Assembly (NCBI GenBank): GCA_021498125.1
Contig: JAIZWL010000001.1
Location: forward strand, 571,434 to 635,433
Length of the DNA stretch: 64,000 bases
Direction of reading: 5' to 3'
From: Candidatus Thorarchaeota archaeon
GTDB lineage: Archaea > Asgardarchaeota > Thorarchaeia > Thorarchaeales > Thorarchaeaceae
Part shown: positions 1 through 64,000 of the stretch, piece after piece
Layout of the letters: each line of letters begins with the position of its first letter
How positions within the stretch are numbered: the first letter of the stretch is position 1
Made by a program: the position numbers and the translations under genes
Notes under the pieces: generated by a model
What the model saw: the letters and a program-made list of their open reading frames with translations, nothing else
Databases searched by the model: none
Told to the model about the DNA's origin: nothing

Positions 1-207
1 ACGGCTCAGCTCAACAGCAATACTTCGGGGGCCACTGAAGCGATCTAGGCCAACTGCACGGACCACAGGGCAGTGATTGATGCATAGGCCACAGTTGATA
101 CACTGTTCAACTGAGCGGATGACATCGAGCTCTGCCTTGGTGTATGGTACGATCCGTTCCTGTTTCAATGTGTTCTTGACAAATTCATATGCCTCTTCCT
201 CGCTCAT
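1..207 (-). CDS. GlpC-like 4Fe-4S protein, N-terminal part only
   Basis: This gene starts at ATG 207..205 and runs off the left edge, so only about 69 residues are visible. They include a ferredoxin-type cluster motif, CINCGLCINHCP, which fits the iron-sulfur electron-transfer subunit of an anaerobic glycerol-3-phosphate dehydrogenase. Its ATG overlaps the TGA of the upstream glpB-like gene (ATGA overlap), so the two are probably translationally coupled. The order glpA, glpB, 4Fe-4S protein matches bacterial glpABC. The gene could instead be a generic HdrD/GlpC-like CCG protein, since the CCG domains that would settle this lie outside the window. Confidence 0.8.
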   Translation of the reverse strand, partial: MSEEEAYEFVKNTLKQERIVPYTKAELDVIRSVEQCINCGLCINHCPVVRAVGLDRFSGPRSIAVELSR

Positions 208-1568
208 GCTGACACCTCCTCTATGACCGATGTGCCCGCTGCATACCCTGTTGCCAGCGCCACACCGAGACCACTCTTCTCTACCGGCCAATTGTGCCCT
301 GCAAGTACAGCTCCCGCACAGAAGAGGTTCGATGCATAGCGCTCACCACTAATTGTGATCGGTCTTAGGGTCTCATCACTTCCCACTCCGCAGCCGAAGA
401 GTGGGTGTCCTTGCTCAGTGATCGACATGAGCCGAGTGAGGCGCTGTGGTCGTACATCCTCTGTTGGAATTCGTCGAGCATCAAAGACGGGCAGGTCGAA
501 TATTGTCTCATGAAGCCCTCTCTCCGAGCCAGCAATACCCCCGCCGATGAACTTTCCTGATGATAGGATAAATGCTTGTGCCTTGATCTTGATCGAACGT
601 TTTGGAGCTCTTGCAATGACTTCCTGTACCGAGCTATTAGTGTTCGTGGCCGAGACGACCTGATGACCTTTCAGAAGAGTTCCTCCCTGTTCGACAAATA
701 TCCGTTCAAGTGCATTCTGTAAGCGTGTTCCCGGAACCGATGGGGGGAATCCCAAAAGCTCGATGATATCAGCTCTAAGTTCTTTTTCTAAGAGTGCCTT
801 TGTTTCCAGAGGCTGATCGAGTCCAAGAACAGGTGGTATCGCAAGGTGAGTGGCGCCGCTCATCTCAATGTGTGGACTCAATTGAGTCATGAGACGATCT
901 ATTCCTTGGTAACTGTCCAGAAATCTTGCCACCTCTATGGCTGAGAGATTCTGAGGGCCTCCCAAGTGACCCAGATCGACCGTGCAATTGGCGACACGAC
1001 GCGGGCCAGTTCCTTCGGTCTGGCGTTCTTCCAGATACGCCTTTGCTGCAAGCGCCGAATGAAAGTCGGGAAATCCTCGAATCCCCACAAATAGTAGAAC
1101 ATTATCGGGCTCTCTCGTGATTCCGCGAGGATCCATGGACTCCTGAAGAAGGGCTGTTGGTTTGGTAGTCCCAAGCATAGTTAGGGGCCAAAGGGTTTCT
1201 TTGAGGTTTCCAATGTATGGTATTGATGACCTGCTCATTTTTTGAAGGAACCAGTCCACTGATGCGCGAACCCGTTCCACCACTCTCTCCTCATTGATCA
1301 CTGGTTCTCCGTTCTTGACCCCTAAGAGGGAATAGGGATGTAATGGATAGAGTGCGGAGATACCGTATAGCCCTTCTAATGGAGATGATACAGCAGTACC
1401 CGCCTGAGGAAGATATCCAACTATGTCAATTGCCCCCGAAGAGTCTGCTGTGGCACCGTGGCCTCTGGTGACGATGATTGTCTTTAGACCCGCCTCGGCC
1501 GTGACCGACCCAGCGACCAGACCTGCCATGCCGCTCCCAATGATGAGCACATCTGCTGACAAGTCCAT
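204..1568 (-). CDS. glpB: Anaerobic glycerol-3-phosphate dehydrogenase subunit B-like flavoprotein
   Basis: A 454-residue flavoprotein of the GlpB / fumarate-reductase-flavoprotein-like group. A dinucleotide-binding G-x-G-x-x-G (residues 11-16) follows a short beta strand at the N-terminus. Near the C-terminus is a second FAD-contact segment, FCAGAVLAGHNW, followed by a Gly/Ala-rich helix. In bacteria GlpB links the GlpA dehydrogenase and the GlpC membrane anchor. The start codon directly follows the stop of glpA, and its own stop overlaps the next start, so this is one operon. The B-subunit assignment rests mainly on gene order and the fold. Confidence 0.82.
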   Translation of the reverse strand: MDLSADVLIIGSGMAGLVAGSVTAEAGLKTIIVTRGHGATADSSGAIDIVGYLPQAGTAVSSPLEGLYGISALYPLHPYSLLGVKNGEPVINEERVVERVRASVDWFLQKMSRSSIPYIGNLKETLWPLTMLGTTKPTALLQESMDPRGITREPDNVLLFVGIRGFPDFHSALAAKAYLEERQTEGTGPRRVANCTVDLGHLGGPQNLSAIEVARFLDSYQGIDRLMTQLSPHIEMSGATHLAIPPVLGLDQPLETKALLEKELRADIIELLGFPPSVPGTRLQNALERIFVEQGGTLLKGHQVVSATNTNSSVQEVIARAPKRSIKIKAQAFILSSGKFIGGGIAGSERGLHETIFDLPVFDARRIPTEDVRPQRLTRLMSITEQGHPLFGCGVGSDETLRPITISGERYASNLFCAGAVLAGHNWPVEKSGLGVALATGYAAGTSVIEEVSA

Positions 1569-3221
1569 CTAGTTCGCCTCCTCCCAAGGTTGACGTTCGG
1601 TCTGAAGTCCTGCATGATCAAGATTGGCCACACATGCATAGATGCCCTGAGCAAGCTCTTCCTGAGCAAGCTGTTCTCCACGCATGGGAGGCCGCTTTCC
1701 CTTCCAGCGTTCTGCAAGGAACTGGATGATCTCCTCGTGGTATTGTTTCCCCTCAAGTCCTAACTCTTCGGCGAGGATCGCAGCAGCCTTGAAGGTGCAA
1801 AATGTCCCCTGACAGGGCCCTGTTCCTATCCTGAGCCGGCGCCTCAGGTCGTTCATCGTCTGAGGGAATTCATTTCGAATCGTATAGCGGATCTCTGCCT
1901 CAGTCACCGGTTCACAGGTGCATATGGTCGTTTTCCAGCTTGGCTGTTCACGAGTCAATTCTAGAATCTTTGTCACTTCGGTTCCACGACGAGTCCGCAT
2001 ACGTTCAACAAGATGGCTTGACACGCCGTATTCTGTAGCAATGGCAAGAACATCAATATCGTCTTCATTTCCCGGTAATGGTGTTTCATGAGTCGAACAT
2101 GGCGTGCTGATACCAAGTTTTTTGCAGACCAGATCTGTAGCATCTTCGGCCATCTGTCTGCACATGACCAGCTTCCCTCCAGCAAAACTGATCAGTCCTG
2201 ATACGCCATCCGCTTCATGGTCAATGACCTTGTACCCTCGTGTGACATCCCCCTCTGGAATCTTCCACTCAGCCACCAATGGTCGTACGCCCTCCATCGT
2301 TCGAATGATACGCGCCTCGCGAATCGAAGGGACGACCCATTCAATACTTTTGAGTAGGTATTCGATTTCATCATGAGATGCTGAGAGGGTATCAGGATCA
2401 TCCCATGTGTCAAGTGCTGTAGTCCCCAATAGTGTCGTGTTCTCATGGGGGAAGAGATAGATCATACGGCCATCAACTGCTTTTGTGATCACTCCCACAT
2501 TGACCACACGTCTGTCAAAGATGATATGTGCTCCCTTGTTCATGCGGATATCCAGATGGGCTCCTGCCATCTCTACGATCTTTGGTGCCCACGGTCCGGT
2601 GGCATTCACAACAAACTTGGTCTTGACCGATTCCAATCTTCCAGATGTCCGGTCAAAGAACTGGATGCCTTGGACTTTTCCGTTCTCTACTATGATGTCT
2701 GTCACTTCGCAGTATGTACGAACATCTGCTCCATGTCGTTTGGCGTCGAGTGCTTGAAGGAGGCAGAATCGAAAAGGATCGATGAAAAACTCTTCAAAAT
2801 AGAGTGATGCAATAAGATCCGGATTGAGCATGGGTTCGATCTTCAGGGAGTCTTCTGGTGTGAGAAACATGACTGGAGGGACATCACGTTCGGCAGCACG
2901 CTTGGAATACTCTTCTGCAAAGTTCCCCCCACTCGAGAGATCGCTCATCTCAAGCATAGGTGTGAGAATAGGGTCCTTCATGATGATATGGCGCGCAATG
3001 TGTAGAAGATGAACGACCTCTGTGGAACATAGATCCACAATCTCCGGCTCATTCATGTATTTGAGACCTGATGAGATCATTCCTGCACAGGTTCCTACTG
3101 TTCCAGATGCAAGATCATCACGCTCCAAGAGCAGAGTCTTTAGACCACGTAAGGCGCAGTCGCGGACCATCGCAGTTCCGGTGCTTCCTCCGCCGATTAC
3201 AATGACATCGTATTCAGCCAT
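1569..3221 (-). CDS. glpA: FAD-dependent glycerol-3-phosphate dehydrogenase, subunit A
   Basis: A 550-residue dehydrogenase that oxidises sn-glycerol-3-phosphate to dihydroxyacetone phosphate. The N-terminal FAD motif VIGGGSTGTA (residues 8-17) is followed by LLERDDLASGTVGTCAG, typical of GlpA/GlpD. The C-terminal part carries a BFD-like [2Fe-2S] domain with cysteines in ICTCEPVTEAEI and GPCQGTFC (about residues 430-490), which is characteristic of the anaerobic three-subunit enzyme. It is first in the glpABC order, with a roughly 180-bp upstream gap that should hold the promoter. A bacterial-type sn-G3P enzyme in an archaeon, whose lipids use sn-G1P, points to glycerol catabolism. Confidence 0.92.
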   Translation of the reverse strand: MAEYDVIVIGGGSTGTAMVRDCALRGLKTLLLERDDLASGTVGTCAGMISSGLKYMNEPEIVDLCSTEVVHLLHIARHIIMKDPILTPMLEMSDLSSGGNFAEEYSKRAAERDVPPVMFLTPEDSLKIEPMLNPDLIASLYFEEFFIDPFRFCLLQALDAKRHGADVRTYCEVTDIIVENGKVQGIQFFDRTSGRLESVKTKFVVNATGPWAPKIVEMAGAHLDIRMNKGAHIIFDRRVVNVGVITKAVDGRMIYLFPHENTTLLGTTALDTWDDPDTLSASHDEIEYLLKSIEWVVPSIREARIIRTMEGVRPLVAEWKIPEGDVTRGYKVIDHEADGVSGLISFAGGKLVMCRQMAEDATDLVCKKLGISTPCSTHETPLPGNEDDIDVLAIATEYGVSSHLVERMRTRRGTEVTKILELTREQPSWKTTICTCEPVTEAEIRYTIRNEFPQTMNDLRRRLRIGTGPCQGTFCTFKAAAILAEELGLEGKQYHEEIIQFLAERWKGKRPPMRGEQLAQEELAQGIYACVANLDHAGLQTERQPWEEAN

Positions 3222-3397
3222 TCATTGTGCCTCCCTTGTCTGTGCAGGGACTCGTTTATTGAACCAGAACTTCAATAGAAACGTTACTACTCCTCCGAAA
3301 AATGGTCATCAGAGTGAGAACTGTCGTAGGAACATTAAAAGGAGATACTTTGCGAAAAGAAACTAATGGCGACACCGATGCCAGATAATGGTGAAGA

Positions 3398-3649
3398 ATG
3401 ATGCCAACATACAATCTTGGTATAATGACAGTTGTAGGGCACGATGCCGAAAAGATAACTGATGCACTTGGAATCCCTGAGCATCGCTTTGATGATCTGT
3501 TAAGTACAGCAAAGGAAGCATGGGGCTATGGCGACACGGTTAGTGAATCAATAGAATTCATTGCCCAGCGATTAAATGGTTCGGAACTCGTTCTCGCAAT
3601 GGTGCTTCTTGGCCGATTCTGGGAAGAGAGCAAGCAACAAGACTCATAG
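3398..3649 (+). CDS. Small protein of unknown function (83 aa)
   Basis: I do not recognise this protein. It is an 83-residue, mostly helical, acidic sequence with no membrane segment and no cysteine motif. The reading frame starts at ATG 3398, and a second in-frame ATG (residue 2) could serve equally. It stands alone on the plus strand, divergent from glpA and convergent with the glycerol kinase, and a hairpin follows its end. The clean frame and protein-like composition (amphipathic helices, AWGYGDTVSESIEFIAQRL) make it plausible. A link to glycerol metabolism is suggested only by position. Confidence 0.55.
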   Translation: MMPTYNLGIMTVVGHDAEKITDALGIPEHRFDDLLSTAKEAWGYGDTVSESIEFIAQRLNGSELVLAMVLLGRFWEESKQQDS

Positions 3650-3673
3650 GTCTCGAACTTGTTTCTGATTAAA

Positions 3674-3697
3674 GAGAGGTTGTTAAAACGACCTCTC
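3674..3697. terminator. Palindromic hairpin between convergent genes
   Basis: GAGAGGTTGTT pairs with AACGACCTCTC across a 2-nt centre; there is one G-T wobble, and a real RNA would open a larger loop. It lies between the stop of the 83-residue gene and the stop of the glycerol kinase gene, so it could terminate in both directions. The downstream T-tract is weak, so an operator-like function is not excluded. Confidence 0.5.
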
Positions 3698-3732
3698 CGT
3701 TTCACTATTCGGCCTAATCAGTTACTCTCATT

Positions 3733-5199
3733 TTATGATGTCAGTGAAATCAGGTCCGACATCTCTGCAATCATGAGTTTATTGAAGACCCCATACTGTT
3801 GTTCGTAAATGGTAACATTCTCTGGGATTGGTTGTCTTCGCTCTTCCATGTGCACCATGTTGTCGACGGCCTCTTCAAACGTGCCATATACTCCCATGCC
3901 GATTGCGGCCAAGATTGCGGCTCCGATCACGGTGGCATCACGGGTCCTTGGTAGGGCAACGGGTTTGTTCGTGCAGTCGGCAATTATCTGTCGCCAGAGT
4001 GGTGAGTTGGAACCGCCACCATCAATGATGATCTCTGGGAACTCGACATCAAGCATGCCCTCCATCATCTGGACGTACATCTGAATGCCATACCCATTTG
4101 CTTCCATAATGGCACGTGCAATGTGCGCCTTTGTGTGGCCGAATCCCAGATTATAGAAGATGCCCTTGTTGTAGGCCATGAATGGGAAGATGACAAGACC
4201 ATCACTGCCTGCAGGAACAGAGCTCGCAGAGCCCTCGATGATCTCATAGACATCACGATTGGTCTCGGCGGCAATGGCTCTCTCTCTATCGCAGTACTGA
4301 TCACGGAACCACTTGTAGGCAAGACCTGTTCCCGGAATGACCCCTTCCAAGATCCACTTGCCCGGAATTGCAGAGGGGTTGCTGAACATCACGTAAGGTT
4401 CATCAAAATATTCGTCGGTGTGGGTAATCACAAAGGTGCCTGTCCCTGTTGTGGCCTTGACGATTCCAGGGCGAATTGTTCCAGTACCCAAAGCCGAACA
4501 TTGCTGATCACCGCTTCCCATGATCACTGGTGTCCCCTTGAGAAGTCCCGTCTGCCTTGCCGCATCGGGTGAGACCTCTCCAATCATCTGTCCTGGTTTC
4601 ACTATGTCTGCAAGTTTGTCAAGAGGAATGCCCGTCAGTTCGCAGAGGTCTTCGGACCAAGTGAGTGACTCGTGATTAAATGGGCCATACCGGGCATTGG
4701 CGGGTTCTGTCACCATTGCCCCACAGAGTCGATAGTTGATGAGAGCATCAAGAGTCACGAACTTGTAGGTCTTCTGAAAGAGATCTGGGCGGTTCTCTGC
4801 AAACCACATCATCTTGTGAATGCTCTTTCGCGGTCCGATGTCCTCAGCCATCTCTCTCGCCCTGTCTGTGGAACGATTGTCCACCCATGTCACAGTGGGC
4901 GCAAGAGGTGTCCCCGCTTTGTCAACCGGTGTGATGCAATCGCGTGTTGTCGCAACTACACAGGCGACCACAGAGCTCGCGCCTCTGGGGAGATCCGCGA
5001 GTGCTCGCTGCATCGTATTGCAGGCAGTACGCCAGAACGTATCCGCCAGTTGTTCGTGTGTCGAGAGACTATGAGGTGTCTTGGGATATTCCTCATATTC
5101 TCGTGTGATCTCACGACCCTCCTCATCAACAAGGCATGCGCGAGCACCAGTTGTTCCAATGTCAAAGACCGCAAATATTCGTTGGCTCATTCCTCTCAC
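3733..5199 (-). CDS. glpK: Glycerol kinase (FGGY family)
   Basis: A 488-residue carbohydrate kinase. The N-terminal phosphate-1 loop FDIGTTGARACLVDEEG and segment TWVDNRSTDRA are FGGY hallmarks. A later GSGDQQCSALGTG and the C-terminal GGGSNSPLWRQIIAD and RDATVIGAAILAAIG complete the actin-like ATPase fold. FGGY members use several sugars and polyols, but the adjacent glpABC genes make glycerol the likely substrate, giving glycerol to G3P to DHAP. The start is uncertain by four residues (MRGM or the internal Met). It is separated from glpA by the 83-residue gene and needs its own promoter in the divergent gap at 5200-5309. Confidence 0.85.
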   Translation of the reverse strand: MRGMSQRIFAVFDIGTTGARACLVDEEGREITREYEEYPKTPHSLSTHEQLADTFWRTACNTMQRALADLPRGASSVVACVVATTRDCITPVDKAGTPLAPTVTWVDNRSTDRAREMAEDIGPRKSIHKMMWFAENRPDLFQKTYKFVTLDALINYRLCGAMVTEPANARYGPFNHESLTWSEDLCELTGIPLDKLADIVKPGQMIGEVSPDAARQTGLLKGTPVIMGSGDQQCSALGTGTIRPGIVKATTGTGTFVITHTDEYFDEPYVMFSNPSAIPGKWILEGVIPGTGLAYKWFRDQYCDRERAIAAETNRDVYEIIEGSASSVPAGSDGLVIFPFMAYNKGIFYNLGFGHTKAHIARAIMEANGYGIQMYVQMMEGMLDVEFPEIIIDGGGSNSPLWRQIIADCTNKPVALPRTRDATVIGAAILAAIGMGVYGTFEEAVDNMVHMEERRQPIPENVTIYEQQYGVFNKLMIAEMSDLISLTS

Positions 5200-5309
5200 C
5201 GATAGGTACTATACTAGTCTTCGTGAGATAATAATGCTACTGCAACTGTTAGAAGGCCTTATTACACGGAATCGCCATGTCCGGATATAAACATCGGAGA
5301 GGAGTATCG

Positions 5310-6095
5310 ATGTCCGAAGAAGATGTTCTGTATACGGCCAGTGATGGAGTGGCCACGATCACTATCAATAGACCAAAGAAATACAATGCCCTTAACATCG
5401 CCGTAGTCAAGAGGCTCAGGGAGCTCTTTGAGCGTGCGGAAAAGGATGATTCGGTCAGAGTCGTCATTCTCACAGGGGCTGGCGAAAAGGCCTTCGCCGC
5501 AGGAGCCGACATCTCAGAGTTTGAAGGAAAGGATTCTCAGACTGTGAGACCCTTGGCCGAGAATGGACAGGCGCTATGTACATACATTGAATCCATGAGT
5601 AAGCCTGTTATTGCGGCAGTCAACGGGTTTGCACTAGGGGGCGGTTGTGAGGTCGCTATGGCTTGTGACATACGTTATGCATCAGCCAACGCTCGATTTG
5701 GGCAACCCGAGATCAACCTTGGGATTATTCCCGGTTTTGGCGGCACCGTTCGGCTCCCACGACTTGTGGGTCTTGGAATGGCAAAAGAGCTCGTACTCAC
5801 AGGGGATCAGATCGCCGCTGGGGAGGCACAGACAATAGGCCTTGTCAATAAGGTCTTCGAGTCTGTTGAGGCCCTGCGTGATGGTGTGATGTCGCTTGCG
5901 AAGAAACTTGCGACCAAGCCTGGTGTTGCGGTGGATGTGGCCAAGCAATCTCTGAACAATGCATGGGCTCTCCCCTTGAAAGAGTCCCTTGAATTCGAGG
6001 TCAATGTCTTCTGTAAAGTCTTTGACACCGAGGACATGAAAGAAGGTGTTGATGCGTTTCTCAATAAGAGAGAGGCCCAATTCAAGCACAAATGA
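5310..6095 (+). CDS. Enoyl-CoA hydratase (crotonase family)
   Basis: A 261-residue crotonase that hydrates trans-2-enoyl-CoA to 3-hydroxyacyl-CoA. AAGADISEFEG gives the first oxyanion-hole segment and NGFALGGGCEVAMACDIRY the second. Both catalytic glutamates of true hydratases are present (GGGCE and GQPE). I chose ATG 5310 over the ATG at 5277 because GGAGAGGAG lies just upstream of 5310. The gene stands alone on the plus strand and converges with an MBL-fold gene across a perfect hairpin. A second hydratase lies at 9.4-10.2 kb; the two may differ in chain-length preference. Confidence 0.93.
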   Translation: MSEEDVLYTASDGVATITINRPKKYNALNIAVVKRLRELFERAEKDDSVRVVILTGAGEKAFAAGADISEFEGKDSQTVRPLAENGQALCTYIESMSKPVIAAVNGFALGGGCEVAMACDIRYASANARFGQPEINLGIIPGFGGTVRLPRLVGLGMAKELVLTGDQIAAGEAQTIGLVNKVFESVEALRDGVMSLAKKLATKPGVAVDVAKQSLNNAWALPLKESLEFEVNVFCKVFDTEDMKEGVDAFLNKREAQFKHK

Positions 6096-6112
6096 TTAAG
6101 TTCATTCAATCA

Positions 6113-6131
6113 GACCGGGGCTTCCCCGGTC
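6113..6131. terminator. Perfect bidirectional hairpin terminator
   Basis: GACCGGGG, a three-base loop CTT, then CCCCGGTC form a perfect 8-bp stem in the 43-bp gap between two convergent genes. A pyrimidine-rich, T-rich stretch (GCTCTTTCTATTT) follows on the plus strand. The placement and symmetry fit a shared intrinsic-type terminator. Confidence 0.75.
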
Positions 6132-6138
6132 GCTCTTT

Positions 6139-7080
6139 CTATTTATGAACCACCTCAAGTTTCCCATCATTCCATATCAGGTTGCCTTTACTGACGAGCA
6201 GGTCAATATGCATCTTGAGCATTATCTCCTCGAACATGATGTAGAGTTTGTGTGGGAATCGCGGATAGATTACATTGGAGAGGGCCAGTTTCTCAACTGT
6301 ATCGAGACCTTTCTCTACCCGCTCTATGATCTGTTGTTCACGCCAATCAAAAACTGCAAGATACTTCTCAAGCCGCGGAATAAGATCCTCACGAATGGGC
6401 TCGAGTTGATGACTACTGATCCCAACTTGTGGCTCCAAGTCGATGATCTTCTGAATCGAGCGCCTGAAGTCCTCAATGTTTCCAACAGCATTACCATACC
6501 ACGGTCCAAATTTTGTGAGATCTATGTCCACAAGCAAAATGGTGTCGAAACCGTTGATACCGAAGCAGGTGTGGTCCTTGGAATGACCTGGGGCGTGGAT
6601 AGGGATTAGTTCAACTTCGCCGCAGGAGATCGCCTTTCCATCTTGGAAATGACCCGTGACCTCATAATTCTCCAGTACATGTGGCATTTGACTTCTAAAG
6701 AAGGTTTCCCACTCAGGCCAGAATCGATGATTCTGCATCCCATAATTTTCAATAAAACCATTGAATGATTTAATGCCTGACTCGCCCAACGGATGGCAAA
6801 GTACCTCACATTGTGCAGTATTCCAGATGCGATTCGCATTTCCTTTGTGGTCAAAATGAAAATGTGTTAGAACTATTCTATCAATATCTTTGAGTTCGTG
6901 ACCAAGATCGTGTAGAGTCTTTTCGATGAGACCAAGAGTGGTTCCCGCGTCGACGAGAGTGAGAATCTCATCATCGATGAGAATACTATTGGAGTTTGGG
7001 AATCGAGAACGATTCTCTCCGCGGATAAGGTGTACATGAGGCATAATTTCGATGTGGATTGGATAATCAAAGTCGGTCAA
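6139..7080 (-). CDS. Metallo-beta-lactamase fold hydrolase
   Basis: A 313-residue MBL-fold protein. The metal-binding motif HFHFDHKG (H-x-H-x-D-H) is present, followed by a later His in HAPGHSKDHT and an Asp in LLVDIDL, the standard dinuclear metal ligand order. The C-terminal roughly 100 residues are helical and may cap the active site. The family includes hydrolases of thioesters, lactones and phosphoesters, and nothing here fixes the substrate. It neighbours acyl-CoA genes, so thioester hydrolysis is a reasonable but untested guess. The start codon is at 7080. Confidence 0.85.
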   Translation of the reverse strand: MTDFDYPIHIEIMPHVHLIRGENRSRFPNSNSILIDDEILTLVDAGTTLGLIEKTLHDLGHELKDIDRIVLTHFHFDHKGNANRIWNTAQCEVLCHPLGESGIKSFNGFIENYGMQNHRFWPEWETFFRSQMPHVLENYEVTGHFQDGKAISCGEVELIPIHAPGHSKDHTCFGINGFDTILLVDIDLTKFGPWYGNAVGNIEDFRRSIQKIIDLEPQVGISSHQLEPIREDLIPRLEKYLAVFDWREQQIIERVEKGLDTVEKLALSNVIYPRFPHKLYIMFEEIMLKMHIDLLVSKGNLIWNDGKLEVVHK

Positions 7081-7202
7081 GGTGTAGTCCTAGCATCTAC
7101 TATGCTACAAAAACCGTTCGTACATGGAACAAGACCATTTTACCCTAGATTTATTTGTATGTTTGAGTTAAAACGAAGCTGTCGTTTCCGGGAGAACGAC
7201 GG

Positions 7203-7595
7203 GTGTTTGTTGTGGCCTCGATAGACAGGAAAACAATTTGGCATAATTCCCTTCAAGCAATGAAGAAGTCTCTGCTTGGAACCTATGAATTCAGGACGAT
7301 TGTGTCCGAACAGGAACGCTTCCTCAAATCATGGTGTCCTGATGCACCTGACTACGTTGTCTTTTCAGACTACAGGAGAAATGAGGGACGCCGGAGAATT
7401 CATGACATCCTTGAAGTCATCGATGATGCGTTGAGTCGTCTGGATCATTGCGACAACCGAGAGGCAGCAATGATTTTTAATAGCACAATGAAGCAGGTGG
7501 CGCTCTTTACAAAGGTGGCAAGCATTTTGGAGATGTCTAATGAGTCTCAGGCAAAGATGCCACTGGAGCCTACATACGTCATTCACCGATGCTGA
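7203..7595 (+). CDS. Small helical protein of unknown function
   Basis: I do not recognise this protein. It reads 130 residues from GTG 7203 (GGGAG lies 8 nt upstream) or 111 residues from ATG 7260. The sequence is charged and helical (FSDYRRNEGRRRIHDILEVIDDAL), with no membrane segment and scattered cysteines. It lies between two minus-strand genes, converging with the DUF35 gene. The frame is clean and the composition protein-like. Confidence 0.5.
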   Translation: MFVVASIDRKTIWHNSLQAMKKSLLGTYEFRTIVSEQERFLKSWCPDAPDYVVFSDYRRNEGRRRIHDILEVIDDALSRLDHCDNREAAMIFNSTMKQVALFTKVASILEMSNESQAKMPLEPTYVIHRC

Positions 7596-7630
7596 GACGT
7601 AATCTCTAAAAATTAAGCAATAAAAATAAG

Positions 7631-7655
7631 GTGTAGGGGCGTAGGCCCACTACAC
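7631..7655 (-). terminator. Hairpin terminator overlapping a stop codon
   Basis: GTGTAG pairs with CTACAC and GGG with CCC, with a single bulged A and a 6-nt loop. The stem overlaps the TAG stop of the DUF35 gene (7650-7652). On the minus strand the next bases are CTTATTTTTATTG, a T-rich tract, which makes this the terminator of the thiolase-DUF35 transcript. Confidence 0.65.
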
Positions 7656-8072
7656 AAGCCACTTGTACGTGATCTTTTTCTCATCGACACGGTCGAATGC
7701 CAATTTGAGTGGCATACCTACTTCAGGCATGCTCGTCAGATTTGTGATATGTGCGGTCAAGCGAAGGCCCGATGGGAACTCGCCGATAGCGACCACATAC
7801 GGCGCCCGCGAGGCAAGGCTCTCTGGTGGGAAGTCAACGATCACATAGGAGTACAATTTCGCCTCTCGTTCTGTGAACTCTTTCAGCTCGGTCTCGCTCA
7901 AACATTTCTGACAATGCTGCCGCGGAGGCAAGAATTCAGCACCACAATTGGGGCATACGCTCTTCATTAGTTTCTCTTGTTCGAGTGCCTCTAAGAATTT
8001 TCTAAAGAATGGTGTGACGACCTTGTCGGTCGCATAGCCTAAGTATAGTTCTTTTTCTGACACGATTACCAA
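7650..8072 (-). CDS. DUF35 OB-fold / zinc-ribbon acyl-CoA-binding protein
   Basis: A 140-residue member of the DUF35 family. A rubredoxin-like zinc ribbon is visible (CPNCGAEFLPPRQHCQKC, about residues 40-57) ahead of an OB-fold segment (YSYVIVDFPPES, VAIGEFPSGLRL). In archaea DUF35 proteins bridge acetoacetyl-CoA thiolase and HMG-CoA synthase, and related ChsH2-type proteins bind acyl-CoA. It overlaps the upstream thiolase gene by a few bases, which strongly suggests a physical complex with it. No HMG-CoA synthase gene is in view. Confidence 0.9.
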   Translation of the reverse strand: MVIVSEKELYLGYATDKVVTPFFRKFLEALEQEKLMKSVCPNCGAEFLPPRQHCQKCLSETELKEFTEREAKLYSYVIVDFPPESLASRAPYVVAIGEFPSGLRLTAHITNLTSMPEVGMPLKLAFDRVDEKKITYKWLV

Positions 8073-9232
8073 CCCCTCTCGAAGATGAAGATGTTAGTGA
8101 ATTGCCCACTCTGGCCGACATTATGGACAAGGCCGTATTGTACATCATCGACTTGACGTGATGGGTTCTGCGCCTCGCCACGCATCTGAGTGAGGATCTC
8201 GTAAGTCATCGAGACTCCTGTCGCACCTAATGGATGTCCCTTACTCTTAAGGCCCCCATCGACATTCACCGGGATTCTACCGTCATGATAGTTCTCTTTG
8301 TTCTCAACGATCTCGCGGCCCTTGCCCGGTTCGGCGAAGCCTAGGTCCTCGTAGGCTATGAGTTCGGCAATCGAAAAGCAGTCGTGCACATCGGCCATGT
8401 CTATGTCCTTGGGGCCGATTCCCGCCATCTTATAGGCCGCCTTCGCTGCGCGCTTTGCGCCGGGGATGGAGGTCAGTGAGGGTCGATCTTGAATCATCAT
8501 CTCGGAGGCTCCGGCGCCAATGCCTTTGATCCACATTGGTTCGTCGGTGAACTCTTTGACTCTGTCTTCGGCGGCAATGACCACTGCTGCTGCACCATCG
8601 GTGATGAGACTACAGTCATAGAGATTCAACGGTCTACAGATCGGGACTGCATTATTGGCCTCTTCCAGTGTGACCTCACGTGGGAGATGCGCTTTTGGAT
8701 TCTGGGCGCCATAATGATGTGACTTGACCGAGATCATAGACAGGACTTCATGAGGCAAATTGTATTCGTGCATGTATCTGGAGGCCATCAACGCATAGAA
8801 TGCCGGAAATGAGACCCCGTATGGGTATTCCCATCGCATATCACCAGCTTGGGCCATCAGTTCGGTCGCTCGTGCAGAGCTGACACGGTTCATCTGTTCT
8901 ACACCTACTACAAGCATCACATCATAGAGACCTGCGGCGACCATCCCCCATGCTGCTCGCAAAGAGGCGGTTCCGGTTGTGCACGCTGACTCAACACGGA
9001 GATGTGGTTTGTCTGCCAAGCCAAGATAATCAGCTATTAGTGCAGAACCAGCACCCTGTCCCGTGAACTGTGATGCCGCGTATGATAGTACGCTCGCATC
9101 GATCTTATCTTGAGTGATTCCTTCGTCGTAGATGGGCTTGTAGGCCTCAGCACAGAGTTCTCGCATGGTCGCATCATATCGCTTCCCGAACTTTGCGTGG
9201 CCACCAGCCACTACTGCTACCCTTCTTGTCAA
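8066..9232 (-). CDS. Thiolase, SCP2-type (acetyl-CoA C-acyltransferase)
   Basis: A 388-residue thiolase that would cleave 3-ketoacyl-CoA or condense two acyl-CoAs. The nucleophilic cysteine lies in SACTTGTASLRAAWG (about residue 85). HDCFSIAELIAYEDLG and GGLKSKGHPLGATG provide the histidine region typical of SCP2-type thiolases. The canonical C-terminal CxG is replaced by NVGQSGQFTN, as in many archaeal, DUF35-associated thiolases. Translation starts at TTG 9232 behind AGGAGG. It is coupled with the downstream DUF35 gene, and the hydratase, dehydrogenase and SCP2-fold genes lie upstream on the same strand. Confidence 0.92.
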   Translation of the reverse strand: MTRRVAVVAGGHAKFGKRYDATMRELCAEAYKPIYDEGITQDKIDASVLSYAASQFTGQGAGSALIADYLGLADKPHLRVESACTTGTASLRAAWGMVAAGLYDVMLVVGVEQMNRVSSARATELMAQAGDMRWEYPYGVSFPAFYALMASRYMHEYNLPHEVLSMISVKSHHYGAQNPKAHLPREVTLEEANNAVPICRPLNLYDCSLITDGAAAVVIAAEDRVKEFTDEPMWIKGIGAGASEMMIQDRPSLTSIPGAKRAAKAAYKMAGIGPKDIDMADVHDCFSIAELIAYEDLGFAEPGKGREIVENKENYHDGRIPVNVDGGLKSKGHPLGATGVSMTYEILTQMRGEAQNPSRQVDDVQYGLVHNVGQSGQFTNIFIFERGW

Positions 9233-9388
9233 TGTTTTTCTTCCTCCTGGGATTCTCCTGCATTAGTTGGCGCAGGTCCCAAAGGTATTGTATAGATTTG
9301 TCATTGTTTCCCAAACTTGGTCTTAAGCTTGACGCTTTTTTATAGCAAAGAGAAAATCCAGCAAAAACAAGAAAAAAGAAAAAATAAG

Positions 9389-9407
9389 GACCCCGTTGAC
9401 CGGGGTC
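9389..9407 (-). terminator. Hairpin terminator downstream of enoyl-CoA hydratase
   Basis: GACCCCG and CGGGGTC form a perfect 7-bp stem around a 5-nt loop, ten bases past the stop of the minus-strand hydratase gene. On the minus strand it is followed by CCTTATTTTTTCTTTTTTC, a classic T-rich tract. The following thiolase gene therefore probably has its own promoter in 9233-9388. Confidence 0.8.
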
Positions 9408-9417
9408 TATCCAAATC

Positions 9418-10230
9418 TTACTCGCCCTTGAACTTGCCTCGTCGCTTTTCGAAGACTGCGGAGATGCCTTCTGCAAGATCCTTGGTCCCGAAGCACTCAG
9501 CGGCAGCGTCAACCTCGAACTCTAAGTTCTTCTCGTAAGATGCCTCGAAGGCCATGTGAGTCGCTTTCTTTGCATACTTCATTGCAATTGGCGCATTTCC
9601 TCCGAACTTGGCACCATACCACATTGCTTGACTGATGAGTTCCTCGGGTTTGGTCACCTTGTTGATGAGACCTATATCAAGTGCTTCTTGAGCCGAGATC
9701 TGACCACCTGTCAGAATCAGCTCCATGGCCTTGCCAAGCCCAACAATTCGTGGCAGCCGGACACAACCACCCCATGCGGGGATGAGACCAAGACTCACTT
9801 CGGGAGCGCCAATCTTTGCCTCCTCATCGGCAATTCGTATGTCACAGGCCAGTGCGATCTCGGTACCCCCACCAAGGCACAGACCATGGATCGCGGCAAT
9901 GACTGGTTTGCTCAAGGTTGCAATCTTGTCAATGGCCTTCTGACCAAGTGAGACCAGCTCACGAACGGCATCAGGTTTACCCAAGAGGCCCTGTGCCATC
10001 TTCAGGTCAGCACCTGTACAGTAGACCTTCTCATGGGCTGTGGCTAGGACTACAGAACGAACATCTGGATCCTTTTCCGCCTCGTCTAGAGCCGCAATGA
10101 GATCCTTGATGAATTGATCATTGATCGCATTCAGCGCATCGATGCGGTTGAACTTGATCAGGGCTACGTTCTTGACGGGCGACAGAAATGACCCCGCCTT
10201 TTCGTATAGCATTGTCTCGAACTCTGGCAT
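9418..10230 (-). CDS. Enoyl-CoA hydratase (crotonase family), second copy
   Basis: A 270-residue crotonase. It shows the ADLKMAQGL region, GLCLGGGTEIALACDIRIA, and both catalytic glutamates (GGGTE and GAPE), so hydratase activity is expected. I place the start at ATG 10230 because GAGAGGT lies just upstream; a longer reading from 10263 lacks such a signal. It lies downstream of the 3-hydroxyacyl-CoA dehydrogenase, separated by a hairpin, and is followed by a strong terminator. Confidence 0.92.
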   Translation of the reverse strand: MPEFETMLYEKAGSFLSPVKNVALIKFNRIDALNAINDQFIKDLIAALDEAEKDPDVRSVVLATAHEKVYCTGADLKMAQGLLGKPDAVRELVSLGQKAIDKIATLSKPVIAAIHGLCLGGGTEIALACDIRIADEEAKIGAPEVSLGLIPAWGGCVRLPRIVGLGKAMELILTGGQISAQEALDIGLINKVTKPEELISQAMWYGAKFGGNAPIAMKYAKKATHMAFEASYEKNLEFEVDAAAECFGTKDLAEGISAVFEKRRGKFKGE

Positions 10231-10310
10231 TCTTATACCTCTCAGAGACTCTATTGTAAACAAATTGCAAGGCGACTAATAAACCTCCGCCATTATAAAA
10301 AAGAGTCGGG

Positions 10311-10334
10311 AGGACAGGCTAATTCGCCCGTCCT
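10311..10334 (-). terminator. Hairpin terminator downstream of 3-hydroxyacyl-CoA dehydrogenase
   Basis: AGGACAGGC and GCCCGTCCT pair over nine positions with one mismatch around a 6-nt loop, just past the stop at 10346. On the minus strand a T-run (CTTTTTTATAATGG) follows within ten bases. It would separate the dehydrogenase operon from the downstream hydratase gene. Confidence 0.6.
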
Positions 10335-10345
10335 ACCACTTTTGG

Positions 10346-11470
10346 TCACTCGAGCATCTTTGGCAGACTATAACACTCGCCATGCTCCTGATACAACTTC
10401 TCCAACTCGGCCTTGATTTTGTCCATACCAAGTGCCTCGGCCATCTCAAATGGTCCCTTGGGGAAGTTGGCACCCAGCTTCATGGCCTTGTCGATGTCAT
10501 CCTTTGTAGCAATACCCTCATCAATGAGCAGCATCGCCTCGCGGACAACAGGTACCGTGATTCGTGTTACTAGCCATTGTGGATCAACACCCTTGGGTGC
10601 CTCAGGTTCCGCAGCCGCACCACCATATTGATAGAAGCCTTTCTTGGACTTCGTACCGATGGCACCGCTCTCCACGAGCTTCTTCAAGGACTCGGGAGGT
10701 TTGAAGCACTCTCCGATCTCTTGATAGAGCGTCTCCATTGTATGGAGAGCTATGTCCAGCCCCACGAAGTCGCCCAACACAAATGGTCCTGCTGGGAACT
10801 TGCCATGGACGGTCATGGCACTGTCAATCTCCTCCTTTGTGGCAACCCCTTGCTCATAGAGAAGGATCGCCTCTCGGAGCACAGGCATGAGTATACGATT
10901 GACAATAAACCCTGGACTGTTCTTGGCCTTTACAGGGATCTTGCCCTGCTTTTCAGCCACTCCAATGGCGGTTGCAACAGTTTCCTCACTGGTCTTCTCA
11001 CCAATTACTACCTCGACCAATCGCATCGCTGCAACTGGGGAGAAGTAGTGCATCCCTACCACCTTGTCGGGGCGTTTTGTGGCACTTGCGATCTCATCAA
11101 TACTGAGAGAGGAAGTATTGGATGCAAGAATCGCATGAGGCGGAGCCTTTGCATCAACATCAGCAAAGACTTTCTTTTTGACCTCCATGTTCTCAAAGAT
11201 CGCCTCAATAATCAAATCCGCATCCTTCACAGCATCCGCTGTATCTGTTGTGGCCCGCAGATGGCTCATAAGGGCCTCAGCGTCGGCTAACGACATCTTG
11301 CCCTTTTCAATGCCGGTCATCACATCGTTTCGGATGCGTTCCATACCAGCATCAATGGCCTCCTGCTTGATATCGACCATGACGACATCAAAGCCATTCC
11401 ATGCAGAGACATAGGCGATGCCAGAACCCATGAGGCCAGAACCAATGACGGCTATCCTCTTGACTTCCAT
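10346..11470 (-). CDS. 3-hydroxyacyl-CoA dehydrogenase with duplicated C-terminal domain
   Basis: A 374-residue enzyme that oxidises (S)-3-hydroxyacyl-CoA with NAD+. The N-terminal Rossmann motif is IAVIGSGLMGSGIAYVSA. The catalytic histidine region is VVGMHYFSPVAAMRLVEVV and the dimer/active-site segment is NSPGFIVNRILMPVLREA. After the first C-terminal domain (to about residue 280) comes a second, similar segment (TRITVPVVREAMLLIDEG), giving two 3HCDH C-domains. The family is usually about 285 residues with one C-domain; the two-domain form occurs in archaea and in multifunctional beta-oxidation proteins. It sits in a beta-oxidation operon. Confidence 0.94.
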   Translation of the reverse strand: MEVKRIAVIGSGLMGSGIAYVSAWNGFDVVMVDIKQEAIDAGMERIRNDVMTGIEKGKMSLADAEALMSHLRATTDTADAVKDADLIIEAIFENMEVKKKVFADVDAKAPPHAILASNTSSLSIDEIASATKRPDKVVGMHYFSPVAAMRLVEVVIGEKTSEETVATAIGVAEKQGKIPVKAKNSPGFIVNRILMPVLREAILLYEQGVATKEEIDSAMTVHGKFPAGPFVLGDFVGLDIALHTMETLYQEIGECFKPPESLKKLVESGAIGTKSKKGFYQYGGAAAEPEAPKGVDPQWLVTRITVPVVREAMLLIDEGIATKDDIDKAMKLGANFPKGPFEMAEALGMDKIKAELEKLYQEHGECYSLPKMLE

Positions 11471-11481
11471 GACATCACCCT

Positions 11482-11841
11482 CTACATAGCAGACATCATC
11501 ACTTGAAGGATCAGATTGGCAAGCGGAACGCTCTCATGGGCATTTCCTATGACGACCAGGCTACCATCTTTCTGTGTCTTCTTGAAAGGCACCTCTCCTG
11601 TAAAAATGGCAAGCAGGGTCGCAGCCGATGCCTTATAGATGACATCCGGACTTGGGTATGTGCCATTGTGAAGGCTCATCTTATCTTTGGTCACGACAAT
11701 GTATTGTGGGCCATCCTCGGTATAGACCTGAAGGATCTTTCCGTCGTAGGGACCCACCCACTTGGCAAGCTCCTTCTTCAGATCGTCTTTCTCACGCACC
11801 TTTGCGATTAGAAACTGGAAGAACTCTTGTAGTTGTGACAT
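11482..11841 (-). CDS. SCP2 sterol-binding-fold protein
   Basis: A 119-residue protein matching the sterol-carrier-protein-2 fold. The strand/helix pattern LQVYTEDGPQYIVVTKDKM, then DVIYKASAATLLAIFTGEV and a hydrophobic C-terminal helix (PLANLILQVMM), is typical of the lipid-binding cavity. SCP2 domains bind acyl-CoA or lipids. Its place directly upstream of 3-hydroxyacyl-CoA dehydrogenase suggests delivery of acyl chains to the beta-oxidation enzymes. Spacing to neighbours is about 4-11 bases, so it is co-transcribed. Confidence 0.8.
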   Translation of the reverse strand: MSQLQEFFQFLIAKVREKDDLKKELAKWVGPYDGKILQVYTEDGPQYIVVTKDKMSLHNGTYPSPDVIYKASAATLLAIFTGEVPFKKTQKDGSLVVIGNAHESVPLANLILQVMMSAM

Positions 11842-11845
11842 GATC

Positions 11846-12118
11846 TCAGTCCTCCTTAGCTATCCAGTCTGCGATGGCCTCTTTCATAGCCGCATCAACA
11901 GATGAGGCCCAGATGTTGCCTTTTCGCTTCTTGACTTTGTCTAGAAATGTGTCGTACTCGTCGCCATCCATAAGGACGACAATACGCCCTTTGCGATCGT
12001 CAATGAATGACTTGAGGTACATCTTCTTAGTTGACCAATACTCGGCATCGATGTCGCTCTCTTTGAGTCGCGGATAGAACGGCCATTCTCCGGTTGGATG
12101 TTTTCTGAACTTTGCCAT
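11846..12118 (-). CDS. Small basic/acidic mixed protein, unknown, beta-oxidation operon
   Basis: I do not recognise this 90-residue protein. It has a charged N-terminus (MAKFRKHPTGEWPFYPRLKE), a central strand GRIVVLMDGDEYDTFLD and a C-terminal amphipathic helix (SVDAAMKEAIADWIAKED). No metal motif or membrane segment is visible. It overlaps or abuts the upstream 100-residue gene at 12118 and the SCP2 gene lies 4 bases downstream. Co-translation with the lipid-oxidation genes suggests an accessory subunit, which is inference only. Confidence 0.7.
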   Translation of the reverse strand: MAKFRKHPTGEWPFYPRLKESDIDAEYWSTKKMYLKSFIDDRKGRIVVLMDGDEYDTFLDKVKKRKGNIWASSVDAAMKEAIADWIAKED

Positions 12119-12375
12119 TATTCATTCCTCCACTTTTTGACAAGATCTCCAGTCGCCTCTAGGAAGCCTGGACGGAATGGCCATTGTACCACATAGCGCA
12201 TTCCCTTTACACCATCGACTTCACCCTTTGACCAGCGACCCACATAGACGCGTCCACCGGTGTTCCGTGCGAATTCGCGCATCACAATCTCTATCAAGCC
12301 CTCTGGCTTGACACCGGTCTCTGCGGCAAGTTCCTCGATCTTCTCTTTGATCTCGCCTTCAAAATTGACTTCCAT
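12118..12375 (-). CDS. Small protein of unknown function, beta-oxidation operon
   Basis: About 85 residues from ATG 12375. AAAGGAGG lies the right distance upstream of that ATG, whereas the longer reading from 12426 runs back inside the nitroreductase gene. The N-terminal helix (EIKEKIEELAAETGV) is followed by strands with aromatic residues (RVYVGRWSKGEVDG, YVVQWPFRPGF). The stop overlaps the start of the next 90-residue gene. I recognise no family; the paired organisation with that gene suggests they work together. Confidence 0.7.
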   Translation of the reverse strand: MEVNFEGEIKEKIEELAAETGVKPEGLIEIVMREFARNTGGRVYVGRWSKGEVDGVKGMRYVVQWPFRPGFLEATGDLVKKWRNE

Positions 12376-12377
12376 CT

Positions 12378-13148
12378 TCATTCCTCCTTTTCTCTGAAGG
12401 CCAAACGCTTGTACGGGTTGCCCCATCGTTCGTTATACATCAGTCCTTCAAGCGGAACCCTGCTTGGCCCAAGGTATCTTGGTCTAGATGGCTTTCCGAT
12501 ACAAAATGCCGTCAATGGTGTCCAGAGTGGTGGAATTCCAAGTCGATCACGGACAAGTTCAGCATGTCGCGGATCTGCAGCTATTAGAGCCTCGTATCCA
12601 CAACCATAGCCCAGTTCTGTGGCAACGAGCCACATATTTTGAACCGCCATCCCTGCCACTACTGAACCAAAGAGCTCTAGGGGATATAGATAGCCCGCAT
12701 CATGCCATGCTTCACTTGCACAGACGATAATTACAGCATCGGATTTTTCTGGATACCTGAACAAATCGCCATCACGCAGAGTCGCGTAGACAGCAGCCCG
12801 GTATGGATCGGTTACGAACCAATTTCGCCCACTTGCAAGTTCAAAGGGCGAACCACCGAAGGCTGTCTGGGCCATCTCTTGTGCAATATCGGCCAGGAAT
12901 CTCTTGGTTTCTTCATCATCACGAATGACAACGAAGCGTATCATTAGCATGTTCTCAGGGCTCGGTGCGTGCCTTGCTGCATCAAGGATCATCTCGATAT
13001 GTTCGTCGGGGATCTTCTCGCCAGTGAACTCTCGAATTGATCTTCTCTCTCTGATAAGTTTCAAAGATTGCAACTCCTCAGTGGTCTGAGGAGTGTTTTC
13101 TGCAGCGCCCGCAGAGCCAGATTGTTTGTCTGTAGCGCCTCCTGACAT
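12378..13148 (-). CDS. Nitroreductase-family FMN protein
   Basis: A 256-residue protein. The FMN phosphate-contact motif RERRSIREFTGEKIP begins near residue 32, followed by ILDAARHAPSPENMLMIRFVVI, typical of the nitroreductase superfamily. The first 25 residues are low complexity (Ser/Gly/Thr/Gln). The long middle section is conventional and ends with PRYLGPSRVPLEGLMYNERWG. Such proteins reduce diverse substrates with NAD(P)H. Here it leads the operon whose later genes oxidise acyl-CoAs, so an enoyl-CoA or quinone-like substrate is possible but unproven. Confidence 0.82.
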   Translation of the reverse strand: MSGGATDKQSGSAGAAENTPQTTEELQSLKLIRERRSIREFTGEKIPDEHIEMILDAARHAPSPENMLMIRFVVIRDDEETKRFLADIAQEMAQTAFGGSPFELASGRNWFVTDPYRAAVYATLRDGDLFRYPEKSDAVIIVCASEAWHDAGYLYPLELFGSVVAGMAVQNMWLVATELGYGCGYEALIAADPRHAELVRDRLGIPPLWTPLTAFCIGKPSRPRYLGPSRVPLEGLMYNERWGNPYKRLAFREKEE

Positions 13149-13305
13149 TTGTGTCTTTCACCTCAATGTGAATAGTATGGCAAAGGGGATTACTGCCTAA
13201 AATGTATTGCGAGAGAAGGCATAACCTGACTATTGCCTGTGTATTAACCAGATATTGGCTGCAACACACAAGATGCCATAAGGAATCTTGATTTCACATC
13301 ACTTG

Positions 13306-13352
13306 GCGCGCACGGAAACTTCTCCCGGCAACTGGTGCGCGCTCTCTTTTTT
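13306..13352 (+). terminator. Strong hairpin plus T-run in a divergent intergenic gap
   Basis: GCGCGCAC (13306-13313) and GTGCGCGC (13335-13342) form a perfect 8-bp GC stem enclosing 21 bases that can fold further (GGA..TCC). It is followed by TCTCTTTTTT. It sits between two divergently transcribed genes, where no terminator is needed, so a short plus-strand transcript or small RNA gene may end here. The rest of the 434-bp gap shows no tRNA-like or protein-like signal apart from the second hairpin just downstream. Confidence 0.5.
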
Positions 13353-13358
13353 AGAGCG

Positions 13359-13375
13359 GGAGCGATCTTCGCTCC
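13359..13375. other. Second hairpin in the same divergent gap
   Basis: GGAGCG, loop ATCTT, CGCTCC: a perfect 6-bp stem followed by a pyrimidine tract (TCCTCCTTTTC). With the hairpin 17 bases upstream it forms a two-stem array. It could belong to a structured RNA, a double terminator or the leader of the RHH gene at 13583. Confidence 0.4.
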
Positions 13376-13582
13376 TCCTCCTTTTCACTGACTCATGGAA
13401 CGTCAGGCCGTATGCATGTTTTCCTTTACCAATCCGACGCATGGCACTGTTAGCTTCAATGCCGAGTGAGTATTACACACAGCCATATTCTAGTATGACC
13501 CAGAGTAGGATTAGATGAATATCGAGATAGACATTGTGATTGTACATTGTCGCCCTCGTAAAGAAAGATAGGTGAGAGAGAA

Positions 13583-13723
13583 ATGAAACTTGTAACATTG
13601 CATGTTCCTGAAACCTATATTGACGGACTGGAGAAGCTTGTGGAGAACAATCTCTATCCAAACCGATCCGAGGCAATTCGTATTGCGATCCGTGACCTGC
13701 TCAAGCGGGAACTATGGGGATAG
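13583..13723 (+). CDS. CdrS-like ribbon-helix-helix DNA-binding protein (46 aa)
   Basis: A 46-residue protein starting at ATG 13583 behind GGTGAGAGAG. It reads MKLVTLHVPETYIDGLEKL then NLYPNRSEAIRIAIRDLL, the strand-helix-helix of a MetJ/Arc/CopG-type RHH dimer with the NRSEAIR turn. Short archaeal RHH proteins of this kind include haloarchaeal CdrS, reported to regulate cell-division genes and co-transcribed with ftsZ2. No ftsZ lies here; the next genes are the two cysteine-rich paralogues, which are possible targets or partners. The RHH family call is secure, the CdrS relation tentative. Confidence 0.82.
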   Translation: MKLVTLHVPETYIDGLEKLVENNLYPNRSEAIRIAIRDLLKRELWG

Positions 13724-13762
13724 GCAAATACACACACCATAATATTAATACCAGTAAATAGG

Positions 13763-13773
13763 GCATATTTATC
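13763..13773 (+). promoter_or_regulatory. TATA-like element upstream of cysteine-rich gene A
   Basis: GCATATTTATC lies about 45-50 bases upstream of ATG 13816, a suitable distance for an archaeal TATA box with a short leader. It would give the paralogue pair a promoter separate from the RHH gene. Confidence 0.4.
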
Positions 13774-13815
13774 GAAAATAGGTAACGATAAGTTGCCCTT
13801 GGGAAAGCGACAGAG

Positions 13816-14769
13816 ATGACTGAGAATAGTGTGAATCATCATGACACACAGCCCACCTCATATCTCGTCAAAGGATGCCCTTGCCTGATGGAGTTTGGAA
13901 CAGAACAGATCTGCATCAATAATGATGAGATCACTCCAATTTATTTTCTCGACGTCTCAAAAGAGATGGCTCTCGAGAGTATCCGTGATTCCCAGAGGAG
14001 TAATGAGGCCAGTTACCATAAAGACCCACGGCCTTGCTATGGTATTGTGGATGTCGGGCGATCTGATGGTGTCGCCTATTGTGCATTACATGGAGAACCA
14101 TTACGTATCAATGGAGTCCCGATTCGCTCAAGTGACATAGAAGATGCGATCCAATTTAGCATCATTACCGAAAACGAGCAAGTGTGTTCGTCGTGTATCT
14201 ACAAATATCTAGTGACCATGGGTGGTGTCTTTGAGGAGGAAATCTCTTCGGATGAGGCACATAAACTGATTGAGGCATATATTGTTCATTCACAGCACAT
14301 TCCTCATGATCGTTCGCATACAGATGAGCGAATGACCGGGGTCACATACCGAAGCGTGCTTAGAGCCCATCTTCGGGAACTGATCGAGGAGAAACGAGTA
14401 TGGTCCTCGTACATCAGTAGACAGTCAGTAACCGAGGGTACAAAGACTCTTCACGAGCTTTTAGAGCTGTACAGACGCACCTCGCGAATGGAGATGGTTC
14501 TTCATTATCAGCTCCTCGCTTTATATGAACACGAGAGGGGCCCAACTACTCAGCCAAGGCTCATTAGAAAGACCGCGGCGCGTCTTGTTTCATTATGTTC
14601 AAAGATTCAAGAGATAAACAATCGCTTGTTATCCTCCGAAATCCCTCCAGAGACCGAGTCCATGATCCGAACACACATGCTAAACAGAGAGAGAATCGAG
14701 GAAGGAATCAGGGCACTTCTCGTGACTATGGACAGTCGCAAATCTTCAAATAGCGCGGTTCCATCTTGA
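13816..14769 (+). CDS. Cysteine-rich protein of unknown function, paralogue A
   Basis: I do not recognise this 317-residue protein. Its first 140 residues carry KGCPCLMEFG, QICINNDEI, RPCYGIVDVG, VAYCALHGEPLRING and VCSSCIYKYL. These recur in the same order in the next gene, so the two are tandem duplicates. Six of its cysteines recur there at equivalent positions and could bind a metal or form disulfides. No signal peptide is visible. The C-terminal half is helical and poorly conserved between copies. The gene is 92 bases downstream of the CdrS-like RHH gene. Confidence 0.72.
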   Translation: MTENSVNHHDTQPTSYLVKGCPCLMEFGTEQICINNDEITPIYFLDVSKEMALESIRDSQRSNEASYHKDPRPCYGIVDVGRSDGVAYCALHGEPLRINGVPIRSSDIEDAIQFSIITENEQVCSSCIYKYLVTMGGVFEEEISSDEAHKLIEAYIVHSQHIPHDRSHTDERMTGVTYRSVLRAHLRELIEEKRVWSSYISRQSVTEGTKTLHELLELYRRTSRMEMVLHYQLLALYEHERGPTTQPRLIRKTAARLVSLCSKIQEINNRLLSSEIPPETESMIRTHMLNRERIEEGIRALLVTMDSRKSSNSAVPS

Positions 14770-14815
14770 TATCACTGCGCGAGGGAGAGAGAGAACATAA
14801 TCGAGGCGGTTCATA

Positions 14816-15784
14816 ATGGTCTTTGATGATGATGAGGATTCCCCAAGTTCAATTAAACTTGTGAGAGGCTGTCCCTGCTTCAAGGTCTTCGATGGGGAGA
14901 CCTTGTGCGTCAATAATGATGAAGTTCTTGAAGTAGACCATATTGAGATAGACCCGTCAATTTTCTCTCTTAACCGTAGTAGGGCCGAGATGGAAAAAGA
15001 ACGTGCGGAAGAGGACAATATCTGCTACTCGTCAATCTATGTCAACTTCGAAGACAATAGGGTCTATTGTATCTCTCAGGGCTGGAAGCTCAGAATTCAT
15101 GGTCGCGATGTTCCAGCACAGGACCTTTTGGACGCATTGCAGTTCTTGTCAACAAAAGACATGACTGCAAGTGCAGAAATCTGTAGCGAATGCCTTTACA
15201 AATTCCTGCTTACTTTAGCAGATACCTTTGCGGACACAATGACAAAGGCAGAAAAGGCAGCAGAGATCAAGAGATATGTGGACAAGTTCTCATTGATGAT
15301 CGCAGTCAAGCACAGTCAAGTGGATTCTCTCATGCATCCGATCGGGGATGAGGATGATATCGAGGAGGGGGTTGATCACTTTGCCTTCTTGAGAAGATAT
15401 CTGGTCCAATTGTTGGAGCAGCAACAATATTGGATGGATCTTGAAAACTCCCTGAGGAAGGAAGGGACTGAAGATTGGCTAATTGAACTTGTCAGAAAAC
15501 GAGAGTTGTTGGCGCGATACGAATTCCAGTTCTATAGTCAGACACTACAGCTGCGTGAAGTTCAAGATTTTAATATATTGTTGCGCATGTTATCATTTAT
15601 CCTCAAGACCGCAGATCAGATCCTCTTAGTGAATAAAGACATCCACAATGAGATTCGCTCAACTCGGTTTGCAGAGAAGGTCAAAGTGGACAAGCGGCTT
15701 GAGCCTCTTGCGGAGTATGCAGAGAAAAGTCGCATTGTTGAACATAACTTTGGTAACATCTTCCAAATTCTCATCAAGGTATGA
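14816..15784 (+). CDS. Cysteine-rich protein of unknown function, paralogue B
   Basis: This 322-residue protein is the diverged tandem copy of the preceding gene. Shared blocks are RGCPCFKVFDG, LCVNNDEVL, ICYSSIYVNF, RVYCISQGWKLRIHG, DLLDALQF and ICSECLYKFLL, all in the first 130 residues. The C-terminal half (about 150-322) is highly charged and helical (YLVQLLEQQQYWMDLE, LLARYEFQFYSQ). The start is ATG 14816. Its end lies 3 bases from the convergent epimerase gene. Divergence at the C-termini with a conserved Cys domain suggests one fold serving two partners, which is inference. Confidence 0.72.
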   Translation: MVFDDDEDSPSSIKLVRGCPCFKVFDGETLCVNNDEVLEVDHIEIDPSIFSLNRSRAEMEKERAEEDNICYSSIYVNFEDNRVYCISQGWKLRIHGRDVPAQDLLDALQFLSTKDMTASAEICSECLYKFLLTLADTFADTMTKAEKAAEIKRYVDKFSLMIAVKHSQVDSLMHPIGDEDDIEEGVDHFAFLRRYLVQLLEQQQYWMDLENSLRKEGTEDWLIELVRKRELLARYEFQFYSQTLQLREVQDFNILLRMLSFILKTADQILLVNKDIHNEIRSTRFAEKVKVDKRLEPLAEYAEKSRIVEHNFGNIFQILIKV

Positions 15785-15787
15785 GAG

Positions 15788-16741
15788 TTACTGGACTGGC
15801 CCAAATGTGTCCACAAGCCATTGGATATACAGTCGCACACCGTCTTCCAGTTCTATCTTGCGAGTCCATCCAAATGACTTGAGGAGCGAGATATCGATGT
15901 CTGTGATGACTACATCACCTGCCCATCCACGTTTGGTGCCAGTATAGACGATTTGTGCCTCCGGAACACCAAGTTCCTCACGGACCAGTTCAGCAATACG
16001 TGCCACTTTCAGGCGCTGGCCGGATCCAACATTGACCGGTAGGTATCCGGGTTTCATACGTTTAGCCAGCAGGACTGCAGCCTCGACCATATCGCTCACA
16101 TACATGTATGCCTTGTCCTGAGTGCCATCACCTAGTACTTCAAGACGTGTGGGTTCTTGTTTTATTTTCATGTAGAAGTCATAAATGACCCCATGTGTCG
16201 AACGAGGCCCAATGATATTTGCAAGCCGAAGGCTCACAGAGTTAATACCGTAGAGCTCTGCATATGATGAGAGGTACATCTCAAAGGCACCTTTTGCAGC
16301 GCCATAATTGCTGATCGGGCGAAACGCTGTAGACTCAGGTGTGGGAAAGACCTCAGCGTCCCCGTACACGGTCCCACCAGACGATGCAAAGATCATCTTG
16401 GGGACTTCCATCTCCCTCATCGTATCTAATAGAAGCATGCTTCCTGTCACATTGATATTGAAATCCCATAATGGTCGTTCGGCACTAAGTCTGACATCCG
16501 GTTGTGCTGCAAAATGGAAGACCATCGAGACCCCCTCAAGAGCACGACGGACATCATCTTGAGACCCAATTGAGCCTTTAATGAACTCAAAATTATCGCG
16601 TGACATATGGTGTTGAATATTCTCCAAGAGACCTGCTGAGAGATCGTCAAGGACCACTACGTCATAGGACTCGATCAATCTGTCGACAATGTGACTGCCA
16701 ATGAATCCTGCTCCGCCAGTGACCAGCACTCGTTCTGTCAT
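15788..16741 (-). CDS. NAD-dependent epimerase/dehydratase (extended SDR)
   Basis: A 317-residue sugar-nucleotide-type SDR. The NAD motif is VTGGAGFIGSHIVDRL near residue 10. The catalytic site is SSGGTVYG (Ser/Thr) with YGAAK (Y-x-x-x-K, about residue 150). RLANIIGPRSTHGVI and a substrate-domain segment (LEVLGDGTQDKAYMYVSD) match UDP-glucose 4-epimerase-like and related enzymes. It probably makes a nucleotide sugar for glycosylation of surface proteins. The exact substrate is not readable from the sequence. Confidence 0.9.
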   Translation of the reverse strand: MTERVLVTGGAGFIGSHIVDRLIESYDVVVLDDLSAGLLENIQHHMSRDNFEFIKGSIGSQDDVRRALEGVSMVFHFAAQPDVRLSAERPLWDFNINVTGSMLLLDTMREMEVPKMIFASSGGTVYGDAEVFPTPESTAFRPISNYGAAKGAFEMYLSSYAELYGINSVSLRLANIIGPRSTHGVIYDFYMKIKQEPTRLEVLGDGTQDKAYMYVSDMVEAAVLLAKRMKPGYLPVNVGSGQRLKVARIAELVREELGVPEAQIVYTGTKRGWAGDVVITDIDISLLKSFGWTRKIELEDGVRLYIQWLVDTFGPVQ

Positions 16742-16784
16742 AGCTGCTCAAACGAACACGCTTTACCGATAAGATAAAGATTCC

Positions 16785-17387
16785 TTATGCGAAGAGCGGG
16801 CTCTCAAGAATTGCCTTGACAAAACCCGCCGCAGTGTGTTTAATCTCGCTGGCATTCCACTGGCTGACAAACTCTGAGTAGAGTGACAGTTCTTCAATAA
16901 CTGGGGCGGCCAGTTGATACAACTCCAACTCCGACACAGGTTCTCCTTTTCCAATTCCTGGACAGAGTTCTTTCTTTGCGCTCAGGCCCCACATGATGGA
17001 TCCTGCAACTACACGAAACGTGAACGGGAAGGACACACATGCGCTTGGACGTATAGCATGGATGAGGCACAGGTCATCTGAGAGAAACACACAGGAACCA
17101 TCATCGATCTTTTTGAGTGCCATGTACGCAAGCCCGTGTTCTGTCATTACCGCCGGAATCTCACGAAGACCAAGGGGCACTATTTCCACTGTGTCTAAGA
17201 GATAGAAGTCGAGGGCTCGTAAAGTTTCGGGTGGCGACAGATTGAGACCTCGTGCCAAGCGGGCGACATCATGTCCTGTCACTGTTATGATGATGTCCGG
17301 TTGGCGACAACACACGCCGCATTTTAAGCATTCAAACCTAACCTCTGTGAGTTCAGGTGACTGGGGTCTGAGGTAATCTGCCGGCAT
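16785..17387 (-). CDS. YkgJ-family cysteine-cluster protein
   Basis: A 200-residue member of the zinc/iron-chelating YkgJ (CxxCxxCC) family. FECLKCGVCCRQPDI near residue 20 and the later LCLIHAIRPSACVSFPFTF supply the characteristic cysteines. HDVARLARGLNLSP and VFLSDDLCLI are typical. Its function is unknown in general; members are predicted metal-binding proteins. The start lies inside the 3' end of the upstream aminotransferase gene (35-base overlap), which argues for coupled translation. Confidence 0.8.
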   Translation of the reverse strand: MPADYLRPQSPELTEVRFECLKCGVCCRQPDIIITVTGHDVARLARGLNLSPPETLRALDFYLLDTVEIVPLGLREIPAVMTEHGLAYMALKKIDDGSCVFLSDDLCLIHAIRPSACVSFPFTFRVVAGSIMWGLSAKKELCPGIGKGEPVSELELYQLAAPVIEELSLYSEFVSQWNASEIKHTAAGFVKAILESPLFA

Positions 17388-18567
17388 GGGTGGGAGTACT
17401 CCTTTTCAGGCTCGAGAGATAATCTCCTAGGATCGCAAGTCCTTCCTCAATGACCTCTGCCGAGGCAGCATATGTGAATCTCAAATGCGTATCATATGCG
17501 GAACCGAAGACTACACCAGGTGTACATACGATTCCCGTCTCTCGCAATATCTTTTCGGCCATCTCAGTACTTCGCATCCCATACGCTGCGAAATCTGGGA
17601 ACATGTAGAATGCCCCCTTGGGTGCAACACATGTAACAGAGTCCATCGAGCAGAACATGTTTCTCATCAGTGTTCTGCGGCGTTCGTACTCTTTGCGCAT
17701 GGTTTCAATTGGTGACTGATCCCCTCGAAGGGCAGCGACTCCAGCGGCCTGGACGAATGAAGTAGCACAGGAGGTCGTGTTCTGCTGGATACGGACCATG
17801 TTGCTGATGGTCTCGGCATTTCCAATCGCATAACCGAGTCTCCAGCCAGTCATCGCGTAGGCCTTAGAGAATCCATTGATGACGAGTGTTCGTTCCATTG
17901 TGGGATCTATCTCAAGCATGCTCGTCTGTTTGAAACCGTCATAGACAAGATGCTCGTAGATCTCGTCACTGAATATGACAAAGTCGTGATCGCATGCCAA
18001 GTCGTAGAGTGCCTTCAAGTCGGACTTGGTCATGATCCCCCCAGTGGGGTTATTTGGACTGTTGATAACAATACAACGAGTGTCAGGTGTCAGGCTCTCC
18101 TTGACAGCCTCCTCATCGAAACCGTAGTCTGGACTTGTGGGGATGTCCACAGGTGAGGCCCCAGCATTGCGGATCATAATACGGTAACTGGGCCACGACG
18201 GCGAAATGATGCCCACATCGTCCCCAATATCAATCACTGCAAGAAATCCCATGAAGAGTGCCATCTTTGCTCCTGGCGTGACAATGATGTTCTCCGCCGG
18301 GTCGATCTCAATGTTTCGATCATGATAGCGTTTAGCAATGGCTTCAAGCAGTGGGGGAATACCCCTTGAAGAAACGTATCTTGTAAAACCGTTTCGAAGC
18401 GCCTCAACAGCTGCCTCAATGATATTATTTGGTGTCGGAAAGTCAGGCTGACCGACCTCAAAGTGGTACACTTTGCGACCTTCTGCCTCAAGTTTTGCGG
18501 CAAGGTCGAACATTCGTAGAGTTCCGGATGCAGGGATTCGCTGCATGTGAAGTGAGGTCCAGTCCAT
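17353..18567 (-). CDS. PLP-dependent aminotransferase, class I/II (AspC-like)
   Basis: A 404-residue fold-type I aminotransferase. The PLP lysine lies in NGFSKAYAMTGWRLGY, and the cofactor-contact segments are TPGAKMALFMGFLAV, INSPNNPTGGIM and SDEIYEHLVYDG. The C-terminal LRFTYAASAEVIEEGLAIL contains the carboxylate-binding Arg. Sequence alone suggests aspartate or aromatic amino acid aminotransferase activity; the exact acceptor is not determined. It overlaps the downstream YkgJ-type gene. A small palindrome lies near the predicted promoter upstream. Confidence 0.92.
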   Translation of the reverse strand: MDWTSLHMQRIPASGTLRMFDLAAKLEAEGRKVYHFEVGQPDFPTPNNIIEAAVEALRNGFTRYVSSRGIPPLLEAIAKRYHDRNIEIDPAENIIVTPGAKMALFMGFLAVIDIGDDVGIISPSWPSYRIMIRNAGASPVDIPTSPDYGFDEEAVKESLTPDTRCIVINSPNNPTGGIMTKSDLKALYDLACDHDFVIFSDEIYEHLVYDGFKQTSMLEIDPTMERTLVINGFSKAYAMTGWRLGYAIGNAETISNMVRIQQNTTSCATSFVQAAGVAALRGDQSPIETMRKEYERRRTLMRNMFCSMDSVTCVAPKGAFYMFPDFAAYGMRSTEMAEKILRETGIVCTPGVVFGSAYDTHLRFTYAASAEVIEEGLAILGDYLSSLKRSTPTHAGRLPQTPVT

Positions 18568-18619
18568 GGCACTATCACCGCACGCTGGTTTTCATGGTAC
18601 TTCAGACACCAGCAAGCTG

Positions 18620-18643
18620 GCGCGAACGACGCGCATTATAATA
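18620..18643 (-). promoter_or_regulatory. Promoter with adjacent GC palindrome upstream of aminotransferase
   Basis: On the minus strand a TATA-like TATTATAAT (18635-18643) is directly followed by the palindrome GCGCG-TCGTT-CGCGC (18620-18634), between the TATA box and the expected transcription start. That position would let a bound repressor block initiation. The binding protein is unknown. Confidence 0.4.
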
Positions 18644-18729
18644 CTTTTGATTAGCTCTATAAGTGCATCTATTGCGTATATTGTCAATTTCGGATGGATT
18701 AAACGCCTAAAGTCGGTTTCTCTTTGAAT

Positions 18730-19569
18730 TCAGTCCGAAGCGTTACGGATTCGCTCCATAGAATCATACAGGATCTCCTTTTGATGCTCAGTCCCAACAA
18801 GTCGAATTCGATCAGGTAGTGCCTCACCAAGACCCATATCGTGAGCACGTCGCAGTAAGGAGATGTTCAGCGGGTCACGACCAAGTAATGATGCGGCCAG
18901 TGCATCCACGGCCACAGGATCAGTTCCGACTAAGACGCCTCCCACATGAACAGTCTTCTCATCTTCGCGTGAGCCTATTACAACATCTGTGAGGTCTAGG
19001 ATGGTGAGGTCAGGGGCTACTATCGAGAGCAGATCAAGTAGAATGTCCTCAAGCTGTTCATGAAGGGCATCTTTATTCTTTTCAGGAATGAGACCGAACA
19101 GATTCTTGATTCCCGCTCCAATGGTGACTCGCGGGTCGATCTTCAGAGTGGGAACATTAATGAAAAATCGATCTTGGAGGATCAATCTGGGTAGGTCATA
19201 GCCACCTCTGATAAGCCCCGTTTTTTGAACGTGTTTGGACTGGGTTCTTGAGAGATTGACAAGGATCACGTTTTTGTCTGCGAGTTGTGCATACCCGCTC
19301 TCAGAGAATGCAATATCTGCTGTCCTCAGAGGGTTATCGTCCTCCACGATATGAACTTGGCCCACTAGACTAAATGTGCGGACAATCGCACGTATTAACT
19401 CAAAGGAGGTATTGTCTGGGAGGTTGGTATCATAGATTGAGGGTTTGAGAACGACCTGGTTCTGTTTGGAAGTAAGAACTGGTGGGGAACTCAATTTCTT
19501 GAGCGCATTTGATAATGCCTCTCTTTGGTTACGGGCAATACCCACTGCTACTTCTGCCGTATAGTCCAC
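18730..19569 (-). CDS. DUF362-domain protein
   Basis: A 279-residue DUF362 protein. Recognisable segments are VVLKPSIYDTNLPDNTS, INVPTLKIDPRVTIGAGIKN and GGVLVGTDPVAVDALAASLLGRDP, in family order. Many DUF362 proteins end in a ferredoxin domain, but this one does not and has no CxxC motif. The biochemical role of the family is unknown. It lies downstream of the disordered 509-residue protein on the same strand, with a 47-base gap. Confidence 0.82.
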   Translation of the reverse strand: MDYTAEVAVGIARNQREALSNALKKLSSPPVLTSKQNQVVLKPSIYDTNLPDNTSFELIRAIVRTFSLVGQVHIVEDDNPLRTADIAFSESGYAQLADKNVILVNLSRTQSKHVQKTGLIRGGYDLPRLILQDRFFINVPTLKIDPRVTIGAGIKNLFGLIPEKNKDALHEQLEDILLDLLSIVAPDLTILDLTDVVIGSREDEKTVHVGGVLVGTDPVAVDALAASLLGRDPLNISLLRRAHDMGLGEALPDRIRLVGTEHQKEILYDSMERIRNASD

Positions 19570-19616
19570 CTGACTGGCTCCCCCCTGTTGTGCAATGCGA
19601 CTGTTCTCATCAGATA

Positions 19617-21146
19617 CTATGCACCAAAGAACAGACGCCGAGTACGTTTCTGACGCTCCTCCTCGCTCTCATCAGGTTCAGGTGGTGGAGGCGGTGGGGG
19701 TGGCGGAGTGGTCACGGTTGTTGGCTCGTCTTCTGAACTAGTGATCTCTTCCATGTCTTTCTCTGGTTCTTCAAGTGGTGAGGTCTTGGCCTCATGATCT
19801 ATAGATGGCTCGTCGTAAGGGCTCCATGCGTCACGGGACTCAGGTGGCGCTGACCAAGGTTTCCGTTCCTCAATAGGTTCTTCATATGAGGTTGTGGAGG
19901 GGGACTCATCCATTTCCTCGGTGTATCGCTCTGATGCGTCGGATGGCTCTTCTTCTGTTGGTGGCATCATGGTCTCGGGCGGAGGAGGTGTTACCAGTGG
20001 TTCCTCAGAAACAGGGGTCTCACTCATTTGTGTTGCTTCTGTTGAAGGTGGAGGTGTCACCAGTGGTTGGTCATAATCCGCCTCAGGTTCGGTTCCGATC
20101 TCTTCCTCGTCTGTAGTGATGCTGGGTTCTGATGATGGCTCCAGCGGGCTCTCCTGTGGTGTCATAGTGTCTTCATAATCGTGCCAAGTAAATTCACTAG
20201 GTTCATCGGTCTCTGGAGTATGATCTTCAGCCTCTGAATGTATTGCAAATGCCTCATCAAGCACTCTGTCGATTTCAGCTATTGCATCTTTGAATGCATC
20301 GTCAGGTATGAATTTCGTTTCATCACTTTTTCTTGGTTCAGGCTCCTCTGTGGAGATATCATCCTCATAGGTTGTGGAACTCTCTGGCGTTATGATTGTC
20401 TCATCATCTTCAGGCGCAGTCTCGTGCTTTGTCTCCTCTGTAGACAGAGGCTCAGGCTCAACTAACTGGAAATCAGTACTGAAATCACGTGGCAATCCCT
20501 CCGGTGAGATATCGGCCTCACTCATCTCACCTGTCCGCTCAAGGGTCTCTAATGGTGATGACTCTTCGGGTTCTGCGTGGGGTGGAGTGACCTCATGAAA
20601 TTGTGCTGGCTGTTCCGTTTCAATACGTGGGCCTTCATGATGCGAAACGAATTCGATCTCTGGTGCGGTCTTCATGCTCTCTTCTGTTGGTGACGGAGGG
20701 GTCATCTCAAAAGATGGGGTGGTATCAGTCAGGCGTGTTTCACTGGGGCTTGGTTCCCGCGCCTCAGGAACGGGAGGTGCCGGAGGTTCTTCTCGGTGCG
20801 GGGTGCCATAAAGGTCATCAGGATTACTTAGGGTGTCTGCAAGTGGTGAGGACTCGATCATTGTCTGTGTGTCCTCGAAGAAATCCACTGTTGGGCGTGC
20901 CGAAATTCTCCGTTTCTCTTCCTCTTGTGATGCAGCGAAAGTAACTCCTAAGGTATGTGTGAGGCATGACTTGCATCGTCTTGCAGCAGCTATCAACGCC
21001 TCATTTATGAATTGGGCGAGTGGTTTTGCACGATCCGGATTTAGTCGCGCCCACTCGATAAAACTGTCAACCATGCGAAGTGCATCACGCACTCCTAACC
21101 AATAATTCTCATCAGCATCGGAGGTCACTTGTAACACCACTTGCAT
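19617..21146 (-). CDS. Long acidic, Pro/Glu/Ser/Thr-rich disordered protein
   Basis: A 509-residue protein of unknown function. Only the first roughly 80 residues look folded (helical, WLGVRDALRMVDSFIEWARL, and RCKSCLTHTLG). Residues 85-490 are low-complexity and dominated by Glu, Pro, Ser, Thr and Asp, with loosely repeated PLVTPPP- and SEEP-like units. A poly-proline run of nine lies near residue 488, then a basic end RQKRTRRLFFGA. No signal peptide or membrane segment is visible. The frame is uninterrupted and starts at ATG 21146. A scaffold or linker role is possible. Confidence 0.7.
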   Translation of the reverse strand: MQVVLQVTSDADENYWLGVRDALRMVDSFIEWARLNPDRAKPLAQFINEALIAAARRCKSCLTHTLGVTFAASQEEEKRRISARPTVDFFEDTQTMIESSPLADTLSNPDDLYGTPHREEPPAPPVPEAREPSPSETRLTDTTPSFEMTPPSPTEESMKTAPEIEFVSHHEGPRIETEQPAQFHEVTPPHAEPEESSPLETLERTGEMSEADISPEGLPRDFSTDFQLVEPEPLSTEETKHETAPEDDETIITPESSTTYEDDISTEEPEPRKSDETKFIPDDAFKDAIAEIDRVLDEAFAIHSEAEDHTPETDEPSEFTWHDYEDTMTPQESPLEPSSEPSITTDEEEIGTEPEADYDQPLVTPPPSTEATQMSETPVSEEPLVTPPPPETMMPPTEEEPSDASERYTEEMDESPSTTSYEEPIEERKPWSAPPESRDAWSPYDEPSIDHEAKTSPLEEPEKDMEEITSSEDEPTTVTTPPPPPPPPPEPDESEEERQKRTRRLFFGA

Positions 21147-21231
21147 CTACACGGTATATAGAGAAAAGGCTTGTGTCCGTGTAGTCCTGTGTTCTCTGAT
21201 TAGCGCGCCTTTCAGCACACCGTTTCAGTAC

Positions 21232-21663
21232 TCACTCTCGTGCTGCAAGCATCTCTTCGATTAGATTGTTGAACAATTTTGCAAGTTCTTTACGTTTGGC
21301 TGCAGTGAGGGATTTACCAACATAGAACATACGGGTGGGATAACCTGTACCGATATTCTTGCGAATCACAGTCCGATATTTCTTTTCAATTGCAGGATCT
21401 GGCTTTCGAAGGACAATTATGGCCGCAGTTGCGCCTCGAAATGTAAGAGACAGAAGGATGTCCATTGCTTTTCGTGTTGGGGACATCATGACCGCATGCA
21501 CTTCTGAGGCTCCCGCCTCGACATCGGTCGATCCTATCTGGATACCGTCGACGGCTACAATATTCTCATTGATGGCGTCCATGACCTCGCGAAGTAGAGT
21601 ATCATCGGGTCCTACTATTGTGATTTTGAAGAGGTAGCGTGCCTTTTTATCATTATTCGCCAT
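21232..21663 (-). CDS. Ras-fold-like protein without nucleotide-binding motifs (candidate pseudo-GTPase)
   Basis: About 143 residues from ATG 21663, which has GGAGA 8 bases upstream (a longer reading from 21699 lacks one). Strand 1 and its turn read FKITIVGPDDTLLREVM, positioned like KLVVVGxxxxGKT of Ras proteins but lacking the Gly-Lys-Ser/Thr. LSLTFRGATAAIIVLRKPDP resembles the switch II to strand-5 stretch YYRGADGAILVYDVTDP of Rab/Ras. The late MFYVGKSLTAAKRKELAKLF matches the NKxD region without Asn-Lys-x-Asp. The fold relationship is inference from pattern; GTP binding is not expected. Confidence 0.55.
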   Translation of the reverse strand: MANNDKKARYLFKITIVGPDDTLLREVMDAINENIVAVDGIQIGSTDVEAGASEVHAVMMSPTRKAMDILLSLTFRGATAAIIVLRKPDPAIEKKYRTVIRKNIGTGYPTRMFYVGKSLTAAKRKELAKLFNNLIEEMLAARE

Positions 21664-21930
21664 GGGAAGAGTCTCCGTCAGCATCTGAAAGTGCCACATA
21701 GCCCCGATAATATATTGAAGAACCTATTGATAATTGTTGTGTGGGTGACGAGCGCTTGTCAGTGGCAACTTGATCAGCCTCGGGTTGAATGTCGCTGTGG
21801 CTTACATCGTCAGGTCACAACCAACGGTCCAAGCCTCCGAAATCGCATTATTTTTTTGCATAGATAGGGATATTGGGATATTGCTATAGACTCTTAAGAA
21901 TACGCTAAGCCAAAAGAGTGGTGAATCTTA

Positions 21931-22284
21931 TTGATAAGTGCAGATGATGTCGTAGAGGCGCTCCGACCTGTACAGGACCCTGAATATCCTATATCCATTG
22001 TTGATCCACGAATTAAGATAGTGGTTCCCGAATACGTGAAGGTCAATTCTGAAGAGAAGATCATTACTGTACTGTTCAAGCCAACTGCGCCGTACTGTCC
22101 AATGGGCGGACTGATAGGAGTGCTCATTCGTCATAGACTGGAGCAAGTCTGGCCTGAGTTTACAGTTCGTGTCAAAGTCCTTCCTGGCTCGCACAGTCAG
22201 GAGGCGGCAGTTAATGATATGATAAGTGACAACGAAAAATACCAAAACATTATTGCTCAGCTTCAGGAACGAAGTATGTTGTGA
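21931..22284 (+). CDS. MIP18 / CIA2-like (DUF59) iron-sulfur assembly protein
   Basis: A 117-residue DUF59/MIP18 protein. ALRPVQDPEYPISIVDPRI is the family N-terminal signature, and the conserved reactive cysteine is in TAPYCPMGGLIGVLIRHRL, matching the His-Cys-Ser-Met-Ala-type motif of CIA2/FAM96. Archaeal and eukaryotic relatives act late in delivery of Fe-S clusters to target proteins. The start is TTG 21931 (weak signal). The stop overlaps the next start (GTGA), so it is the first gene of a three-gene operon. Confidence 0.9.
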   Translation: MISADDVVEALRPVQDPEYPISIVDPRIKIVVPEYVKVNSEEKIITVLFKPTAPYCPMGGLIGVLIRHRLEQVWPEFTVRVKVLPGSHSQEAAVNDMISDNEKYQNIIAQLQERSML

Positions 22285-22655
22285 ATGTTATGTATGAACT
22301 CGATCGCAATTATAGTACCCACTCGGCCACTGCAAAACTGATGATTATGTTTGGTATTATCATCTTCTTCGTCGGATTTGTCATCCACTTGTTTATGGGC
22401 TTGGACTGGGCGACGATCTCAAATTATCTTCCTGTGTGGCCCATCGCAATCACATTTGTCATCATGGTTTCGATACCTCTGGTCATAGTATTCCTTGTCT
22501 GGCCGTTGACTAAGATGGCCTCCGCGCGCTCATATTCTGAACCGACTCGTCTGGGTGCGATCTGTCCGGTATGTGGACGCCCTGTGCCTATCGATGCTGT
22601 GTACTGCCCCTATTGCGGGGAGCGAATCTCTCCCTCGGAAGACCGTAGTTATTAG
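22281..22655 (+). CDS. Small membrane protein with C-terminal zinc ribbon
   Basis: A 124-residue protein starting at GTG 22281 inside the previous stop. It has two transmembrane helices (about residues 19-40 and 50-75: LMIMFGIIIFFVGFVIHLF and WPIAITFVIMVSIPLVIVF). A cytosolic C-terminal zinc ribbon follows, CPVCGRPVPIDAVYCPYCGE. This zinc-ribbon membrane type is common in archaea and of unknown function. It is operonic with the CIA2-like and GNAT genes. Confidence 0.8.
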   Translation: MNVMYELDRNYSTHSATAKLMIMFGIIIFFVGFVIHLFMGLDWATISNYLPVWPIAITFVIMVSIPLVIVFLVWPLTKMASARSYSEPTRLGAICPVCGRPVPIDAVYCPYCGERISPSEDRSY

Positions 22656-22690
22656 TTAAGGATACGGGGAGTGGTGGTACGGGGCTCCAA

Positions 22691-23146
22691 ATTACTCCTT
22701 TCAGTCCTGAAGACATTGATGCAATTTATGACATTGAATGTAGTTCGTTCGCTCGACCTTGGGAGAAAAAGATATTCACACTCTACAGTTCATATCCCGA
22801 TGGTCTTGAGATTGAATCGGGCCACATATCCTATGGACGAGTATTGCGTGATGACAACGCGGTTGCTGGATATATTATCTGGAGTATCCACAGGCGATCT
22901 CTGTGGGGGCGTATTTTTAATATTGCAGTGAGAGCAGATGCGCGTGGTCGAGGGATCGGGACCACCCTGATGCAGTACGCGCTTCAGCACATGAAGATCA
23001 CAGGAATGGCGCGGTGCAAACTGGAAGTGCGTGAGAGTAATACTGCTGCGCGACATTTGTACGAGTCTCTGCGTATGAGAAAAATAGGTCGCATCCCCAA
23101 GTACTATGGTGATGAGGATGCGATCGTTTACACAGTCGATCTTTAG
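22691..23146 (+). CDS. GNAT N-acetyltransferase (RimI-like), start unresolved
   Basis: A RimI-like acetyltransferase. From 22691 the frame reads ITPFSPEDIDAIYDIECSS, then the acetyl-CoA motif VRADARGRGIGTTLMQYAL and the end KLEVRESNTAARHLYESLR. Homology begins two residues before 22691, but this frame has no ATG, GTG or TTG until TTG 22844, which would delete a third of the domain. ATT 22691 might be used, or a 1-base indel may connect it to GTG 22671. RimI acetylates protein N-termini. Its stop overlaps the stop of the convergent giant gene. Confidence 0.72.
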   Translation: MTPFSPEDIDAIYDIECSSFARPWEKKIFTLYSSYPDGLEIESGHISYGRVLRDDNAVAGYIIWSIHRRSLWGRIFNIAVRADARGRGIGTTLMQYALQHMKITGMARCKLEVRESNTAARHLYESLRMRKIGRIPKYYGDEDAIVYTVDL

Positions 23147-26100
23147 GCTCGTTTTTTCTTGCGAATGATTCGAGGACCAATGATGTCGTGATAGAGCCTT
23201 ATGTATCGAGGTTCGGTAGAGACAATGGCAAAGGGGGTTCCTTCTCCTTCAAGTCCTCCGATGACGATCTCTGCATCATCGCGGATAGCGACACTGGGTG
23301 GACTCTTCATCTCAAGGACTCGCCAACCCGCGGGTGGCTTGAAGGTGGGCTCGTCCTCAAGGCTCTCAGGAATGATGAGCACTTTTCGGGTCGGGCCTTC
23401 CACTTTTGCGAGCCTCTTCAGCTTCAGGCAGCTCGTTGAAGACACTGAGATCACAATCGATGACTTGGCGCGTGTTGCCATGTCAAACATATGAGCGCAC
23501 ATCTCTTCCTCCCCTGTCAGATACCATGTCTTAATATTGTCACCAGCAGTAAGAGCATCACTGGCCTCACGAATGGCTGTGACCGTTGTCTTGGACTCCT
23601 CTGCGACTATAGTGAGCTGAGTCATTGTTGACCCAAGTGCATTCCTCAGGCCATCGAGATTATTCTTGACGACGGTGGCCCAGTCCTTGAGCGACTTGTC
23701 AAACTCACTCTCTAGGTGTTGGATTACCTCATCACGCTTGGATTTTAGTTTGGATGTTTCCTCGCTTAAGGCCGTATTTACAACTGCTGCCGTATCTGAC
23801 AGGCGTTCACTGGATGAGGAGATCTCGTTGCGAATGGCCTCGCTCAGTGTGTAGATGTCACTACTCAATCGTGTCTTTAGAGCAATGCCCGAGGACTCGA
23901 ACTTTTTCATCACGCGCAGGTTCATTCCTTTGAGCGCTTCCTGTGCAGCCTCAAAGAGATTATCTCGGGTTTCCAGTATCTTTGCTCGTGTGCGGTCCAC
24001 TGAGGTTTCGAATGTCGATACGGTAGTATCAAGTGTGGACTTGACCTCAGAGGCTTTACCCTCAAGTTGTCGGTCCACCTCCACGATCACATCGTCAAGG
24101 GCAACCGATGCCTGCTCAACAAGAGCCACTGATATGTTCTCGATGTTTCTCTGGACATTAGTGATTCCATCTTGTGAGCGTTCGACCTGTGATGAATTGC
24201 TCTCAGTGAAATCAGTTAATTGATCGCTGACCAATGACTCGACTTTGTTGATTAGTCCTAGTGACAGTTTCTCCACTTGCTGCACATTATCCGTTCCCTT
24301 TTCTAAGATTGCCTTAGACACATCAGAAGCTGCCCGTACAAGTCCCTGCTGAATCACTGTGACCTCGTTATCCATCTTGTCGCCAATGGTATTGACAGAT
24401 GAGGCCACATTTGTCATTGTCGAATCGATCCACACTGCTGCAGCATCAAGGGACTCTATTGCCTCTGCGCGCCGTTGTCTGATACCTGAGAGCGCCGCGT
24501 CCTTGAGTTGATTACGTGACTGGACTAAGGCGGTCTCGCGCTCCGCAAGAGCAGAACCGTATGTTTCGAACTTACTTGCTGAAGACTTGCCGATCTTTGT
24601 GGACAGAGCATCCAGCTTCTTACTGACCTCTGCGACAAAATTCTGTTTATGGTCTGCCTCCTGTGAGAGGAATGCATCCGTTGCAGTTCGGGTCGTCATG
24701 ACACTCTTCTTGAGCACACCTACTATGCTCTCTTGTGTTGTAGCCAGTCGTTCAGCAATATTGTCGCCCGCACCGCGAACAGATGTCTCGAACTCATGCG
24801 TGAGCTGAACAAGGTTCTCACCGACTTGCCGAACCGTTCCCGACTCGATCTCTCGGAGGCTTGTTTCAATGCCCTCTAGTACACTCTGGATCTGCATCAG
24901 TGTCTGGTGTAAACCAGATGTGACCTGTTCACGATGAGTGACAGTCAGATCTTCGAGCGCCTTTCGAGCGGTCTCTGCGGACTCAATCACCTCATCTATC
25001 TTACTGCCTATCTCTGAGGCATATTCTTGTTGGAGCTTGAGAGAGTCATCGTGTAGTGTTGACATCTCTTGTTTGACCGCCTCTTTGAATGATGTGTGAG
25101 TGGACTTTATGAGATCGCGTGCTTCCAGTGTCTGATTTGAGAGGAAGCCGTTAAACGAGACCTCGAGTCCTTGGACCAATGAGATAAACTGCTGAGTGAG
25201 TTCATCGATCTGGACATGAAATTCCTGTCGTATCCCGTCTGCATGTCTGTCAAGCCGGCCCAATTGATCTGCAAGCGCGGTCTCGATCTCTGTGTCTACC
25301 CGACTGACATGAGAGCGAATAGTTGCAATGCTCTGGCCAAGTCGCTCATCAAGCCGAGTGTTGATCCCCTCGTAGAGTGATTTTGTCTTCTCGGCCTGAG
25401 TGGAAATCTGGTTTGAGAATCTATTGAGGATGTCATCCAATTGGTCAACAAACGAGCTCTCAAAATCATCAGCGAATTTTTGAGCGCCCGAGAGCACGGT
25501 CGAATTACGTGTCTTGGTAGAGGCTACAATTGATCCAAAGGCGGAACGAAGGCGACTGTCCAGATTCTCGACCAGTGCAGTGAGTTCATTGACCTCTGTG
25601 TCAAGTACTGTTGAGACGTCTGTGGCCGCCTGCGAAATATGTTTTCCAATCTGTTTCTGGGTACGTTTGACTCCGGAATCAAGTGATGCAAGCAGAGTTT
25701 CGCGAGCCTCTTTGAGACGTTCCTGATCGCTCTGGTTCTGCGCTTGAAGCATATTGACAACAGCAGAACGCGAGTCTGTGATCAATGTGTCAAAGTCTTT
25801 GCGAATTGAGGCGACAAGATTACGAACCTGAGAATACTCGTCAGAGAGCAGAGTGGAAGTCGTTTCTAGATATTGTGAGAGTGTGTTCTCCATACCATCA
25901 AGATAGGATGCATCAACCGACGCAATCTGTTTTAGATGATTGGTCACGGTCTGAGAGGCACTCTCTACAAGGGATACGGCCTCGTTCTTCCACGACTCTA
26001 TGTCGGAGTGCATGACCTTTGTCACTTCAAGTGCCTGATTCATCTTTGTCGTGACCGATTCGGCATACTCTTCATTTATCTGGGACATCTTGGAGAGGAT

Positions 26101-27042
26101 TTCCTGAAGTAACCCACTGACTTGATTGTATACCTGTGCAAGCTGTGAATTGATGTGTACAAGATTGCTGTCGATTTCCATAGCGGCCGAACGTAGTATC
26201 TCCAGAGCAGGCTCGGTTGCGGTCGTTGCCTTGGCCTTTAGATCCTCCGCAATTACTGAAATGACCTCTTCAATTCGTTTCTGATACGAGGTCATAATGG
26301 TGTCTGCAACTGTACGTGTGTTTTCGATGAACTTTTCCGCACGGTTGAGAAATGAGTGGAGCAGTTCTTTTGATGTGGCCTCCTCTGAGGCAAGAAAGTC
26401 GTGAAAGTCGTTATTGATCATGGTGACCGTTTCGTTGAATGTCTGTTGAGTGGCATCAAGCTCTTTCATCAGATCTGACAGAACAGAACCCAGTCTATCA
26501 TCTAGTGAGGCCTCAAGGGTCTTGAGTGTCTGTTCAGCTGTCGAGAAGAACCCCGCGATAGATTCCGAGGCCACCTTGACCATCGTATCGACTTGGGTCT
26601 TTACAATCCTCTGGGTTGCAGAGTCATATGAGTCCAAGTGCAGACGAAGATTTTTCATGCGCTCCTTTCTTGCGTCAGTGATTACTTGGAGAGTTTCATC
26701 TGTCGCCTTCACGCCCTCTGCCACAACTCCCTCTGTCTTCTCCCCCAACATCATCATTTCTTCAGCCACACCCGCCAGTACATCTGCAAGTGCCAGGCTT
26801 GGGGGCAGAGCGCGATAGATGGGAACTACACCGTCAATGCGAATGATCAGTTCTTTTTCCATCAATGAACTTAGTGCCTTTCTGACCTTTGTGTTGGAGA
26901 GTCCGGTCATTAATACAATGGCGCCTTGTGTCATATTTCCGCCCAAAAGAATGGGAAGAAAGACCTTCGATTCGGTTGGGGTCAACCCAAGATTCTTTGA
27001 CAATACAGGTATTGCTTTTTGTACACTTTCACTTCCACTCAT
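23143..27042 (-). CDS. Giant TrmB-like protein: winged helix, about 1000-residue coiled coil, sensor-like C-terminus
   Basis: A 1299-residue protein with GGTGAGGTG upstream of ATG 27042. Residues 1-95 form a TrmB-like winged helix (LGLTPTESKVFLPILLGG, MTGLSNTKVRKALSSL). Residues 100-1170 are an almost uninterrupted amphipathic helix rich in Ser, Thr, Glu, Gln and Val, resembling chemoreceptor or apolipoprotein coiled coils. The last 120 residues (TWYLTGEEEMCAHMFDMATRAKSSIVISV through RYIRLYHDIIGPR) resemble the PLD-like effector domain that follows the helix in TrmB regulators. TrmB proteins are usually 250-350 residues, so the inserted coil is exceptional. There is no signal peptide or membrane segment. 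It could be a DNA-anchored structural protein or a long-range regulator. Confidence 0.8.
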   Translation of the reverse strand: MSGSESVQKAIPVLSKNLGLTPTESKVFLPILLGGNMTQGAIVLMTGLSNTKVRKALSSLMEKELIIRIDGVVPIYRALPPSLALADVLAGVAEEMMMLGEKTEGVVAEGVKATDETLQVITDARKERMKNLRLHLDSYDSATQRIVKTQVDTMVKVASESIAGFFSTAEQTLKTLEASLDDRLGSVLSDLMKELDATQQTFNETVTMINNDFHDFLASEEATSKELLHSFLNRAEKFIENTRTVADTIMTSYQKRIEEVISVIAEDLKAKATTATEPALEILRSAAMEIDSNLVHINSQLAQVYNQVSGLLQEILSKMSQINEEYAESVTTKMNQALEVTKVMHSDIESWKNEAVSLVESASQTVTNHLKQIASVDASYLDGMENTLSQYLETTSTLLSDEYSQVRNLVASIRKDFDTLITDSRSAVVNMLQAQNQSDQERLKEARETLLASLDSGVKRTQKQIGKHISQAATDVSTVLDTEVNELTALVENLDSRLRSAFGSIVASTKTRNSTVLSGAQKFADDFESSFVDQLDDILNRFSNQISTQAEKTKSLYEGINTRLDERLGQSIATIRSHVSRVDTEIETALADQLGRLDRHADGIRQEFHVQIDELTQQFISLVQGLEVSFNGFLSNQTLEARDLIKSTHTSFKEAVKQEMSTLHDDSLKLQQEYASEIGSKIDEVIESAETARKALEDLTVTHREQVTSGLHQTLMQIQSVLEGIETSLREIESGTVRQVGENLVQLTHEFETSVRGAGDNIAERLATTQESIVGVLKKSVMTTRTATDAFLSQEADHKQNFVAEVSKKLDALSTKIGKSSASKFETYGSALAERETALVQSRNQLKDAALSGIRQRRAEAIESLDAAAVWIDSTMTNVASSVNTIGDKMDNEVTVIQQGLVRAASDVSKAILEKGTDNVQQVEKLSLGLINKVESLVSDQLTDFTESNSSQVERSQDGITNVQRNIENISVALVEQASVALDDVIVEVDRQLEGKASEVKSTLDTTVSTFETSVDRTRAKILETRDNLFEAAQEALKGMNLRVMKKFESSGIALKTRLSSDIYTLSEAIRNEISSSSERLSDTAAVVNTALSEETSKLKSKRDEVIQHLESEFDKSLKDWATVVKNNLDGLRNALGSTMTQLTIVAEESKTTVTAIREASDALTAGDNIKTWYLTGEEEMCAHMFDMATRAKSSIVISVSSTSCLKLKRLAKVEGPTRKVLIIPESLEDEPTFKPPAGWRVLEMKSPPSVAIRDDAEIVIGGLEGEGTPFAIVSTEPRYIRLYHDIIGPRIIRKKKRA

Positions 27043-27064
27043 TACACCTCACCTCATGTGACAA

Positions 27065-27868
27065 CTAATTGCCTCTCGCCTCGACGACACGAGAGAAAAG
27101 TTTCCGAAGAGCATTGACATGAATCGCATCCTCCCCTGATTCTACAACGATCTCTGCCTGAATGACCGTTGAATTATCTTTTGCAACTAGATGCAGGGCC
27201 TCAAACTCACGAGCAAATCTGGACTCTACGATCTTGTTTGCCTTCTCGAGATCAATGTTCCCCGGATCGATAGTCAGGACCCACCAATTTGTGGTGGCAT
27301 CAAAGATGTCCGCTTTTACATTGTAATATTTTGAGAGCAGTCGTACATACAGGCCAAAGACATCAAACTCGCGCAGCTCCAGATTCCAAGGGTTGATCTC
27401 TACAATCCCCTGTGAGAAATCAAAATGAAAGAAGATGTCATCACCTGCGACAATGAGCGAGTTTGCCTCACGGATTAATGCATGACGCTTCCACCGTTTC
27501 GTAAAGTTCGTAGTGAATTGGCGTATCGAACTCATATGCAGGCTTGCGAGCAGGTCCTTGGTGGGGACTCGCCGATTGATCATGTTTCGGCCCTTCCGTT
27601 CAAGGATATATCTCCGAATTTGGATAAGATACTGCTCATAACAGAACGATGGCAGACTGGATGGGGGCACCCCCACCTCAATAAGCATATTCAAGAAATT
27701 ACGGTTCTTGCAAGAGGGGCGGACCGTGCAACTAAGCCGATCTTCTTGGCAATGACGGCATTTGTCCTCATGCAGTTCCATCATCTCTCTGACTAACTGC
27801 ACATCAGCTTCTCGGTCAAGTAACTTCACATGTTTTGCAATCAGTTCTGCATTTTCTACGAGCTGCAT
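27065..27868 (-). CDS. Unknown protein with a four-cysteine cluster
   Basis: I do not recognise this 267-residue protein. Near residue 35 it has CRHCQEDRLSCTVRPSC (C-x2-C-x6-C-x5-C), a probable metal site. A helical region follows with many Arg residues (RRYILERKGRNMINRRVPTK), then a mixed alpha/beta part (DDIFFHFDFSQGIVEINPW, WWVLTIDPGNIDLEKANKI). The stop lies 22 bases before the start of the giant TrmB-like gene, so the two are probably co-transcribed, with this gene upstream. The 222-bp gap before it (27869-28090) shows no gene. Confidence 0.65.
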   Translation of the reverse strand: MQLVENAELIAKHVKLLDREADVQLVREMMELHEDKCRHCQEDRLSCTVRPSCKNRNFLNMLIEVGVPPSSLPSFCYEQYLIQIRRYILERKGRNMINRRVPTKDLLASLHMSSIRQFTTNFTKRWKRHALIREANSLIVAGDDIFFHFDFSQGIVEINPWNLELREFDVFGLYVRLLSKYYNVKADIFDATTNWWVLTIDPGNIDLEKANKIVESRFAREFEALHLVAKDNSTVIQAEIVVESGEDAIHVNALRKLFSRVVEARGN

Positions 27869-28090
27869 CTCTATTTCAACCTACTATCAAGTGATTTGGG
27901 AAAACTGCCCATTCGCTCTTCGGATTTACACTCTGCGACTGGAGTCACAATTGAAGATGAAATAATTTGAGATAAATCTATGGAACGGTATCCGAAATCT
28001 GGGGCCTTCAGATAGGTCTCCTTGCTCCTAAGCTTGAATGGATCCTCTCTACCAACGGAAGGTATGATTATATTTGATTGAGATGGTCTC

Positions 28091-29122
28091 TTACCCTCTG
28101 GCTAATTCTTTCAGTTTGGCCGTCCACGTTCTAATCTCTTTATTTAGTCTGGCGATATCGTTCTCGTTCAATGTAGCCGTGGGAGGATACGACTTCAATT
28201 CACGAGCGATCTTGCCAAATTGGAATATGACCGGTGTGTGTTCTTTGATCAAGTCAGTGAGCTGATCACGGGTTGACTCTAAGGCCTCGGCCATGGCGAT
28301 TGCTTCAGTATGGGGTGTGACCATTGACAGAAGCTGTTCCATAATCGAATCAATGGTTGATGGCAATGCGGCATCACTGACGGTCTTCGGAGGCGGTTTC
28401 TTCTTTTCTCCTTTTGGCGAGGTCTGCTTTTCTGATTGGGGTGTAGTTGATGTACGATCTTTTGCGCTAGTTACTATTGTTTCTTGTACGATTTTCAATG
28501 CCTCTGACACGTCACCAAGTGCCTTGTTATACTTGCGTTCTATATCATCTAGTTGTCGAACGATAATGCTTACAATCTCACGAGTTTCATCAAAGGTCGA
28601 GGTGAGTTCCTGTATCTTTTCTTCGATGTTCGAGAATCCTGCCACGTACCCTTGTAGATCATCTATTTTCTTCATTAGTGTGTCAACATTAATCTCATCA
28701 CGAACTTGTTGGAGACCCTTGCCCACACCCGCCACAGAACTTAGAACATCATCCACTTTCTTGTCCACGGCGGCAATCTCTTTAGATATCTCGATCTTCT
28801 CAAGACGCGCATCAAGAGACTGCATACTACTTGCAAGTCCATCGACCTTCTTGTCCAATGATTGGATGCTCTTGTCTTTGGTGATGGCTGAGACTTCAGA
28901 CTCCAGTGATTTCAATGATGATACAACATCATTCATTTTAGTGATCGGCGATATAGAATCCTTGACCTCTGTGAGGGAGGTCTGTAGCGTCTTGATCGCA
29001 TCACTTATTTTTGGTAACTCAGTCAGAGCCGCCATCTCTTTCTTGAGGGCCTCCATTTCAGCGGTGAGCTTTTCAACAGTCTTTTCAAGACCGTCAATCC
29101 TAATTTGTTCGTCAGATGACAT
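28091..29122 (-). CDS. Coiled-coil protein (343 aa)
   Basis: The N-terminal 215 residues are long coiled coil (EKTVEKLTAEMEALKKEM, DKKVDGLASSMQSLDARLEK). A Lys/Pro/Thr-rich linker lies at about 220-245 (SPKGEKKKPPPK). A helical C-terminal domain follows (residues 250-343, SIMEQLLSMVTPHTEAIAMA) and ends in RLNKEIRTWTAKLKELARG. The start is ATG 29122 behind GAGGGG. There is no family match and no transmembrane segment. A long reading on the opposite strand over this gene is an artefact of the helical codon pattern. Confidence 0.75.
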   Translation of the reverse strand: MSSDEQIRIDGLEKTVEKLTAEMEALKKEMAALTELPKISDAIKTLQTSLTEVKDSISPITKMNDVVSSLKSLESEVSAITKDKSIQSLDKKVDGLASSMQSLDARLEKIEISKEIAAVDKKVDDVLSSVAGVGKGLQQVRDEINVDTLMKKIDDLQGYVAGFSNIEEKIQELTSTFDETREIVSIIVRQLDDIERKYNKALGDVSEALKIVQETIVTSAKDRTSTTPQSEKQTSPKGEKKKPPPKTVSDAALPSTIDSIMEQLLSMVTPHTEAIAMAEALESTRDQLTDLIKEHTPVIFQFGKIARELKSYPPTATLNENDIARLNKEIRTWTAKLKELARG

Positions 29123-29204
29123 TTTTTCCCCTCGTAGAGTATAAGCACAATGAACCTGAGTTACAATAGAGCGTAATTAGCCTTTTGGAGATGAATCTTT
29201 ACAA

Positions 29205-30023
29205 TCATCCCATGCGAATAATCTCAATACCTTGCTCCTCAAGCACTGGCAGAACGTTTTGTCGTTGTGTTGCGTTGGTGCCTTTCCAGTCAATAAGCGC
29301 TCCCTTGACCTTTTCACGAGAGCGCATGATCATCTGTTCGATCACGCTGACCGGAATATCATTGAGCATATACTTTGGAGCCATATGCCCCAGTCGATAT
29401 TTCTCTTCAAGGACGACCTTGTTGAACTTGCTTGCATAATGAGACCCTCCAAATCCGATCATGGCATCTGCCTGAAACGGTTCTCGAACGCAGTCCATGA
29501 TTGCTGCTGCAACAGCACGTCCTCCTTCCTCATGCCTCCAATATTCCTCATTACTTCCAAGTTCAACAAAGACGAGAGGCGTGTTCATCCGGGTAGGTCC
29601 ATGATGCGTGACTTCCATGGTCACATCAAATTCGGACAAGTCGCGTTTTTCACGTTCACGGAAGAGTGATCGTAATGCTCGTGAGACAAGGCTTGCTGTG
29701 GAGACCGAGAGGCTATGTGGTGAGCCGCCGTACTCTGCTTCCGCTCCCAGATTTCCTGTACTATGGACTAGAAGTGCAGGGCGTCCCGAGGCTGCCTTGT
29801 GGCGAGAGCAGAAGATAAACACCTCTGCGTCAAAAGTGCCCTCAAGATGACCACAATCGATCAGGTCGTGTTCTGAGGTGATAAGGATAGTAGAGTCATC
29901 TCGTGCATAGATTGGATGCCCCTCAAAGGACTTGTCGGTTTCCCTGAAGCCATGTTCTTCAATTAGTGACTGCTTGATTGTTTGGCTTGCAATATCTTGC
30001 GTGGAAGTCACAAGTACGCGCAT
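29205..30023 (-). CDS. dtdA: D-aminoacyl-tRNA deacylase, archaeal type
   Basis: A 272-residue DtdA, the archaeal and plant enzyme that hydrolyses D-amino acids from mischarged tRNA. The signature EVTHHGPTRMNTPLVFVELG and the later GFGGSHYASKF are family-defining and supply zinc-ligand histidines. IFCSRHKAASGRPALLVHSTGN is also typical. It follows the upstream coiled-coil gene by 3 bases, so the two are translated together, an unusual pairing. Confidence 0.93.
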   Translation of the reverse strand: MRVLVTSTQDIASQTIKQSLIEEHGFRETDKSFEGHPIYARDDSTILITSEHDLIDCGHLEGTFDAEVFIFCSRHKAASGRPALLVHSTGNLGAEAEYGGSPHSLSVSTASLVSRALRSLFREREKRDLSEFDVTMEVTHHGPTRMNTPLVFVELGSNEEYWRHEEGGRAVAAAIMDCVREPFQADAMIGFGGSHYASKFNKVVLEEKYRLGHMAPKYMLNDIPVSVIEQMIMRSREKVKGALIDWKGTNATQRQNVLPVLEEQGIEIIRMG

Positions 30024-30026
30024 GGG

Positions 30027-31274
30027 TCATGCCTCCAACGATTCAATCTCACATTTAGATAGGAGCGATTCAAGGGTCTCCCCTATGTCAATTATGATCT
30101 TTTCATCGAAGGCTTCAGCAATCTCCGACTCGATGCGCTCCCGAAATTCCTTGATTTTTTCTAGTTGTCGCTGAATCTCATCACGTATACGATAGAGATC
30201 GTTCTGATGGTATTCCAAGTTCTTGCGTGCCTCATCAAATTTCAGTTCAAGTTCCTCGGCTTTACGGTATATGTCGGAGCCTGCGAATTCGTGGCGCTTG
30301 GCCTCGATCGATTTTGCTTTCTCTTGAATCTCCTTCAGTGAGCCCTTTTTAATCTGCGCGATCTCTTCTATGGCTCTTCGGCCTAGCCGATCCTTGATGG
30401 GAATCATGCCCTTGTCGATTGCTTCCTTAAGACCCTCAAGTCCTTCAATTAAGCCGGGATAGCCATCAGGTTCCTCGACAATCGCAGCGTACGGATCTTC
30501 GAAATAATCGGTCAGTGCTTTTGAACCAGCAGGGGTCATGCGGACACCAGTATCATGTTGCAGGAATTTTTTGACAGGTTTCTTGAGGGTGTTGAGCTTC
30601 ATTCGCAGTAGCCCTGCAAGATGACTTGCCTCTTCGTCAAGATTGAGGATTTCGCTGACATTGGATGTGGAGCGAAACTCATCAAGCTCCTTTTTGGCAA
30701 TATCGTACTCCTTTTTCGCTTGGTCGATCTTAAGACGGGTCTGGCGAATGCTCTCTTCGAACATCTCTCTCCCATAGGTGAGGTCTCGAAGTGTCGCGAT
30801 TCTACTACTAATCCGTTCAAGGTCCTTCAACCAACTGTACTCGTAGAGGAGTTTGCCGATCATCTTCATCGCATTGATCAAGTCTTTCATGTATGCGTCA
30901 AGTTGCTTGATTGTTCCCTTGTGTCGCTTGTCCATGCGTTTGATCCATCGCGCACCAGCACCCCACAGTTCCTGAATAAAATGTTGGATCTCGCTCTGCA
31001 TGATCTCAGTGCCGGAATAGGTTATGTCCGCTTTCATATCAAAATCATTGACGATCTCGTCAATCTTTAGAGCAAAACGTGATGCAATCCCTTCAATCTC
31101 CGAGTCTTCATTGGAACTGGAATCACGGAGCGCCCGCGCAACAGACTGGACATCTTTGAGAGCATGATCTACAATCTTGTAGCTTCGCTCGGCTTTTTTA
31201 ATAAAATCTTTGGACTTGGCTCGAAGGCGTTTGCGGTACCACTTTTCGAGCTGAGGGATTGTTAGGGTGGTCAT
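30027..31274 (-). CDS. Coiled-coil protein (415 aa), co-transcribed with dtdA
   Basis: I place the start at ATG 31274 (MTTLTIPQLEKWYRKRLRA), with AGGTGA upstream, rather than at 31316. The protein is helical almost throughout, with coiled-coil stretches at about residues 150-200 and 330-415 (RKNLEYHQNDLYRIRDEIQ, RQLEKIKEFRERIESEIAE). A central globular part carries an HTH-like segment (KKFLQHDTGVRMTPAGSKALTDYF). The function is unknown. It is the third long-helix protein in 8 kb, with the giant TrmB-like and the 343-residue proteins. Confidence 0.75.
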   Translation of the reverse strand: MTTLTIPQLEKWYRKRLRAKSKDFIKKAERSYKIVDHALKDVQSVARALRDSSSNEDSEIEGIASRFALKIDEIVNDFDMKADITYSGTEIMQSEIQHFIQELWGAGARWIKRMDKRHKGTIKQLDAYMKDLINAMKMIGKLLYEYSWLKDLERISSRIATLRDLTYGREMFEESIRQTRLKIDQAKKEYDIAKKELDEFRSTSNVSEILNLDEEASHLAGLLRMKLNTLKKPVKKFLQHDTGVRMTPAGSKALTDYFEDPYAAIVEEPDGYPGLIEGLEGLKEAIDKGMIPIKDRLGRRAIEEIAQIKKGSLKEIQEKAKSIEAKRHEFAGSDIYRKAEELELKFDEARKNLEYHQNDLYRIRDEIQRQLEKIKEFRERIESEIAEAFDEKIIIDIGETLESLLSKCEIESLEA

Positions 31275-31389
31275 ACAAATTTCACCTGAATTGAGTTGAC
31301 GCCTTTTGAGACCCATATCAACTTTGCGAGCTATGTAAAATTGTGCTATTGAGTCCTCGGCAGTTTTACATGAACGAGCACTTGACTAT

Positions 31390-31400
31390 CTTTATATTCT
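31390..31400 (+). promoter_or_regulatory. TATA-like box upstream of the in-frame TGA gene
   Basis: CTTTATATTCT lies about 45 bases upstream of ATG 31441, with GGTGA directly before that ATG. A promoter and ribosome site placed correctly suggest the 5' end is genuine, even though the frame contains a stop. Confidence 0.45.
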
Positions 31401-31440
31401 GAGGTGGCGGTATCGTTTACATTACGGACTGGTGACACTG

Positions 31441-32241
31441 ATGTCAGAGATACTTGAGACTGGAAGACGACATCCACGAATGGACCTGACCTATACGGTC
31501 GAGTGCATCTCGTGAGGAACAGGTCGCTCCGGATTTTATCTCAAACGTTTCAGTCTTATCGATTCGAATGGTGATGAGTGCCTCTTGCTGAAAAATCCCT
31601 CATATTATCAGGCAGGTTTCTGGATGAGCTATATGATGGGTGCACGCACGAAAATAGGGCGTTCTACTGAGCCCGGGAAATATTCTCCCACTCAGATTCA
31701 TCACGAGGACCATGTATTGTCAGTGAGCTACGAGCACCTTCCTGATGAGCAGGACTCATCGCTTAAGACCACAATCAAGATCTGGAGTAGAGATCAACCC
31801 TTCTTATTGTTACGTTACAATGTACAGAATGTCAGTCAAGACTTCATTGATGACCTCAAGGTCTATCACCTACTTGATTTTGATCTGGGTGGCCCTAGCA
31901 GTCACGATGACGACTTTGGAGTTTTCGATTCCAAGTCTGGCATTATTAATCTCTGGGACGATACTCCTGTCAGTGTGATGATCGCATCACAACCACGAGT
32001 AGACGCTTGGGATGTGGCAGGACCAATAAGACTGAGACCGAGTAAATTCAGACGCGACTTGAAGAACAGATCCGAGCTTGGACCAGCAGATATAGCAGCG
32101 GCGCAACAATGGAACCTTGGAGACCTTCAACCAGGCGACCAACGGACCATTGATATTGTGATTGCTGCAGGCCGCACGAAAGATGAGACCTCATCTGCAC
32201 TGGTCAAGGCTTGGGAGATGTTCACCAAGAAGATCCCATGA
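31441..32241 (+). pseudogene. Beta-sandwich-like protein interrupted by in-frame TGA
   Basis: The frame begins at ATG 31441 (GGTGA upstream) and reads MSEILETGRRHPRMDLTYTV, hits TGA at 31513-31515 (codon 25), then continues without shift through GRSGFYLKRFSLIDSNGDE to the stop at 32241. There is no good start after the TGA except TTG 31585. The downstream 200 residues look beta-rich (LRYNVQNVSQDFIDDLKVYH, FDLGG), resembling the mutarotase-like sandwich of glucoamylase-type proteins. Options are a recent nonsense mutation, a sequence error, or UGA recoding. No SECIS-like element was obvious and no Cys homologue can be checked here. Confidence 0.6.
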
Positions 32242-32333
32242 TGTTGACCCGTAAAGCAGAGCAGGGTCGATGGAGGAGGGGCAGCAACCCCTTCTTGGTG
32301 GCATCTCCATTACTGTCCGTGAGTCATTGTTTT

Positions 32334-32624
32334 CTATTGGCCATTCAATTCCTGAAGGTACTGTACGAGCATCAATGCCGGTTCTGTGAGGACGACCTTT
32401 GCGCCACGTGTCTGACCATTCGTTCCAGTCAGGAGACCTAAATCCATCAGGGATCTCAGGTTCCACTTCACTGTAGAATAAGGAACTCCGGTCCTACGCG
32501 ATAAGAGATCGGCAAGACCTGTCATGGTCAATTGGTGAAAGCGAAGAGTTTCAGCACTTGCGCACAAGACTGTCTTCTGAGTAGTTGTCAGACGCGAATC
32601 TGCAAGTCGCAGGAACGATCTCAC
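32334..32624 (-). CDS. Winged-helix transcriptional regulator (96 aa)
   Basis: A 96-residue DNA-binding protein. The helix-turn-helix is readable as MTGLADLLSRRTGVPYSTVKWNLRSLMDLGLL, followed by a wing (TNGQTRGAKVVLTEPALML). It is most like archaeal MarR/ArsR-type single-domain regulators. It lies 65 bases downstream of the 163-residue gene and converges on the in-frame TGA gene; its target is unknown. Confidence 0.78.
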   Translation of the reverse strand: MRSFLRLADSRLTTTQKTVLCASAETLRFHQLTMTGLADLLSRRTGVPYSTVKWNLRSLMDLGLLTGTNGQTRGAKVVLTEPALMLVQYLQELNGQ

Positions 32625-32688
32625 TAACGTAACTGGGTCATGCTCACAGAGGTGTTTTTCTACTTAAGAGTTACCAATGAGAATGGAA

Positions 32689-33180
32689 CTACAGCTCATC
32701 AGGCATTTGAAGACCAAGGCTTTTCAATTTACCAAATCCTTGGCTGAAGAGGCTCATGTGGTGTCTGATGTCTTCCTCAGCCTCTGCAACTCCAGAGAGC
32801 AGGGGAATGATCTCATCAAGTCCTCCAATGCGGTAGGCCTCCATCATCTCCGCGATCAGGTCGCTCATCTGCATCATACTGTCCTGTAGTAAAGTGGCAA
32901 GATCGATCATCGAGCGAACGGTCTCAATCGTTGCAGGCTCGGGCATGTAGGGAAGAAAGTCCTCCAGCGCAACTCCAGCCTCCTTGCACCTGTCAATCCG
33001 CCCTGGAATAATCTCTTCGACCATCTTGTGCATCCAGCCCAGTCGTTCCTGATCCGTCAGATCATGTAGATTGTCAAGTGAAAAGTACGAGGTCCATGGG
33101 CCAAACTCTGTTGCCTCATATTCAATCCATTTATCAAAGGCGTTGAGAACACGCCTCCATCCATCTACCGTCTCGGACAT
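32689..33180 (-). CDS. Helical acidic protein of unknown function (163 aa)
   Basis: I do not recognise this 163-residue protein. It is Met- and acid-rich and all-helical (TVRSMIDLATLLQDSMMQMS, EDIRHHMSLFSQGFGKL). No metal motif or membrane helix is evident. It is transcribed divergently from the PD-(D/E)XK gene over a 62-bp gap, and upstream of the small winged-helix regulator. Confidence 0.6.
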   Translation of the reverse strand: MSETVDGWRRVLNAFDKWIEYEATEFGPWTSYFSLDNLHDLTDQERLGWMHKMVEEIIPGRIDRCKEAGVALEDFLPYMPEPATIETVRSMIDLATLLQDSMMQMSDLIAEMMEAYRIGGLDEIIPLLSGVAEAEEDIRHHMSLFSQGFGKLKSLGLQMPDEL

Positions 33181-33210
33181 CGCAACCGTACTATAGTTGA
33201 GTCGTTCAGG

Positions 33211-33220
33211 TTATAAACTA
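33211..33220 (+). promoter_or_regulatory. TATA box close to the PD-(D/E)XK gene start
   Basis: TTATAAACTA lies about 27-30 bases before ATG 33243, so transcription would begin almost at the start codon. The mRNA is likely leaderless or has only a few leader bases. Confidence 0.5.
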
Positions 33221-33242
33221 AAGGTCTGTTTATCGTAGGTCA

Positions 33243-33905
33243 ATGACTGCTAACACGCACACGCTCCTCAACATATTGTATCAGAGTAAGGAGTCCCAGA
33301 CGATAACTGATGCAACTCAAGAGATGAGATCTGTTCTTGATGACCTTGAGATACCTGAGAATGGTCCCGGAGTCTATCACGTACCAAGGGACAAGCGAAT
33401 TGAGATCGCTCTAGTATTGGCCCGGCAAAGAGTAGAACTGGAGGAGATAGTCAAAGTCCTGACTTGGAAGGATTTTGAGAGTTTTGTGGCCACGATTCTT
33501 ATGGAGAACGGCTTTCGTTGTGTGGAGAGTCTTCGCCGTAGAGGAAATGCAACGGTCCATGGCATGGAGATCGATGTGGTCGGTGTTCAGGGTCGAAGGA
33601 TCATCTCAGTGGATGCGAAGATGTGGGATATTCGAGGAGGGAAGACAGCCGCCCTGAAACGCGCCGCTGAAGAACAGAGACGCCGAACGCGCGAGCTCGC
33701 ATCGGACTTGAGTCTTCTTCAAAAGAAGATCTCACTTGCGCCCGGAACCTATACTCTCTATCCTGTGATCGTCACATGGCTCATCGAGGAGGTCACGTTT
33801 CATGACGGCGTGCCAGTAGTCCCAGTATTTCAACTCAACTCGTTTATCATTGATCTTCCAATCCACGAGGATGTGGTCGTCTCATTCTCTGGAACTGTTT
33901 CGTAG
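33243..33905 (+). CDS. PD-(D/E)XK nuclease-fold protein
   Basis: A 220-residue protein whose middle matches the PD-(D/E)XK nuclease core. TWKDFESFVATILMENGF is the leading helix, then GMEIDVVGVQGRRIISVDAK gives the Asp of strand 2 and the D-x-K of strand 3. This combination is seen in Mrr-type restriction enzymes and archaeal Holliday-junction-like nucleases. A helical N-terminal domain (residues 1-60) and beta C-terminus flank it. No methylase is adjacent, so a repair or processing role is as likely as restriction. Confidence 0.75.
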   Translation: MTANTHTLLNILYQSKESQTITDATQEMRSVLDDLEIPENGPGVYHVPRDKRIEIALVLARQRVELEEIVKVLTWKDFESFVATILMENGFRCVESLRRRGNATVHGMEIDVVGVQGRRIISVDAKMWDIRGGKTAALKRAAEEQRRRTRELASDLSLLQKKISLAPGTYTLYPVIVTWLIEEVTFHDGVPVVPVFQLNSFIIDLPIHEDVVVSFSGTVS

Positions 33906-34068
33906 TATGGCTGCTGAGATAAAACGCATCAAATACTACTCTTCGCGCATCTTATATATGGCAAAGGTTTCACGAGGTCGGCTCGTATAGATGATGAACC
34001 TATAGCCAGCCAGTACGTTAGCCAAGGTAAGATTCCGAGTGCTATGAATTTGTAGAGGCAAGAAACTG

Positions 34069-34956
34069 ATGCTCCTAAGTATATCCTACCATGAGAATGT
34101 AAACAACTGGGCGACAAAGAGCCTCATCGAGGCAATGAAGGCAAAAGGTCACGAGGTCAAACCGATTCGTCTTCCAGATGTCGCGGCCGAGATTCCAAGC
34201 AAGTTCACGCACTTGGAGGATGAGGACATATCTGATATTGCAGGAATGATCGTTCGAACGGTGGGTTTTGGAAACAGCGACCAGATCACGTATAGGATCA
34301 GTCTATTGGAACATTTTGAGATGTCGGGAATCTATGTCATGAATCCCGCCTATTCATTTCGACGGGCAAAAGACAAGTATGCAACACTGACAGCTCTGCA
34401 TAAGGCAGGTATCCTCGTGCCACGAACATACATCGGCGAAAATCTAGAGGCCGCAATTAATTTTGTGGACGAGGTTGGTGATGTCATCATCAAGCCGCTC
34501 ATTGGCTCTAGAGGACTTGGTGCAATCCATGCAGAGCACAAAGAGCTCACTTATCGGGCAATGAAATTTATCCATCAGCTTGGTCAGGTCCTGTATATTC
34601 AAGAATTGGTCGAGAAACCAAATCGTGATGTCCGTGCATTTGTAATTGGGGATCAGGTGGTGGGCTCCATGTATCGCTATCTTCCTGAGGGGACTGATGG
34701 CGAGTGGAGAACCAATGTTCATGGCGGTGGGCGTGCAGAATATACTCAACTGAGTGAGGAGTATGAAGAGTGCGCCATCAAGACCGCCGAGGTCATGGGC
34801 CTTGATTATACAGGGGTGGATATAATCGAATCAAAAGATGGGCCATGTGTCATAGAGGCGAACGCTGCACCATCATGGAGTGCTCTGTCCAGAGTGACAG
34901 GTCTTGATATTGCTGGTATGATCGTTGACAGACTGATTGAGAAGAGCAAGAAATAG
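34069..34956 (+). CDS. RimK-family ATP-grasp alpha-L-glutamate ligase
   Basis: A 295-residue ATP-grasp enzyme of the RimK/LysX/MptN/CofF group. It shows GDVIIKPLIGSRGLGAIHA (nucleotide-binding lysine and Gly-rich loop), YIQELVEKPNRDVRAFVIG and the C-terminal VIEANAAPSWSALSRVTGLD, which carries metal-binding Glu and Asn. The family adds glutamate to ribosomal protein S6, tetrahydromethanopterin, F420 or amino-group-carrier proteins; which one is not resolved. GAGG lies 9 bases before ATG 34069. Confidence 0.88.
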   Translation: MLLSISYHENVNNWATKSLIEAMKAKGHEVKPIRLPDVAAEIPSKFTHLEDEDISDIAGMIVRTVGFGNSDQITYRISLLEHFEMSGIYVMNPAYSFRRAKDKYATLTALHKAGILVPRTYIGENLEAAINFVDEVGDVIIKPLIGSRGLGAIHAEHKELTYRAMKFIHQLGQVLYIQELVEKPNRDVRAFVIGDQVVGSMYRYLPEGTDGEWRTNVHGGGRAEYTQLSEEYEECAIKTAEVMGLDYTGVDIIESKDGPCVIEANAAPSWSALSRVTGLDIAGMIVDRLIEKSKK

Positions 34957-34988
34957 ACTCTCTCTATTTACTGCTTGATCTCATTCTA

Positions 34989-35732
34989 TTACTCTGCAAG
35001 AAGAGCTTCAATGAGCGCCTTGGTCTCGTCGTATGGGAGGATGCGAAATACCTTGTCGGTAGTATCGATCTTTCCAATCTCGACAAGTCTTGCCTTTTCG
35101 GCGGGATTGATATCTGCCTTCTCGCCAGCGGTCTTGAGCAGCCCTCTCAAAGCGAGCTTCATAGCTCCATCTATTGTGAGGTCGTTCTTGTACTCGTCGT
35201 TGAAAAAGTCACGGACCGCATCTGACTCTTTACCAATGGCAGTCGCCTTCCAACCCCAGAATGAACCTGATGGGTCAGTTGTAAAGAGTTGCGGGCCACC
35301 ATCATCGACACCACCAACAAGGAGCGAGACCCCAAAAGGTCGCACACCACCGAACTGTGTGTACTGTTGCTTGATGTCACAGATGTCTACAACCAGTGAG
35401 CGAATCGAGATCGGTTCATCATAACTCAGTCGGTTGATCTGAGCCTGTACTCGCGCATTATCAATAAGCTTCCGGGCATCTGCATGAAGACCCGCAATTG
35501 CTGTTCCAACATGGTCATCAATGAGCAGGATCTTCTTTAACGTGGTAACATCAACGAGCGGATGCGGCGCACGCTTCTCACCGGCAAGAACAACGCCATC
35601 GACAGCCTTGACGCCAACAGCCAGTGGCCCGTGGCGTACAGCCTCGGTCGCATACTCTACCTGATAGAGTCGGCCCTCTGGTGAGAATACTGTAATTGCT
35701 CTGTCATATTCCATACTCTGCGTGCGAAACAT
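34989..35732 (-). CDS. psmA: Proteasome subunit alpha
   Basis: A 247-residue 20S proteasome alpha subunit. The alpha-type signature YDRAITVFSPEGRLYQVEYA at residues 9-28 precedes the usual beta-sandwich core (VVLAGEKR, IAGLHADARKLID, YTQFGGVRPFGVSLLVGG). It is catalytically inactive by nature; alpha rings gate and assemble the beta-subunit chamber. No beta gene is nearby. It is a clear archaeal marker. Confidence 0.97.
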   Translation of the reverse strand: MFRTQSMEYDRAITVFSPEGRLYQVEYATEAVRHGPLAVGVKAVDGVVLAGEKRAPHPLVDVTTLKKILLIDDHVGTAIAGLHADARKLIDNARVQAQINRLSYDEPISIRSLVVDICDIKQQYTQFGGVRPFGVSLLVGGVDDGGPQLFTTDPSGSFWGWKATAIGKESDAVRDFFNDEYKNDLTIDGAMKLALRGLLKTAGEKADINPAEKARLVEIGKIDTTDKVFRILPYDETKALIEALLAE

Positions 35733-35800
35733 CGATCAAATACGCTCCAGAAGCTCCCAGTCCTCAGCTGGGTTTTACTAAAAAGAGGTCATAGTTATGG

Positions 35801-35810
35801 CTTTTAAAAG
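35801..35810 (-). promoter_or_regulatory. Palindromic TATA element upstream of psmA
   Basis: CTTTTAAAAG lies about 70 bases before the psmA start on the minus strand; it is self-complementary. The distance gives a leader of about 40-45 bases. Confidence 0.4.
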
Positions 35811-35852
35811 CTTGTCTGTGGGAAATCGGTTCCACCTGCTTGGAAGAGTCAA

Positions 35853-36548
35853 TTAGCGCCAGTCGAGTCGTACACTGATCCCCGCGGGTGGTTCCGCGAT
35901 TGCCTCTTCGATTTCTGCGCGATTCGCTTTAGAGAGTTGTTTGGCCTCTTCCGGACGGACCCCCTCTGATGGAATGTAATTCTGTATGAGATACTCTCCC
36001 TTGAAGCCGACCTCGACGAGGAACTTGAAGATGGCATCTATGTCTGCGGGATTGTTGAGACCTCCAACGTACGTGGTCCGCGGCCACAACTGCACCTTCG
36101 ATGCAAGTAGTTTCTCAAAGCTCTCTCTCACGTGCGGCCAAGGATTCGATCTTGCGCGTGTCACTTCTTGGTATCTCTCAGGAGCGGCCTTGAGATCGAA
36201 CCATACAGAGTCCAGATACGGAATGCATTTTTCCAAGACGGCGGGTACTGAACCTTGGGTGTTCAGATTGATATGTTTTGTACCTGTTGCTCGAAGGGCC
36301 TTGAGTAACTCTGGTAGCGATGAATGAATTGTTGGCTCCCCACCAGTTATACAATAACCCTCAGAGAGAAATCCGTGCGTTTCTTGGATGATTGAGGAGA
36401 TCGTTCGTTCTTCCCCTGCATCAAGGGGTATCAATGAGGCGTTCTGACAGTATGGGCAATTGAAGTTACAACCGCCCGTGAAGATCACCGTTGCAGGGAC
36501 ACCGGGAATGTCAACAAGACTGATATCTAAAATCGAGCTTACTCTCAT
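35853..36548 (-). CDS. Radical SAM activase, anaerobic ribonucleotide reductase activator-like
   Basis: A 231-residue radical SAM protein. The cluster motif CNFNCPYCQNASL (C-x3-C-x2-C) near residue 28 follows FTGG; ITGGEPTIHS is the SAM-contact glycine-rich motif. Its small size and SLVDIPGVPATVIFTGG opening match NrdG-type activating enzymes, which generate glycyl radicals. No nrdD or other glycyl-radical enzyme is adjacent, so the target is unknown. Confidence 0.85.
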   Translation of the reverse strand: MRVSSILDISLVDIPGVPATVIFTGGCNFNCPYCQNASLIPLDAGEERTISSIIQETHGFLSEGYCITGGEPTIHSSLPELLKALRATGTKHINLNTQGSVPAVLEKCIPYLDSVWFDLKAAPERYQEVTRARSNPWPHVRESFEKLLASKVQLWPRTTYVGGLNNPADIDAIFKFLVEVGFKGEYLIQNYIPSEGVRPEEAKQLSKANRAEIEEAIAEPPAGISVRLDWR

Positions 36549-36658
36549 TTTCAGGCACGAAGAATCTCGCTATCATAATTGGATATATGTTCATCTCTAA
36601 TGTAGACGATTGACTAATCTATAGGCGAGTGAGTTAACTAGAAGATTTTAATTGTAGA

Positions 36659-36964
36659 ATGCTCCATTTTTATATTGGGACCAATGCAATGACAGTTGAA
36701 AGTATAGATAGACAGGATCTTCTACGTAGTACGCTATTTCACATTCAAGTGAGTAAATGCCAGTACATCGATGATTTTCCCGATGAGGTCACTGATGTAC
36801 TCGAACGTTACCTGATTAAACGTGGAGTCGAGGACTTCAACAGAATTAGAAGAAGCTTGTATAGGATTGACACGAACTTTTTCAAGATAAATAAAATTGA
36901 AAAGAAAAAATTCTATGATGGCCTCTTCAAACGTATCAGAAACTTGCTTGACCGACAGAGATAG
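36659..36964 (+). CDS. Small basic helical protein of unknown function
   Basis: Up to 101 residues; the start may be ATG 36659 or 36689 (MTVESIDRQDLLRST). The protein is rich in Arg/Lys and helical (DVLERYLIKRGVEDFNRIR, KKKFYDGLFKRIRNLL). It is unrecognised. It lies convergent to the PAS kinase gene, and the sequence immediately upstream is AT-rich. Confidence 0.5.
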   Translation: MLHFYIGTNAMTVESIDRQDLLRSTLFHIQVSKCQYIDDFPDEVTDVLERYLIKRGVEDFNRIRRSLYRIDTNFFKINKIEKKKFYDGLFKRIRNLLDRQR

Positions 36965-37002
36965 TCTGCTCTTGATGAATGCATTTGCTCTTGGTGTACA
37001 AG

Positions 37003-38367
37003 TCATTCAGCTAGTGGGAGATACATGACAAATTTCGACCCCTGATCGGGGCGACCCTCTACGCGGTCATGGACTTCAATCCATCCTCCGCATTCACGAA
37101 CCATGCGATCCACAAGAGTGAGACCTACGCCTCCTGTTCGTCGTGTCGTGTCGAATAGAATCTCCTTTTTCGCATCACTAATGCCGGGGCCATTGTCTTC
37201 GATGGATACTGAGAAGTACTCGTTTACGACCTGTCCACGAATCCAGATGTGGCGATCCGTCTTCGGATTATGACGTGCGGCATTCTCTAGCAGATTCCAG
37301 ATCAGTTCTCCAAGTAGTGTATTGGCCAGAACATTGATTGAACTCTTAAAATTATCGAGGTGCACCTTTGCCTGATAGACTCTCTCGACCACGCGAATCT
37401 TTTCTTTAAGGACCTGCGCGAGATCTATCTCACGAATTGGAATGTCGCGCATCTTGGCTGCACGCTTGACCTTCACGATTAGGCGATTGCATCGTTCAAT
37501 GGCCTCAGTGATGGTGACCCTCGCCTCATCAATGTACGATGAAGGAAGCTCCGCATCAAGTAGACCAGCTGCAGTAAGAACGACTTGCAGTTGATTGGGA
37601 ATATCGTGAGTGAGAAGATTAATATAAAATTTCAGAGCGTTCTCATGTTCTTTGAGGTCGGTGATCTCTGTCACTACACCAATCGAGCCCTTGAATGATC
37701 CATTCTTGTCATAATACGGTGCGGCAGATACATATGTGGATAGATACGTCGAATCTGGGAGAGTCCATTCAATCTCATAGCGTTCTGCTTCCCCGGCGCG
37801 ACGAAGTGCAACCTTCTCGTAAATAATATCATCATCAGGATAGGATGTGAAATCCACCCACCGCTTCCCGATCAGATCATCAGAGGTTCGTTCGAGCATC
37901 TCACAAAAGGCTGAGTTGACGTATCGAAATTCTCCTTTTTCGTTGACTATTACAACCCCATCCATAAGGCTCTCCAAGAGCCATGCAAAGTCTAGGTCTG
38001 GTTGAAGGAGTGATGACTGAACTGGTAATGACTCATTGAGTCTAATAATACAATAAATCGCACCAGAAATACTGACATAGTCTAGATGGACCAGATATGA
38101 GTCATGTTTGTTCAGGTCTTTTGCCGAGAAGTTGATGATGGACCGTGAAGGGAATTCTCTCTGTGAGTCCATGTCGTTTGTGATTCTCTCTATAATTGGT
38201 GCAAGATCACTCAGGGTGTTCAGTGGCCTTCCGATAATGTCTGAAGGTTGAATGCCAAAGAGAATACAGAATCGACCATTGACATAGATCACACTCTGCC
38301 GAACATCAATGACTGCTATGGCCTCATTCGAGCCATCAGTAATTGCTTGGAGCAAAGGGGGGTCCAC
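37003..38367 (-). CDS. PAS-domain histidine kinase
   Basis: A 454-residue soluble sensor kinase. Two PAS domains span about residues 1-110 (AIAVIDVRQSVIYVNGRFC) and 125-245 (GVVIVNEKGEFRYVNSAFC). An H-box helix with the predicted phospho-His is in LTHDIPNQLQVVLTAAGLL. The ATPase domain has N-box NLLENAARHNPKTDR, G1 IEDNGPGISDA and G2 RTGGVGLTLVDRM. Such archaeal multi-PAS kinases sense redox or ligands; no response regulator lies nearby. Confidence 0.93.
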   Translation of the reverse strand: MDPPLLQAITDGSNEAIAVIDVRQSVIYVNGRFCILFGIQPSDIIGRPLNTLSDLAPIIERITNDMDSQREFPSRSIINFSAKDLNKHDSYLVHLDYVSISGAIYCIIRLNESLPVQSSLLQPDLDFAWLLESLMDGVVIVNEKGEFRYVNSAFCEMLERTSDDLIGKRWVDFTSYPDDDIIYEKVALRRAGEAERYEIEWTLPDSTYLSTYVSAAPYYDKNGSFKGSIGVVTEITDLKEHENALKFYINLLTHDIPNQLQVVLTAAGLLDAELPSSYIDEARVTITEAIERCNRLIVKVKRAAKMRDIPIREIDLAQVLKEKIRVVERVYQAKVHLDNFKSSINVLANTLLGELIWNLLENAARHNPKTDRHIWIRGQVVNEYFSVSIEDNGPGISDAKKEILFDTTRRTGGVGLTLVDRMVRECGGWIEVHDRVEGRPDQGSKFVMYLPLAE

Positions 38368-38461
38368 GTCAATCCAACCTACGTTCGATTGATGAAAACG
38401 ATGTACAAAAAGGTATCTGACTCATACCAGTAAATTGTTTGTATTACATTTTGTCTAAAAA

Positions 38462-39541
38462 TTACAGATTATGAACCGGAAATACCAATTCTTTGACACG
38501 CTCAATTGTAGTGGTGATCTCACCCCATGTCTCCTCGTCATCTTCAATGGGTGGATTCTCTTCAGGGGTGTGATAGGGATGTCCGGTCAGTACGGCCATC
38601 ACAGTGGCAACTCCCCAGTTTAATGCATCATCATGATATCCTCCACCTGCCATAAGTCCAAGCCGGCCATCACAGCATCTATGGGAGAACCTGTGCATGA
38701 ATTCTGTTGTGTACTTCACAAGTGCGGTGGTTGTTACCGTGTGTGCCAACGGATCAAGATAGTGCGAGTCAAATCCTGGCAAGTAGAGAATGAATTCAGG
38801 ATTGAACGAGGTGGCAAGAGGTGGGACGATCTCATCAAAGGCATATCTATAGACCTCGTCACCGCTGTCCATGGGGATCGGTACGTTTACTGTATAGCCC
38901 CGTCCTGCTCCACTTCCAATCTCATCCACGTTACCCGAGTGTGGGTACAGCCATTCCGGATCCTCGTGTAATGAGATATACATCACATCGGGATCATCAT
39001 AGAAGTAGTCTTGAATTCCATTTCCATGGTGCACATCAAGATCAACAATAAGCACACGTCGAATCCCCTTATCTCTCAAGAGATAGACTGAGGCCACAAC
39101 GTCATTGAACACACAAAAGCCGCCTCCATGGTCTCGAAAGGCATGATGGAAGCCGCCAGTCGGAGTGACAAAATGATCGATCTCTCCCCGGAGGATCGCT
39201 TCAACTCCTGATATTGTACTGCCGCATAACCATCTGGCAGTATCATAGATGCCAACAAAACCTGGCGTGTCGATGTCGATCTCTCCTATGCCCGTGCGTG
39301 ATATCTCCTTGACCTGTGCTATATACTGTGAGTCATGAATTCTCTCAATTAATGCGACCGGAAGCTGTTCTGAGACCAATTCATGTGTAAGTTCATTCTC
39401 AAAGAATCCCATTGCTCGTACATAGTCTCGGACACCACGAAATCGCCCACGGCGGACTGGATGGCGATCTCCATTATCAAATCGCTCAAATCCATCATTC
39501 CACATGAAGCCCACACGACAATTTTGAGAGTTGAACATCAC
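38462..39541 (-). CDS. Histone-deacetylase-family deacetylase (AcuC-like)
   Basis: A 359-residue arginase/deacetylase-fold enzyme. The zinc ligands appear in VDLDVHHGNGIQDYF and in PGFDSHYLDPLA, and the catalytic His-His pair in TPTGGFHHAFRDHGGGFC. This group includes acetoin-utilisation deacetylases and polyamine or lysine deacetylases. Some archaea use them on chromatin or other proteins; the substrate is not defined here. It is separated from the PAS kinase by about 90 bases. Confidence 0.9.
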   Translation of the reverse strand: MMFNSQNCRVGFMWNDGFERFDNGDRHPVRRGRFRGVRDYVRAMGFFENELTHELVSEQLPVALIERIHDSQYIAQVKEISRTGIGEIDIDTPGFVGIYDTARWLCGSTISGVEAILRGEIDHFVTPTGGFHHAFRDHGGGFCVFNDVVASVYLLRDKGIRRVLIVDLDVHHGNGIQDYFYDDPDVMYISLHEDPEWLYPHSGNVDEIGSGAGRGYTVNVPIPMDSGDEVYRYAFDEIVPPLATSFNPEFILYLPGFDSHYLDPLAHTVTTTALVKYTTEFMHRFSHRCCDGRLGLMAGGGYHDDALNWGVATVMAVLTGHPYHTPEENPPIEDDEETWGEITTTIERVKELVFPVHNL

Positions 39542-39650
39542 CCCGACTTATTCATGAGGTCTTAAATGGAGTTGTGGTGTGGGCACTTGTTTCTCATCAA
39601 TTGCATGATCTCGTGAGGCTATGATAATGTTCATCAGGCTAAACGCAATG

Positions 39651-39660
39651 GTTATAAGTA
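39651..39660 (+). promoter_or_regulatory. TATA box of the sulfur/Fe-S operon
   Basis: GTTATAAGTA lies about 45 bases before the TusA start (39701). The AT-rich run between them ends with AGGAG, giving a normal promoter plus ribosome site for the four-gene operon 39701-42266. Confidence 0.5.
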
Positions 39661-39700
39661 ACAGATTGTAACTTTAATTAACCATTGTTAGGAGATGTGG

Positions 39701-39940
39701 ATGACGGACGAGCCTGCTGAGACGATCGATTGTATTGGACTGTACTGCCCACAGCCTCTGTTCTTGACAAGAGAATCCATTGATGAGATAGAGGTGGGTG
39801 AGATACTCGAAGTGCTAGCTGATGATCCTGCCGCTGAAGAGGACCTGAAGAGGTTTGCAAAGCGAACAGGGCATGAGATAGTAAAGTACGAGCTTCTCGA
39901 GGACGGCGTTCACAGATTCCTAATCCGCAGAACGAAATAA
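39701..39940 (+). CDS. TusA/SirA-family sulfur carrier
   Basis: A 79-residue TusA-like protein. The signature CIGLYCPQPLFLTRESID contains the persulfide-carrying Cys-Pro-x-Pro (Cys in YCPQP). The beta-alpha-beta fold ends in HRFLIRRTK. The start is ATG 39701 with AGGAG upstream; ATG 39695 is too close to it. It heads an operon with a DsrE-like protein, an IscS-like protein and an IscU fusion, so it probably relays sulfur between them. Confidence 0.9.
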   Translation: MTDEPAETIDCIGLYCPQPLFLTRESIDEIEVGEILEVLADDPAAEEDLKRFAKRTGHEIVKYELLEDGVHRFLIRRTK

Positions 39941-39950
39941 GGTGTATAAA

Positions 39951-40304
39951 GTGAAGAGCATTCTGTATGTGCAGACAAGTAATGATCCGGAGAGACAGTA
40001 CTCTCCACTTGTACTTGCACAATCCGCCAAGATGATGGATATCGATGCGAAGGTATACTATCTTGGCCAAGCGTTACAAGTATTGACCCCAGAGGCCAGC
40101 AGATCCGTAAAGATTGGAACATTTCCGAACCTAGATGAGATGCTGACAAAGACTCTTGAAATGGGTATTGAAATCTACGTCTGTGAGGCATCTAAGCGAA
40201 TGTTGGGGTGGGATGCTGTCACACTGAGAGAAGGTCTCAAGATCGTTGGGGCTGCAACGCTCAATGACCTAGTGCTTGAGGCCGATGCCACAATGTGGTT
40301 TTAG
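39951..40304 (+). CDS. DsrE/DsrF-like sulfur-relay protein
   Basis: About 117 residues from GTG 39951 (GGTG a few bases upstream). The Rossmann-like alpha/beta pattern ILYVQTSNDPERQYSPLVLA, GIEIYVCEASKRMLGWDAV and GLKIVGAATLNDLVLEADA matches DsrE/DsrF-like proteins. The cysteine in YVCEAS sits at the usual sulfur-binding position. It overlaps no neighbour; the TusA-like gene is 10 bases upstream and the IscS-like gene 13 bases downstream. Confidence 0.85.
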   Translation: MKSILYVQTSNDPERQYSPLVLAQSAKMMDIDAKVYYLGQALQVLTPEASRSVKIGTFPNLDEMLTKTLEMGIEIYVCEASKRMLGWDAVTLREGLKIVGAATLNDLVLEADATMWF

Positions 40305-40317
40305 AGGTTTGAATTTC

Positions 40318-41487
40318 ATGAAGAACATATACTTGGACTATCAATCAGCAAAACCTGTTGACCCGCGTGTTATAGAAGAGATGATTCCCTACTTCTCAGA
40401 GCACTACGGAAATCCCTCTGCCTTACATAGTGTGGGCGATGTGGCCACAGAGGCTCTTGAGAAGAGTCGTCAGGAGATTGCAAAGTTCATCAATGCTGAT
40501 CCTGATGAGATTATCTTTACCTCAGGTGCAACCGAGTCCAATAATATGGCGTTGATAGGCTATGCTCTCAGAAATAAACGAAAAGGCAACCATATCATCA
40601 TCTCGGAGATTGAACATATATCGATTCATAACATTGCAAAATATCTGACCGCGAATGGGTTCGAGGTCTCCAAAGTTCCAGTGGATCAATATGGACGTGT
40701 CAACCCATCAAAAATTGAGAGACGAATACGTGATGATACGATCCTGATCTCTGTTGGTTATGCCAGCAACGAGATTGGTACCATCCAGAAGATTCGAGAG
40801 ATAGGCGTGATTGCAGACGCGAGAGGGGTGGCGTTTCATACGGATGCTGTAGCGGCCGAGGGTCTTGTTGACATCGATGTGCGGAGGGATGGCATTAATC
40901 TGATGTCGCTCAGCTCTAATGATATCTATGGTCCTAGAGGTCTTGGCGTTCTCTATATGCAAAAGAGATACCGGGTCAACCCTCTCATCATTGGGGGCGG
41001 CCAGGAACGCGGTCTCAGATCCGGTTCTGAGAATATTCCTGCAATTGTTGGAATGAGCGTAGCAGCACAGATCGCAAAGCATGAGATGGCAGATGAGGTC
41101 AAAAGACTACAGGGTTACCGTGATCGGATGATTCGAGAGATTCTTGAGACGATTCCTGATAGTCATCTTAATGGACATCCTACCGAGCGATTGGCAAGCA
41201 ATGCCCATTTCCGATTTGATGGTATAGAGGGAGAGTCGATTTTATTGTCCTTCAAGGATAGAGGGATTGCAGTGTCAACAGGTTCTGCATGTTCATCCAA
41301 GACGTTGGAGCCATCACATACGCTCATAGCAACAGGTCTCATCCACGAAGAGGCCCATGGTTCGTTACAGCTTACGACTGGAAGATTCACAACAAGTGAT
41401 GATGTTGATCAAGTTCTAGAAGTGATACCCGAGATAGTGGCAAGACTTCGAGAACTCTCTCCATTATACAGGCCAAGGGGAAGATGA
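40318..41487 (+). CDS. IscS/NifS homologue lacking the PLP-binding lysine
   Basis: A 389-residue cysteine-desulfurase homologue from ATG 40318 (GAGGT upstream). It keeps the N-terminal LDYQSAKPVDPRV, FTSGATESNN, FHTDAVAAEG and the mobile-loop cysteine in GSACSSKT (about Cys325). The segment that normally reads S-G-H-K-IYGPKG is SSNDIYGPRG, so the PLP Schiff-base lysine is Asp (about residue 202) and its preceding His is Asn. The same Asp replacement is reported for Archaeoglobus fulgidus IscS, which binds PLP without a covalent link and may donate a cluster ligand. Desulfurase activity is therefore doubtful. Confidence 0.93.
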   Translation: MKNIYLDYQSAKPVDPRVIEEMIPYFSEHYGNPSALHSVGDVATEALEKSRQEIAKFINADPDEIIFTSGATESNNMALIGYALRNKRKGNHIIISEIEHISIHNIAKYLTANGFEVSKVPVDQYGRVNPSKIERRIRDDTILISVGYASNEIGTIQKIREIGVIADARGVAFHTDAVAAEGLVDIDVRRDGINLMSLSSNDIYGPRGLGVLYMQKRYRVNPLIIGGGQERGLRSGSENIPAIVGMSVAAQIAKHEMADEVKRLQGYRDRMIREILETIPDSHLNGHPTERLASNAHFRFDGIEGESILLSFKDRGIAVSTGSACSSKTLEPSHTLIATGLIHEEAHGSLQLTTGRFTTSDDVDQVLEVIPEIVARLRELSPLYRPRGR

Positions 41488-41489
41488 GA

Positions 41490-42266
41490 ATGAAATCTAC
41501 TAAATATTCAGAAAAGGTTCTTGACCATTTTAGAAATCCGCGAAATGCTGGCACCCTCGAGGGTGACGATGTTGCATCCGGACGTGTTGGCAACTCTGTG
41601 TGTGGGGATCTCATGGAGGTCTACATCAAGGTAAAAGACGGTCGGATTGTGGATGCAACATTTCAAACATTTGGCTGTGGGTCCGCCATAGCCACTAGCA
41701 GTATGACAACTGAGATGGTCAAAGGCATGACCTTGGAAGATGCAATGAAGGTGACCCGTAAGGATGTTGCAGAAGAACTGGATGGTCTTCCGCCCATCAA
41801 GATGCATTGTTCCAACCTCGCAGCGGATGCTCTACATGAGGCCATTAAGAAGTACATGATCGAACATGGACTTGCCGTAGCAGAAGAACTGGACACAGAT
41901 ATCGTGGTCACACCAATCAAGGGTAAAGAGACATTCATTGGAAACGGGATCTTCAAGAGTGCAGACAACTACGAAGATTATCGCGACTTTCGAGTGCTCG
42001 TCCTGTACACTGGTGATGACGCTATCAGGACCGCCATCACGTTGACCGAGTATACAAATCGTGTTGTACTCATTACTCCACAGAAAACGATCACAGCCTC
42101 TGATACTTTGAAACACGAACTTGACAGTTCATCAGTCAAGGTGATTACAGAGGGCGAGATTATCGAGGCAAAGGGAGAAGGTGAATTGGAAAAGGTCATT
42201 GTCCATAACTTGGACGAAGATACTACCTACGAATTATTTATCGATGCTTTGATTACAATGGAATGA
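41490..42266 (+). CDS. IscU scaffold fused to degenerate thioredoxin-reductase-like NAD-binding domain
   Basis: A 258-residue fusion. Residues 1-135 are IscU with all three cluster cysteines (VCGD about Cys38, FGCGSA about Cys63, MHCSN about Cys107) and the Asp after the first. Residues 160-258 resemble the pyridine-nucleotide domain of thioredoxin reductase: FRVLVLYTGDDAIRTAITL, RVVLITPQKTITASDTLKH and KVIVHNLDEDTTYELFIDAL. The glycine motif is changed (YTGDDA for GGGDSA), so NAD(P)H binding is uncertain, and no FAD domain or redox CxxC exists. ATG 41484 overlaps the IscS-like stop; GGGGAAG favours ATG 41490. Confidence 0.9.
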   Translation: MKSTKYSEKVLDHFRNPRNAGTLEGDDVASGRVGNSVCGDLMEVYIKVKDGRIVDATFQTFGCGSAIATSSMTTEMVKGMTLEDAMKVTRKDVAEELDGLPPIKMHCSNLAADALHEAIKKYMIEHGLAVAEELDTDIVVTPIKGKETFIGNGIFKSADNYEDYRDFRVLVLYTGDDAIRTAITLTEYTNRVVLITPQKTITASDTLKHELDSSSVKVITEGEIIEAKGEGELEKVIVHNLDEDTTYELFIDALITME

Positions 42267-42322
42267 CCAATTCAATCGTAAACGACTGGCAAGTATTTTA
42301 GAGGTTGAAACGGTAATAATAA

Positions 42323-43444
42323 TTAAACGCGAAAGTCCTCAATTATTCTGAAGTATTCGTCGATGTCCACGTCCCAGTCATTGCTATCCACATTGTAGTA
42401 CGAAAAGAAGCGACCCATTTGTATAGAATGAAAATGATGTACAATTTGAATACTATATGATTTGAACTCCCCTCGGATCTTATCGAGGCCCCGCAAGAAG
42501 TTGGCGAGATCAGAGGCGTATAAGATTAACCTGAATACATATGATTTTGGAGATTCTGCCACCATCTCTTTCGGAAATGGCAAGTTGACCAGACATGTTA
42601 GTAGGGGGTCACTAGGGCCATTTGTCTCGAAAAATAAATAGATTGAGAGAGGATTCTCTTGTGGTTCAGTCGTCCATTTATATCCCTTAATGATCCCGTC
42701 ATTGACCATTCGTTTGATCCGTTTATTCACTTGGGTCTGTGAGAGACCGATCTCGGTTCCCAGCTCCTTTAGGGTCTTGGCAGCATCAACCTTTAGATAA
42801 CTGAGAATGGCAATATCTTTCGCATCAAATTTTGCACGAGTGGGATGGAACTCGAAATTCAGATCAATGGAGGTTTTCTCCTCTACTACTTTATCACATT
42901 CGGCGGCCCATTCATGCCAGTCCCATTTCCAGCCACCATGAACATCAAGTCGTTCCACTTGGCCTGATGTGAAAAAAATGTCCATGATCTCGACGATTGA
43001 GTACGCTTTGATCAACCCTTGCTCGAGTAAGGCCCTACTGATTTTTTCAGGCACATCGCCCTCATTTATTGGATATGTCAGATGAGCAAGGTGCCCATTA
43101 TATTGCCCATAGGTTGAACCATAGATATAGAATAATGGGATGTCACGAAAGAGAGAACCGATATTTGCAACACTAGGTGCTAGATCAAGACAGATTAACG
43201 CATCACCAAGTCCTAATTTTCGATCATGGGTCTGCGCATAGAGAAAACCCAGATACCCATCCTCTTTTAGTTTGCTCAGGCGGTATCTGATAGTCCTTGC
43301 TGAACGATTTAATATCTGTGCCAAGAGTTCCGCGGACGCTTTTCCCCCCAGTTGATCCAATGCTGATAATATCTGCAAATCAAGATCGTCTAATGGTTTC
43401 TTACGTGACATGGCACCAACTCGGTGTTTTGGTGGATTTTCCAA
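42323..43444 (-). CDS. Lrp/AsnC-like regulator with two winged-helix domains
   Basis: A 373-residue regulator. The first HTH (LDDLDLQILSALDQLGG to SARTIRYRLSKLKEDGYLGF) sits at about residues 18-70 and a second (DIAILSYLKVDAAKTLKEL to QTQVNKRIKRMVNDGIIKGY) at 210-260. Each is followed by an alpha/beta ligand-like segment. ATG 43411 (MSRKKP) is an alternative start. A two-headed Lrp-type protein is typical of some archaea; effectors are unknown. It reads divergently from a small winged-helix gene. Confidence 0.82.
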   Translation of the reverse strand: MENPPKHRVGAMSRKKPLDDLDLQILSALDQLGGKASAELLAQILNRSARTIRYRLSKLKEDGYLGFLYAQTHDRKLGLGDALICLDLAPSVANIGSLFRDIPLFYIYGSTYGQYNGHLAHLTYPINEGDVPEKISRALLEQGLIKAYSIVEIMDIFFTSGQVERLDVHGGWKWDWHEWAAECDKVVEEKTSIDLNFEFHPTRAKFDAKDIAILSYLKVDAAKTLKELGTEIGLSQTQVNKRIKRMVNDGIIKGYKWTTEPQENPLSIYLFFETNGPSDPLLTCLVNLPFPKEMVAESPKSYVFRLILYASDLANFLRGLDKIRGEFKSYSIQIVHHFHSIQMGRFFSYYNVDSNDWDVDIDEYFRIIEDFRV

Positions 43445-43507
43445 GTGTTATTTTAAGGAATCTATAGATACATATTCATTATCTATGTGTATTCAGATAC
43501 GGCATAA

Positions 43508-43520
43508 AGATTATATATTC
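43508..43520 (+). promoter_or_regulatory. TATA box upstream of small winged-helix gene
   Basis: AGATTATATATTC lies about 26 bases before GTG 43541, so initiation would be nearly leaderless at GTG 43541, or with a 105-base leader if ATG 43646 is used. Confidence 0.45.
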
Positions 43521-43540
43521 TTTGCCGATTTTTCCCAGTA

Positions 43541-43933
43541 GTGGATTTGTGTCTTGTCGTCATCAATCCATTGTCTGCGGGTGTGCAATGCCTTGGTGTG
43601 AACAAGAACCGATCTACTCACAACTTCAAAGAGGTGACACCAAAAATGCTCACGACTAGCGATCTACCCAGAAGCGCGTTAATTGTTCTTGACAGCCTAA
43701 AATCCCAAGGGCCTCTGAGCCCTAAGCAAATCGCATCACAGGCCAAATTGCCACCACGCACCGTGTCATTTGCCCTAAAAAAACTGATTCGAATCAATCT
43801 CTGCCGGAAGGTACCTAACCTACGAGATATGCGCCAGCCGCTCTATCATCTTGATCGTGATCGATTCAGAGAACTTCAACAGATGATCGATCAGCTCCGT
43901 ATAGAAGCAGGTATTCTGTCTAGAGCATTTTGA
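43541..43933 (+). CDS. Winged-helix transcriptional regulator (short)
   Basis: The HTH reads GPLSPKQIASQAKLPPRTVSFALKKL with the wing in NLCRKVPNLRDMRQPLYHL, close to MarR/TrmB-like single winged helices. Two starts are possible: GTG 43541 (130 residues, TATA-linked) or ATG 43646 (95 residues, GAGGTGA upstream). The HTH begins after the second, so I favour 43646 biologically. It is divergent from the Lrp-like gene and may control it. Confidence 0.75.
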   Translation: MDLCLVVINPLSAGVQCLGVNKNRSTHNFKEVTPKMLTTSDLPRSALIVLDSLKSQGPLSPKQIASQAKLPPRTVSFALKKLIRINLCRKVPNLRDMRQPLYHLDRDRFRELQQMIDQLRIEAGILSRAF

Positions 43934-43941
43934 CTATGCAA

Positions 43942-43977
43942 TGCACCTTGTACATTGTTGTAGATTTGCAAGGTGCA
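43942..43977 (+). terminator. Hairpin downstream of winged-helix gene
   Basis: TGCACCTTG (43942-43950) and CAAGGTGCA (43969-43977) form a perfect 9-bp stem with an 18-nt loop, eight bases past the stop codon. A moderately T-rich stretch (CTTGTCTTGT) follows. Confidence 0.55.
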
Positions 43978-44099
43978 CTTGTCTTGTAAAATGCCTCGAC
44001 ATTTGACAGTGACGTAAATTTCCATCCAAAGGACGCAAAAGTCCATGATTATGCTACCGGCTCATTGTCTGTTCTCTTGTCAGTCCGATCTCGAATGAA

Positions 44100-44948
44100 T
44101 CAGTGTGGACCTGCATCAGAGGTGATGACTCGGATACCTAACTTCTCGGCCTTTATCCTGTCACGTGGGGATATGTCCAAGGTCACAGCCACCAGCTTCG
44201 TCGCCTTGACTCCCTCCTGCATCTCGGCCAGTTCCACAGTCTTGATGAACTTCCATATGTCATGCATATCCATGTGGGACTTGACCTCCACAAAGACGCA
44301 TTGGGAGTCGTGAACCATCATGTCAATATCGGTCACTTCTCCTGGTGGAACGACCACTCCTTTCTCATCGAGGACATCCAGTCGGCGTATTTTTTCGGGA
44401 TCCAGATCCTCGCTCAGCAATGCCTCTCGAAAGACTTCACGAAAGATGTCTTCAAGGCGAATCCCAAATCTAGTGGAGATTGTAGATACATCTCTCCGGA
44501 GCGAGTCGAAGCCCTTTTGCAGTCCCGCTACCATCGCTTCGAAGTGGCGATTCATTTCTTCGAAGCGTCTGTTCATATCTTCAAAGCGTTTATCGACGGC
44601 CTCAGCACGTTTAGCCATCTGGTCAATGATCTCTTCAAAGCGTTTATCGACGGCCTCAAAGCGTTTATCGACGGCCTCAAAGCGCTTGTCCATTAAATCA
44701 ATGATCTCTTCAAAGCGTTTATCGACGGCCTCAAAGCGCTTGTCCATTAAATCAATGATCTCTTCAAAGCGTTTGTCCATTGCTTCAAAGCGTTCTTGCA
44801 TCAATTGGAGTGCTTCTTGAAACTCTTTCTTGGTGACAAGCTCTTCAGGTGAATACACTATAGTGATCTCTCTAAGGATATCTGGAAGTACTTTGCGAAG
44901 GTGCGCCTCGATTTGAGACGCAGGAATGCTTGATTCATTTGATCCCAT
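44100..44948 (-). CDS. Coiled-coil plus PD-(D/E)XK-like protein (DUF3782-type)
   Basis: A 282-residue protein. Residues 20-145 are a coiled coil made of tandem DKRFEAV and DKRFEEIIDLM units. The C-terminal third has VTDIDMMVHDSQCVFVEVK, an Asp followed by Glu-x-Lys, resembling the PD-(D/E)XK core seen in DUF3782-like proteins. These are common in archaea and of unknown function. The repeats are nearly identical in DNA, suggesting recent expansion. ATG 44948 is the start. Confidence 0.78.
   Translation of the reverse strand: MGSNESSIPASQIEAHLRKVLPDILREITIVYSPEELVTKKEFQEALQLMQERFEAMDKRFEEIIDLMDKRFEAVDKRFEEIIDLMDKRFEAVDKRFEAVDKRFEEIIDQMAKRAEAVDKRFEDMNRRFEEMNRHFEAMVAGLQKGFDSLRRDVSTISTRFGIRLEDIFREVFREALLSEDLDPEKIRRLDVLDEKGVVVPPGEVTDIDMMVHDSQCVFVEVKSHMDMHDIWKFIKTVELAEMQEGVKATKLVAVTLDISPRDRIKAEKLGIRVITSDAGPH
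44656..44763 (-). repeat. 54-base tandem repeat in coiled-coil gene
   Basis: Two exact 54-base copies (44656-44709 and 44710-44763), each containing TCAAAGCGTTTATCGACGG, encode 18 residues each of the coiled coil. A partial third copy begins at 44764, and related shorter copies lie at 44600-44655. Copy number could vary between strains. Confidence 0.85.
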
Positions 44949-44999
44949 AGTGTATCATTATTACTTTTAGAGTGACTTGATATTAACATTACTATATTG

Positions 45000-45173
45000 A
45001 TGAGGCCTAAGAAGCGAAGTATAGATGATATTGAATATCAAATCAATCAATTTGCACATGCTCACGAGCGGTTGCCCTATTTAATCACAATTGTATTGTG
45101 TGTCTTTGTATGGCTGTTGATACTGGCACTACTTGTTTACAGAGTGCGTGAGTGCTATGTGAAAGGTGCATAG
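45000..45173 (+). CDS. Small single-pass membrane protein (57 aa)
   Basis: The reading MRPKKRSIDDIEYQINQFA opens a 57-residue ORF with one hydrophobic helix (LITIVLCVFVWLLILALLV) and a basic C-terminus (YRVRECYVKGA). No clear ribosome site precedes ATG 45000. The charged N-terminus followed by a membrane helix looks protein-like, but evidence is limited to composition. Confidence 0.35.
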   Translation: MRPKKRSIDDIEYQINQFAHAHERLPYLITIVLCVFVWLLILALLVYRVRECYVKGA

Positions 45174-45342
45174 TCATAGATCAATCAATGTAGAAAGAAT
45201 CCTGAAGAGTCTTGGCGCCGGATATACTATAGTGGTCATACTCTTCATATTCACTCGTTTATTGACTTTTAAGAGCCTATTGTTCTACAGTACTGATGTG
45301 GGCAATATTCACTACTCCCACCGCTCCCTATTCTCTCTATAA
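45166..45342 (+). CDS. Possible second small membrane protein (58 aa)
   Basis: GTG 45166 lies inside the end of the preceding small ORF (8-base overlap) and opens a frame of 58 residues with a hydrophobic segment (GYTIVVILFIFTRLLTF). It may be translated by coupling, but low complexity and short length make it uncertain. Confidence 0.25.
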   Translation: MHSHRSINVERILKSLGAGYTIVVILFIFTRLLTFKSLLFYSTDVGNIHYSHRSLFSL

Positions 45343-45409
45343 CTGATAAAGTATCTCCCATATTATCTCTTGTATGAAACGCTGATGAAACCATCATGAA
45401 CTAAATAAG

Positions 45410-46669
45410 TTAGGATAATGAGGAGAGAACTGACTCCAATTCGTCTAAAGTCTGTATAACAAACCTATGAGACTCAGCCGGACTTGATATCTCGAGCAGT
45501 GTCCTGTAATATGTCGGATTGAAGACAGCAGAATTTCCTCTACTGAACGATCGTATTTTGTAAGTAACAAAACTCAGGCAAAACACTGCAAATAGATTGA
45601 GAAATACGGCTGAAATAAGACCGTACATGAGCGTAAGAGCAACGCCACCTGCAATGGCAATAGATGAGATTGCGAGAAAGGCCGACTGATAGGAGTGTGT
45701 TCCTGACCGAATTCTATGAAGCACGAGATTGGTTCCCAGACCTACTATTACTATTCCAACAAGGAATGCAAGGATGGTCGTTTCAGGTGTCGAAAAGGGA
45801 GCAGGTGCAAATAGAGAGAGTAAGTACTCAAAGCCAATACTGCTCGCTATCAGGACTCCCGCTCGTGTCCAATTCACTATTGATTCACGAACAAAAAAGA
45901 AGTGAGTCAACTCAGACGAGGTGGAGCCTGAAAACCCAGTAAAAGGCCATCTCATGAATTTGCGGCCTGTGAGAAAATCACGCACGGCAACAATACGCCC
46001 TTCAATGCGAATGAGATCAGGTCGGAACTGTCGAATAAACTCCCTAGTGGCACTCAAGAGCAGCACTGCCAAGCCCATGTTTGTTAGAACTGCTCCACCA
46101 AGTAATACCACATAGATCTGCTGAGAGAGTTCTGGAAATAGACGTACACTCCAAGTGATAGTAGCTTCAATAAGAATTCCAAAGACGATTGAGAGACCAA
46201 ACCAGAGTATTGTGCTATAGATGATCCATTGTCCCACTCGATATCGCTTGTTATTGAACAGCCAAGTGACCTGCATATCAAGTCCACTTAAGATCAATAC
46301 ACCAATAACAAATGTAATTGGAATCAGTACATAAGCACTGAGAAGAGTCCCAATGGATACTAATGGCCAATTCATTTGTTCAAGAGGTCCCCACGGTTCC
46401 CCTGAAAGAGTATTTCCTGTTGGTTCTTGCTGAAGTGCCAAAAAGAGCAGGACCATAGAAAGAGTGAATAGAATTACTCGAATCATCAAAAGTATCGGTC
46501 CCGCATCTTGTCGTACTTTTTTTGATAAAACCGTAAAAGGTGGAGTTCCAATGTGGGAGAGAATGAGTCCATCTGTTGGTTGAACAGATGGGATTTGATG
46601 TCTATCTAGAATCTTCTTGAAACGGCCCTGTGCCTCTGAATTGTCCATTATCTCACTTGAGCTCATCAT
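45410..46669 (-). CDS. Polytopic membrane protein of unknown function
   Basis: A 419-residue protein with a soluble N-terminus (residues 1-60) and seven or eight transmembrane helices (for example ILLMIRVILFTLSMVLLFLAL, WIIYSTILWFGLSIVFGIL, IYVVLLGGAVLTNMGLAVL). A short soluble tail follows (FVIQTLDELESVLSSLS). No transporter signature is recognisable. It lies next to the clan-CD-like membrane protein on the same strand and may function with it. Confidence 0.65.
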   Translation of the reverse strand: MMSSSEIMDNSEAQGRFKKILDRHQIPSVQPTDGLILSHIGTPPFTVLSKKVRQDAGPILLMIRVILFTLSMVLLFLALQQEPTGNTLSGEPWGPLEQMNWPLVSIGTLLSAYVLIPITFVIGVLILSGLDMQVTWLFNNKRYRVGQWIIYSTILWFGLSIVFGILIEATITWSVRLFPELSQQIYVVLLGGAVLTNMGLAVLLLSATREFIRQFRPDLIRIEGRIVAVRDFLTGRKFMRWPFTGFSGSTSSELTHFFFVRESIVNWTRAGVLIASSIGFEYLLSLFAPAPFSTPETTILAFLVGIVIVGLGTNLVLHRIRSGTHSYQSAFLAISSIAIAGGVALTLMYGLISAVFLNLFAVFCLSFVTYKIRSFSRGNSAVFNPTYYRTLLEISSPAESHRFVIQTLDELESVLSSLS

Positions 46670-46691
46670 ATCCCATCCATTATCGTTTAGG

Positions 46692-46955
46692 TTACATTCC
46701 TACACAGATTCGACCATATACAGGATCGGGATCAGTCATATCATTATAGAGATTTATAATAAGTGATGCCAATCCTATAATCATCAGAACAAGTGGAACA
46801 AACCGCCACGGGCCAGTGAGAACAGCCTCTGACCCACAGAGGACTTGAACCCACCATGGTGCCCCTTTAATTATCGCAAAGAGGACCATGCCCATTATTG
46901 ATAAAATCTTCGTGGCGACAGTAATCAACGAAAGGTTCCACTTAATGCCCCACAT
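46692..46955 (-). CDS. Small membrane protein, or displaced C-terminus of the upstream gene
   Basis: From ATG 46955 (MWGIKWNLSLITVATKIL) this reads 87 residues with two hydrophobic helices (ATKILSIMGMVLFAIIKGA and FVPLVLMIIGLASLIINLY). The frame stays open upstream to ATG 47048, which would overlap the neighbouring gene by 124 bases. There is no ribosome site. Either it is a separate small protein overlapping by 31 bases, or a one- or two-base indel split a longer gene. Confidence 0.4.
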   Translation of the reverse strand: MWGIKWNLSLITVATKILSIMGMVLFAIIKGAPWWVQVLCGSEAVLTGPWRFVPLVLMIIGLASLIINLYNDMTDPDPVYGRICVGM

Positions 46956-47692
46956 AGAAATACGGTCAACTGCAAAAATACTGATAAAAATTGTAGAGCT
47001 ACTGCAAAAACATCCATTGTTGCAGCGGGGTTCAATGTTGCCTTCCATACTGCAAAAGAAGTGGACAGGGCACTTACGATAAAGATTGCAGCATCAATAG
47101 CAAACCAAGCTTTTTCCATCGTTGACCAAAGCAAATAGTCAGGAGTACATGAGTGAGTAGCCAGATCGATAGCTCGTTGAAAAGCACTTGTTAAAGCATT
47201 GTGGCTTCCTGACAACAAGATGATCGCAAAAAAACCACCAAGAGTGGCATCGATTAAACCATCAAAAGTAAAAACTTGGCTTTTTGAAGAACTTGAAATA
47301 TACTGTTTGATAGAATTGGAATTACACGCTAAAATAATGTCATAACCCGGTGTAAGCTCAACTCTGTCACTAAACGTGTCCCATGAAATAGCGTGATGAC
47401 CTGCAAGAATTCCTTGTTCGGATCCATGAGATACCCATACAACTCTTCCGACTGTCCGGTGGATGGTCAGTGCATACTCCAAGGATTCATACTCCACAAC
47501 TCGCACATGTGGGTCATTTGCCACGATTGTCTGAACCGCTGTGTTCACTGTACGGTCATGATGCATGACAACAACCACATCCGCGACCACAGGTGCCGAG
47601 AGCGGCATGACCCACAACGGTGATAGCACAGCAATCACAAGCAGCGCAGTTCTCACTCTCAAAAGATTACGTCTATGACGACCGACCGACAT
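46925..47692 (-). CDS. Membrane protein with clan-CD-like His/Cys motif
   Basis: A 255-residue protein with a signal peptide or first helix (LLVIAVLSPLWVMPLSAPVV). It carries VVWVSHGSEQGIL and, 38 residues on, YDIILACNSNS, that is His-Gly then Ala-Cys, the catalytic spacing pattern of clan CD cysteine peptidases (caspase, gingipain, legumain types). Two or three C-terminal membrane helices follow (TLGGFFAIILLSGSH, WFAIDAAIFIVSALS, MDVFAVALQFLSVFLQL). Similarity is motif-level only; a non-peptidase role is possible. Its C-terminus overlaps another reading frame. Confidence 0.6.
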   Translation of the reverse strand: MSVGRHRRNLLRVRTALLVIAVLSPLWVMPLSAPVVADVVVVMHHDRTVNTAVQTIVANDPHVRVVEYESLEYALTIHRTVGRVVWVSHGSEQGILAGHHAISWDTFSDRVELTPGYDIILACNSNSIKQYISSSSKSQVFTFDGLIDATLGGFFAIILLSGSHNALTSAFQRAIDLATHSCTPDYLLWSTMEKAWFAIDAAIFIVSALSTSFAVWKATLNPAATMDVFAVALQFLSVFLQLTVFLCGALSGTFR

Positions 47693-48168
47693 AACTCTGT
47701 TCGTGCAACAAGTGCACGTTTAACTATCCCCATTTCACCCATGAGAATTCCTTCCTCAATCAATCAATCAATAGACCAAATGTAAATAAGCTTTCTGATA
47801 CTTTTGGCTTGTGTGAAAAGTCAATATAATAGTGGTCATGAAACGCATGAACCGTCTGTGACTCCATTTTGTGTCTGTATCCAAGAGTCTTCAGAACCTA
47901 TTCTGACTTGAACGAACTACGTCTGTGGACTTTTCACAGAGCCGATACTTCTGACTGTTGATTGTACGACTACCAGTAATATAATTCTATTTTGTTTTAA
48001 TCGTGTATGCTGCCGCAACAAAAAGGTAGAAACAATGTGAGAATGATTATGCTTCACATTTTTAAGATGTTTCAACATTCATAATATGAGTCTAATGATC
48101 CCCTCTATGGCAGTTCAGGACAAGTCAAGCTATATACATTCACCTGTATTCCTTTCGTTCACAACTGC

Positions 48169-48198
48169 TGTGGCAAAAAATAATATTTATCACGAAGT
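48169..48198 (+). promoter_or_regulatory. AT-rich promoter-like element ahead of surface-protein gene
   Basis: TGTGGCAAAAAATAATATTTATCACGAAG contains a TATA-like AATATTTATC about 190 bases before ATG 48374. The 680-bp divergent gap 47693-48373 otherwise shows an AATC-type microrepeat near 47757 and short ORFs without ribosome sites, so I find no gene in it. Confidence 0.3.
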
Positions 48199-48373
48199 AT
48201 ATATTATCTTTACAGGTAATTGTATTTCTCGTGACTCATCGCGACCTGCATTGGACATGATTTTCCAGAGGTCACACAACAACCTTGACCGAACTTCCTC
48301 ACGTTCGTGTCACCCCTCTACATACTGTTCCATGATCCCCCCTACTAGAATGCACTGAAGGAAGATGGCTCCT

Positions 48374-51300
48374 ATGAAAATTAGATTACTCTCCATTGCA
48401 ATGCTCTTTGTAATGATCTTAACGCTACTGTTTCCGGTCACGCCAATCACTAAGGACTCTCCAGTTATCACTAGCACAAATGGTACACTTGGACCCACTA
48501 TTCAAGAAAATCTGTTTATTGCAGATGCGGGGGGTCAGGGGCAGCAATCTGGTGCCACTGTATATTTTACACAAGACATTCCAAGTCAGACATTGTCTGT
48601 TCTCAATACATATGCTACTCCTGCCACGCACAACGGGAACCTTGACCTCACCCCTTATCTCATCCCCGGATGGACCTTGTATAAAGTGGAGATGAATATC
48701 GACAATATTACGGCCACTGCCGAGAGGCAGACTCTAAATGTTGTTCCAAACGATCATATTAAGATAGAAAACAACAGTGGATATACAACTGATGCATTGT
48801 ATCAGGCATTCTATTACCGGACTCATGATGGCAAGCTTCTGAATTATACTCTTGGCTACATGGCCCCATACTACGATACATCTCTAGGGAAAGCTTGGCT
48901 TGTTGTTCGATCTGATTATTCGAATCCTTCGACTAATATTTCGAGTTGGATATCTCCATTCACTCAGATTATCACTGAAACAACAGTGAGCCATGATGTT
49001 TCTTCAGACAATACCATACTGAACGCAAGTTCCTACTATTATGTTGTTATTGATGGTACTGCAATGACTGGAACAAAAGTTTCCTCCGATTGGTATTTCA
49101 ACAAAATATATTGGGACTCGCAGACAATCTTGGGTGTTGAAACAGGATATCACGGTCGAGATGATGCTTGGCGTCAATATTCGGGCATAGCTCGTGAAGA
49201 AGCTGAACTAAATTACACATACGTACCTTGGAATAAAACGGAGTCGCGTCCAATAGTCTATTCTCAACCAACCGAAGTCAGTCTGAGTGCAAACTCTACT
49301 AGTGTTGTTGGGGATAAATGGTTGTTCACTTCAGTTTCAAATATCACTCAGATTTCGTTTTCATCGAATCAATCAGTTAATATTTATCATAATTTAACAC
49401 TTTGGTACAAACAAGATGTCCTATCAAGCTCAACTTGGAGTTCTGCAAGTTCAGGTGGAAATGTTGATTGGAATATAACAAGTCTGGTTTTATATCCACA
49501 AATTGCTCAACAGAGATATCTTAATCTTACAAAACAGGTTGACTGGACAACAACGGGATTCTATAATGGGACTGATCCAACAAATCATTCTACTTATACT
49601 ACAATGGCTGATAGCATCACCGTTTCTACGATGACAAATGGTACATGGACACTGACCTGTACCGCCCCCAACTATGTCACAGAGATCATTACACGTGATT
49701 CAGTGAGTATCACAGACAATCTGTTAATCACAAACACGATTCAGGATACTGGTGCAAATAATGCAACTACCGGATCGACTAATCTGACAATCTGGCAAGA
49801 CTCAGCCCGTGTTGCCCATCCTGCAAATGAGACCGTTGTCAATGGCGCGACGACCTATACATGGGACATTGATTCTGACACAACAAACAATGGCACATAC
49901 CGGATTGAGGTCTACTGGGCGAACGGGACAGAGGCTGGTTATCTCACGAGAGAATTCATCGTCTACTATCCTACAACCCTTACCAGTCAGGATGCCTCCA
50001 TCTCAACATTCACAGACAGCAGCTTCGACATCAGTGTGTACTTTAATGAAACCTTCACCCCAAAGGCTCTTGATGGGAGCTATGCAGGGGTTTCGACGGT
50101 CTACTCCTTTGACGGCAGCGCATGGACATCCATGACCGATCAGGGGAATGGGACATGGACCGCGACCATCAGCACGGCCGGATTCACAGCCGGAACCTAC
50201 CAAGTGCGAGTGAATGGGAGCGGGTATGCCATCGAGAACCAGAGCATCACGATTGATGTGACCCTGACTTACGACACACTGCCGTTGGTGGTGGCATGGT
50301 CGAATACGGATAACATCAGCTACACCTCACACACGAACCTTACAGTCCAGTACAATTTTGTGAATGGTACACACATCTCAGAGGCTCTTGTCACTGTGAC
50401 GGATTATACGCATACATGGACATTGCAGTATGATTCAAGTGGGGGGTACTATTGGCTACAGTTCAATGGGACTGATGCTCCCGGTCTTGGTACCCACACG
50501 CTCAACATCAGTGCCTCAAAGACGGGATACGAGTCGCAGTACGACTCCTCTCAGTCGTTGTCTATCTATAAAGAGCCCACATCGATCACGGTGACGTGGA
50601 CCCCTGCGAATGTGACCATTCCCTATACAGACAGTCTTAATCTCCAAGTGGACTACACATACGGGACTGGCGATGTCCCTTCAGGGTCTGCACTTGTGAA
50701 CGTGACAATTGATGGGGTCACCTATCCCCTGACCTATATTGGTTCGGTCTGGAATGTCAGCCTTGCGGGTTCGGACCTCAAACTGGGCATTCATACCGCA
50801 TACATAAGCGCATGGTCTTATGGATACGCGCCACAATCGAATACAACATCTGGCATCAATATCACCCTCGCCCCCAACTCATTCATTGTCATCTGGGAGA
50901 ACCCCTCCGACCTGAACGCGACCTATACAGAACTGGTCAACATCACCGTGATCTATACTTATGATAGCGATCCCGTTCCTGGGGCTACGGTGCGACTCTA
51001 TCTGAACTCTACTCGTCCCTACGATTTCACACTATCACCTGTTGATGACAGGTGGCATCTGCTCCTGAACGCCTCGGATGTGGGGTTGGGCAAGTGGAAT
51101 GCGACGATACTGGCCAATCGGACAGGATATGACACAGGGCGTCAGACAGATACACTGACGGTGGTTGTAGATGTCTGTACGGCCGCTCCCAATTGGTCTT
51201 CAACCACTGTCTATTACACTCACACTGAGAATCTAGACATTACCGTTCTGGACTCATTCGGTCACCCCGTGACCGATGCCTTAGTGAATGCGACCTATCG

Positions 51301-53770
51301 CGGAAGCAATTACAATCTCACTCATGTGGGCGGCGGGATCTATCGGCTCACAATTGACGGCCATGATGGAATGGGCGCCTTCAATATACAAGTCTGGACG
51401 TGGAGATATGGTCTTGTGAATCATTCACTCACAGTCCACATAGAGATTGTTGAGACCCCAATCAGTGGTGACCTGTTGACGGGCTTCGGTGGTTTCGATA
51501 ATACGGCTCTGTATCATGATGGTTGGGTGATCTTTACAGTCACACTACGTGATGTGGACAATAATTCGATCGTGGGAATGACTGTCAATCTTACTACAAC
51601 GACTACGATCTATCATCTAACAGATAATGGTGATGGGACCTATCAGCTCAATCTCACTGGATATGAACTCGGTATAGTCACGCTCAGCGGAAACTTCACT
51701 GCGGATCTATTTGGATATGACTCGTGGAAGACCACAATATCTCTCGATGTAGAGCCAGTCCCTACAAGAGTAGATGTCATTGTGGGTACTATCCCCACAG
51801 AGATGTATCTGAATCAGACCATTCAGATCACGTTGGAATATGTTAATACACACACCAATGCTCTCATTGATCCTACCGCCACGACTTTTACCTGGGCCGG
51901 GAGTTCACTGACCTATTCCGAACCGACTGCTGGAAGGTTCTCGTTCACTCTGAGTGCAGTTGATCTGGCATTTGGAGCACATAATCTATACATCTCTCTC
52001 TCCCGCAGCAATTATTCGGGGCAGGTCATTGATAGCGACATTATAGTTCGTGCAGTTCACACAGAGATCACAACCAACACTCTGTATCAAGAGTATGAGA
52101 ATGAGACCATCCGGTTCACTGTTGAGTTCAGGGACACCGATCGCAATCTCATCTTGGCTGGTCGCCAGGTGAATGTCACCATTAGCGGAAGCACATACAT
52201 GATGCATTACGATTCCGAAGATGAGTCATATTATCTCGATTTTCTCATTGTGCTATCACCGGGTTCCTACACGATTACCTTTGCAGGTGCCGCTCCCGGT
52301 TATGATCGATGTGAGGCCAATACGACTCTCATTGTCAATCCAAAGGCTGTGACCACTCTCACAATAGAGTTAGTCGGAAAGGTAGTGGTGGGTGCCCCCG
52401 TTGTCGTTCGAGCCACTCTGACTGAGGGAACGCATCCAATCATAGGTGCCACTGTCTATTTCCATGTGATGGTCTTTTACTCCTCAGGCGACAATGTTAC
52501 ATCAGTTATAGGTCGTGAGACCGATGAGCATGGAGTTGCCGAACTGACCTATATCATTCCTACAAGTGACACCGTAGCGTCATCATTGGCGATCACGGCG
52601 GAGTACAGGGGTACTCGTGACAAATGGCGTGCTGATTCTATTCCGCTCAATACTTCTGTGGAACCGGATATCGGTACCGCATTGACACAGTTATTTGCGA
52701 CGCCCCCGGGTTGGTTACTCCTCGCTCTAGTAGCCGGAAGTGTCGTGACAGGCGTGAAGTTGCGGAGGCGCCGGGCGAGTAAACGTGCTGGACGGCTCTC
52801 CGGTCTGAAGTCGCGTTATGACGATTTCCTGAGCCTCAATTCACTTCGCCACTTCATGATCGTCTACAAGGATCGTGGGACCTGCATCTTCTACCATCCC
52901 TTTGGAGAGCACCGAATCCATGCTGATCTCATCAGTGGGTTCATCTCCGCCATGACCTCGATGTACGGTGAGATCAAGGGCAGTGGTGATCGTGGGGCCC
53001 TTGAAGAGATTGGCTACGCAGGATTGCGAGTTGCCAGCTATAACGGTGATCTGGTCATTGGTATTCTGATAGCAGAAACAAGTATGACCCCTGAGATTCG
53101 GAAACGTCTTCAGAACTTTGTCAAGGAATTTGAGAAAGAGTACAAGTCCGACCTGACTGATTGGACAGGCCTGATGGATTGCTTCGATCCCGAATGGATC
53201 GTTTCTACTCTCTACTCTGAGCTTGGCTACCAGATTGTCTTACCGCACACTATTCGGATGCGTCACTCGCGCCTCTCAGGTAGGGAGAAGAAATTATTGT
53301 CCTATATCCAGCAGGATCTGGAGTCGCAGGGCAAGTCTGAGTTCAGAGTCGGTGAGTATCTAGACAAAGCTGCGGAGATGCTCAAGGCTCCAAAGATGAT
53401 GGTCTTAGACATGTTCATTCGTCTGGAAGAGATAAATGCGATCCAGCCAATTGATATTGCTACGGTTCTTCAGAGACAGGGTCACCTTCCAACGACTGTG
53501 GAAGGTATGTCTACTCCCTATAGTGTACGTGAAGATGCCCCCGAGGCCGAGGAGGCATCAGAAGAATCTTCGGCCCCTGATACGGTAGACTCCTCGGTCG
53601 AGAGTACAGAAGACAGTGAGTCAACAAGTGATACTGACGAATCAGTAGAACAGTTTGTTGCTGAAGTTGAACGTCTCTTACAAGAGGAGCGCGCCAAGGA
53701 CCTGTCCGATGATTCAGAGAAGTCTACAGATGGTTCCGATGATTCGGATGTGTCTGAAGAAGAAGAATAG
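48374..53770 (+). CDS. Giant surface protein with Ig-like repeats, one TM helix and a longin-like cytosolic part
   Basis: About 1798 residues from ATG 48374 (AAGGAAG upstream; ATG 48365 is too close to it). A signal peptide (IRLLSIAMLFVMILTLLFPV) leads a 580-residue N-terminal ectodomain, then roughly nine Ig-like units of about 95 residues (about 630-1435) with many N-x-S/T sites. One TM helix (WLLLALVAGSVVTGVKL, about 1447-1463) precedes RRRR. The cytosolic part starts with LNSLRHFMIVYKDRGTCIFY and GALEEIGYAGLRVASYNGD (about 1490-1600), a five-strand/two-helix pattern like longin or roadblock domains. A helical wHTH-like segment and an 80-residue Glu/Asp/Ser tail follow. Confidence 0.85.
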   Translation: MKIRLLSIAMLFVMILTLLFPVTPITKDSPVITSTNGTLGPTIQENLFIADAGGQGQQSGATVYFTQDIPSQTLSVLNTYATPATHNGNLDLTPYLIPGWTLYKVEMNIDNITATAERQTLNVVPNDHIKIENNSGYTTDALYQAFYYRTHDGKLLNYTLGYMAPYYDTSLGKAWLVVRSDYSNPSTNISSWISPFTQIITETTVSHDVSSDNTILNASSYYYVVIDGTAMTGTKVSSDWYFNKIYWDSQTILGVETGYHGRDDAWRQYSGIAREEAELNYTYVPWNKTESRPIVYSQPTEVSLSANSTSVVGDKWLFTSVSNITQISFSSNQSVNIYHNLTLWYKQDVLSSSTWSSASSGGNVDWNITSLVLYPQIAQQRYLNLTKQVDWTTTGFYNGTDPTNHSTYTTMADSITVSTMTNGTWTLTCTAPNYVTEIITRDSVSITDNLLITNTIQDTGANNATTGSTNLTIWQDSARVAHPANETVVNGATTYTWDIDSDTTNNGTYRIEVYWANGTEAGYLTREFIVYYPTTLTSQDASISTFTDSSFDISVYFNETFTPKALDGSYAGVSTVYSFDGSAWTSMTDQGNGTWTATISTAGFTAGTYQVRVNGSGYAIENQSITIDVTLTYDTLPLVVAWSNTDNISYTSHTNLTVQYNFVNGTHISEALVTVTDYTHTWTLQYDSSGGYYWLQFNGTDAPGLGTHTLNISASKTGYESQYDSSQSLSIYKEPTSITVTWTPANVTIPYTDSLNLQVDYTYGTGDVPSGSALVNVTIDGVTYPLTYIGSVWNVSLAGSDLKLGIHTAYISAWSYGYAPQSNTTSGINITLAPNSFIVIWENPSDLNATYTELVNITVIYTYDSDPVPGATVRLYLNSTRPYDFTLSPVDDRWHLLLNASDVGLGKWNATILANRTGYDTGRQTDTLTVVVDVCTAAPNWSSTTVYYTHTENLDITVLDSFGHPVTDALVNATYRGSNYNLTHVGGGIYRLTIDGHDGMGAFNIQVWTWRYGLVNHSLTVHIEIVETPISGDLLTGFGGFDNTALYHDGWVIFTVTLRDVDNNSIVGMTVNLTTTTTIYHLTDNGDGTYQLNLTGYELGIVTLSGNFTADLFGYDSWKTTISLDVEPVPTRVDVIVGTIPTEMYLNQTIQITLEYVNTHTNALIDPTATTFTWAGSSLTYSEPTAGRFSFTLSAVDLAFGAHNLYISLSRSNYSGQVIDSDIIVRAVHTEITTNTLYQEYENETIRFTVEFRDTDRNLILAGRQVNVTISGSTYMMHYDSEDESYYLDFLIVLSPGSYTITFAGAAPGYDRCEANTTLIVNPKAVTTLTIELVGKVVVGAPVVVRATLTEGTHPIIGATVYFHVMVFYSSGDNVTSVIGRETDEHGVAELTYIIPTSDTVASSLAITAEYRGTRDKWRADSIPLNTSVEPDIGTALTQLFATPPGWLLLALVAGSVVTGVKLRRRRASKRAGRLSGLKSRYDDFLSLNSLRHFMIVYKDRGTCIFYHPFGEHRIHADLISGFISAMTSMYGEIKGSGDRGALEEIGYAGLRVASYNGDLVIGILIAETSMTPEIRKRLQNFVKEFEKEYKSDLTDWTGLMDCFDPEWIVSTLYSELGYQIVLPHTIRMRHSRLSGREKKLLSYIQQDLESQGKSEFRVGEYLDKAAEMLKAPKMMVLDMFIRLEEINAIQPIDIATVLQRQGHLPTTVEGMSTPYSVREDAPEAEEASEESSAPDTVDSSVESTEDSESTSDTDESVEQFVAEVERLLQEERAKDLSDDSEKSTDGSDDSDVSEEEE

Positions 53771-53803
53771 AGGGGTCTCATGCGCCTCTCATTCAACTTT
53801 TTT
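53769..53803 (+). terminator. Weak hairpin plus T-run after surface-protein gene
   Basis: AGAGG and CCTCT pair across 11 bases at the stop codon, followed by CATTCAACTTTTTTAAT. The stem is short but the T-run is strong, suiting archaeal U-rich termination. Confidence 0.45.
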
Positions 53804-53950
53804 AATATCTTTCCGTGCTACTTCCTGATAATTGATTGACTATACGGCAAGCATTACTCTTATTAGGGGGTACTATAGCTTTGTAAGTTGTGTCACGGTA
53901 CTTAGCGTCACTAGGTACTGTTGTGAAAATGAGTATCTGAAGGTGATTCC

Positions 53951-55000
53951 TTGGGGCTCCGAGAATACGTTATCAGACGAAGCATCTACATGTTTCTGCT
54001 TATAGTTGCAGTCGTCTGTTTCAACTTCTTTCTCTTCAGACTCCCCACCTTTGTACTGGGTGTGAGCCCAGTTGACCTGATGATTAGTGAAGAACTGCGG
54101 CGCAACCTGACTAAGGAAGCACTGCAGGAGTTGTACTTCCGCTTCGGCCTTGTTCCGGACCCTGACATCTTTGACTGGATCTACATGTTCTGGCGATACG
54201 TCGTCAACATGTTTACCGGCAACTTTGGCAGGTCCTTTGTCAGCCAGAAGCCTGTGATTGATGAGATCATGGAGCGCCTACCCAATACACTTCTTCTGAT
54301 GGGTACCTCCTCCATCGTTTCTATCATTCTTGGTATCTGGACTGGTGTCAAGGTCGCAGCTGAGCCCGGCTCTACCAAAGATGTTGGTGCAGTCACTGTT
54401 GCACTGTTCATCTATGCTCTACCTATCTTTTGGCTCGGTCTGCTCCTGTTGATGGTCTTCTCGTTCTATCTGCCGAACATGACTAATGGGTTAATCTCCT
54501 TCCCGCTCGGCGGGACTATAGACTACCAAGTCTGGGTTGCGGCAAAAACTGACCCGTTTGGCGGGATCACTGTAGCACTGAACATCGTGCACCATCTTAT
54601 TCTCCCCATGGTTGCTCTTGGGGTTGGTGGGTACGGTGGTTATTTCCTCTACATGCGTAACAATCTCATTGATGTTATGACAGAGGACTACATTCTGACT
54701 GCCCGCGCTAAGGGTCTCGACGAGAATCAGGTCTTGTACAAACATGGTCTGAAGAACGCCTTATTGCCAATGGTCACAATCATAGCGATGACTTTCGGGT
54801 TCCTGATCAACGGTGCGACACTGACTGAAACGGTGTTTAACTGGCATGGACTCGGGAGATATATTTTCGACAGCCTGTTCATTCTGGATTACCCGGTGGT
54901 TCAGGCTATCTTCATGATCGTGGCTATTACGGCAGTACTTGCAAACTTCGTGGCCGACCTGCTCTATGGAGTACTCGACCCACGTATCAAGTACGGGTGA
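53951..55000 (+). CDS. Peptide/nickel-type ABC permease, DppB/OppB family
   Basis: A 349-residue permease. The start is TTG 53951, with GGTGA four bases upstream. The N-terminal helix (SIYMFLLIVAVVCFNFFLF), an external helix-containing loop, and the conserved ILTARAKGLDENQVLYKHGLKNALLP (EAA loop that contacts the ATPase) define DppB. The last helices end in DPRIKYG, the family C-terminus. It pairs with the DppC-type gene at 60.7 kb; ATPase and solute-binding genes are not in the window. Confidence 0.92.
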   Translation: MGLREYVIRRSIYMFLLIVAVVCFNFFLFRLPTFVLGVSPVDLMISEELRRNLTKEALQELYFRFGLVPDPDIFDWIYMFWRYVVNMFTGNFGRSFVSQKPVIDEIMERLPNTLLLMGTSSIVSIILGIWTGVKVAAEPGSTKDVGAVTVALFIYALPIFWLGLLLLMVFSFYLPNMTNGLISFPLGGTIDYQVWVAAKTDPFGGITVALNIVHHLILPMVALGVGGYGGYFLYMRNNLIDVMTEDYILTARAKGLDENQVLYKHGLKNALLPMVTIIAMTFGFLINGATLTETVFNWHGLGRYIFDSLFILDYPVVQAIFMIVAITAVLANFVADLLYGVLDPRIKYG

Positions 55001-55011
55001 TCTAGTATGGT

Positions 55012-55045
55012 GAGAGCCATCAGGCTCTCCTATCTTCTTTTTTTT
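55012..55045 (+). terminator. Strong hairpin terminator after DppB
   Basis: GAGAGCC, loop ATCA, GGCTCTC form a perfect 7-bp stem 12 bases past the stop, followed by CTATCTTCTTTTTTTT. This is a textbook intrinsic terminator form. Confidence 0.85.
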
Positions 55046-55187
55046 ATCTCCAAAACTTGGATGGACTGATTTGATCTTGCAAGACTAAGGCACAAAGTCT
55101 GATTCCATAAGAACACGAATATTTATTATTTAGCAATCTACTGCTGTAATTTGTTCTATCAACAATTTGATAGAGGAGCTGATAGTA

Positions 55188-55553
55188 TTGGAAAATGATG
55201 AGGCTATACTAGAGGAGCTAAAGGCGATCAGGACACTGCGCGAACCACCACCGACGCCTGCACCACCTAAGGGATTCGTCAATGAATTTGTTGATTTTCT
55301 CTCCAGGTATAAGGTGCTCGGTCTTGCCGTGGCATTTATTCTTGGTATCTATCTTGGTCTGCTTGTTCAGGTTCTCGTTGATGACTTGATAATGCCTGTT
55401 ATCAATCTCTTTATCCCTGATGTTCCATGGGAAGAGATCACGGTCTATACTTTCAGAATTGGGCATTTTGTTGGTGAGCTCATACCGTTCATCATTGTAG
55501 CACTTGTTGTCTTCCTATTAGTGAAAATTGCTTCACGAATGGGAATCGAGTAG
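55188..55553 (+). CDS. mscL: MscL-type large-conductance mechanosensitive channel
   Basis: From TTG 55188 (GAGGAG upstream) this is 121 residues. An acidic N-terminal helix (ENDEAILEELKAIRTLR) and Pro-rich linker precede FVNEFVDFLSRYKVLGLAVAF. TM1 (GLAVAFILGIYLGLLVQVL) and VDDLIMPVINLFIPD match the MscL pore region; TM2 is FIIVALVVFLLVKIA. The family usually runs 130-150 residues and lacks this N-terminal extension. It opens under membrane tension to release solutes. Confidence 0.85.
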   Translation: MENDEAILEELKAIRTLREPPPTPAPPKGFVNEFVDFLSRYKVLGLAVAFILGIYLGLLVQVLVDDLIMPVINLFIPDVPWEEITVYTFRIGHFVGELIPFIIVALVVFLLVKIASRMGIE

Positions 55554-55556
55554 GCT

Positions 55557-55596
55557 CCCTTTCCCCTTGGGAGTCCCTCCATTTTTCTATGGAGAT
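55557..55596 (+). terminator. Imperfect hairpin with T-run after mscL
   Basis: GG-CTCCC and GGGAG-T-CC pair with one bulge, 5 bases past the mscL stop, followed by CTCCATTTTTCT. It lies 31 bases before the end of the convergent flavoprotein gene and could serve the plus-strand transcript. Confidence 0.45.
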
Positions 55597-55627
55597 TGCT
55601 TGGCTATTTGGCTCGCCATTTTGTTCT

Positions 55628-56689
55628 TCAATATTTACGGGCGAGTTCATCCCTGACAAATTGTTCACGTCCATTGTCGTCCAGTTGATCAATGAACGAT
55701 TGTACACTTGCAACAAAGTCGGCTATGTTTTTCACATCGTGGGAATATCTCTCAACGAGATCGGGCCCATCCGAGTCGCGGATTGCAGCCGCAGCCATCT
55801 CTCCAGATTCTACTGCAAGTCGGATTCCCTCCCCTGAGAGTGGATTGCAGAGGCCTGCAGCGTCTCCCACTAAAATCGCAAAATCCGCTCCCGGGGCAAA
55901 GAATCCATATGGAATAGCCCATACCTCTCTTGCTGTTGGGTTCACAGGTTGGACGCTAAACTCATCAGTAAGGATAAGTCTAAACTTGTGTAGTGCGTCA
56001 CTTAGTGATGGGATATGTCTGGGCCGAACTCCTACTCCGATGATCAGCGACCTCCTCTTGGGAATTGCATAGGCATAGGATGGTGAGAGGTCTTCGCGGA
56101 GAAACCCATAGAAATGGTCTTCGAGATCTCCACGTGAGTTGATGTCGAGATATTGTTGGCCCACAAGGAGCATGGGCGTGTCAATCGTTGGAAGTATCTC
56201 TTCACGTACCCGTGATCGGACTCCATCCGCACCTACAAGGACACGAGTCTTCACCTGGGAAATATCCGTGCCTGTGGAATAGAAGATCCTGTGGTCTTCC
56301 TCCTGAAGGTAGAGAAAACGTGCACCGAATTGTACTTTGACTCCGGCCATGATTGCCTTGGTAAGTAGCCAGCTGTCAAACTGATCGCGGTCAATGTTAA
56401 TGACCCGATAATTTTTCACTTGTCCGCCATTTGTCCTACCGCTTGGCGGCACATAGTAGAGACCAAGTTCGCGCGGGTGATCATATACATCGTCTGGGAT
56501 CGTATCATCGATGATATCCGTGATGATCTCCTCTGCAACATGTGGTAGAACTCCGCCACAGGGTTTGTGCCGATCTGGTTGACCTCTCTCAAGGAGCAGG
56601 ACCCGCATACCCATTCTGGCACATTGGATTGCAGTACTGGCACCTGCTGGTCCGCCACCGATGACTGTGACATCGAACTTATTCGTCAA
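55628..56689 (-). CDS. Geranylgeranyl-reductase-family flavoprotein (LipT-like)
   Basis: A 353-residue FAD protein. The N-terminal GGGPAGASTAIQCARMG and later VLVGADGVRSRVREEI and FAILVGDAAGLCNPLSGEGI are the three FAD-contact blocks of the geranylgeranyl reductase / PHBH group. It could reduce archaeal lipid double bonds. However, it is the last gene of a lipoate operon, and LipT, a flavoprotein of this group, is reported beside lipS1/lipS2 in lipoate-assembly clusters, so a role in lipoate assembly is at least as likely. It overlaps the upstream gene by 11 bases. Confidence 0.82.
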   Translation of the reverse strand: MTNKFDVTVIGGGPAGASTAIQCARMGMRVLLLERGQPDRHKPCGGVLPHVAEEIITDIIDDTIPDDVYDHPRELGLYYVPPSGRTNGGQVKNYRVINIDRDQFDSWLLTKAIMAGVKVQFGARFLYLQEEDHRIFYSTGTDISQVKTRVLVGADGVRSRVREEILPTIDTPMLLVGQQYLDINSRGDLEDHFYGFLREDLSPSYAYAIPKRRSLIIGVGVRPRHIPSLSDALHKFRLILTDEFSVQPVNPTAREVWAIPYGFFAPGADFAILVGDAAGLCNPLSGEGIRLAVESGEMAAAAIRDSDGPDLVERYSHDVKNIADFVASVQSFIDQLDDNGREQFVRDELARKY

Positions 56690-58286
56690 GCTTCTTCCCG
56701 CCGATTCTCCCGCGCTCGTGAAGTGCTGTGATGATCCGAATTATCAAATCCTCTTTCAGAGTCGTCTGGCCCTCGAATTCACCAATATATGCTTCTTGCT
56801 CTTCTCCCAGTTCGTAGCAAGTGGAATCTTCAATGTCCACAAGAAGTCCCGGAACCTCTGTGTCCATGAAATCGTCGTGATGTTTGTTATAGAACCCCTC
56901 ACAGCATGAGCCGATATAGCCCCTTGCGCCTTTCTTCTTGAATTCCTCAATGGTCTCAATGAGATGCTCGAAGGTCTGGATCGTGCGTACTGGCATATTG
57001 AGGTCAAGAGCTAGTTCGTAGACATTGCTGATCGAGCATCCTCCACAATGATCACATCCTTCCACAAAACGATACTCGCAGTCTACCAACTTGGCACAGT
57101 ACGGGAGCAGTAAATAGTCAAAGTGTTGCTCAAGGACCTCGTCAGGCATGAAGTTGACCGTCATCAGGTGGTTTGCCTCTTCGAGACTCACTCCCAGAAC
57201 GCTGAAGGCACGTTTCTTTACGGCCTCTAAGATCAACTGGATGAGATCATCCGGTTTAACACCAAAGATTCTTGCGCCGGTCTCATCGAAGAACTCGTGT
57301 ACCGCTTGCGTGATGCTCTCTTCGTCGGCGGGGAGGTTCTTTAGTTTCGCCTCAAGATCCATAATGGCACGTTGCGGAAATATCTGAAAGTCCCCAGTGA
57401 TGAAACTGCTCACAATGAAGTTTCCCGGAACATTGAGTGCAAGTGAGACCCTGATGAGGCCGCCCGGGGTCTTTCGTACCGTACTGACCTGGCCCTGATG
57501 ATCCTCTGGTGGTTCTACTAAATAGACCCACTCGTGGGATTTGACATAGGGGAGTCGCTCTTCGAAGAGTCTTTCCTCACACGGATAGAGACCCTCTGGT
57601 TCAAACTCGACTCCAAACACCTCTGCAAAACCATCGACCATGGCCTTCTTGATCGTATCGAGAGCGGGCACGTATCCAAGTTCCCATTTCAAGCAGGTCA
57701 CACGTTCTTTTACACTATCGATCTCTTTGTCCTTCAGTTTCTCAACAGGGATACGAAGTGTCTTCAACATCAGGTCAACATCAAAGTCCACAAGCAGTGT
57801 GCCCTGATACATGAATGAGCCATCTCGTTCTGTCCCTCCAGTGCCCGAGATCTTCCTGCCATTGATCTCTATGTCATTCTTGGGTCTGAACTCTGCATTG
57901 ACACCTAGACGATGAAGCCCCCCGACGGCGCCATTACAGATACGTCGAGCCAATCTGTCAAGATCGCGTCTGAGTTCCTTGATACCCTCTGCGGTCTTAT
58001 CTGCAAAGATCTCCCAGCCGAGGCAGGTTGGCGTGAATAGGATTGTTCCGCCTCCTGTGATTCTCCGGTTGACCTCGACTCCATTTCGTTGACAGTATTC
58101 GAGGCGCACCTCTTGTTTTACTGATTGGTGATATCCCACAAGAACAGTGGCCGGATTGAACTGAAGGAATCTTAAGGTATTCGGGGTCTTCCCCTGTGAT
58201 TTGCATTCAAGGATCACATCATCAAGCGCCATGTTCTCTGCGCCTGTGAGTACGCCCGTATCGAGTAGTCTCCATGTATCGACCAC
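56679..58286 (-). CDS. Lipoate-protein ligase fused to DUF116
   Basis: A 535-residue fusion. Residues 1-245 are an LplA catalytic domain: ENMALDDVILECKSQGKTP, VEVNRRITGGGTILFTPTC (lipoate-binding RRxTGGG) and NDIEINGRKISGTGG (active-site Lys). Residues 250-345 are the LplA C-terminal accessory domain (GLIRVSLALNVPGNFIVSS). Residues 375-530 are DUF116, with CDHCGGCSISNVYEL and GSCCEGFYNKHHDDF, several cysteines that could hold a metal or Fe-S site. The fusion couples lipoyl transfer to an uncharacterised redox or metal module. Confidence 0.88.
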   Translation of the reverse strand: MVDTWRLLDTGVLTGAENMALDDVILECKSQGKTPNTLRFLQFNPATVLVGYHQSVKQEVRLEYCQRNGVEVNRRITGGGTILFTPTCLGWEIFADKTAEGIKELRRDLDRLARRICNGAVGGLHRLGVNAEFRPKNDIEINGRKISGTGGTERDGSFMYQGTLLVDFDVDLMLKTLRIPVEKLKDKEIDSVKERVTCLKWELGYVPALDTIKKAMVDGFAEVFGVEFEPEGLYPCEERLFEERLPYVKSHEWVYLVEPPEDHQGQVSTVRKTPGGLIRVSLALNVPGNFIVSSFITGDFQIFPQRAIMDLEAKLKNLPADEESITQAVHEFFDETGARIFGVKPDDLIQLILEAVKKRAFSVLGVSLEEANHLMTVNFMPDEVLEQHFDYLLLPYCAKLVDCEYRFVEGCDHCGGCSISNVYELALDLNMPVRTIQTFEHLIETIEEFKKKGARGYIGSCCEGFYNKHHDDFMDTEVPGLLVDIEDSTCYELGEEQEAYIGEFEGQTTLKEDLIIRIITALHERGRIGGKKLDE

Positions 58287-58293
58287 GATTGCA

Positions 58294-59313
58294 TTACTCC
58301 ATTACATGATTTAGTGTCTTGTTCATGAGTGAACAGCATTCGTCTGACATTACTGGTTCTAGGCCCAATTCCTTTGCGAAATAATATGCCTCCTCCGTGG
58401 GATACGCTATCCCGTTGACACCAGCTTTGATTGCCAATCTGTCGGTTGTCCGTCGGTGTTCTCCATGAGGTCGGGCACACCCTAACACCACAGGGAACTC
58501 ACGGATGACCAGACGCGCCGCCAAGACGACTCGGATAATGTCCTCAGGAGTGGCGGGAATGGTATGTTCCATAGGTGTGTGGTCTAATGGTTTGAAGGCC
58601 ACTACGATTACAGCCTCGGGTCTATACTTGGCTATCATCCTGATGGCATCATCCTCTCCGTGGATCTGACCGTAATGTAGTCCTACTACAATATGAGGCA
58701 TCATTGGAATTCCATATGCCTCCAGTAATGAGAGTGACTTGTCAAATGCATCGGTGGTCAGATTAAGATGATAGACCTCTTTGATCGTGTCATTGGACCC
58801 GATGATGTCGAGCATTGCCCCATCAATACCTGCAGTACTCAATTTCTCGATCGTGTCTGGATACACTATCCCCGTATGGACCACGATGTCAAGATCAAGT
58901 TCATCCTTGACACGTTTTATTGTGGGGACGAACTTTTCCATAGGTGTGTTACCACGAGGCGTTGACCCTCCACTGATGAGGACCCCTTTTCCACCATGAT
59001 CGTTGATCTTCATGCAGGCCTCCCAGAGCGCCTCCGGAGTTGTCGCAGGTATCATAGTCTCCAGTAACTGGCCGTTACAGTGATCACAATGGAGTGCACA
59101 ATATGTGCCTGTCACTGAGATGCTCGGGAATCTCCACGGATCCGTTGCGGTATAGAATTCGGTCTCGAAGTGAACCATCCCGGGTGCATAGAACGCAATC
59201 TTCTGACCATATAGGGCTCTGCCAACGGAAAACGCCTCTTTGAAGTAGGGCTCCATATTGTTGAAGTCGGTCTCAAAGCAGGCCTTCAGCACGGTGTCTA
59301 TGTCATCACTCAA
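58294..59313 (-). CDS. Radical SAM protein, LipS1/LipS2-type lipoate synthase component
   Basis: A 339-residue radical SAM protein. The cluster motif is TGTYCALHCDHCNGQLLE (C-x3-C-x2-C), followed by KGVLISGGSTPRGNTP (SAM contact). The C-terminus has HGEHRRTTDRLAIKAG and two late cysteines (SDECCSLMNKT). In archaea lipoate is assembled by a pair of radical SAM proteins, LipS1 and LipS2, and this gene with the next upstream one fits that pair. The shorter protein is probably LipS2, but I cannot fix the assignment. It overlaps the upstream gene by 8 bases. Confidence 0.82.
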   Translation of the reverse strand: MSDDIDTVLKACFETDFNNMEPYFKEAFSVGRALYGQKIAFYAPGMVHFETEFYTATDPWRFPSISVTGTYCALHCDHCNGQLLETMIPATTPEALWEACMKINDHGGKGVLISGGSTPRGNTPMEKFVPTIKRVKDELDLDIVVHTGIVYPDTIEKLSTAGIDGAMLDIIGSNDTIKEVYHLNLTTDAFDKSLSLLEAYGIPMMPHIVVGLHYGQIHGEDDAIRMIAKYRPEAVIVVAFKPLDHTPMEHTIPATPEDIIRVVLAARLVIREFPVVLGCARPHGEHRRTTDRLAIKAGVNGIAYPTEEAYYFAKELGLEPVMSDECCSLMNKTLNHVME

Positions 59314-60439
59314 GATTCAGATCTACCTCTGTTGGTTCAATGTACTCCAATGCATAGTCCCACAGCTGGCCTCTCACGATCTTCATGTCTTCAGGCGTTG
59401 GTCTCATTGGGAAGTTTCGCCAGTGGCCGATCGATGCCTGATAGGGGGTGCAATTACCAAATGGCCGATTACACGCATTATCCATGGTATCTCCACTGCA
59501 ACCAGATGTCATGAACGCCTCGCCCTCAGTGAGGAGCTGTTCTAATAGTTCATCGCTCACTCCAAATGAGGTGAGCTGGCCCAACTCGTTGAATCTCATA
59601 TCGGCTGCATTCCCGAGATTCTTGTTGATGATGTACCGTGCGAGTTGAACTCGACGATATGCACCAAGAGGCGGTTGTGGCCAATTCTCCATCTGTGATC
59701 CCGCCTCTGGGAAGAACGAGAAGAGATGAGTCCTTGCGCCCAAGTCCTGAGCTCGCTGAATGGTCTTGATTATCTCCTCTTCGGTCTCACCTAACCCGAC
59801 TATCAGATGAATCCCAACATTTTCCGCTCCGAATACTTCAATGGACTCGTCTACCGTCCGCCAGTATTTTTCCCATTTGTGCGGGCCCTTGACCCCCATT
59901 CCGCGAAGCCTGTCAAAGATCTCTGGCGTCGCAGCATCTACTGCAATTCCCACCTTATCGGCTCCTGCCCGTTTTGCTTCTTCAAGCCAGTCCTTGTTAA
60001 TGATGGTCGGCGTGATGAGTATGGAGATATTGGATGTTGCTTCACTGAGCTGGCGGACCACCTCAATGCAGTCGTCGCGTGCCTTGCCGAGGGTGATCAT
60101 CGACACACAGACCCGCTCCACATGAGGGGCTGTGCCATCTACCAGTGATCTCTTGACATCATCAACTGAAAAGATTGGCCAATCCACCCGTATGAACGAG
60201 TTATCGGTCCAGTCCGTCTCAGTGACACGCGAACCTGACAGACCACAATACGCACATTTTGCGTGGCACCCCTCGTTGTAGGTGAGGAGAATATTAATAC
60301 AATATAATTTCGCGTCACGATAGAATTTTCCGGGGATCTTTCCCATTGTCATTGCCGCAGCAAGACTCGTTCTAACGTACTGTGGAGACTCGAGGTCCTC
60401 CTGTTGGGGAATGTTGATTGCTTGGTCTTCAGTGTTCAC
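59306..60439 (-). CDS. Radical SAM protein, second LipS1/LipS2-type component
   Basis: A 377-residue radical SAM protein. LTYNEGCHAKCAYCGLSGS (C-x3-C-x2-C) begins near residue 50. The C-terminal block SGCSGDTMDNACNRPFGNCT carries the cysteine/arginine motif that I associate with LipS1. It is the first gene of the operon, with its promoter in the 60440-60665 gap. Together with the neighbouring radical SAM, ligase and flavoprotein genes it forms a complete lipoate-assembly set; the lipoylated target is not in the window. Confidence 0.83.
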   Translation of the reverse strand: MNTEDQAINIPQQEDLESPQYVRTSLAAAMTMGKIPGKFYRDAKLYCINILLTYNEGCHAKCAYCGLSGSRVTETDWTDNSFIRVDWPIFSVDDVKRSLVDGTAPHVERVCVSMITLGKARDDCIEVVRQLSEATSNISILITPTIINKDWLEEAKRAGADKVGIAVDAATPEIFDRLRGMGVKGPHKWEKYWRTVDESIEVFGAENVGIHLIVGLGETEEEIIKTIQRAQDLGARTHLFSFFPEAGSQMENWPQPPLGAYRRVQLARYIINKNLGNAADMRFNELGQLTSFGVSDELLEQLLTEGEAFMTSGCSGDTMDNACNRPFGNCTPYQASIGHWRNFPMRPTPEDMKIVRGQLWDYALEYIEPTEVDLNLE

Positions 60440-60503
60440 CCGAATTCACCGCGCTTGCTCTGTCATTTCTGTGCAAGTCCTGCTTTAGAGTTTAACGCAA
60501 GTT

Positions 60504-60527
60504 ACAATCTGATATTTATTAGATTGT
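60504..60527. promoter_or_regulatory. Inverted repeat flanking a TATA box between lipoate operon and DppC gene
   Basis: ACAATCT (60504-60510) and AGATTGT (60521-60527) are perfect inverted repeats around GATATTTATT, which can serve as a TATA box in either direction. It lies 65 bases from the radical SAM start and about 150 from the DppC-type start. A dimeric regulator binding here would compete with TBP. Confidence 0.55.
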
Positions 60528-60674
60528 GAGAGTTAATAGTTACCACCTCTGAACAAATCCGCTGTGTCCATAATCTCTATAAGTGGGTCTCATTTCGCGG
60601 TTGCCATTATCCGCATCGAGTCTTCACATTGACTCGGGCGACTTTTCGCTCACATCAACCCCAAGGTGTTTACA

Positions 60675-62270
60675 TTGTCCAAAGTGAAAAACAATTGGCG
60701 TGACAGCAACTGGTTTCAGTCAACAATGTCCTTTTGGAATGAGTACCGTCGGCACAGACTGGGACTCTTGGGTCTGTCTATTATTCTTGGATTTGTAGTA
60801 TTGGCCATCTGGGCCCCCCTCTTTGTCCAATACTCTCCCTCTCCAAGTGCCAAGATTGCACCCCCGTTTCTGGCTCCCGACTGGATGCGGGCGGTCGACC
60901 CCGGCGCCGTCGAGAATCGTGAATACCTGCCAGATCCCAATCTGTCCCAATTATACGATCCCACTGATTCCCTACAGACCAATTATATCCGGACCTACGG
61001 TTCGGCAACTTATGGGAATGCGTCCTCGTTCTCTGGAACGCATCATCTCGCTACTGATGCGGATGACTCAAATTATGTCCAACTTACGTGGGACCATCAT
61101 GCGGGTGATCGACCAAACTTTGTTCTCCCCTTTGCTGGTGAGAGCGAGATGCCCGACACCCGCGATTTCATTTACTTCACACAGTCTTTCAAATGGCCGT
61201 ATAACCGTCTCCCAAATGATGTTGTCGTTTCCTTTAATGTCTCAATGTATCTCAGCGGCAACTTTTCCACTTCTGAGAACGGTGGGCTCATGTTCAAGAC
61301 CTATGTCTGGCTTATCGATTCATCCGGTAATTGGCGTATGATTTACAAGTCCTTCCCACCCTATACCACCGTCACTCAGAACCGTGTTGTTGACCTCAAC
61401 TACTTCGATATGGAAGAGGCATGGGGCGGCATGATTAGTTCGGGTAATGGCCAAGAAGATCCCGATGACACTCTCACTCTTGCTATTGGTCTCGCTCCAA
61501 CCAGAAACTTCTACTTTGAGTATGATCACTATAATGGTTCTGTCTCTGCTCGCTACTACGGCATCAGCCTCTATGCCTATGGCGATTACTTTGGTGCTCT
61601 TGGTACTACCGACAAGGGCGCTGACGCGTGGGCTCAACTCATCTTTGGTACACGCATCTCTCTCACGATTGGTATCCTAGCTACTGCCCTCTCTACCGCC
61701 GTCGGTGTCACCGTCGGCTTAATAGCTGGATACTATGGCGGCAAGATCGATGAAGTGCTCATGCGCGTCGTTGACTTCTTGCTAGTCATTCCTGGTTTAC
61801 CATTGATGATGGTACTTGCCGCATTTCTCGGGCCGACGATTCAAAATATCATTGTTGTCATTGCGATCCTCGGGTGGACCGGTACTTCCCGGCTCATCCG
61901 ATCTCAGGTCATGGCCGAGAAGAATAAGGCATATGTAGAGTCGGCTCGGGCAATAGGCGCAAGCGATACATATATTATTTTTAAACATGTATTTCCCAAT
62001 GTGTCTCCTCTGCTCTTTGCAGACATCACCTTAGGCGTAGTGGGAGCGATCCTATCGGAGTCAGGGCTGTCCTTCTTGGGGCTGACGGACCCGAGCGAGC
62101 CGAGCTGGGGTAGAATGCTGGCAGACGCGCAAGGATCAGGAGGCTTCAGCAACGGGGCCTGGTGGGTGGTCGTGTTCCCAGGACTGATGATCACGATCTT
62201 GTCGCTGGCGTTCACGTTTGTGGGTCACACACTTGATCAGGTGTTGAACCCGCGGTTGAGAGAGAGGTAA
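60675..62270 (+). CDS. Peptide/nickel-type ABC permease, DppC family, with large external insertion
   Basis: A 531-residue permease starting at TTG 60675 (AAGGTG upstream). After TM1 (LGLLGLSIILGFVVLAIWA, about residue 30) comes about 260 residues of non-membrane sequence (about 50-300; beta-rich, aromatic, YFTQSFKWPYNRLPNDVVV) before the DppC core. The core has AWAQLIFGTRISLTIGILA, the EAA loop YVESARAIGASDTYIIFKH, and the end LDQVLNPRLRER. DppC proteins are usually about 300 residues, so the insertion is unusual and probably an extracytoplasmic substrate-capturing domain. Confidence 0.9.
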   Translation: MSKVKNNWRDSNWFQSTMSFWNEYRRHRLGLLGLSIILGFVVLAIWAPLFVQYSPSPSAKIAPPFLAPDWMRAVDPGAVENREYLPDPNLSQLYDPTDSLQTNYIRTYGSATYGNASSFSGTHHLATDADDSNYVQLTWDHHAGDRPNFVLPFAGESEMPDTRDFIYFTQSFKWPYNRLPNDVVVSFNVSMYLSGNFSTSENGGLMFKTYVWLIDSSGNWRMIYKSFPPYTTVTQNRVVDLNYFDMEEAWGGMISSGNGQEDPDDTLTLAIGLAPTRNFYFEYDHYNGSVSARYYGISLYAYGDYFGALGTTDKGADAWAQLIFGTRISLTIGILATALSTAVGVTVGLIAGYYGGKIDEVLMRVVDFLLVIPGLPLMMVLAAFLGPTIQNIIVVIAILGWTGTSRLIRSQVMAEKNKAYVESARAIGASDTYIIFKHVFPNVSPLLFADITLGVVGAILSESGLSFLGLTDPSEPSWGRMLADAQGSGGFSNGAWWVVVFPGLMITILSLAFTFVGHTLDQVLNPRLRER

Positions 62271-62326
62271 TTCGATTTCTCCTCTCACTCGCCTCTTTCT
62301 TCCACACACGCATACGTACGATGGGC

Positions 62327-62369
62327 CTGCCTGCGAACAAGCGGGCAGCTCCATCTCCCTCTTCTTTTT
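62327..62369 (+). terminator. Hairpin terminator after DppC
   Basis: CTGCCTGC and GCGGGCAG form an 8-bp stem with one G-T wobble around GAACAA, 56 bases past the stop. A pyrimidine-rich tract ending CTTCTTTTT follows. Confidence 0.7.
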
Positions 62370-62412
62370 CGTTGACATTTCAAGACCTAAAATTATGGTA
62401 TGTAGTATCTGT

Positions 62413-63981
62413 TTATACCAGATCTCTCCTCAGAGCATATTTGAGGAGATATGGCAGAGGCGCGCTATCATCAAGGTGAGTACGAGTAAAGGCACGACCT
62501 GCGATTCTCTTTGTAGCCTCTACGTTGCCGCCAAGCAGATACACCTCTATTGCCTTGAAAAAGCGTGAGACGTTGGCCCAGTGTTCTTTGGATGAGACAA
62601 TCTCTCCACTCTCGTAGGAGTGAATGGACTCCAGTCGCCTACGCAACTCAGCAGTTGAGTCAATGAACTTTAGACGTGAGAGGAGCTGACGGATCTCGGA
62701 TGTGCGATGAGCATAAAATGTCTTCCAAGATTCGGTGTTGTCTTCGGGTGCTACTTTGCCTTTCTCTTTGTCAACGGCTAGTTCGAAGACTCGTAATAGG
62801 CTGAGCAGGCCCACAGGCGCGTGTTTACCAGCATTGATCTCATTGCTGAACTTTTTGGCTTTCTGTTCATATCTTTGTGGGGGAACAAGTTGAGCCAACA
62901 CGTGTAGGTAGTCCGCGGGGCTGTGAAATTCCTCAGGGACCGCGATGAAGCGATCCGGATACCTCGTGTTAGGTCTGTGTAACGGTAGCCATTTCATTCC
63001 TATAGGTGGTCTGTCTTGTGGAACCAATGAGGCAAATCTCACAAGGGATGGTGCTCCCCGTCCTTTTTTCCAGAGATCCAAGGCGACAGTCAGTCCAGTT
63101 CGCTGTTCAACTGCCTCAATTGGCCCGCCACGAAGATACTCCTTTAGTGTCTCGAAAAACCGTGAAGCACGTTGCCACTGTTGCTTCTCCCGTTCAGTAT
63201 TCATGATGCTAAAGGCATACACTGTAGAGAGCCGTTTCTTTATGGTTTCCAATGAGTCTATCCCGTTGAGCGCCTTGAAGATTTCACTCACGGTTTCGGC
63301 GCGCCGTCTTGAATCCACACCAAAGGCCTTGACGTAGATTTCCGGTCTGTCCCCATATTGAAGCCAATTATTGATGATATATTTAGTGAGCCCCATCAGG
63401 CTGGCGATTCCTGCGAAAGTACCTCTAGGGACCTGTTCAACGTTGCCGAAGATCTGAGCAAGTAATAGTTGAACCTCTGCTTGATAGAGCATCTGTTCTC
63501 CCTGTGGCTTGTCAAAAAAGTCTGGTCTTCGTGCGTTTACGAGGTTCCGGAGCTGGTGAACTGAAGTGATTGTTTCTTCATCAACAGAGGGCTGCCATAT
63601 GTTGACTGGAAACATCTTGCGTTCGGTGTCAGTATCCTGCTTTTTGGAGGACGGGGCATTGCTTTTTGAATCATAGAGTGCTTTCAATGTCATCAGGAGT
63701 GCGACGAGTCGTGGTGAGAATATGTTTTCCAACTCTTTTACTCCACCATAACCCTCAATGAATTTGACGAATGGTTCAATGATGTATATTGGGGTCTCAA
63801 ATGTTTCCAACGATTCTGCAAGTCCAAGAACGACCAGTCTTGGCAGAGCACCGTTGACGAAGTGTCTGACTTGGTGCTCGTTGATTGTTTTGCTCTTCGC
63901 AATGCCTTTTATCGTCCCACTTGTTTCTGTGTTGAGAAGTTTGAAAAAGTATTCTGCCTCTTTGATCCATTGTTTTGCCAT
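62413..63981 (-). CDS. Protein with repeated HTH-like units, unknown function
   Basis: A 522-residue soluble protein. I recognise no family. Four or five segments of about 40 residues share a pattern of helix, G-x-x-x-A-x-x-x-G-turn, then W/F-x-x-G-x-x-P-x-L: SGTIKGIAKSKTINEHQVRH (about 19), GTFAGIASLMGLTKYIINNW (190), GGPIEAVEQRTGLTVALDLW (295), NAGKHAPVGLLSLLRVFE (385) and GGNVEATKRIAGR (485). Each is preceded by an aromatic helix such as RFFETLKEYLR or RFFKAIEVYLL. They resemble HTH units, possibly a multi-site nucleic-acid binder. The start is ATG 63981. Confidence 0.62.
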   Translation of the reverse strand: MAKQWIKEAEYFFKLLNTETSGTIKGIAKSKTINEHQVRHFVNGALPRLVVLGLAESLETFETPIYIIEPFVKFIEGYGGVKELENIFSPRLVALLMTLKALYDSKSNAPSSKKQDTDTERKMFPVNIWQPSVDEETITSVHQLRNLVNARRPDFFDKPQGEQMLYQAEVQLLLAQIFGNVEQVPRGTFAGIASLMGLTKYIINNWLQYGDRPEIYVKAFGVDSRRRAETVSEIFKALNGIDSLETIKKRLSTVYAFSIMNTEREKQQWQRASRFFETLKEYLRGGPIEAVEQRTGLTVALDLWKKGRGAPSLVRFASLVPQDRPPIGMKWLPLHRPNTRYPDRFIAVPEEFHSPADYLHVLAQLVPPQRYEQKAKKFSNEINAGKHAPVGLLSLLRVFELAVDKEKGKVAPEDNTESWKTFYAHRTSEIRQLLSRLKFIDSTAELRRRLESIHSYESGEIVSSKEHWANVSRFFKAIEVYLLGGNVEATKRIAGRAFTRTHLDDSAPLPYLLKYALRRDLV

Positions 63982-64000
63982 CTTTGAATTAAGATAGCGC

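Follow-up and report, generated by a model that had tools for sequence, protein, structure and literature searches.

A candidate type I surface receptor of Thorarchaeota with a longin-fold cytosolic domain

In eukaryotes the longin domain is the fold used to control membrane traffic and small GTPases; in NPRL2/3 it is followed by winged helices. Of all organisms, Asgard archaea are those most closely related to eukaryotes; they encode small GTPases by the dozen, and longin and roadblock domains are numerous among their proteins. Small GTPases are bound by roadblock or longin dimers, and Asgard proteins in which a GTPase is fused to such a domain have been described, as cytosolic proteins and in a paper from which the word 'transmembrane' is absent (PMC10933270). 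Asgard proteins of the Vps28-C/adaptin-appendage/longin type, in which Ig-like, TPR and HTH domains accompany the longin and for which a role in GTPase activation has been proposed, are linked to ESCRT and are very patchy in distribution (PMC10936438). Longin-containing ESPs are enriched in a cultured Lokiarchaeon, and the ESPs of Ca. L. ossiferum include a category named 'NPRL2-like longin domain' (PMC9834061). The gene considered here lies in the window, the whole stretch of 64,000 nucleotides of Thorarchaeal DNA that was analysed, and its product is a candidate surface receptor or adhesin-receptor of type I, with an architecture that suggests a sensing role.

Architecture of the encoded protein

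The gene (48365-53770, forward strand) is a single uninterrupted open reading frame encoding a single-pass type I membrane protein of 1801 residues, and its closest orthologues are collinear with it along the full length at 53-56% identity; an in-frame ATG at 48374, taken as the start in the original prediction, is as plausible as the start at 48365. Hydropathy analysis located an N-terminal hydrophobic segment at residues 4-29, corresponding to a signal peptide of about residues 1-27 (48365-48445) and present also in complete orthologues, while the only other strong hydrophobic segment (approximately residues 1443-1466) contains a transmembrane helix, 1448-1466 (52706-52762), the position of which is kept in orthologues and which runs directly into an RRRR stop-transfer at 1467-1470 (52763-52774). 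All 57 N-x-S/T sequons of residues 1-1460 precede this helix and none follows residue 1490, which fixes the topology as N-terminus outside and C-terminus inside.

The ectodomain, of approximately 1440 residues, consists of an N-terminal beta-rich part, about residues 52-330 (48518-49354), for which Foldseek returned no clear single PDB match, followed by a sequon-rich string of Ig/MG/FnIII-like beta-sandwich repeats, about residues 331-1440 (49355-52684), the assignment past residue 640 being based on sequence and weak Pfam matches. With 24 orthologues, AlphaFold modelled residues 30-640 as nearly all beta-strand (pLDDT 87.2), and in Foldseek this model resembled chains of MG, Ig and FnIII domains; Pfam added weak matches to Invasin_D3 and Big_1, below cut-off. 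As the similarity is to long Ig/MG-like strings at low TM-scores, no ligand class can be named from the ectodomain fold. Close relatives have collinear ectodomains; elsewhere the number of repeats varies. A signal peptide, an ectodomain, one transmembrane helix and a conserved cytosolic domain are thus all present, and the Ig-like ectodomain, single membrane helix and RRRR of the original prediction were borne out by hydropathy, weak Pfam matches, AlphaFold and Foldseek.

The cytosolic part was modelled over residues 1475-1720 with 50 orthologous sequences (pLDDT 87.7, pTM 0.83), giving the predicted order helix, two strands, helix, three strands, two helices and winged helix. A juxtamembrane helix (1476-1492; 52790-52840) precedes beta-1 of a domain at 1494-1620 (52844-53224) which has, in the model, the beta-beta-alpha-beta-beta-beta-alpha-alpha topology of a longin, with strands at model positions 20-27, 32-38, 72-77, 80-86 and 90-96 and helices at 46-63, 102-118 and 135-146. 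The two sequence stretches on which a longin/roadblock-like fold had been proposed by eye are located at residues 1496-1510 and from 1549 onwards, and structure prediction followed by a fold search agreed with that proposal, giving no unrelated fold. Almost all of the 50 best PDB hits obtained with Foldseek were longin/roadblock-fold proteins, among them COPI ζ/δ, AP-2 σ, VAMP7, Sec22b, TRAPP subunits, sedlin, Mon1-Ccz1, Fuzzy-Inturned, LAMTOR/Ragulator and Ego3, with target TM-scores of up to 0.70; of these PDB matches 17 had E<=1e-3, nearly all to longin/SNARE-like or roadblock proteins. Giant-virus synaptobrevins were among the leading matches in a viral structure library, which served as an independent check only.

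By sequence, the cytosolic domain falls below every cut-off of the curated Longin and Roadblock families: Pfam Longin gave no match in the receptor itself, Pfam searches of 24 orthologues found no longin or roadblock match, and PDB sequence profiles gave chance-level matches only, with Mon1 appearing weakly (E 0.78). The domain is filed by fold, and not as a member of PF13774. Of the two halves of the longin/roadblock label the longin half fits better, as the approximately 20 Robl_LC7 matches in the genome include none at the places of the receptor's longin family, and the only two weak Pfam-Longin matches in the genome fall on the paralogue L002/L129 (E=0.03) and on L128, the best of them, which is also matched by a profile built from receptors only. 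The modelled domain is accordingly placed in the longin/roadblock superfamily, nearer to longin.

Helix alpha-1 of the longin domain (1520-1537; 52922-52975) is the most conserved cytosolic element by alignment and by per-position entropy, almost all of its positions being fixed (mean entropy 0.27 bits in Thorarchaeota and 0.68 overall, as against 1.12 and 1.66 for alpha-2). Roadblock proteins dimerise through the equivalent part of their fold, the region of the central helix (PMC10933270). The winged helix-like part of the original prediction was modelled with confidence as a winged helix (1639-1704; 53279-53476), with an acidic third helix, and is followed by an acidic tail at 1705-1801 (53477-53767), probably disordered as judged by composition. 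The tail is acidic, as had been noted, but not featureless, as it contains the hydrophobic motif FVAEVERLL at 1764-1772 (53654-53680), carried on the peptide SVEQFVAEVERLLQEE. The pattern F[VIL]x[DE][VL]xxLL, counted with A also accepted at position 2 and I or M at the final position, occurs in 22 of 22 Thorarchaeal tails, in three of which it is doubled, where 0.02 were expected from shuffles; the pattern was picked after viewing the same tails, so the shuffle figure somewhat overstates the case. The main point is that the motif is kept in tails which otherwise diverge, and it may be of a docking type, serving to dock a partner.

Distribution, paralogues and genomic setting

Homologues with the same arrangement of transmembrane helix and cytosolic domains, on which the original prediction depended, are abundant. 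A profile of the transmembrane, longin and winged-helix region matched 174 of 228 genomes of the same phylum (Asgard) at E<=1e-20, and 38 of the 45 high-quality genomes among these. An orthologue at E<=1e-15, usually single-copy, was present in 23 of 39 relatives, and in at least 20 related genomes the transmembrane and cytosolic part is 40-52% identical. A family-alignment search of GTDB contigs recovered 49 loci, all Asgard, where a scan of these contigs with the single sequence gave no match. The named relatives are Thorarchaeota, Lokiarchaeota and Helarchaeota, although the Helarchaeal matches comprise the longin only, in proteins without a receptor-type ectodomain. Lokiarchaeal orthologues have a helical TPR/MIT-like tail in place of the motif tail, the MIT match being weak (E=0.018) and below cut-off. 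Fifteen long-frame matches outside the window's own family, drawn from the stronger matches and not a random sample, were all single-pass proteins with a long ectodomain, a transmembrane helix that immediately precedes the longin and an additional helical or winged-helix region in the cytosol; sequons numbered 1.9-6.0 per 100 residues outside the membrane and 0-0.9 inside, and an N-terminal hydrophobic segment was present in 13 of the 15, one of the others being truncated and one lacking it.

At five loci (L039, L044, L059, L066 and L075) a second Ig-rich single-TM protein is encoded in tandem directly upstream of the receptor, its C-terminal end consisting of a transmembrane helix and a winged helix, with a divergent longin-like stretch between the two at L044.

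The genome of the window contains about 22 members of the longin family by profile, nine of which, besides the receptor, pass E<=4e-7 with the receptor-only profile. Their architectures include soluble proteins with a longin and winged helices, a second Ig-rich single-TM receptor (L125, with its full gene in L172), a TPR-longin protein (L006) and multi-TM proteins with a longin (L004, L011, L118, L122, L123 and L124); a winged helix follows the longin in the receptor and in most soluble paralogues. The six multi-TM proteins have about seven helices and a C-terminal longin, and are a candidate second class of membrane sensor. The multi-TM and TPR paralogues indicate that the domain is used as an exchangeable module to which varied inputs are joined. 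Arf/Ras-like GTPases, of which the genome encodes roughly 30, are fused to the same longin family in L008/L143, L142 and L156. In L008/L143, recovered by the receptor-only profile at E=1e-8 in a 20-protein set, a longin-like stretch stands on either side of the GTPase and winged helices are also present; L142 and L156 are weaker, at E of about 5e-6 with the family profile in an 11-protein set.

Several further loci were noted in this genome. L128 (region of G000:C6:48038-48196) encodes 325 residues with a longin and what seems, by eye, to be a V4R/TRAPPC3-type C-terminus, and is possibly a TRAPP-like fusion in a Thorarchaeon. At L174:3451-7179 (G000:C5) two adjacent genes encode, respectively, longin, a GTPase-like middle without a P-loop (by eye), longin and two winged helices, and longin, Arf-like GTPase, longin and two winged helices; by analogy the pair looks like a pseudo-GTPase and GTPase reminiscent of the Rag heterodimer. 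L126, a distantly related member that stands alone, is part of a closely spaced gene run ending with a Ras-like GTPase, and the run at L173:3159-5756 (G000:C8) comprises a small zinc-ribbon-like protein, a stand-alone longin-like protein with a weak Fuz_longin_1 match (E 0.002), a multi-TM protein of approximately 460 residues and a Ras-like GTPase.

Downstream of the receptor, most Thorarchaeota encode on the same strand a protein of approximately 100 residues of no known family and then a conserved block, in the order LarA, VTT/DedA, thiolase and acyl-CoA dehydrogenase. In the window's genome this block is found at C1:1.283-1.300 Mb without the receptor, which is located at 0.62 Mb; an obligate operon was therefore rejected, as relocation to the window has carried the receptor about 670 kb away and left the gene of approximately 100 residues behind. 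The ancestral site (L171:7076-9894; G000:C1:1290075-1292893) has the usual flanking genes adjacent to each other, with a HEPN/MNT-like toxin-antitoxin pair (by eye) just past the gene of approximately 100 residues. In the window the receptor adjoins an oligopeptide-type ABC permease and, beside the permease gene, a short MscL-type mechanosensitive channel (55167-55553; Pfam E 5e-16). As the receptor stands away from the conserved block in this genome, its neighbours do not define its function.

Candidate functions of the receptor

The reading that we favour, with a confidence a little better than even, is that of a type I surface receptor whose longin-winged-helix platform acts on an Asgard Arf/Ras-like GTPase or its partner complex, with the tail motif serving for docking. 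Outside binding or clustering would bring longin domains together via the almost invariant alpha-1; the longin dimer and winged helix would then form a membrane-anchored platform able to recruit, activate or inactivate the GTPase or partner complex, with the tail motif docking an additional partner. On this view the receptor would belong to a wider group of Asgard signalling proteins that set one longin module on varied inputs, namely Ig ectodomains, multi-TM domains, TPRs and GTPases. We infer GTPase regulation to be the best-supported reading from fold, fusion and family precedent, since the longin fold, the GTPase fusions, the Ras-like GTPase in the gene run of L126, the conservation of alpha-1 and the phylum-wide spread all point to it, and the fusions are the strongest argument that the module may work with GTPases. 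The original prediction of a receptor controlling GTPases or trafficking thus gains from the GTPase-fused paralogues but not from gene order: no conserved GTPase neighbour of the receptor was found, GTPases occurring beside about 4 distinct loci of about 80, which by rough estimate is at or below chance. It also counts against the GTPase reading that longins work without GTPases, in SNAREs and adaptor subunits, and that the winged helix could have a function of its own.

The main rival, which we regard as rather unlikely, takes the protein to be an adhesin or envelope glycoprotein whose longin and winged helix anchor it to cytoskeletal, adaptor-like or ESCRT-like machinery, making it a mechanical or a cargo/sorting receptor rather than one that signals. 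A very large, repeat-built and glycosylated ectodomain would suit such a protein, AP, COPI and TRAPP complexes have longin-fold subunits, and nearly all of the 22 tails contain [DE]xxxL[LI], formally an acidic-dileucine pattern; however, a dileucine signal is extended, whereas the tail motif resembles an amphipathic helix. The TPR/MIT-like tail of Lokiarchaeal orthologues points the same way, but with its MIT match below cut-off, and the longin, which is the most conserved element and is common to soluble, multi-TM and GTPase-fused paralogues, suits signalling at least equally well.

An improbable alternative is a membrane-tethered transcription regulator, following the logic of ToxR or CadC, in which the winged helix would sit on DNA and the longin would dimerise it. 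The receptor and most of its soluble paralogues have a winged helix behind the longin, which would agree with this, as would those upstream tandem proteins that end in a transmembrane helix and a winged helix with the longin absent or divergent. The third (recognition) helix, however, is acidic and not basic (mean net charge -2.0, range -4 to +1, in 46 sequences) in a domain that is about neutral as a whole, which, charge being an indirect test, argues against DNA binding; the winged helix is also less conserved, at 1.5-1.8 bits against the 0.27 of alpha-1, and in ESCRT-II winged helices act as protein-interaction modules (see PMC10936438). More improbable still is an incidental longin-like fold, a profilin/roadblock-type scaffold whose partner is an unrelated protein or small ligand, with no link to GTPases or trafficking, for although similarity to curated Longin and Roadblock sequences is below cut-offs and longin, roadblock and profilin have a common core (PMC10933270), the leading Foldseek hits are nearly all longin/roadblock proteins of trafficking and GTPase complexes and the family is directly fused to Arf/Ras-like GTPases.

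Under the GTPase reading, a widespread longin-bearing surface protein is a concrete candidate for the input side of Asgard GTPase control, and suggests a previously undescribed coupling of the cell surface to the GTPase/membrane-traffic machinery; GTPase regulation before endomembranes becomes a question that can be tested with recombinant domains. A more far-reaching proposal, which we hold only tentatively, is that of an ancient, phylum-wide Asgard class of receptors in which an Ig-rich ectodomain acts through a cytosolic longin-winged-helix platform on small GTPases, without kinases or G-protein-coupled receptors and beside sister multi-TM-longin proteins. If true, a surface-to-GTPase pathway would predate eukaryotes, and the longin GEF/GAP complexes of eukaryotes could have arisen from it. 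The widespread surface protein also suggests that longins may have served first as modular signalling outputs on many sensors and were later fixed as subunits of TRAPP, adaptors and SNAREs.

Comparison with known systems

No description of a transmembrane receptor whose output domain is a longin was found in the open-licence literature, and each of the known systems agrees with the receptor in part. The R-SNAREs VAMP7 and Sec22b also carry a longin fold (target TM-scores of 0.44-0.68) on a single-TM membrane protein, but their order is longin-SNARE-TM without an ectodomain, whereas in the receptor the transmembrane helix precedes the longin, there is no SNARE coiled coil between the two, and the longin is followed by the winged helix and tail. 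The fold is likewise that of the TRAPP longins (Bet5/TRAPPC1, Trs23/TRAPPC4 and sedlin) and of Mon1-Ccz1 (7b6d_E, target TM-score 0.70; 7qla, E 4e-4); these complexes are GTPase exchange platforms, a function that by analogy is also proposed for the receptor, but unlike it they are soluble and have no receptor part. Ragulator/LAMTOR and the MglB roadblock form GTPase-binding dimers of related fold (5x6u_B, target TM-score 0.67), from which the receptor domain differs in the absence of a Robl_LC7 match and in an extra C-terminal helix as in longins. The longin-winged-helix order is common to the receptor and to NPRL2/3-like longin proteins, Pfam NPR2 giving no match in the genome at E<=1. Of the Asgard proteins, the published longin/roadblock-GTPase fusions belong to the same domain superfamily, and related longin-GTPase fusions occur in the window's genome, while in contrast to the ESCRT-linked longin proteins the receptor is a single-TM surface protein, is widespread and has no detected ESCRT domain. 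The kind of domain is therefore a known one, and it is the architecture of the receptor and the breadth of its distribution that appear to be new.
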